Assembly (NCBI GenBank): GCA_022925895.1
Contig: JAKSYS010000702.1
Coordinates: 1-31,927, forward strand
DNA: 31,927 nt
Direction of reading: 5' to 3'
Origin: Fragilaria crotonensis
Lineage: Eukaryota > Bacillariophyta > Fragilariophyceae > Fragilariales > Fragilariaceae
The notes below the pieces were generated by a model that did not search any database, was not told the origin of the DNA, and was given only the letters and a program-made list of their open reading frames with translations. A program made the translations under genes and the position numbers. Positions 1 through 31,927 of this stretch are shown here, piece after piece. Numbering within the stretch: the stretch's first letter is position 1; the number at the start of each line of letters is the position of its first letter.

Positions 1-82
1 CGTCCCATGTCCAGGACCACTCATATCGTAGCTCATAATTTATGTAGCTCACCGCTTGAACGACAATCACTACTTCAACACG

Positions 83-340
83 GAAACACCGATTTTCAAT
101 ACGGTTCCGAAACCCGAAAAATTACGGCGTACAGTTCAGTACTGGTATCAGTAGAGAGTACTGGAATACATAGTACGTATAAGAGTATAGCAACAATGGG
201 GTTGCGGGAAACACCGATTTTTCAATACGGTTCCCGCAACCCCGAAGAATTCCGGCGTACAGTTCAGTGCTGGAATCAGTACAGAATACAAGTACTGTAC
301 TGGAATACAGAGTACTGTAGTATAAGAGTATAGTAACAAT
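83..340. repeat. Tandem copies of a hairpin-bearing repeat unit
   Basis: Two adjacent copies of a unit of roughly 115-140 bp (about 83-195 and 196-340). Each carries ACACCGATTTT, CAATACGGTTCC, GGCGTACAGTTCAGT and a TATAAGAGTATAG tail. The second copy contains a perfect 13-bp inverted repeat: GGGGTTGCGGGAA at 198-210 pairs with TTCCCGCAACCCC at 231-243. The first copy has degraded versions of both arms. A third copy lies inverted at about 1100-1230. No credible gene overlaps it; the frames in this stretch are repeat-derived. Confidence 0.75.
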
Positions 341-342
341 AT

Positions 343-600
343 ATATATATAGTAGACTACGCATAAAATGAAATAATATATTTGATTACGTATGCTTTCT
401 CCTAAAAACCCAAAACTCTACTACTAGCGAGAACACCGTTTTCCAGGGTTCGTAACGGCGTCTCGGATCGCGCTTCCATTAAACAGCTTGTATTGCTATC
501 GTATGATATATGCATATATGTCATACCTATGATGAGCATGTAAGATACGCGAAGGACAAAGTCGGCAGTTTTTTTAGGGGTTGCGGGAACCGGCTGGAAT
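343..600 (+). repeat. Direct repeat, copy 1 (about 260 bp)
   Basis: This stretch is homologous along its length to about 1222-1490. Shared blocks include ATTTGATTACGT, GAGAACACCGTT, GTAACGGCGTCT, ATGATATATGCATATATGTC and GATGAGCATGTAAGA, ending in GGGGTTGCGGGAA. The two copies differ by scattered substitutions and small indels, so the duplication is not recent. Its first part (about 320-412) is also present inverted at about 1017-1110. It looks like a dispersed non-autonomous element or LTR-like unit; I cannot assign a family. Confidence 0.75.
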
Positions 601-673
601 TGATTCTCTGGTGTCACGCTATTGCGTCAGAGAGAGCTCAACACGGATTCGACAATCATATAGGAAGTTGTCC

Positions 674-717
674 GAGTGATCCGAGAAGTTGTCCGAGTGA
701 TCCGAGACGTTGTCCGA
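674..717 (+). repeat. 21-bp tandem repeat, two copies plus a partial third
   Basis: The unit GTTGTCCGAGTGATCCGAGA plus one base occurs twice, followed by a truncated GTTGTCCGAGAG. It ends immediately before the outer boundary of the inverted-repeat arm at 723. Its core (GTTGTCCG) resembles the GAGTTGTCCGGAGG unit repeated inside the inverted-repeat arms. Confidence 0.8.
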
Positions 718-722
718 GAGCG

Positions 723-996
723 TATCCCTAATGCATAGCGGTACTGAGTACTAGGGTGTGTAGGAATGTCAGTAGAGTAGTCCATGTAAAAGTAATTTCA
801 TCCTCTGAAACGAGTTTCAAAAAGTCAAATCGCTCTGAAAAGTTGTTTCAAGAAATGAGTGATCCGGAATTGGGATCACTTCTTTTTAATCGCTGTAGAC
901 CTATGCCAGAAGCTACACAAAAATAGGGTTAAGAAGTGATCCAGAAGGACAACTCGAAAATCCTCCAGACAACTCAAAAATCCTCCGGACAACTCG
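723..996. repeat. Inverted repeat, left arm (274 bp)
   Basis: Reads as the reverse complement of 1562-1835 over the full length, with only scattered mismatches. It starts with TATCCCTAATGCAT and ends in three tandem units built on CCTCCGGACAACTCGAAAAT. An internal block holds GTGATCCGGAATTGGGATCAC. The outer edge abuts the 21-bp tandem repeat and the inner edge diverges abruptly after GGACAACTCGA. Confidence 0.85.
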
Positions 997-1016
997 ACTC
1001 TCTAGAGTAGAGATCT

Positions 1017-1230
1017 GGGTTTTTAGGAGGAAGCAGCACACGTAATCAAATATATTATTTCATTTTATCCGTAGTCTAGTATATATATATTGTTGCTATA
1101 CTCTTATACATACTACATACTCCATATTTCAGTACTCTCTACTGATACCAGTACTGAACTGTACACCGGAATTTTTCGGGGTTGCGGGAACCGTAGTGAA
1201 AAATCGGTGTTTCCCGCAACCCCAATAGAT
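1017..1230 (-). repeat. Inverted copy of the 83-412 repeat material
   Basis: Reverse-complement match to the AT-rich stretch at about 320-412 (1017-1110), then to the hairpin unit at about 100-243 (1110-1230). It carries its own 13-bp hairpin: GGGGTTGCGGGAA at 1178-1190 and TTCCCGCAACCCC at 1211-1223. It lies in the loop between the two 274-bp arms. Confidence 0.75.
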
Positions 1231-1490
1231 ATACATATACTACGTATAAAATGAAATTATATATTTGATTACGTGTGCAGCTTCCTCCAAAAACCCAGTA
1301 TTGTACTCTACTCTCTAGAGAGAGAACACCGTTGGCCCGGCTTTGTAACGGCGTCTTTGATCGCTTCCATGGAACAGCTAGAATAGCGTATGATCGTATG
1401 ATATATGCATATATGTCATACCTAGGATGAGCATGTAAGAAACGCGAAGACAAAGCCGGCAGCTTTTTTTGGGGTTGCGGGAAACTGCGG
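1222..1490 (+). repeat. Direct repeat, copy 2
   Basis: Second copy of the 343-600 repeat, same orientation, ending again at GGGGTTGCGGGAA (about 1470-1482). It lies inside the spacer between the 274-bp inverted arms. Confidence 0.75.
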
Positions 1491-1561
1491 GTATCGATTT
1501 GTTGTTTCGCACTATTATCGAAAAACGGAGCTCGACAAAAATGGCGTCTTTCAGAGAATTT

Positions 1562-1835
1562 TCGAGTTGTCCGGAGGATTTTTGAGTTGTCCGGAGGATT
1601 TTCGAGTTGTCCTACTGGATCACTTCTTAACCCTATTTTTGCGTACCTTCTGGTATAAGTCTACAGGGATTAAAAAGAAGTGATCCCAATTCCGGATCAC
1701 TCATTTCTTGAAACAACTTTTCAGAGCGATTTGACTTTTTGAAACTCGTTTCAGAGCATGAAATAACTTTTACATGGACCACTCTACTGACACTCCTACA
1801 CACCCTAGTACTCAGTACCGCAATGCATTAGGGAT
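1562..1835. repeat. Inverted repeat, right arm (274 bp)
   Basis: Reverse complement of 723-996 and exactly the same length. Its outer edge (TGCATTAGGGATA) sits directly against the first recognisable codons of the copia reverse transcriptase fragment. The repeat junction is therefore also the 5' truncation point of that retroelement. Confidence 0.85.
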
Positions 1836-1836
1836 A

Positions 1837-3279
1837 AACCCCAAGTACACCGCTTTCATGACTGTCGAGAACGGCGCGAAAGTCATATACGTTCGTTTGA
1901 TCAAAGCCCTTTATGGATGCGTCCAATCGGCTCTATTGTGGTATGAAATGTTTCACTCATACCTCGAGGAAATCGGTTTCGAACGCAACCCGTATGACCC
2001 GTGCGTTGCAAACAAGGTTATAAACGGTAAGCAATGCACGGTTGCGTGGTATGTCGACGACATGAAAATCTCGCACGTCGACCCAAACGTTGTTACTCAA
2101 GTTATCGAACAGATTGAGGATCGGTTCGGGAAGATGACCGTCACCAGAGGCAAAGAACACACGTTCCTCGGGATGAAGATTCTGTACAAGGAGAATGGAA
2201 CCGCAGAGATTACCATGCGGGATTATTTGGAAGAAGCCATCGTGGATTCCGGATTGGATATCCAGAACTGCCGCAACGCCAGCCAGAAGGGACCTATTTG
2301 AGACCGACGCCATCGCGCGACCCCTTGCAAAGAGGGAAGCCGAGATTTTTCACAGCGTGACAGCCAAGCTCCTGTATGTGTCCATACGCGCACGCATGGA
2401 TATACTCCTACCCGTCATTTTCTTATGCACACGAGTTTCCAAATGCACCGTACAGGATCAAGCGAAGCTGAAACAAGTTTTGGAGTACTTAAAGGGTACT
2501 TTACACTATAAGTATACGATCGGTTCGGATGGCATGGGAAAAATCAGAACATGGGTGGACGCATCATACGCAGTCCACCCCAATATGAAGAGCCACACCG
2601 GCGGCTTACTGTCTTTCGGTACTGGTGGCCTCGTGTGTAAGTCAGCCAAACAGAAATTGAACACCAAGAGTTCCACCGAGGCCGAGCTAGTCGGAGCTAG
2701 CGATTACCTTCCAAACTTAATGTGGGTACAGAACTTCCTGAAGGGACAAGGATACGAAGTAAAGGAGAGCACGCTGCAACAGGACAACAAAAGCGCCATC
2801 AAGTTGGAGAAGAACGGGCGGATGTCGGCTGGGCAAAAGTCCAGGCACATCGACATCAGATATTTTTGGATTAAGGATCGAGTGCAGTCGAACGGCGTGA
2901 CCATCCAACACTGCCCCACTCTCGAGATGCTATCGGATTTTTTACCAAGCCTTTGCAGGGCAATTTGTTTCGTCGTTTCCGCGATGTCATATTAGGATAC
3001 AGCCACATCGACAACCTCCGGCGCGACCCCGCCGTGCCGGTCGAGGAGCTTGTTGGAAAAAGACAACCGAATACGCGCGACATCGCACCTCCGGGTGCAG
3101 AGGAACTGCATGAAGGAGAAGTAAAAGGTAAGAAGAGTGCTATATGTGAACGTACGTGGGCCGACGTAGTCAGAGGGCCCGTGCGTGGAAAAGATCGAAG
3201 GGCACTACTACTAGACGAAGAGAATAAAAAAGGATTTGTTGCGAGCGCACGACTTTTTTGCAACAATCCCGTAAGTTAG
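1837..3279 (+). pseudogene. Ty1/copia (CoDi-like) pol fragment: reverse transcriptase and RNase H
   Basis: This would be the C-terminal half of a copia polyprotein, which copies element RNA to DNA and removes RNA from the hybrid. Visible in order: RT palm with ALYGC (about 1905), the catalytic YVDDMK box (about 2050) and the LGMKI strand; then the connection domain (FHSV, KLLYV, CTRVS); then RNase H with the first Asp in DASYAV (about 2558), STEAELVGASD (about 2672) and HIDIRYFWIKDR (about 2848). Gag, protease, integrase and the N-terminal RT fingers are absent, so it is 5'-truncated at the inverted-repeat junction. The frame slips near 2263-2270 (one base too many) and at the T run 2938-2943 (one too few, at the FTKPLQG-type end of RNase H). 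It closes at 3279. Not active as it stands. Confidence 0.9.
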
Positions 3280-3849
3280 GTTCGAAATTTGATTGACTTC
3301 TGACTACTATCAACATTATCTATATCGTCCAGGAAGAAACAATAACGAGTTGAAGGCTCTATTATATTGTGGACGGAATAGCTAGTTGCAACAAGAACGA
3401 CTACCGTACAAATTATTATGTAAGTACTCCGAGAATCTGTGAAAGGGAAAAAATTCTAAAAACACATCCCTTCTTAACTCTTTATCAGTGCGACGTCGGT
3501 AGATAACTACGAACAGAATACAGGGCATGCATGTAAGTCTACAGAAGACAACAAAGAATAGTGGAGTCGATTTTGCGTTAAGGGTTAAGGCGTCCTTATG
3601 GCCACAATAAGTCCCTGCAAAAGGGAAAAGGACACCTTTGTTTTGTGAAGCCGAATGCTTTTGAAGACCAGCAAAACAACATGTTCACATCGTTTCTTGA
3701 AGACACCGGAGTACTTGCCCTAGTGGTTTTCAGATTGAATTTGAGTGCATCTGAAGGTGTGGTGTTCGTCGAATTCAAATGTTGGTCACCACCCAATGAC
3801 AATGTTGTTGGCAGCAACTTCAACATATTGCACCACTAAAGGTATATGT
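3280..3849. other. No gene recognised
   Basis: Spacer after the copia fragment. It may include the element's 3' end, but I see no matching LTR, polypurine tract or terminal repeat. A short open frame at 3645-3839 (+) and an opposing one on the minus strand show no recognisable motif. Confidence 0.4.
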
Positions 3850-5300
3850 ATAGGCATATACTAAGAATGATGTCTAACAATGCTCTGACATTCCGCGCGT
3901 TCACAAAAATCTAGGTGACCAGAGCGATTTGCAAAGAAGACAAAGCCAGTTCCCAGCCTTGCTGAATAGCATTTTGTTGTTGTTGACCACCTGCTGCTGG
4001 TGAACTATTGGAAGATGATTGTGAACCTCCGACATCAAGGATTCATTGCTGCTACCATATCTGAGAATTAGTGTTGCATCAGACGATGAAGAAGCTGTGA
4101 GCTCAATACTTAAGTAATTATTTACTATGTTGCTGTGATGTCAATATTCATTACTTTGCAACTCGTCAAATGATTGAGTGATGGGCGATTTTGTTTTCAA
4201 TATCATTTCCTTTGACAAGGAGCCTCTTGTTGTGACAGTGTAATGAATATCTGTGAATCATTGGGCAAGAGAAATACTTGCACCATTTGGTTCTGTCTAC
4301 AATGACAGTGTATGTATCCCATTGAATTTGTTATGCCCAAGCATAAACTAATCAACATAGATGATCAATTCAGGCTCTGCACACCATTCTTGTCACACCC
4401 GTAGGCTATGGAAGTCAATTTTTAATTGCCGCTCCCCATAAAGACGCTCCTCGCTTTGTCAGAGACGGCAAATGGTAGTGCAATGCTAAGGCACCAATGA
4501 GTGCCTGCAATTCTTTTAAGAGGCCACGCGACATGTTTGTCAAGCATTTCTTGGGGTTTTCTGTCGCTTTGCTCTTGGCAAGTAGAAATTGTACTTCGAC
4601 GTATGATGCGACAAAGTCTTGTTTGCAAAAGAGACGACTCCACAACATGACAACCGTAGGAGTCCATGCATGTTTTGGTACACAACAACTTTCTGTGTCT
4701 CATTTCTTTTATGACTGCTATCCATGCCACGATAGGAAACATATATTGCTGTCCAAAGTACACCTGTAAGCACCATGATTTTAGTTTCATTTGTTTGCTG
4801 TAGCCATTGGCCTCCTAAGGTCAACAACAAATCACAAAAACGAGAAGAAGTTTTGAGCTTGTGTTTTATGTGATATGCTGATCTCCAGCATCACATGAAA
4901 AGCAGGTAGAGTTTCCTCAACCAATGATTCAAACAAGAATACAAAGGAGAGGATTTAGAATGCTGTATACATCATTCACCCACCCTGCAAATTTTTGAAG
5001 TATGAATGCCACGACCACAAATAATAATCAAATACTGCTTCAAACTAGAGTGTTGGCTTACCACTCTCCTTTCCTATCTTGAAGATGCTTAGCATCCCTT
5101 TGGGCAATCTTTCCATCCAGTATGTATTGCAATCCAATGGCAATTTTTCCACCCCCAACCCAAACATTCCATTAACTTGGAAATGCTTGCTGGTGTGCAG
5201 TACAAGTATCGTCTCCAGGTCATTGGTGTTGGGGAAAGTGAGATATTTCTCATCATAAAGTTTCAGTTTGCTATTACAAAACTCTGCAGCAAGTCCTTCC
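3850..5300 (-). pseudogene. Coding-like debris, minus strand, unidentified
   Basis: Reading the minus strand, several stretches look like former protein but no single frame survives. Around 5040-5250 a segment carries YDEKYLTFPNTNDLE. Around 4415-4640 one carries VQFLLAKSKAT and KELQALIGALAL. About 3910-4230 is a serine/glutamine-rich tail with SFDELQSNEY, SSSSDATLILRYG and SSPAAGGQQQQNA. Stops and frame changes separate them. The order suggests one decayed gene or mobile-element protein running 5300 to 3910. I do not recognise the family; the KSKAT...ELQAL segment faintly recalls retroelement RNase H but that is too weak to call. Confidence 0.3.
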
Positions 5301-5669
5301 TAGTCTGTGTATGGGTGAGTATACATAGATGCATAGTGACAAACATAACTTGGAGGTTTCCAGTCGCGATACCAACTAGGGTACTACAGAGTACAGAGTA
5401 CTACTCCTTCGTATTCTGGTGTATTAATACACCGATAGCATAGCAAAGTACTGTTATTCATCTGAGTACACAGACAGGAGACACGCTATTTGCGTGGAAA
5501 CAAACGGTACTGCTCCAAGTTAAATGTGACTTTGATGAGAGAACTTGAACACCAACATAAGTAGACCATGAAGTGGAGACCCAACACCAACATGAGTAGA
5601 CCATAGAGGGCAGATGCGATTAATAGATTCCTCAACCCAACCCTCGAAGTGTGCCCATGAGCCCATCAA
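5301..5669. other. Spacer, no gene seen
   Basis: Contains a short GTAC-rich patch (about 5380-5460) and an imperfect repeat of ACCAACATNAGTAGACCAT (about 5550 and 5590). Nothing else is supportable. It would hold the 3' end of the membrane-protein transcript. Confidence 0.4.
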
Positions 5670-6589
5670 TCACGCCAAGAACGGCCTAAGAAGATTGTAA
5701 ATACTAAAAGCAAGTAATCCCATCTTCATCGTATCCATTTGCTTGGCATTCGCAATGGCGAGTTGGAGGGAAAATCCAGTGCCGTCATTACCCAGCTCTG
5801 AGACGGTTCGATAAATGACGAATGCAGACATTGCCTGAGCAAATCCGAAGCTTGGTTTGGACGATGTCGGTGGCGGAGGTTCATAACTGTCGTAATCGGC
5901 TGTGCCACTCAAGTCCCTGGGCGTGCCATCGTCCATCAGTGGCGACGATGACAATGGGAATGCAGCGGATGCTGTCGCGGGTCTTTTGGGAGAGAAAGGA
6001 ACACGGAAATCCCGGCGAGAAGCAACATGAAAATGACGATCCCGGCGGCAATTGGGTCTGTCAAGCGACCCCGAGTAAAGGGCGCCGACTGTTCAATCGT
6101 TTCCCGACATCGACGAGGAAAATGTTGCACAACAAGCCTTGGCGACATTCCGTTGGCAACGTCAGGTCCGACAATCAAGGCGACCATCATGATCATGGAT
6201 AAGATCATTAAAGTTTTCGAGAACCCGATAAAATAGATAAGAGCAAGGAATGCGACAGCTATAGCTCCTCCGGCATATTCTGGCTTGAAACCCAATTTTG
6301 TCTGTGCCGTGTTATAATAGTGCGTGATCTGTCGTCTGACAGTTGGGTCCTTGCGAATCTGTTGGAACTGCGCTTGATACGTTTCGATTGTGCTTGCCTT
6401 AACAATATTGTCTGGTTTGATTGCCATGGTGGTTTGGGTAGTCACCAAATGAACGATATAACGGCCACGCTCTGCGTTGAATTGCATTGCAATTCCCAAC
6501 TGGCCGTTGACGTCATCGCGTGAGGTTCCATGTATTTTGACGACAGACGATGGTGGGCTCCTGACGATGTTCAGCGGGTCTCTTGACAT
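5670..6589 (-). CDS. Predicted multi-pass membrane protein with N-terminal SH3-like domain, frame broken
   Basis: Starts at ATG 6589 and runs about 205 codons in one frame, then continues one frame back to the stop at 5670, about 306 residues in total. Residues about 15-66 resemble the small SH3-like domain common in algal and protist proteins (VKIHG, DVNGQLG, ERGRYIVHL, IKPDNIVKAS). Hydrophobic segments lie at about 106-123, 125-141 and 180-199, with another near the C-terminus (GLLAFSIYNLL). A proline-rich acidic linker (SYEPPPPTSS) precedes the last part. The frame changes at CCCAAAA (plus 5984-5990). The downstream frame is convincing protein, so I treat it as one gene. Function unknown; location in an internal or plasma membrane is inferred. 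It diverges from SF3B4 across a 942-bp spacer. Confidence 0.7.
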
Positions 6590-7531
6590 GGTGTGCTATA
6601 GCCTAACGATCTGCGCTCTGGAGTACTCCGGATTCCGGCGTCTCAACGTTACAGTATATTCTAGAATAGTATGATGCGTCGATTTCAGCTTAGTTCTTCT
6701 GTTGCTGGTTCAGTTTTAGTTTCGGTGTATGACATACCTGGTATGCATACAAGTACCACTGCGTCATCCTGGGGTAGCTCGTACCCATTACCATTACCTG
6801 GTACCAAGTGGGTGACTCTACCGGTTGAATAGAACAATAGAACCGTAGTCCATTATGTTGGCGCTGTTGGTCATATGTACAGTACCGGGCGTATGATTTC
6901 GTCGAGTACAACTGTACCAGGCGTAGGGAAATACAAGTACTGGAGGACTCGTCTACTGGAGAACAAGTTCAAGCATACTGCAGTACCAGGTACTGCAGAT
7001 CTACGGTACCGTCCGAGTTGTGAATGCGCCTTTTTATGATCCCCGGAAAAAAAATAGAAAGCGATGGAAGGTGGAAGGCATGTCAATTGGTATGTCACAC
7101 TGTATTACGTAGAATTGTAGCTGGTAGTCGTACTCTGCTTACTGTTATATGCATACTACTACTGTACTGAGCGCTCCAGTACAAGTACGGAGATCTGTGG
7201 TCTGCGGTCTGCGGGGTCGCATATCATACTTGTTTCGTACGAGGACAAGTACATTGTACTTGAACTAATTGTAGTTATGCATGCGAGTGTTCAGTGTGCT
7301 CATCAAAAAGCGCTAAAGCTTCAACCATTCATCGTCTCAACGTCTCTAAGGCCATTGCCAGCCATTAAACTAACTCTCTAATAACGCGTCAAGCGAGAGT
7401 TCATTGCGCACCAAGCACAAACTAGGAGCAGGACACGGAACAGTTTCGAGGCTCAAGAGCAGAGGTATCGTTCACATTTCGATTGACCTGCAGGCGCGGA
7501 ATCGACAACAACAAGCAACAGCAACAGAAAC
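6590..7531. promoter_or_regulatory. Divergent intergenic region between membrane protein and SF3B4
   Basis: Both flanking genes start outward from this stretch, so it must contain both promoters; no TATA box or defined element is convincing. It is unusually rich in GTAC and in words such as AGTACNAGTAC (densest 6750-7270). The last 150 bp before the SF3B4 start become CAACA-rich (ACAACAACAAGCAACAGCAA), as expected of a 5' leader. Confidence 0.5.
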
Positions 7532-8449
7532 ATGGCGTCGCTAACCCAAATCGAACATCGCAACCAAGATGCTACTTGCTACGTGGGGAATCTCGATCCG
7601 CAATGTACTGAACAAATGATTATGGAGCTGTTTACACAAGTGGGCAGAGTCCAATCGGTTCACATGCCTAAGGACAAAATGACACAACAACACAACGGAT
7701 ATGGTTTCGTAGAGTTTATTGACGTTTTGGATGCCGACTACGCCATGACCATTCTGAACATGATAAAGCTATACGGACGACCGATTCGGGTTAGTAAGTC
7801 GTCCTTGAACAGCAAGGCAGAACTATCCAGGGACGTGGGGGCCAATTTGTATATTGGAAATTTAGATCCAAATGACGTTGACGAGGCGCTCCTCTACGAT
7901 ACCTTCTCAGCATTTGGAACTCTTATCCGATCGCCAAAGATTGCAAGAGATGAAGACACAAATGAGAGCAAGGGATTTGGCTTTGTTGCTTATGATTCCT
8001 TTGAAGCATCGGACATGGCCATTGATTGCATGCACAACCAGTTCTTGGGAAACAGACAAATTACAGTTCAATACGCTTTCAAGAAGGATACTGCAGATGG
8101 TGGAGATGCCGTGGGCAAAGCATCGGAGCGACATGGGAGTCGTGCGGAACGAATGCTGGCAGCACAACGACAAGCGCAGCTAAAGGAGACATCACTGTCG
8201 TTCACAAATTTCAAGCCAAATACGCAATTCGCAGGTTCCTCTACCGCCATAATTCCACCTCCTCCTCCGTCCCTTCCGCCGATCCCTCCCCCTTTACCTC
8301 AAGCAGGAATTTCCTTTCCTCCTCCTCCCCCACCGCCACCTCCTCCCCCACCACCACCACTCCCTTTCTCCCAATTCATGCCCACGCCACCTAATATTCC
8401 ACCTCCTCCCCCACCACCACCGCCGCCTCCTCCTCCACCCATGATGTAA
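7532..8449 (+). CDS. SF3B4: Splicing factor 3B subunit 4 (SF3b49/Hsh49-type, two RRMs)
   Basis: Nuclear protein of the U2 snRNP SF3b complex, which helps bind U2 to the pre-mRNA branch-point region. The 305 residues form one uninterrupted frame with no intron. RRM1 spans about 16-88 with RNP2 CYVGNL and RNP1 [11 protein letters not shown]2 spans about 106-182 with RNP2 LYIGNL and RNP1 KGFGFVAY. The helix [12 protein letters not shown] follows, then a proline-rich tail (about 240-305) with runs of up to 15 prolines. This order, with the N-terminal [12 protein letters not shown], is the SF3B4 signature; the tail is shorter than in animals. The start is fixed by the conserved N-terminus. It converges on GRASP, with 100 bp between the stop codons. 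Confidence 0.95.
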
Positions 8450-8549
8450 CAGTTGATATCATTCTGTCGGGATTTATGCTATTTCGGAGCGTTGTTACGC
8501 TAAATGGTATTCACACCCCATTAGATGATAGTCTATAATCGATGGTATC

Positions 8550-9692
8550 TCATGTCTTTCCTGAGGCGACTGGTTTACCGTAGATCCACGTCCTCCTCAT
8601 CTGGAGGTGGTGGCCCGGAGAAAAGCTCAGCGGCACCGATTTGCTTGCTACTCCTTGTAACGCTTCTAGTTCCGTCGTTTCCTCCACAAAGAGGCTCGTC
8701 GCCGAGCCACGATCAGCTCCCGGCGTTAGTGGAGTCTTGCCACTCGACATGTCGGAGACGTCCTCCGGAGATGCAAGGGTACCAGGGGCACCCTCTTCAG
8801 TCTCTAATTCAAGCTGAGGTTCATGTTCCAAATTTCCAGGCTTTTCGTTCTCACTCGACTCGTCGCGCTTGCTTTGAACGTATCGAATTTTTCTTGCCAC
8901 GGATGATCCAGATGTGTTCCGCGCTGAGTGCGGCAAACGGTGCAGGTAGCCAGTTCCTACTTCGGCTCCCAGCAATCCCTTGCCACCCCAACTCCATGTG
9001 GGCATCAAGGGTACTACTCGAACAACATCAGAATTGGTGTTGTAGACATAAAATTCCAGCACACGATCTACGTGAACGGCGAGCAGATTCGCCAATGACT
9101 GTGTATCATCCAAGGATTCGCCCACAGTACCCAGCAGATAGTCCTGTTCTGGAACTAGTCCCGCAATGGCGGCTGGGGAATTGTGTTCCACTGTTAGGAC
9201 ACGAATCAATCGCTCGTCGGCACCGCCGTAATTGTCCAAACGAATGGTAACGCCAAGCAGTCCCGCGCCACCCCACGCGTCGGAGGGAATGAGTGTCACG
9301 AGTCGCGTTTCTTGCGATTTGATATTGTAGACAACTGATTCAAAATTTTAGATTGAATTGAACGCAATTGAATGTAATTGTGAGTTGTGGTTGAGATGAA
9401 TCATGTGGATCAGTGCGTCCATGCCAAACTTACGCAACTCCAGTTCCTTTCCTATGTTATCTCGCAGCAACGCTGGTAGATCAACATCGTCGTATTCGTC
9501 GCCTTCCTCCAGATCCTCCCCGCTACCTAGCAACATCACTCCATTGACTCCCACCAAGAAATCAAAGAACGAGACGAGGCCTGCTTTGCTAGCCGGTGAT
9601 GATGGCTGGACACCCAGCACTCGATACCCTAGAGTTTCCACACCATCGAATCTATCATATTCGTCCTCGTGTTGGGAACTGGAGTTTCCCAT
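8550..9692 (-). CDS. GORASP: Golgi reassembly-stacking protein (GRASP55/65 family)
   Basis: Peripheral Golgi protein whose tandem PDZ-like GRASP domains link cisternae and serve unconventional secretion. Two exons: 9434-9692 and 8550-9334, joined across a 99-nt intron (9335-9433) with GTAAGT donor and CAG acceptor. The splice gives 347 residues and restores the conserved ELLVYN. MGNSSS at the start is a good N-myristoylation signal, as in animal GRASP65. GRASP domain 1 has LGYRVLGVQPSSPA and FFDFLVGVNG. Domain 2 has WGGAGLLGVTIRL, SPAAIAGL and YVYNTNSD. WGGKGLLGAEVGTGYLHRLP closes the core. An acidic, serine-rich tail (about 225-347) is the usual variable regulatory part. An acidic insert (EDLEEGDEYDDVD) in domain 1 is unusual. 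No frame damage. Confidence 0.95.
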
Positions 9693-10360
9693 CCTTCCAG
9701 TATGTTCGTTCCTTTGTAATAGTTAACTGGTACCTTTACTGGAGAACTTAGTGCGAATATGTGTATGCTGAATGCTTAAGTGCTTGTATTGTCAAGAACT
9801 TTCAGCACTGCCAGGTGCCAGGATCCAGGATGGCAGTTGGGAGATACGGAGACCAGACACGAGGCGGTGACAGCTGGGAGGTTGGCGCAGGGATATGTCG
9901 AAATGTCGATATGTCTCAAGTCATCTCAACAAATGAATCATCGGCGTCGCCGTGTGCGTGTACTCCTCCAGTACAAGTATGATACTACCGCTAGTCTAGT
10001 CCGGCAGGTTTTATGGTACGCAAGTATTCGGACTACAGTACACTTGATAGTACTACTGTATTGCCCCACCACTACTAGAGTACTTCAAGTTACTACAGTA
10101 CTACGTACGATGTACTACTATCTTGAAGAAGTCGAATGACTACCGGTAGACCCAGTACTGAGCATTCTTACAGCAGTGTCGCGTACTGGAGTACAAGTAC
10201 GATGTACTCGAAACTCGGAGTGTTAACTCGGAAGTATGAACAACTGTACGCTTCCTAGAGAGAAGTGTAGATGGCTCAGCAGTTCAGAAAAGAGGGGACT
10301 ACTAGTCTAGTACCTCGTTATTATGGAAAATCTGTTTCCAAAATGGTGTGATCTCGTCAT
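9693..10360. other. Intergenic spacer upstream of GRASP, GTAC-rich
   Basis: No gene seen. It should contain the GRASP promoter, since GRASP starts at 9692 and reads away. Dense in GTAC and in near-palindromes such as TGGAGTACAAGTACGATGTA (about 10188-10207). Open frames at 9761-10139 are composed of this low-complexity sequence and are not credible. Confidence 0.45.
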
Positions 10361-11022
10361 TCACTCCATCAACGCCGCCCCTGCATTTGAAGAAGGTGCG
10401 AGTACATAATGTTTGAAATCAAAGTTATCTCCTTTGAAGTTGCGCTCTTCCTTCCCATCCAACTTCCGTGTGAACGGGAACCCACGCGGCAGCATCTGGA
10501 ACGAACTCATACATGGAGAAGTATCCGACCAATGGCGTCAAAACAACGTCCTTTCCAACCATGCTAAAACGCATGCCTTCGACTTTTGTCATCCAGGCAT
10601 CTTGTCAAAGATAGCTGTTAACTCAACTTCCTTGCCGTTGTACGGATCTGAGATTGTCATGAGAGCCCGGTCATCATCAATCTCTTTCCACGTAACAAGT
10701 CCCTGTTCCGGCAAAAAGAACGCTTGGGATCAAGGCGGCCTCTGCAAGCCATCGTTGCATTTCTCCTCTCGCGAGCATATCCTCCGCTTCTTGACCAAAT
10801 GGGGGCGGAACCACAGAAAAAACACCAAATAAATGCGCAGTTAAACGACCGATACCTGAAGTCCACGACATGCGCAACGGAGTATAAGTACACCGTGTAC
10901 ATGTCACTGCTCTGACGATCCTTGTGTCGAACCCTCGAGTGGGTCATATGAAAGAGAAAAATGTTCCGACTTACATGCAGATGTGTCTGATGTATCGAAT
11001 CATCTGCAGTACCATGGAGCAA
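10361..11022 (-). CDS. DUF6544-like protein, spliced, frame broken, 5' end unresolved
   Basis: A clear exon runs from 10855 downward: GRLTAHLFGVFSVV, then EAEDMLARGEMQRWLAEAAL and IPSVLFAG. The next frame has WKEIDDDRALMTIS and GKEVELTAIFDK, then the next MRFSMVGKDVVL and the tail VGYFSMYEFVPDAAAWVPVH. The last part reads NFKGDNFDFKHYV and stops near 10361. The order of a G-rich strand, EMQRWLAEA, a W..IDDD strand and W.P.HTEVGW fits the DUF6544/DUF6920 family, function unknown. A 119-nt intron (10856-10974) has GTAAGT and CAG ends. The upstream exon (10975 to about 11022 or beyond) cannot be fixed. Frame slips occur near 10690, 10605 and 10460. Family assignment is from memory of its pattern, moderately sure. 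Confidence 0.5.
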
Positions 11023-11144
11023 TCTTCAATCGTAGGACAATAGCAGGGGGTTGTCACGATTGCGAAAAAATGCATCATTTCTCACGCAAATATGTCACGA
11101 ACACAATGCATGACGACGGTACCAGTTATTGGATGGAAAAGGCA

Positions 11145-11973
11145 TTAGACCGTATCGGGGCAACCTTGGCCAATAATCCTTCCATCTTCAAGCGCCAATT
11201 CGACGAGGTTGTTATACTCTTTCCCGTAAGGTTCCGACTGAAAATCATCTCTAAATTGCATGAATACTTCGGCTTGATGGAAGTGAAATAGGCTCGAGTC
11301 GTAGACATATACAAGCTTGCCTTTTCCGTAAGTGTCTGGTCGTTTCCACTCCAATTTCCAGCTGGAATCCCATTGCCTCCCTGCTGCTCGAACTGCTGCA
11401 TACGCTGGATGTTTCGTTCCTGGGCAATCCGATGACAGATCGATACTCAGGTCCTCGGTCCATTGGATCAACGCGCTCTCCAGTATCAGGGTCAAACAAA
11501 TTAAAATAAACTTCGCTGAAATCTTCAATTTTGTCTTCTGGTATCTTCATTCCGACAACTTCGGCGTGACCGAGTTTCGAGTAATCAGCAATGTTTTCAA
11601 AATTGTGATAGCATACTCGTCCTTCGGAACCTTGTGACGTTCCACCGGCGTACCCTGCGCGGGATGTTAGTTGCGGGTCTGTCCTGCCGAGAAGATCTCG
11701 TTCGGCTTGCACAAATTCATGCTGAATATGCCAATAGCAACCGACCCCAAAGTAAACATCGACTACCGGCTGTGCGGTTTCTTCGGCCAGAGACCGATCA
11801 GAATCAGAAGTATTGAGTCCTGAAGTGATACCCGCGACCGTGTTGCGCAATGGAGTACGACGTCTGGACACGACGTCGTAGGTCTCCGATGGATTGTCGG
11901 CAATGATGGAGCGAAGCACTGACAGAGCGAGGACGATCGACAGGAACATCATGGCGCATTTGTAATGTTCCAA
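11145..11973 (-). CDS. msrA: Peptide methionine-S-sulfoxide reductase (MsrA), secretory-type, frame broken
   Basis: MsrA reduces methionine-S-sulfoxide in proteins, using a catalytic Cys recycled by thioredoxin. ATG at 11973 opens a hydrophobic signal peptide (MMFLSIVLALSVL) without the Phe motif of diatom plastid leaders, so an ER or secreted location is inferred. The catalytic motif is GVGCYWHIQHEF (Cys about residue 79; GCYW in place of the usual GCFW). AGYAGG, YHNFENIADYSKLGHAE, YFNLFDPDT and GPEYRSVIGLP follow. After GLP the frame shifts by one base (near 11419-11425) and the protein continues with HPAYAAVRAA, VYVYDSSLFHFHQAEVFMQF and GCPDTV, ending at 11145. About 276 residues if joined. 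The two halves match the family end to end, so an indel rather than two genes is indicated. Confidence 0.85.
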
Positions 11974-12404
11974 GAATTGCCCGGTACATGAACTATTACT
12001 GAAGTCTACAAGATCATATGATACACGTTATGCATACACAGTATGTGTATACGAGTACTGTACCTGATTTCTGGACTATTTCTGGCATACAAGTAGTATG
12101 ACGTATGACATAGATACTATTCATACATACTTACATACTACATACCGACATCCGACAGACCGACATACCCCTTTCACCTCTACTGTCGTAGCAACCGTTA
12201 AATCATGCCAAAAAAAAAGGGGAAATTGCTATTGTACCTGTTATCTACTCCAAAAATTGAAAACACCTGTTATCTGCTATAATATACCCCCTCAAATGAC
12301 AATAATAGCACGCTAATTTTTAATATACCCATAACCCCAGTTATCTTTTTGCAATTTTTGCAATAGCACCACTTATGTTTTACACAATTTGCAAATAACA
12401 CCTG
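11974..12404. repeat. AT-rich spacer with degenerate CACCTGTTAT repeats
   Basis: Upstream side of MsrA, so its promoter should lie in 11974-12170 (GTAC-rich). From about 12225 the sequence consists of irregular units built on CACCTGTTAT, TTGCAAT and AATAGCAC. The same words reappear right of the mobile element at 13200-13225 (AATAACACCTGTT). The element at 12408 therefore inserted into a pre-existing degenerate repeat. Confidence 0.5.
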
Positions 12405-12521
12405 TTAGAGCATTCTCTATGGAGGGGTATATTTGAGTAAATTTCAACTTTTTTTCAAAAAAGCATTCTCTATGAGGGGGTATATTTGACATTTAGGGGG
12501 GGTCACAAATATACCCCCCCT

Positions 12522-12563
12522 GGTCAGATTTCGAAAATCTGGCCAGATTTTCGAAATCTGACC
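12522..12563. repeat. Perfect 42-bp palindrome
   Basis: GGTCAGATTTCGAAAATCT followed by GG, then the exact reverse complement with no spacer. Flanks continue an imperfect symmetry (AAATATACC on the left, GGTATATTT on the right). It sits near the left end of the 789-bp element and could form a cruciform or an RNA hairpin. The shorter palindrome ATCTGACCCTAGGGTCAGAT (13142-13161) near the other end shares its TCTGACC arms. Confidence 0.9.
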
Positions 12564-12689
12564 CCTAGGTATATTTGGGGGGTATATCGTTGCATTTCTC
12601 ATTCCGCGTGTCAAACTGCGCGTCATCCACTCGAAACCCTCCTAGTAGTCACACTTCATACTCCTGTTGATACCAGCCAAATCACCACG

Positions 12690-12962
12690 CCTGGAACTCC
12701 GACATCACCTTCGTCTCGACGCTCTCCCCGAAGCAACAAGACGAAGGCATGTAGCTACTAGTATTACTATCATACTACCGGTAGCGCCAACAGCAAATCG
12801 GATGCTGTCGGATGAACTCCGACGACACATCCGCCTCGACGCTCTCCCCGAAACAAGAAGACGGCACGTACCAGTGAAAACAGCGCATCAGACGCTGACG
12901 AACGAACTCCGACATAAAGTCGTCTGCCTCAACGCGCTCCCCGAAGCAAAAAAAGGCACGTA
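12690..12962 (+). repeat. Three imperfect tandem units inside the 789-bp element
   Basis: Units beginning GAACTCCGACA at about 12690, 12816 and 12905. Each leads to CGACGCTCTCCCCGAA (the third is CAACGCGCTCCCCGAA), then CAAGAAGACGGCACGTA-like sequence. Spacing is uneven (about 126 and 89 bp). An open frame crosses them (12667-12963) but has no start context or motif, so I do not call a gene. Confidence 0.65.
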
Positions 12963-13652
12963 GCCACTGTATGTGTTGTTTTTGTTGTCGGCTCTACGAC
13001 TTCTGCCTCGTCACTTCAATGATGAGATGATGAGACTCGAGAAGTCTGCCGGGTAGTGTAGGAAAAGACCAGTACGTCAGTAGAAAAGGGGGTCAACGAT
13101 AGAGAATGCTCAATTTTTCATTTTTTAAAAAGGGTATATTCATCTGACCCTAGGGTCAGATTTTTGACGTACCCCCCTCAACCATAGAGAATGCTCTTAC
13201 AATCTGCAATAACACCTGTTTGGATGGTGCCAATTTCAACTCCACGCAGATTATCATACCCCATAATGTACAAAGCCAACACATTGACACCCTTTCAAAG
13301 GTAAGGATCTCATGCATTGCTTAGCATTATCATGTGTTTCCCACTGATGAGGAAATAAGCTGTGTTATTCCATTGACAAGGCTTGGCTTGTTGGTGTGAG
13401 GAAGTATGTGGTCATCTTGTGTGCTCTTGGGTACATTGTGCTTGCATTGTCATACGTCTTCAGATTTCTTGGGCTTGAGACCGGCCAATAACAAAAATCC
13501 CTTGTATACAGTGCTGTACAAATGTACAACGACGATCTTTTTTGACACCAACACAACACAATCTCATCAGCCATTCATTATCATCAACAGCATCACCCTC
13601 TCCCTCCCCATTCCCTTTTTGACAGTCCCTGTCACTGATTTCTTGTCTCATT

Positions 13653-13936
13653 ATGCCACCAAAGAAGAAGCCAAGAAGAGCGGCTGTTGAGAAGAACTTT
13701 TTTCAGGAGACCAAAGGTTCACTTTTGCTCTCTTGGCACATGCAGAACATGTGGTGCAGGCGCTTCGGGAGAATAAGTATTTGAGTACAAACCTGTTGGA
13801 CTACTTGATCCAAAGAGGAGCTCCATCTCCCACACTCGACGGCAACCTGTCGTTTGAGCAAGCGACGGTCGCTACCAACTGCTCATTGTATTATTTCATC
13901 TCTCAACATGAGCGGAATCCGTTATTCGTGAAGTAA
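13653..13936 (+). pseudogene. Truncated Ulp1-like (SUMO-protease-like) N-terminal fragment
   Basis: ATG at 13653 follows a pyrimidine/CA-rich leader and starts MPPKKKPRRAAVEK, a nuclear-localisation-like basic stretch. After a one-base slip at the TTTT near 13713 the frame continues FALLAHAEHVVQAL and KYLSTNLLDYLIQRGAP. ATNCSLYYFISQ follows and it stops at 13936. YLSTNLLDYLIQ and a later NCSLYYF resemble the start of Ulp1-type C48 cysteine peptidase folds; the catalytic His, Asp and Cys would lie downstream and are absent. Such proteases are common in mobile elements. Weak family call. Confidence 0.35.
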
Positions 13937-13956
13937 AGAAACGGTGGTTTAGACAA

Positions 13957-14760
13957 ATGACAAAGAGAAAGGTTCCCATGAGACAATGGGACTGTGGTAT
14001 AGTATGGGTGTGTGAGATTACGTCGGTGACAGCAAAGAACTCAGTATTCTCTCTTGGTGGCAGAGCTTCAATGGAGCAAATTACCGGCAAAACACCAGAC
14101 ATGTCGGAATATTTGGACTTCAGCTTCTATAATTGGGTATGCTGGTTCAAAGAGAACGCCGGGGTTGGAGACATCTCATGCAGGGGATGGCTCGGCGTCT
14201 CACACAGAGTTGGAAACCTTTATGTCGCATTGGGTGCTGACCGAGAATGGTAGAGTTAAATCGATAACAACTGTACAGCTGATAACGAACCTCGAACTCG
14301 GAACGATTGATGTTAAAGTGCGATGCAAGCATTACAATGAGTGCATAGCGGAATCACTCAACGATAAGACGTCGACTTGAAGATTGTTGGGATGAGTATA
14401 CCCTGGAAAGCGATGAGGATTTTGCAAATGAATTAAGCAATGCATTATCAGACAGTCAAATACCTGAAGCAGATGAGACATTTTTGCCAGATGTTTGATG
14501 ACAAATACCTTCGAAAGGAGATTGCAATCGCAAGAGGCGCTGGGACACAAGAAGATGCGTGGAATATGGTAGTAAAGTAACCAAGCGATTGCGTGACGCA
14601 GAGGGTCGGCTCATTGGCACGGGACATGACAACCCATAGCTCGATGCCTGAGAATATAAAGTTGAATCTCAAGACGGTCATAACGAATCGTTGTCTGCCA
14701 ATTTGATTGCTCAACACTTGCTTGTATTCACAGATTCAGTACTATAGACCAGGTTGTTAG
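13957..14760 (+). pseudogene. Ty1/copia (CoDi-like) pol fragment: integrase end to pre-RT region
   Basis: Decayed protein traces in changing frames keep the order typical of diatom copia polyproteins: ITGKTPDMSEYLDFSFYNWV, then GWLGVSHRVGN, then GRVKSITTVQL. An acidic linker follows (DEYTLESDEDFANELSNAL), then KVTKRLRDAEGRLIGTGHDN and DGHNESLSANLIAQHLL. The last motif is the short region just before reverse transcriptase. Several stops and frame changes separate these, and no RT follows. This is the complementary part of pol to that at 1837-3279, but from a different, more decayed copy. Confidence 0.75.
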
Positions 14761-14772
14761 CTAGTATGATGC

Positions 14773-15313
14773 TTACTTAAAATACAATGTGGTGCACCAT
14801 GTACCACATGTCATTGTCATCATGGTCTCTTCCTGTATCATATTATTGCCAATCCGTTGACTTCCACGCTGTTTTATGATTGGAACTTCATTTTTAGCAA
14901 TTCTTGATACTGAACCTAATATGATGGCTGCTTTCAACAGTGATTGCAAGGTGACTTGGCCATGCCCTCCATGCACTTCATAAGAGACCTCCGTATTGTA
15001 CACAAATTCCTTGTGGGCAGTGTGACACCCTTGGAAATTTCACTTTCACACAGCCATGCCAATGACATTGTGCAGCTGTCTGCAAAAAATCCCTCAATTT
15101 GGGATAAATTGAGATACTTGTGGGTACCAGCTCAAGGTGGAAAATGAGCAGGATTTCCAGGGCCTTAAATCTGGCCCTTGAGTAGAAGTACTGCTGGAAT
15201 GTGGTTAAGCCCTGATTAGTGCAGCATTTTAGATCTAATGTAAACTCTTGTGATAGTGGATGAGGCATCACAATGTTTGTGAGAGGAATATTTATGATGC
15301 AAGGTGAAGCCAT
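14773..15313 (-). CDS. Unidentified protein-like frame, one slip
   Basis: ATG at 15313 opens 111 codons (MASPCIINIPLTNIVMPHPL and on) to a stop at 14978. Near 15030-15045 the sense appears to move one frame and continue as CHTAHKEFVYNTEVSYEVHG, then LQSLLKAAIILGSVSRIAKN, stopping at 14773. Together about 180 residues. Codon use and composition look like protein on this strand, but I recognise no family. It lies among transposon debris, so it may be part of a mobile element. Confidence 0.3.
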
Positions 15314-17349
15314 GCTGGAGCATGTCTGTGATTGAATTTGCTCATTGTGTACAGTATTTATGCATGTATTCTGAGGATTTACCTACACATAGAATCAAAT
15401 AACTGATATCAATAGGGAGGAAGAGCGGAAATTGTATGCCATCAAATGATGCTGGAGATTTGGACGAACAAATGTACCAAGGGAAATGACAAATTGCGAG
15501 TATTAATGTTTCACAGATGGCTACTGTAGTACCTAATTCAATTGATTGTGTGCCGAAGGAGCAAGAATGAGCAAAGCCTTTTCAAGGAAAGAAGCAGAAA
15601 GGTCCCGAAAATGATCATGAAGAATCTTACCCACATCATACTAGCTCTTATGATGATAGGCAACGGAACTATCATGGCCATTATCAACAGAACTGAGGCA
15701 GTAACTGCTGAACAACAACAACAATAATTACTACTGATGCTCAGGCAGAGGGTGAAGAAGTGTAAGAGGCTAAGGCAGTTACGAAGGTTGAGGAAGTCCA
15801 TGTTCATTGCATTTTTCCTGGTAAGAGGGTTATTAAAATTCAAATGGAGACAACAATCACCTGCACACATGGTGAATACAGGTCAACAAGGAAACAATAC
15901 AGGGTCCAGAAAACAGCTCAAGGTACAGAGAAGCTTTCATGATGGAAACAAAGGTGCATCAACACACAAAGCACACCATGTATATCATTGACATGCTCAA
16001 ACCTGATCAATGAATCTGTCTCCACCTTTCTAGCACTTGAGCTCATTTCTCGGCTGCTCTTTTGCTCACTGAAACTTCAGTACCAGCCTCATTATGGAAG
16101 CTTGGTTTCCCTTCACCAAAACTGGAATGACCACGAGCTTTCTACACAAGGACCCAAACACTTGGCCACTTTACTTATCAATCAGCCAAAACAAGCTTGT
16201 AGCAGAACCCAGATGTGGAGGTGCCACTAAAGCTTCTATCGACAAGTTCTTCATCTTGACTTAATGTGAAACGCCTTTCTTAGCAATGGCATCACCACAA
16301 CTACCAAATCAGCCTTCCACTTCATTGTCACAGCACCTGGCAATCTAATTAGCTGGATTGCCTCCCTAAGGAGAGCACTGCAACTTTCCATGATGACTTC
16401 ACTCAAGAAAACAATGCTAACTTGAACAGAACTCCTTGTCCAAACACAATTAATGTGCACTAATCACCACCAGCAGCAACGCAACATAAGCAGCCAAAGA
16501 GTACAGGCAGATGACAGTCAAATCAGGGCATCGTTGAACAAACGAAGGCAGTAGAACATGCTTCAGCATCATTGTTCCCGAAAACTTCTTCCTCTGAACC
16601 CGGCTGATTTGCACCTTTCACAAGCAAAAGTCTTATCAGATTGCTGTCAGTGCCTTGTGTGTGCAACTTCTTCCAGCTGGTAACAGGTCTACCTTGTCAT
16701 AATCAGCCAGCAACATTCCTCCCAGTGTCATCAATTGCTGGTGGGATGGAACCCCTGAAGAGCAGATTGCCATCCAATGAGCATTTTTCCGTGAACAAAT
16801 TTCAGCTGCCTTGATTGATGTGCCAGGAAGCAAATCTGAAATGTCTGCCAAAGGCAGTCTGATCAACCATTTGCCAGACCGCTTCACTTCATAAATATTG
16901 ACGTTGCAAGTAATCTTTGAGGTAGCTCCCAGTTATGTGGCTGATATCTGATATGCTCATCACCTTTCCTTAGCTAGAAGTGCACTGGAGCGACGATGAT
17001 GATCGAAATTGCAAGGAGGGATTATTGTCCATCATCATCAGCATTGGTGCTGCTCTTAGCTTGGAGTGGACTGCCGTTGCCAGACCATCAACTTTGACAT
17101 TATATTTGTCATCTTCAAATAGAGTACCGTACGTGGCGCTAGTATCGTGACGATGCTTCATCCACTGGTCAGTTAGTGCTGGTCTGCATAGTTCCTTAGT
17201 AGTGACAAGAAGCTATGATGTCATACTTATCAGTGGGCACTTTCAATTTCAGTCTGAGAATCTTCTGCCAACAAACCTTTCTTTTACGATTCCACCCTAA
17301 CCATTTCTCTGCTTAGTCTCCTACTTTGACGCCGATGGCAAATAAAGAG
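15314..17349. other. No recognisable gene; scattered short frames
   Basis: About 2 kb without a supportable gene. The most protein-like stretches on the minus strand are 16636-16887 (WLIRLPLADISDLLPGTSIK, then GGMLLADYDKVDLLPAG) and 16970-17161 (TYGTLFEDDKYNVKVDGLAT). They could be remains of a transposon protein but match nothing I know. Plus-strand frames at 15542-15991 are short and basic with no motif. Confidence 0.35.
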
Positions 17350-17736
17350 ACACAGTTATAATAGGTGTTACGACTACGCCTCACACACAATCTTACCAGA
17401 TTAACTTTGGTTTCAACTTTCAGCATGGCACCCCTGTGATCACTTGTGGAGATGATGAAGACAATTGTGTTCTTCCCTTCATTCACATGTTAGTATTCCT
17501 GGAAAGAAGCAGCAGAGTAAGATAACAAAAGCTTCTATTTGATAGAAACTGAATGAGATACGTCTACCGGTAATAGAGGAACCTTAACTCTTTGTGAACA
17601 TAAGCTCCAAACTCAGAATTTGGAAACATCTTGCCCAATTGCTTCTGCAGCAGTTCCAGTAGCTAGTAGGCAAGCGTTGCGACTCATTCGTACCGAGTCT
17701 GAACACCAGGCCCCTGCTTGTTTGCACAAACCTTCA
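17350..17736 (-). pseudogene. pogo/Tigger-like transposase, downstream half (left of the Harbinger insertion)
   Basis: Minus-strand reading just outside the left TIR gives RFVQTRGLVFRLGTNESQ. This is the DNA-binding-to-catalytic linker pattern of diatom pogo-like DDE transposases (RRF, LV.R.GT.ESQ). Further down (about 17430-17480) GKNTIVFIISTSDHRGAM resembles the GRKTV...STSDTKRAT strand of the DDE domain. The intervening sequence is frameshifted and the catalytic Asp residues cannot be placed. Its upstream half lies at 21228-21674. Confidence 0.65.
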
Positions 17737-17778
17737 GGCTCGTTCTTATCGAGCCTCGTTTTTTGCGGAGGTCCGCAA
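17737..17778. repeat. Harbinger left terminal inverted repeat
   Basis: Begins GGCTCGTTCTTATCGAGCC, itself a hairpin (GGCTCG/CGAGCC), then TCGTTTTTTGCGGAGGTCCGCAA. It matches the right end in inverse orientation with a 4-bp difference (an extra CTCG on the right) and scattered mismatches. Confidence 0.8.
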
Positions 17779-17981
17779 TCTTCTCATGACTTTTTCTGAC
17801 GTGGCCCATTCCAACATTCTTATCGGGAAACAAATATCAAAAACTCCGCAACCTTTGCAGACCTGTGAATTACTTCCACCACGCGTAGTATAAAGTATAC
17901 TAATACTCGGAGTACATCTTTGTAATTGGTATGCACTTGTTGGTTTCTTAGTGTCGCACACTGATCTTGCTTTCAAGTGCA

Positions 17982-19432
17982 ATGGACGTTGCTGCGACCC
18001 CCTGCCTCAACAGGAAGCGCAAGATCAAGGCATTTCCCATTGAACTGGCAAATGCGACAGATGACCGCAGGTCAAGATTTAGCTTCGCTTTGGAGCTTGA
18101 TCCAAACCGAAGGAGCAAAATATGATGGATCTGAGTCCCTTGTCGCCAAGCAGTTGCAGTCAACGTCGACAACAGGAAAGTTGTTGTTGATCTAAAGACT
18201 CTTGTCGTTGATCATCTCTGTCTGTTATGCAAAAACATAGGAGTTGTTAATTGTGGATCTGCCAATAACTTTGATTGCCGAAAGGCCCTTGCTACTTACA
18301 TCAAGTACCACGACGAGTTGGAGCGAAAGGGCCTCACTGCAACCTCTACTGCATCACGACTCACTAGCACTATATGTCGTGCGGTGAATGTTGTATTTAG
18401 CGATCAATTTGTTGAGAACTTCTTTACCGTCAACAACAACATGTCCAGACACGACCATGAACAAACCAAAAGAAACCCGAAGTCACTCTGGATTGCAGCT
18501 ACTCTTGCCCACAATTCTTGCATCGAAAGCGACGTTGATCCACATACGATGGTGCTTCTGCTCCTCCCAAGTATAACATCGACGTGTCTGTCGCAGCAGG
18601 CGAAACAGCGGAAGACGATGATGACGCAAGTACCGTTGGTTGTGGTGGAGCTGAATTTGGCACCCGTGATCCCTTCTCAACAATTCTGAACAATGATCAT
18701 GATCCTCTCATTGAAGGAAGCCTTGAGACTGACAAAGCCATAAACTTCTGGAGGTTGATATCCAATTTGATACAAAGGCGTTTCGGAAAAAAATTCTTGA
18801 CCGTTTCAAGATCCGCCGCATTATGAAGGAGAACATGACAGTCTCTGGCACACACGACAACGAGCCCTGGAATTTTGTTGAGAGTGCAATGACAAAGGTA
18901 CAAGGCTTCACCAAGACTTTTTTTGTGTATTTCTTCTACAAGCGATGCGAAGCATATGATGAGATTGACGCGGTATTCCAACCATTTTTAGATCCAGCCT
19001 TTGTTGGCGATACAACTAGCCTTGGTGGATGCAATGACAGTGACGACAAGGAAGATGGTGTGGGAAGTATTGCTACTACTTCCACGAATAGCTTAAAGAA
19101 GCAAGGTGCGAAGGTGGAGAAGAATGATGATACTAGTGCATTCGACAAAAAGCATTCACTCAAGGTCAGATGACAATACATCATGTGGAACAATCGGCCA
19201 ATCGTGAGCAAGCTCATTTTGAACTTGAACAGGAATCGGCCATTCGCGAGAAAGCTCGTTTTGACCTTCAACAGGAATCGGCCAATCGTGAAAAAGCGCG
19301 TTTTGACCTTGATCTGAACTAAGATAAGTTCTTTGCGTGTCTTGAGGTTGCAAAGGCCATGAACGATTATGAAGAGCTCTCGCAAAATTGGAGAAGGAGG
19401 CTAATGAAATGCCTTTGGTGCTGGGATTGTGA
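17982..19432 (+). CDS. Harbinger ORF1 accessory protein, frame broken
   Basis: In Harbinger elements ORF1 encodes a DNA-binding partner that helps the transposase enter the nucleus and find the ends. ATG at 17982 (MDVAATPCLNRKRKIKAF) is interrupted near 18121. The main stretch follows: LCKNIGVVNCGSANNFDCRK, ASRLTSTICRAVNVVFSDQF, DHEQTKRNPKSLWIAATLAH. After another slip (about 18580-18800) come FKIRRIMKENMTVSGTHDNE, PWNFVESAMTKVQGFTK and IDAVFQPFLDPAF. Three 14-residue repeats and LAKLEKEANEMPLV finish at 19432. The Asn-Glu-Pro-Trp motif region is what I recall from diatom element proteins of this kind. About 480 residues. The DNA-binding role is family inference; no Myb motif is visible. Confidence 0.6.
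19192..19317 (+). repeat. 42-nt tandem repeat, three copies, in Harbinger ORF1
   Basis: Units start at 19192, 19234 and 19276, each AATCGGCCAATCGTGAGCAA-like. They encode the 14-residue repeat ESANREKARFDLQQ with small variations. The charged, heptad-compatible composition suggests an extended coiled coil. Confidence 0.9.
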
Positions 19433-19680
19433 GCAATCAGATCTTCAGTCTACTATTTTGCCTTTTTTGTTTGAATTTGATATCGCAAACGTAATTAGAT
19501 AACAACGAAACTTCGACGACGAGTCTGACCTCCCATTAGTGCTGATGTCTGACCTGTGAGTTTAAGACTACTAGACAGCCATGTAGATGTGTACGTAGCC
19601 GTAGCACAGTGGGTCTAAAAACCTTCTTACCAGAACGAAACATAATGTGAACTCGGATTACAAGCTGTGACTATTTGCTG

Positions 19681-20924
19681 TTATGACACTCCCGGATGAG
19701 TGAGTTGCATATACTCAATTTCCTTTGTTGCCATCCAATCACGGTTCATTGACCACGGATTCTCGAAGGCATCTTCCATTTCTTCCCATTCAATATCAGC
19801 AGCACTCTCGCGCAACATGGTTTTGTGGGTGGTGAACCTCACATTACTTGGCGTGAATACTGCACTGTCCTGATTATTGTGTTGCTTTGCTTGGAGACGC
19901 TCGTTGATACAAAATTGTGAAGCCGTGCAATTGCTACCATCAACCTCTTCATCTTTATCATCTTAATTGAGAGCGGTCAAGCGAGAATTCCCCACTTTTT
20001 CACCATGAGCCCGAATGCCATTTCAATTCGGATGCGAAGCTGACTCGAAAAAATTGAAGTTGCCACTTCACTGGGCCATCTCACCCCTATAGATGGGTAT
20101 GAGGTGTTCACTTGCAGTGTAGGCACAATTGCCAATAGCACAATAGAGGCCAGGAAGACCTTCGACCGACGAACCTAATTTCACCATTTTGATCGCATCT
20201 CGATCCCCAATCACTCCAGGTCCTGCAACACCAAGGGACGAAGTGAAGCGACAATGATGGTCACATGCGGCCTGTATGCCTGTATGTTAAGGCCATGTGT
20301 CTGGTAATGACAAGAGAAAAAGGATTGTACGTTCTATTCCTCCTTTTTTGATGGCGTCTGAATTTGTAAGTGGTATCTATCGATGACACTGACACAATTC
20401 CGTATAGATCCTTCTTGCGTGCTTATCGTTTCAAATCCCCTCAAAGCCTCTTTGACTTCTTCCAATGTTTTCGGAAGTTTAACAGCCAAGTCATCACATT
20501 CATTGATAGCATCAATGCATTTCCAAACAACACGATAAAGCAATGCAACAGACATACCGGTGAAAATTTGATATCCGAATATGACCCACCAGCCAGATAC
20601 CGCAAACATGCATAGAGGCATCATTCTGGAAGTATTGGACCACCTCTCAGACTTCCCATGTGTCGATCAATCTCCAACTTCTCCCTGACTAAAGACAGTA
20701 GTCGAATAAAAGAGTCTTCTGACATTTGTAGGTGCCGTCTCAGATTTGGTCTGCCAGCATGCTTTGACCAAAACGCCTCCCAATGTACTAAGCTGATCAA
20801 ATATGGAGGAGATTGCTCACTTCTTTTATTCCTCCTGTTCTTCTTTGATCTCATTTCTTCCAATATAGGTTGTAGCAGTAAGCCTTGCAACAAAGGATGC
20901 AAATGTACCACCTGCTTTTTTCAT
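19681..20924 (-). pseudogene. PIF/Harbinger DDE transposase, frame broken, second Asp replaced
   Basis: HARBI1-type transposase that would cut and join the element ends. ATG at 20924 (MKKAGGTFASFVARL) leads by a slip to HLQMSEDSFIRLLSLVREKL and GSLRGGPILPE. Then CLYACLRYLAGGSYSD, FTGMSVALLYRVVWKCIDAI and CVSVIDRYHLQI (first catalytic Asp). ACDHHCRF, GVAGPGVIGDRDAIK and LYCAIGNCAYTASEHLIPI follow. The second catalytic Asp, expected in G-D-x-A-Y, is Asn here (codon at 20128-20130). SQLRIRIEMAFGLM keeps the catalytic Glu, and a tail with IEWEEMEDAFENPW ends at 19681. About 410 residues, normal for the family. At least four slips plus the D-to-N change indicate an inactive copy. Confidence 0.85.
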
Positions 20925-21073
20925 TGCTGCCAAGAACTGATTGTTACTATGAACTGTGCACAAGATTTACAGTCATAATCCCTTGCACGCTCGAGAATTT
21001 GCAAAAAAGATTTCGTGAAACATGAATTGATGGTCAGCACCAGCTTGCAGAGTCATTCTGATCCATTTGAACC

Positions 21074-21116
21074 CATAACCCCCGCACATCCAAAGAACTG
21101 AGTTGCGGGGGTTATG
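21074..21116. repeat. Perfect 13-bp-arm stem-loop near the Harbinger right end
   Basis: CATAACCCCCGCA (21074-21086) pairs exactly with TGCGGGGGTTATG (21104-21116) across a 17-nt loop. It lies about 110 bp inside the right end of the element. It may be a subterminal transposase-binding structure or a terminator-like hairpin; function is not visible. Confidence 0.85.
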
Positions 21117-21179
21117 ACCTTTGAAGCCCTCCGCAAGTTTTTTGAATTTGCGCTGACATTGCAGCTTTTTTTGCGGGAT

Positions 21180-21224
21180 TTGCGGACCTCCACAAAGAAG
21201 AGGCTCGATATGAACGAGCGAGCC
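21180..21224. repeat. Harbinger right terminal inverted repeat
   Basis: TTGCGGACCTCCACAAAGAA, then GAGGCTCGATATGAACGAGC and GAGCC. Inverse of 17737-17778, with an extra CTCG near the tip. It is followed by the TCA target duplication. Confidence 0.8.
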
Positions 21225-21227
21225 TCA

Positions 21228-21674
21228 TGCAGCATTGTACTGCACAACTTCCAATTTTTACGCAAATTCTGTAGACAATTGCGCTGCTTTAATCTTCACT
21301 ATGGAAATGGACACTGCCATGCCCTGTTTGCGAAGTTCAAAAATTAAGCAAAGTAACTCATTTTGGAATGGTGCCAGAGATGAGATTCGTCCTTGACACA
21401 GGCTCCTTGACTTGTTATTTTGTTCTTGCCCAAAGTCTCCAAGCTGCTTCAACCATATGCCGTGATGGATGTTGAGATCCTCACACGCGGTATGTTGTGA
21501 CAACCCTTCGCCCATCTTCCTCCTCACATTGCGGACAAAAGCAAGCTTCTCAAGAATTTTGAAGTGCCTTTGCCTTTGTGGAGGCAATGGTGGCGGTGGT
21601 GCTTCCAATGGTGCTGGTTATTGAATTGGTTGCCTGGGCGGTGTTGCTTGACCATCGTCCTTGTCATTGGTCAT
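21228..21674 (-). pseudogene. pogo/Tigger-like transposase, N-terminal half (right of the Harbinger insertion)
   Basis: ATG at 21674 (MTNDKDDGQATPPRQPIQ) is followed by an in-frame TAA, then the same frame continues PAPLEAPPPPLPP. RHFKILEKLAFVRNVRRKM, ACEDLNIHHGIWLKQ and LLCLIFELRKQGMAVSISIV follow, then KIKAAQLSTEF. This is the helix-turn-helix and CENPB-like region typical of diatom pogo-type DDE transposases. A second stop after STEFA is followed by KLEVVQYNAA up to the target duplication. The catalytic half continues on the far side of the Harbinger element. Confidence 0.75.
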
Positions 21675-22321
21675 AATTATATTCAATGGTGGATCTTGTT
21701 TGGACTGTAATATTAAGGAACGAGTTGCAAGAAAAACAGGAATCTTGCACATCGCTAAAGTCGAAACACGTGGTGGATTGGTGGATAAGCTCCATTTCGG
21801 AAATTTCGTGCACAATTCCCGGTGCTCAAGTTACGCTGTTCACGGAAGAAATGAATGTTGTATCGTACTACAAGTACGTACAATACTCCTGGCTTCCTGG
21901 CTGACAACGCATTCATGCTTGATACTTCGACTCTGGGTTAGTACTACCGGTAGCTGGAGTTCAACAGTACAGTTGTAAGAAGAGTAGCTATCTACTCTAC
22001 TGGAGTTCAAGTATTCGTACTACCGTATTACCTCGGAAATGCGACCGAGGTAGTACTTCTCTTATAGGATTCCACCGATCTTGCGGATTAATTAGAACTG
22101 GTACTATGTTGCATAATAGGGGTACTTGATGACGTTTTTCGTGCGTTTGCGTGGGGCATATGAACTGCAAACGATAGTACCAGCATTTTGGGTTCTGCAA
22201 CATCTGTTGCACCTACGGTATCTTTACGTGCTTCGTATATGGAACGAATGCAACTTTTTTCCCGAGGTACTCTTCTACGTTTTGCAATACTAGCTCTACT
22301 AGTTTGTGGGTACCCTGAGCC
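21675..22321. other. Spacer, no gene seen
   Basis: GTAC- and GTACT-rich from about 21840 to 22060. Minus-strand frames at 21997-22212 and 22088-22363 are low quality. It may contain the upstream sequence of the plus-strand hydrophobic frame. Confidence 0.4.
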
Positions 22322-22642
22322 CTGAGACCAGATTTCCAGAATGACACAAAACACAAGCCGCAACGAACCATCGACGATGCCATTGGCGGCTTCGCTGCCG
22401 GAGTCGCCTTGCGCGGTCTCGTTACCACACAGATTGCGGATGATGTCAATCTCCCTTCCTTGATCTTGGGAACGCTCTTTGGAGGAGCCTACTTCGCGGG
22501 AGCAGCTTCTTTCGCAGCCTTGCGTTCCTCGGCCATTCTTTGTCGCTCCATCTCCTGCTGTCGTCGCCTCTCAGCAGCTTCTTGGGCCTATGCCTCGCGC
22601 TCTGCCTCTTTTTACAATGACGCTCAGCTGTACCACCTATAG
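22322..22642 (+). CDS. Possible small hydrophobic (membrane) protein fragment
   Basis: An open plus-strand frame without its own clear start reads DDAIGGFAAGVALRGLVTTQ and ADDVNLPSLILGTLFGGAYF. Composition and spacing suit two membrane helices. Beyond about 22500 it becomes the antisense of a coiled-coil gene and is probably not real there. A splice acceptor such as TTTCCAG at 22334-22340 could supply an upstream exon. I do not recognise the family; the alternative is that it is an antisense shadow. Confidence 0.3.
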   Translation: MRPDFQNDTKHKPQRTIDDAIGGFAAGVALRGLVTTQIADDVNLPSLILGTLFGGAYFAGAASFAALRSSAILCRSISCCRRLSAASWAYASRSASFYNDAQLYHL

Positions 22643-23110
22643 CAGCGGCCTTCTTAATCTTCGCCCGCTTGTTCATGACGACACGCTTCTGCATCAGCAG
22701 CCTAAGCCGCACGTTTTTGTTCTTGCTGAGCGATGACGTGGTTGAGCCAACGCAGCAACTTCCGCCGCTTTCTTTGCCTCAGCTTGTTCGCAACGACGTG
22801 CTTCTGCTTCAGCATCCTTGGCGGCAAATTCTTCCTCTCGTCGATATTGCTGAGCCAACGCAGCCATTGGGCTGCATTTTTCGAATCGCTTTCTTGCTGC
22901 GCCTGTCGGGAGCAGAGCTCTGCTGCCTGCGTTCTTGTTCGCGACGTTGTTACTAGCAGAAGCCTCCGCCAGGCGCTGTTTATCCGCTGCAGCAACGGCA
23001 GCAGCCTTCTTGGCCTCAGCCGCGACATGCTTCAGCCTTGGCAGTAAGTACTTCTTCTTCCTTGCGACGCGGTGCTGTGCTGCAGCTGCTCAGATCGACT
23101 CTTCTTTGTG
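22486..23110 (-). CDS. Ala/Glu/Arg-rich coiled-coil protein, frame broken, 5' end unresolved
   Basis: The minus strand keeps one compositional theme through several frame changes: HVAAEAKKAAAVAAADKQRL, then AALAQQYRREEEFAAKDAEA and EARRCEQAEAKKAAEVAALA. It ends EAAERRRQQEMERQRMAEER, KAAKEAAPAK, stop at about 22486. Heptad-like Ala/Lys/Glu/Arg pattern implies a long helix; units such as EQAEAKKAAEVAALAQ partly repeat. Internal stops lie in the middle (about 22620-22720), so it is either an indel-damaged gene or a pseudogene. No domain that names it. Confidence 0.45.
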
Positions 23111-24396
23111 CTGCTTTTCATGCAAAATTGCGGATACCCCCTGTTGGGCTTAAGCTCCTCCTATCAAAGTTGTCTTGGCAGAATGGGACTGCCTCTCAAT
23201 CCCAATGTTGCTAATAGTAGCTCATCTGTTGTTCATTGTACTTGTGCTTTTTTACTGTTAACACTTTTAGCGTTACTTGACAATCTACCTTCAGAATACT
23301 CGCCAGTACTCCGTTTTAACACGGCAAAAGCACGGGGTTTTTCCTGCTTGGCGAATATACCATGCCCTACATGGTTGCTTTATTAGTTTCATGAATTTTA
23401 GGTACATCCGTAGTACTCTGTCGAACTGCAGCAATACACGAATACAGTACACGAATAGAAGAATACAAGTACTGAACAGATCGTGCATTTTGCATTACAT
23501 ATAGGCATTTTGCTACATGTAGCAAAAAGTACAGTACAGTACAGTACAGTATCGTACTGCCTATTTGTCGACGCGCAACGCGCGTTCGAGCAATCCTGGT
23601 CGATTCCCTCATTTTCCGCGTCGCAAGAAGAACAAGCATGATGGCCAAGATTCGCTGTCGCCTCCTAAGACTAGCAGTTTGTTTCAGCTCATTTTCTTTA
23701 GGAAGATACACATTGTGAAGGTAAGATGGCATATAGAACAATATGCAAAGAATTCTATGCACTGGGTAAAAAGAAAGACGATGTGTTGCTGCGCACCACC
23801 GATCATATTGTTAGAGACCAGAAAGCGTATTTTCATGTTTCTCGATCTACTTCCAATCAGAAGAGCATTCGCATTCCCTTACCTGTGCCAATGATATTAC
23901 TGCGAGGACAGGAAAGTACTGCAAAGTGCTATTTCGTTTCGTTTCAACCTTGAACCATCACATCCTTTCGTCCTCAACCCGTGCAGCAGCAGCACGTACA
24001 GGAAAAACGTTTCCAAAGAGCAAAACTGGTCAAAAGAACGTTTGTCCTCAACCCTAGAATGTGTGACTTTGATATTTCTTGAATACCGTGAAAATGTCCG
24101 ATGACACTTTGTGCTGTACTGCACTGAATACTATAGAGATGTGTGACGATGGAACACATGCAGACTCGCAGTACGGTACAACTAGTAGTATGCGGGAATT
24201 CATTGCGACTCAAGACTTCGCATCTCTGATGCAACTATGGTTCGCCAACTCTTGCTGATTCCTCAAGCGCCAACAACCAAATCATGGCGTATTGGAGCAG
24301 CTACCAGCCCGCAGGACGAGCTTAACTTCGAAGCCTGGCGCGCTGACCTGCGATTTATCGAGCATGTCATCGACCACTCCTTTGTCTTCACGGCCT
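23111..24396. other. Spacer with GTACA microsatellite, no supportable gene
   Basis: Contains a pure GTACA repeat (about five units, 23528-23551) within a GTAC-rich stretch (23400-23560). Frames at 23565-23894 and 23726-23953 (+) overlap in different phases and show no motif. The large minus-strand gene ends at 24397, so its 3' UTR lies here. Confidence 0.45.
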
Positions 24397-27300
24397 CTAC
24401 TTTTCCGCGGCGCGAGCCTGAGCTCGTTGCCGTGCGCGCTGGCCTGCGGTGGTGCGACCCTCCATGAATTTATCGAGCCTCTCCTTCATGCTATCAAGAA
24501 CAACTTGATGTCTCCTGAGAATGGTTTCATCTCTAAGATCCTCTTCTCCAGAATCACTCTCTCCATTCACAATAACCGAATCATCGACGCGATTGCAGAA
24601 TGGAGCAAAGATGGTTGTGCTCAAACGGTTTCGAGCTTGTTGATGGCCAGGTGAACTCGCCTTCGACGCTCGTCGTCTCGAGGGTATAGATCCCTCTGCC
24701 AGATCAACTGTCACGAAAGCCTTCGCGACGTCCGCCCAATCAACCTCTTCCGTGCTTCGTCGGAGGGATGTACCGCTGCTGGTCGCATCGCCTTGCAGCC
24801 CTTGCTGAGAAGACGTGATGGTAGAGGAGGCACTGCACGCTCTCTGATCGTTGCCCGCTGCCTCCCCCTTCATCAACTCTGGACTGCTCAAGGACAATGC
24901 ACAAGGCCGATACGAATGGGAATGTTGACCGTAAGGCATGTTCTCGATGGAGGTGGTGTCCCAGAACAAGGGCGTGGAGACGTGCTGTGGGTTGTACTGG
25001 TGTACGCTGTTTGTTTGACCAGCGCCTGTCCAGACGCGTGCTGGTTGTTCAGGCAAAGAAACTGATGTCCGCCGCTTCAACGAACCGCTTTGTGTGCGTT
25101 GAACGGCCTTCGCTTCGAGCAAGGTTTGCCCTTGCAAGTGAGGGCGTTCAGCGTACGGTCCTGAGTCAGATGTTCCACCTTTGATGCGGTTGCGATCTTG
25201 CATTTTCTTCAGTGATTTGATTATCATTGCACGTGCATGAGCTCGTCTAACGAGATCTTCTCCACTCAGGTTGGAGGTAAAACCATTTCAGGTCTACAGG
25301 GATCCTCCCAAGCCCTTGTTTCGTCAGAGAAAATGTCGTAAGGCATCATGGTCGACGTTGAAGTTATTTCATCCTGCACCATTTCGAAAAGTTCGCCGTG
25401 ACCGAGTGCTTCTCCACCACGCACCATTGAGCTGACATAAGCATCAGCAAACGTTTCCGACATCGTTGCCCGTTGAGCTATGACTGCCGCTAAGAGTACG
25501 CTCTCTGCACTTGGCTTTCAGTGCAAGCTCGCATCCCGTCTAAAAGTTGAACGGCATCTTCGTAGATCGGCAGTATCGTATCCACCTCCTCATCGATGCA
25601 CAATTCCGTCATCAAGGCTTCACTTACGATTGATGCGATCCTCGCATCCACGGTGATCGATGCTACGGCGTGTCTATCTAGCTCAATACCCGTCTGCTTC
25701 ACTGATCCAGAGCCACCTTTGTTTCTCGCCGACGAGAGTGCGGACGCCAATAACCCACCATTCTGCAACGCCTCTGCTAGCTCCGACACAAGAGCCCTTG
25801 ACGCGGCATCTACAGCTGCTTGGATGAGCCACTTGCACTCAGGATCAACGTCGATTCGTCCGCTTTTTGCAAATGCTCTTTGGAAACTATCCTTGTGTTG
25901 GACCCAGAGCCAGACCAAAACTATCGCTGTAACAACTTCGCGAGGAATTGACGGAGTGTGGCCACCATTACTGGACAACTTCAAGCTTTGGATGTTAAGG
26001 CGCTCCTTCAGAGGATTGCTCACCAACGCCTTGGGAATAGGAACTGCTGAAGCCACGGCCTGTATGTATTCAAGGAAGACCGAAGCTTTAGAAACCGAGC
26101 AAAGCTGGCCGGACGGGAGGAAGAGATTGCTGACGGCGACATGGATTCTGCCGTCGAGTGTGCAGGCCGCCACCTGCGGGTCCAGGGAAGGCGGAACCGG
26201 AGGTGCAGAGAACTGCATTCCGCCAGTTGCTTGCGGGGAAGGAACATCATCTGGGATTGCGGAAGCACATTCATCCCCATCGCAGGCCGTGAGGAAGGGA
26301 GCATGGTTAGATGACGTAATTGTAGAATCCTGCTTTGGGGATTCAGTCCGGGTAGCCGTCGATGGCAACCTCTTTCTGGGAGGACTGTCTGCACCTGATT
26401 GCTGCGCAATGCTAATGTTGTTCTCGTCGCTCGGTTCGTGGGCTGCCATTTTCTCGTCTTGTACGCTATCCGTTTCCTGGTCACTAGTTTGAGTGCTTGG
26501 AGCCAGCTCCGACACCTTTCGTTTTGAGCCAGAGTGCTTTCCTTTCTCGACATTTTGAGATTTTCCTGACATCGAAAGATCTGCTGCTTCGACTTGCACG
26601 GTATCTTCGGCGCTTTCTTTTCTATTCTTGGAAGACGATGACTTCCCTCTGGTAGATTTCGTCGATGAAATTGAGTGCTGAGAACTGGGCCTGGAATCCA
26701 CGTGCTGAGACAAAGCCAGATGGCCTGACATCGCTCCTACTGATAGCTGCGATTGTCCGATCAACGCAGCAGCAGCAGGCGACGACAAGATAGCTGCTGC
26801 ACTGGCTGCTGAGTGGCCCCCTAATTGGCCAAACCGTGAGGATGATGATGTCGAGAATAAGCCCGCCCCGGTTTGACTAGCCCGCGCGCTGATCAGTGCG
26901 GCGGCTTGCTGCGAAGAAAGTCCCGACATGGAACCACCGCCTCATGGCAGACACTTGACGAACTGCGGCAGCGTGTACAGCAGAGGCTTGTTGCTCCCTT
27001 GCGAGCATGGCCCGTGTAGCGTTATCCCTTGCAGATAGCTCAAGCATAGCCGCCTGGTGATGACTTAACCCAAGGGCAGCGAGGGAAGATCGAGATGGCA
27101 AGAGACCTGCCGATGCCTGGGTTGCATTCCCTAGGGCTGCCCAATCTGCATGGCTGGGAAAGCCCTGTCGTTGATGCAAACTCGTTCCAAAGAAATTTGC
27201 CAAATCACCGGCAGGCGTGAGGCGGTTTAGCGCAGCAGCTTGAAGTTGGAGTTGATGCGCATGAGCCTGCGCGTGGAGCTGATTCACAACTCCTTGATGA

Positions 27301-30300
27301 GCTGCTGTAGCTGCAGCCAGTTCAAAGCCCGCGTTTCGCTGTGGGGAGAACGCTGCACCGGAAGACCCGTGAGCATTAATTCTAGTCTGTGCTAGAGTTG
27401 AGAACAGTCCATCAGAACTGGATGGTCGCATACTCTGAGCAACTCTACCGGCCGCGGAAGAGGATGAAGAAGGCCTCGATGAACTCTTACTTGGGGCACT
27501 CCCTGGTCTTTTTAATGCCTCCACTTTCATGTCGCCTCCGTTGTCGACCGCGAAGTGAGATGGATACTCATCGCCACCATCGCCACCGCCACCACCCTTA
27601 TGGAAACCACAGGACTGTCATCGCTTGCCATTCCTACCTCTTCCACTTCCGAGGTGGCTGTGACGTGCTCAGCGTGATTCCTGTTTGAGTCATTGCTTGC
27701 ATCTCGGTTCTCATCAGTGGCGACCATTGGTATCGGTGTTGTGGCGGCAACCGAACGAGGTTGCAACAGGCGTCAACCGAAGCTGATACGGACGAAAACG
27801 CCTCAGAGAATGATCGTTTCTTGGATGTCACTTTTCGATGAAGAGTTAGGAACCTTGAGGACGGGCCAATCCTTCAGGCGAGTCGAGTACTGCGCTTGCT
27901 TGCAAGAGGCGTTGCCACACTGGACCAGATTGCTCTCGATGAGATGAAGGAGTGTCGTGGATAAGACCGAGAGCCTGCAAAACCGAGAACGCTACAATAG
28001 GTTCGATCGCATCTTGGTCAGATTGTTCGGGAATCACTCGTATTGATGCTGAAACCAAGCTCTGGAGACTAGCAACGTCAGGAGTTCGAATGACTGTGGA
28101 GCCGGTGATGTTCCCTTCTCCGTCAGCTGAATGTTGCATGCCATGCAGAAGACCTATTTCAGTTGCTCGGCGATTTCGTTTGCTTCCGGCTACCTGCGAG
28201 AGTGTACAGCTGGCTCCTATCCCTTTTTCGCCATTATTCCTTTCGCTTTCGTTTAGCTTGCCGTCATCAGGCGAGACGAATTGCGACAAAATCGACTCGA
28301 GAACTTTCATCGCGCGATCCGACGTCAAAATGGTTGTGTCATCGAATTTTATCGATTTTCTCTCTCTTCGATCGGCTGCGTTTGTTGGCCATTTCAAGTC
28401 AAGGCCCGATTTCCCGCTGCGTACTTCCGCGCCAGTTCCTGGCGACTGGCTTCAGTGCTTCTGGAACTCAAGTTTGATGGAGTTTCCTAGCTGCGACGGA
28501 CTCCGGATGCGGATGTCGCCATCGCTGCTGCATGGATTTGCTTCCGACACCTCTCGCGAGGAGAGCTGACGTGGCAGCGGACGGTCTTCGGTTTGCATCC
28601 AGATCTTCAGCGAGGGGTTCATGCTCAAAATGGATTCGACTGAAACCACTGGTTGGCTCAGGGACCGGCCAGCTTTGCTTGAGGCAGTTGAGCTGACCAC
28701 ACTTTTGGATTGAGCTGCTTTTAAATTGTTTGGGAGCGACCCGTGCGCTTGTCTGGTCGGATGCCTTGGGTGTCGCAGCACTTGTTGTCGTCGTGGATGA
28801 AAGTAATTGATATTTCGAGAGAATCGTATTATTGCTGCTGGATGGATCGATTGATCCGTCGGCGTCAGGTCCATTCTGATGGCGACGTTGACGTTCACAG
28901 CGCAAAATGCTTGCTCTTCGGACGCGATCAAGGATTGCTTCCGCTGCGGTGGCTACCGCAGCACTGATCCCACCGACTCGCTGACCCGTTTCGGCGTTTA
29001 TGGGACCCCTGTATTCATACTTTCCCAATTCAATACCCGTACCTTGCATGTCTTCCTCCGGAAGGATGACGAGATTGAGTCCTGCTCCTATGTATGCGAG
29101 CTGGTCCGCCGTTTCTGCGTTGATAACTTGTGAGGCGGGTGGATGCTTCCCTTCCCCGGTAATTCCATTGAATATTCCAGCTGTAGCGAGCGTCTGGGCT
29201 TCCTTTTTCTCCAGCTCTTTCTCTTCCTTGATAGCACGAATCTCCTCCATCAGCTGTGACTTCCTCACTATTGGATCTGCACTGATCTTTGCAATAAGAG
29301 TGTCCACGCAATCTGGGACAGGCCTAAGAATGACCTTGTATTTTTCATATACTCTGTCAGTGAAAGCCGCTCGCAGGATCCGAGTCTGATCCAGAGCTTT
29401 TCGCAGGCGCTTTCTGGCGTCATTCAATGAGGTATCGGTGGGATGAATGACTGTTCCATACAGACTAACAAGTGGGAGTCGAGCCTTTTGTATCTCATCG
29501 GTCGGGCCAAGCATTTCGCTTCGTACGCTTGGAGCAGAACTCTCGCCTGCTTCATCAGGTGGTGAAGCCGTCGAGATTGTTAATGTTTCTTTTCCCGCTG
29601 TCGGCGAATTCATTTGCGGTTTCTGAATGCTTTGCGACTCGTCGTCGACGCCGTTCGGAGCTAGTGTTGATTGATGCTTTAATTTGTCATGAACGATCGA
29701 ATGAGGAGGCTGGGTTCCCGTGAATGATACGCACTTAGAAGCTTGCAATCCGATTCCCACTTTCAAAGCGGGCATTTTATTTGTCGATGACATATCCATT
29801 GGCTGAACGATCGCGCCTGGGAGCTTCTTGGGCACGTTCATGATTGCAGGTTTCGACGAAGGTGACACTTCATTTGACCCCTGCAGTCGGTTTGGTTTAT
29901 GTACAGTGTCCGCATCGCCACCGTTTGACGTATCTGTCGCTTCTTGTTCATTCCTTTGCAATATCGCCGTCGCGGATGGCGTCGAGTTTGTGCTGAGGGC
30001 GACATCTGTCTGGATAAGGTTGAAAAGATGGTCGTGGCTATTCAGGTGATCTTTTGGGACTATTTCTGCAGTTCCCTTCACAAGAACTGGTGCCTCGACT
30101 ATCGAATGCGTCAGGGGTATTGATGTGGACTGCGGTGATGTTCTCTTCAGATGGTTCTCAACGATATTCATAGTCGATTGTTCAGATTTTATGGCCGTAC
30201 AATCACCGCTACGTAGCATAGGTATGGAGTTGTCGCCTTCCGTTTCTCTCGTTCGATTTTCTTTTCATACGCCTCCAATGGATCTACTCCGCCACCATCG

Positions 30301-30470
30301 TGACTGTCGTGGAAATCCAACCACCTGTTTGCCAAAGAATGGGCCCAGATGAGCTTGAGCTATGAAATATTGACTGCAATTGCCGCGCTGCTTCGTCTCA
30401 TCGTCGAGATCACGTCGATGGGCCGTCGTAGGAAACATACACAAGACTCAGTAGAAGTTTCGACCTCCAT
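24397..30470 (-). CDS. Very large unidentified protein (about 2000 residues), indel-broken, one intron
   Basis: Start: ATG 30470, exon 1 30441-30470 (MEVETSTESC), 81-nt intron (30360-30440, GTATGT...TAG), exon 2 in phase with LKLIWAHSLANRWLDFH and DPLEAYEKKIEREKRK. The sense then runs through successive frames to TAG at 24397. Visible parts in order: Ser/Thr-rich low complexity; a charged helix (about 29.2-29.4 kb) with RKRLRKALDQTRILRAAFTD and MEEIRAIKEEKELEKKEAQ; an Ala/Gln/His-rich part (27.2-26.8 kb); an NLS-like SPPRKRL; a probably folded part (26.2-25.5 kb) with VVTAIVLVWLWVQHKDSFQR; a charged end with RRHQVVLDSMKERLDKFM. Composition suggests a nuclear or regulatory scaffold, which is inference. 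About ten single-base slips, mapped under findings. It could be two adjacent genes, but the frame stays open across the 25.49 kb stop. Confidence 0.6.
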
Positions 30471-30921
30471 AGCCCCAACTGAATTCCCTCTCTATCAGTC
30501 TCCGTCGACGGCTACGTATTTTCATACTATCTCCTGGCTAGTGAGTCGCAAGCTGGCAGGCATCGATAAATCTTGCGTTTGGTTCGACGAAGCAAGACCC
30601 TCCTCGGTCTTTTGCATCGTCTTGCGATTTCCCGCCAGCGCATCGAGAACTGCCAAAATCGCTGAGGTTCCTGTCCTTGTACACAGTACTGTTCGGTACC
30701 AGTATTGTACTGTTGTGCAAGTACCGTGTACCAGTACGAGATTCTACTAGAGTGGCGAGTACACCAAAAAAACTCCAGTCATAGAAATCTTTTTCGTTAA
30801 AAGTTAGTTAAACGTACAAGTAGTGTAGTACAATTGTATTTGGTTAACTCGATCGATGGATGTGTGGGTCGTGAGTCGTGACCCCGAGATCGAGTTAAGT
30901 ACAATAACGATAGTACTGTAC
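30471..30921. promoter_or_regulatory. Upstream region of the large minus-strand gene
   Basis: Leader and promoter region by position. The first 150 bp resemble an untranslated leader; 30670-30760 is dense in GTAC (GTACCAGTATTGTACTG). No defined core promoter element is convincing. Confidence 0.4.
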
Positions 30922-31848
30922 TCGAGTACTCATCTGTTCCAAAATGAATGCTCGAAAAAAAAGTTCCTACAGCAAAAACTGGCATTTCACCGAAACGTCA
31001 TGGCATTCAGATTCCTCGAGATAATTCATTCTTATGGATGTATATATCCTAATGTAAAAGATTGAATTTGAATGTTCATTTTCAACCTCAAAGTTTTGAA
31101 AAACTGCGCATCGTAGGTTTTTTTGCCATAACAGACCAATTTTGACCCGGTTGCTCCAGAACCCATACCAAAGCACGTTCTACGAAGACAAACGAAGAAG
31201 ATCACGTCCTCAGAATAAACCAAGAAGGCGTCTTGATGTTTCTTAAATCGAGCTCAAAGATGCAGCAACAACAGGAAACTTTGCTCGAGGTCGTGTCTGT
31301 TTCTGCAAACACGTTTCATGTGTGAAAGCAAAACTGCCAAAAGCAGAATTCGAATTGGTACATATGTGTACATACAGGTACATATACATAAAGTAGGTAT
31401 AATCTTTATTTGAATCATGTTCGACATTCAAGTATGAATATAAACATCAAGTCCGATTCACCCTTACAAACGGTATGCATTCATTCTTCGTTCATATAAA
31501 AAGTGTGCAATCATACATCATGTGGAAGCGTATATTCATGAAATGATTCGGCTTTTTAAAAATTGAACATATCAATAAACGTAGATGTAATTTCAAAACC
31601 CCCATTCAGAAGCCTCAATACATCCTCTAGAGACGATTGTATCATATATCCCTCAACCTCATTCAAAATCATTCGCACACGAATAATATATGAATAGTTT
31701 TGCGCCTTTTTGTCTAAATATCGGTCGCAAGCCCAACCAATCGTAGAAATCGTACGTACATGTACGTACAAGTCACATGTGGACACTTTCATCCTACGGC
31801 GTGACTTTTTTTGTCCGCGCATTCATTTTGGAACAGATGAGTACTCGA
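30922..31848. mobile_element. Element bounded by perfect 30-bp inverted repeats (927 bp)
   Basis: The first 30 bases (TCGAGTACTCATCTGTTCCA and the next ten) are the exact reverse complement of 31819-31848. Homology continues inward imperfectly through an A/T run (AAAAAAAAGTTCC against GACTTTTTTTG). The inside is AT-rich with no supportable gene and includes the 18-bp palindrome GTACGTACATGTACGTAC (31752-31769). TA lies one base outside each arm, which would suit a Tc1/mariner-type duplication, but that is not decisive. It is probably a MITE or foldback element. Confidence 0.65.
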
Positions 31849-31927
31849 ATACCATATTCAAAGCTCAAGTACCCAGCACTTACATACGGCTACACTAGTT
31901 GTCTACTCGTCCGGAATCCGGAGTCCG

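Follow-up and report, generated by a model that had tools for sequence, protein, structure and literature searches.

The window, meaning the whole 31,927-nucleotide stretch of Fragilaria crotonensis DNA that was analysed, carries a decayed PIF/Harbinger-type element of 3,488 bp at 17737..21224, lying between two pieces of a pogo-like transposase gene. Inverted repeats were found at both ends of the element, the left one (GGCTCGTTCTTATCGAGCC...) at 17737..17781 on the plus strand and the right one at 21176..21224 on the minus strand, the latter with 4 extra bases (GAGC) that are absent from another version of the locus (C797). The TCA triplets at 17734..17736 and 21225..21227 are the two copies of the target-site duplication. 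Two coding relics lie inside the element: a second-ORF relic at 17952..19429 on the plus strand, whose counterpart in a second copy (C394) is a 512-codon stop-to-stop frame, and a DDE_Tnp_4 transposase relic at 19684..20930 on the minus strand, which is alignable to the C394 protein and carries stops and frameshifts relative to it. Pfam comparison of the element's pieces in the window gave sub-threshold noise only and no family match.

The outer gene is read on the minus strand, as an N-terminal piece of ~115 residues with one internal TAA (21228..21572) and a short continuation of ~25-30 residues, RFVQTSRGLVFRLGTNESQ..., at 17638..17733. Deletion of the element and one TCA in silico left a single minus-strand frame that continues through the joint, interrupted there by one TGA and in its right part by further stops. 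Residues 39-157 of a related protein (C383, locus L028) match 21572-21228 and residues 159-180 match 17733-17665, so that adjoining residues of one protein meet at the joint. The TGA stands at an Arg position as proposed, since Arg was present in 16 of 17 covered pogo loci in an unbiased count that left one further pogo locus uncovered, and Gln in the other (C549). Six residues separate RRF from LV in the window peptide and five in the 4 relatives checked (one with an extra V after LV); the peptide RFVQTRGLVF... of the original prediction is to be replaced by the actual reading, RFVQTSRGLVFRLGTNESQ, which is one residue longer next to the joint. The two pieces had been described as two halves of one transposase: they belong to the same gene, but they are of unequal length, and searches for the DDE_1 domain with C410 DNA and four related proteins, covering the window and the examined part of C797, found none. 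Pogo similarity on the left stops at ~17638, 17350-17637 being without a demonstrated pogo match, and Pfam assigned no family to the window's own pogo piece. Among the relatives, DDE_1 was detected in both of the two scanned (2.2e-23 and 4.9e-22) and DD35D spacing in 4 of 4. No TA-flanked terminal repeat pair was found in 7 pogo relatives, and the 5′ end common to ten pogo loci, CTACCGTAAA.., is absent near the window copy, with 2 matches elsewhere where 2.9 were expected.

A second full-length copy and its relatives

The second full-length copy, C394 (80883-84417), has the same end bases as the window element, and the first 30 bases of their terminal repeats are identical. The predicted ends and TCA duplication hold to the base, and neither copies ending at other bases nor flanks of unrelated origin were encountered. 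C394 is flanked by TTA on both sides; in its empty allele, C739, TTA occurs only once, between flanks that are 98.5% and 99.0% identical. Its transposase frame is open, with DD35E spacing (the catalytic residues for this and the DD35D spacing were picked by known motifs). DDE_Tnp_4 was recognized by Pfam in C394 (9.4e-16), C101 (2.3e-15), and C531 (3.9e-9), all above the curated cut-off, and no match below E 0.8 was returned when the C394 transposase was compared with PDB sequences. No Pfam Myb match was obtained in three second ORFs (C394, C101, and part of C531); SAP_new25 was matched below the cut-off in C531 (0.0016) and C101 (0.01), and not in C394. The terminal repeats of the group start with GG, the exceptions being C319 and C756, each of which starts with GAG at one end.

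Target triplets of the element group

There were 118 transposase matches, which were scored only where ends were recognised. Automatic end-finding missed the window, owing to its 4 extra right-end bases, as well as C101, C100, and C531 (with GG start, 16 bases), and also C170, C408, C127, and C693; the ends of C101, C531, C100, and C170 were placed by looser scans. For C170, C100, C408, C55, and C678, the stretches examined yielded no partner end.

All 16 scored loci carry a TNA triplet and none TCG. TCA or TGA flanks 15 of the 16, namely 8 of the 9 loci scored at both ends and all 7 scored at one end, the remaining locus being C394. The one-ended C170 was located through a match with four mismatches, as many as chance matches also show; leaving it out gives 14 of 15. 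The TCA duplication in the window is not the exception first supposed, TCA/TGA being the rule among the scored loci of the group. Across the 134 kb sampled, TCA and TGA together already account for 68% of TNA triplets, so 15/16 exceeds what a plain TNA preference would give by only a small margin (p ~0.02). A second Harbinger group in the same genome has TTA/TAA triplets, and its contrast with the present group, when limited to both-ended loci, gave p = 0.055; C348 (an extra G beside TAA) and C525 (TAA/TAG) were both scored as TWA in the statistics. When the triplets of the 8 both-ended TCA/TGA loci are oriented as TGA, C precedes the triplet in 5 and G follows it in 3. No report of TCA/TGA targets for diatom Harbinger elements turned up in searches of open-licence PMC papers.

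A first end-pattern scan gave 31 matches, 11 of them mismatch-free, against 30 in all for a backward control, so one-mismatch matches alone mean little. Of these, 24 entered the count or belong to alleles of loci that did. C107 and C631, which are allelic, have a TTG flank and inner sequence that does not resemble the family, and they were excluded. C19, C218, C279, C329, and C506, at which neither a partner nor family-like inner sequence was seen, were left uncounted; the flanks of these one-mismatch matches are ACT, AAG, ACT, TCA, and CGA, and the four that differ from TCA would, if they were true ends, argue against TNA. The second end-pattern scan gave 16 matches with 0 in the control, C34 alone being omitted for its altered end.

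Empty site, second version of the locus, and order of events

A paralogous empty site, C410 (L020), is contiguous through the joint (..QYNAARRFVRSHGLVFRLGTNESQ..) and carries a single triplet, TCG; its bases 3354-3441 match window 17638-17735, its bases 3440-3601 match 21225-21382, and its uninterrupted reading is AARRFVRSHGLVFRLGTNESQ. A search for an element-free allele at the window's own locus gave none. The assembly holds two versions of the locus, C672 and C797, the segment 17349..19870, with the left pogo piece and the left part of the Harbinger element, being absent from C797. Three stops and three frameshifts, scored with C394 as the unbroken state, are common to the window and C797, so the insertion is older than the split of the two versions. 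The nested insertion and the order of the two transposons are thus supported by the empty site at C410 as well as by C394 with its empty allele.

Both target copies in the window read TCA, and the pogo-like gene had therefore probably already acquired its TGA stop when it was hit. The competing account, in which the element entered TCG at a still intact Arg codon and each copy later decayed independently at its CpG to TCA, draws on the TCG of the C410 paralogue and on the CpG context in which both copies would have sat. It needs two changes in the window, however, and would also have to account for TCA at the right copy in C797, and it stands against the usual triplet of the group, TCG occurring at none of the scored loci; besides, the gene has another stop, the TAA, in both C672 and C797, which may predate the insertion. 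We consider this account unlikely: two later CpG changes of TCG could give both TCA copies, but by parsimony the pre-insertion triplet was probably TCA.

It is far less likely still that C410 marks a precise excision of the Harbinger element instead of an empty site. For the PIF-like mPing, excision can be followed by precise repair to one target copy, according to the excision results in PMC4561436, but the C410 flanks differ from the window by 16-22%, which marks a separate pogo copy, and the frame is unbroken at the insertion point in 11 of 12 related loci, that shown for the twelfth (L031) ending before it. Unrelated flanks with a merely accidental continuity deserve hardly any credence, since the left piece, although short, scored 36.2 bits against a best of 26.6 among 1000 dinucleotide shuffles of the left flank, and the C410 DNA matches both flanks (E = 1e-15 left, 5e-47 right) with the pieces adjoining. 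The claim that both flanks are one pogo-like transposase, in the same frame after the deletion, is upheld by C410 and by the C383 protein match.

Discussion

The joint reading that a Harbinger element entered a pogo-like gene with a 3-bp duplication, that the stop was probably already there, that the family was later remobilised, and that the group has TNA targets is given a probability of roughly 0.93. Worded as a history, a PIF/Harbinger-type element, with DDE_Tnp_4 on one strand and a second ORF on the other, inserted into the gene and duplicated a 3-bp target, as the empty sites show, presumably by cut-and-paste with a staggered cut, as is known for DDE transposases. By then the gene had probably already been inactivated through the change of an Arg codon from CGA to TGA, which would have turned the plus-strand TCG into TCA, a target accepted by this element group, and which may thus have created the target. 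The insertion predates the split of C672 and C797, and the same family moved again later, as shown by the C394 copy with its repeats identical over the first 30 bases, its open transposase frame, and its empty allele. The observed duplications suggest that the C394 transposase group takes 3-bp TNA targets, mostly TCA/TGA and not TWA.

Nested transposons are common, and the notable part here is the split between TCA/TGA and TTA/TAA target sites; the empty paralogue, the second copy with its empty allele, and the relatives allow the ends, the duplication, and the order to be fixed rather than guessed. Within one genome, this split lends itself to a natural comparison of Harbinger transposases, aimed at the part of the protein that reads the middle base of the target; an annotation rule that admits only TWA would miss such elements. 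A bolder reading, tentative and on balance rather doubtful, is that these elements form a distinct diatom PIF/Harbinger-like group: its transposase would choose T(C/G)A in place of T(A/T)A, its partner protein would be of a SAP-like and not a Myb/SANT kind, and in the window the stop that contributed to killing the pogo gene would also have made the landing site. If it were true, groups with opposite middle-base choices would coexist in one genome, and the change in specificity could be localised in the proteins.

Compared with known systems, the outer gene family resembles pogo DD35D families, e.g. Passer and Fot/Fot-like as characterised in the relevant part of PMC7386202, in the DDE_1 domain, DD35D spacing, and helix-turn-helix-like N-terminus of the relatives. 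The inner element agrees with PIF/Harbinger, as outlined in the account of the PHIS superfamily (PMC4482050), in its DDE_Tnp_4-type transposase, two ORFs, repeats starting with G, length of ~3.5 kb, and 3-bp duplication. That account gives the duplication as TWA and a Myb/SANT second ORF, whereas the window has TCA, the group TCA/TGA at 15/16 scored loci, and Myb/SANT went undetected here, with a weak SAP-like match in two relatives. A 3-bp target is shared with mPing, whose middle base tolerates C/G in the excision assays of PMC4561436; in the insertion data given there, mPing with TCA ends entered TTA/TAA in 45 of 46 insertions and TCA in one. NuwaII, also of the PHIS superfamily, is described in PMC4482050 as having two ORFs, C|TNA|G targets, and terminal repeats that span 13-46 bp and in most cases begin with GG, and the 12 species given in that description are animals, basidiomycetes, and land plants, with no diatom among them; PMC11071193 gives C|TNA|G for Tc4 elements as well, which belong to a different superfamily. 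The present group is like NuwaII in its GG starts and two ORFs and unlike it in that the middle base of the triplet is nearly always C/G. By published description, its target appears to resemble the C|TNA|G of NuwaII more closely than the classical TWA.

A PIF/Harbinger-type element interrupts a pogo-like transposase fragment

The PIF/Harbinger-type element occupies 17737-21224 (3,488 bp), has imperfect terminal repeats, is bordered by TCA at either end, and sits between minus-strand remnants of a pogo-like transposase. Its contig (C672) belongs to a 62-Mb assembly, in which 18 of 19 silicon transporter matches exceeded the Pfam cut-off; 14 control genomes together gave a single match, which fell short of it. 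This agrees with the diatom origin assumed in the original prediction. After deletion of the element plus one TCA, the minus strand read in a single frame as ...QYNAA*RFVQTSRGLVFRLGTNESQ.... Proteins of relatives from the same genome aligned to both flanks, and residues 39-157 and 159-180 of the protein at C383 matched the two flanks and met at the joint. The best proof of the joint is an empty pogo paralogue (C410), whose DNA runs unbroken across it with one TCG triplet against the two TCA copies of the window, and whose frame reads QYNAARRFVRSHGLVFRLGTNESQ. The nested insertion of the original prediction was therefore real and well read, and the predicted TCA duplication agreed with TCA on both flanks and a single triplet at C410. 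The codon between the aligned pieces was Arg in 16 of the 17 pogo relatives covered there (C410 included; one further locus uncovered) and Gln in C549, and the window has TGA at this codon. The single frame and the TGA at an Arg position had thus been correctly predicted; one Ser had been omitted from the joint peptide, and the RRF-to-LV spacing is one codon longer in the window than in the four relatives checked.

The outer pogo gene is a fragment rather than the two halves first proposed, because its remnant comprises about 115 residues in the right flank and about 25-30 in the left, the DDE_1 domain present in the relatives at C603 and C383 was looked for in the window and not found, and DNA similarity to C410 ends at 17638 (left) and 21382 (right). 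Elsewhere in the window, the ORFs at 1774-2995 presumably resemble Ty1/copia reverse transcriptase and RNase H.

A second full-length copy and the target triplets of two element groups

One other full-length copy was found, at C394:80883-84417 (3,535 bp), with 93.6% identity to the window copy over aligned bases (89% by BLAST's count). It carries open frames for a 309-codon transposase, with a DDE_Tnp_4 match and DD35E spacing (residues picked by motif), and for a second frame of 512 codons from stop to stop. Its ends agree with those predicted for the window element, its target duplication is TTA, and the allele C739 lacks the element and has a single TTA; together, the copy and its empty allele therefore fix the family's ends and duplication and show later activity. 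The insertion (L021:2884-6418 in C394; absent from L050 in C739) is present on one allele only and is younger than the split of these alleles. This difference and the terminal repeats, identical over 30 bases, are a sign of recent movement. The second ORF of the window copy contains a 42-bp unit repeated three times in tandem (19192-19317), encoding a charged ESANREKARFDL-like repeat.

The triplet adjoining the element was scored wherever an end was recognisable, with each set of alleles entering as a single locus (C90 with C531, C756 with C319, C869 with C73, C797 with the window); C34 was unscorable and left out. In the window's group, both ends were scored at nine loci (TCA in the window; TTA at C394; TGA at C101, C531, C319, C73, C871, C118, and C324) and one end at seven (TGA at C170, C100, C162, and C678; TCA at C799, C408, and C55). 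TCA/TGA thus occurred at 15/16 loci, or 14/15 without C170, whose triplet is weak, being placed by a four-mismatch match. Within this group TCA is therefore no exception, although it departs from the usual TWA. Transposase pieces at these loci were mostly 56-91% identical to C394, with two N-terminal pieces at 47% and 51%; several loci hold short derivatives that were assigned only from their ends. The pattern matches at C73, C869, C871, C118, and C324 are derivatives of 0.57-1.2 kb whose ends are those of the C101 element; they form a MITE-like set that the window's group probably mobilised. A second group has ends GGGYCGTTCTTAYCAAG, and such transposases as it carries are 40-43% identical to C394 (one short piece 51%); its triplet was TTA/TAA at 7/7 loci (C163 twice, C525, C51, C599 twice, C348), imperfectly at C525 (TAA/TAG) and C348 (an extra G).

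The groups differed with a Fisher p of 3e-5 for all loci and 0.055 for both-ended loci only. Since TCA/TGA already makes up 68% of TNA triplets in the 134 kb sampled, the window's group shows hardly more than a TNA preference (p 0.02 against this background); the second group avoids a C/G middle base (p 0.0003). Five uncounted one-mismatch pattern matches, flanked by ACT, AAG, ACT, TCA, and CGA, were judged to be chance.

Order and age of the insertion

The Arg codon in C410 is CGA, and TCA stands at both triplets of the window and at the single one of C797, the second version of the locus. In the simplest history, CGA would have changed to TGA in the pogo gene before the Harbinger element inserted, because nearly all relatives have Arg and all three triplets are TCA. 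Two independent CpG changes to TCA after insertion would also yield these triplets, but this course is unlikely, the three fitting a prior stop more simply. With the stop first, its mutation may have created the landing site, since TCG would have become TCA, a target type used by the window's group.

C797 is 98.5% identical to the window over 6.1 kb on the right, 97.1% over 1.1 kb on the left, and 94.9% over a 2.2-kb stretch with the shared part of the element. From these values it is most likely the other haplotype, a recent duplication being a less probable origin. It retains the element's right end and TCA, but has neither the segment 17349-19870 nor the four additional bases at the right end of the window copy. 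Measured against C394, the transposase relic has three stops and three frameshifts that occur in both versions, provided that C394 represents the unbroken state. The insertion, together with some of the later decay, is therefore older than the split between the two versions. A 49-bp insertion relative to C394 in the transposase relic (20277-20325) also occurs in C797. Two further window segments are missing from C797: 15025-16209 (about 1.2 kb) and 22032-23412 (about 1.4 kb). The latter is probably another polymorphic mobile element, because its first part (from about 22014) has >30 matches elsewhere in the genome.

Comparison with known systems

The nested arrangement is ordinary; it is the split in middle base between the groups that merits follow-up. 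A Myb/SANT domain went undetected in the second ORF of the three copies scanned from the window's group; two of them gave a SAP-like match, weak and below threshold. For an mPing with TCA ends, PMC4561436 reports 45/46 insertions in TTA/TAA. The PIF/Harbinger duplication is given as TWA in PMC4482050, in contrast to TCA/TGA at 15/16 loci here. NuwaII, in the same paper, has GG ends and the target C|TNA|G (PMC4482050), and by that published description the diatom group appears to resemble NuwaII in target choice.
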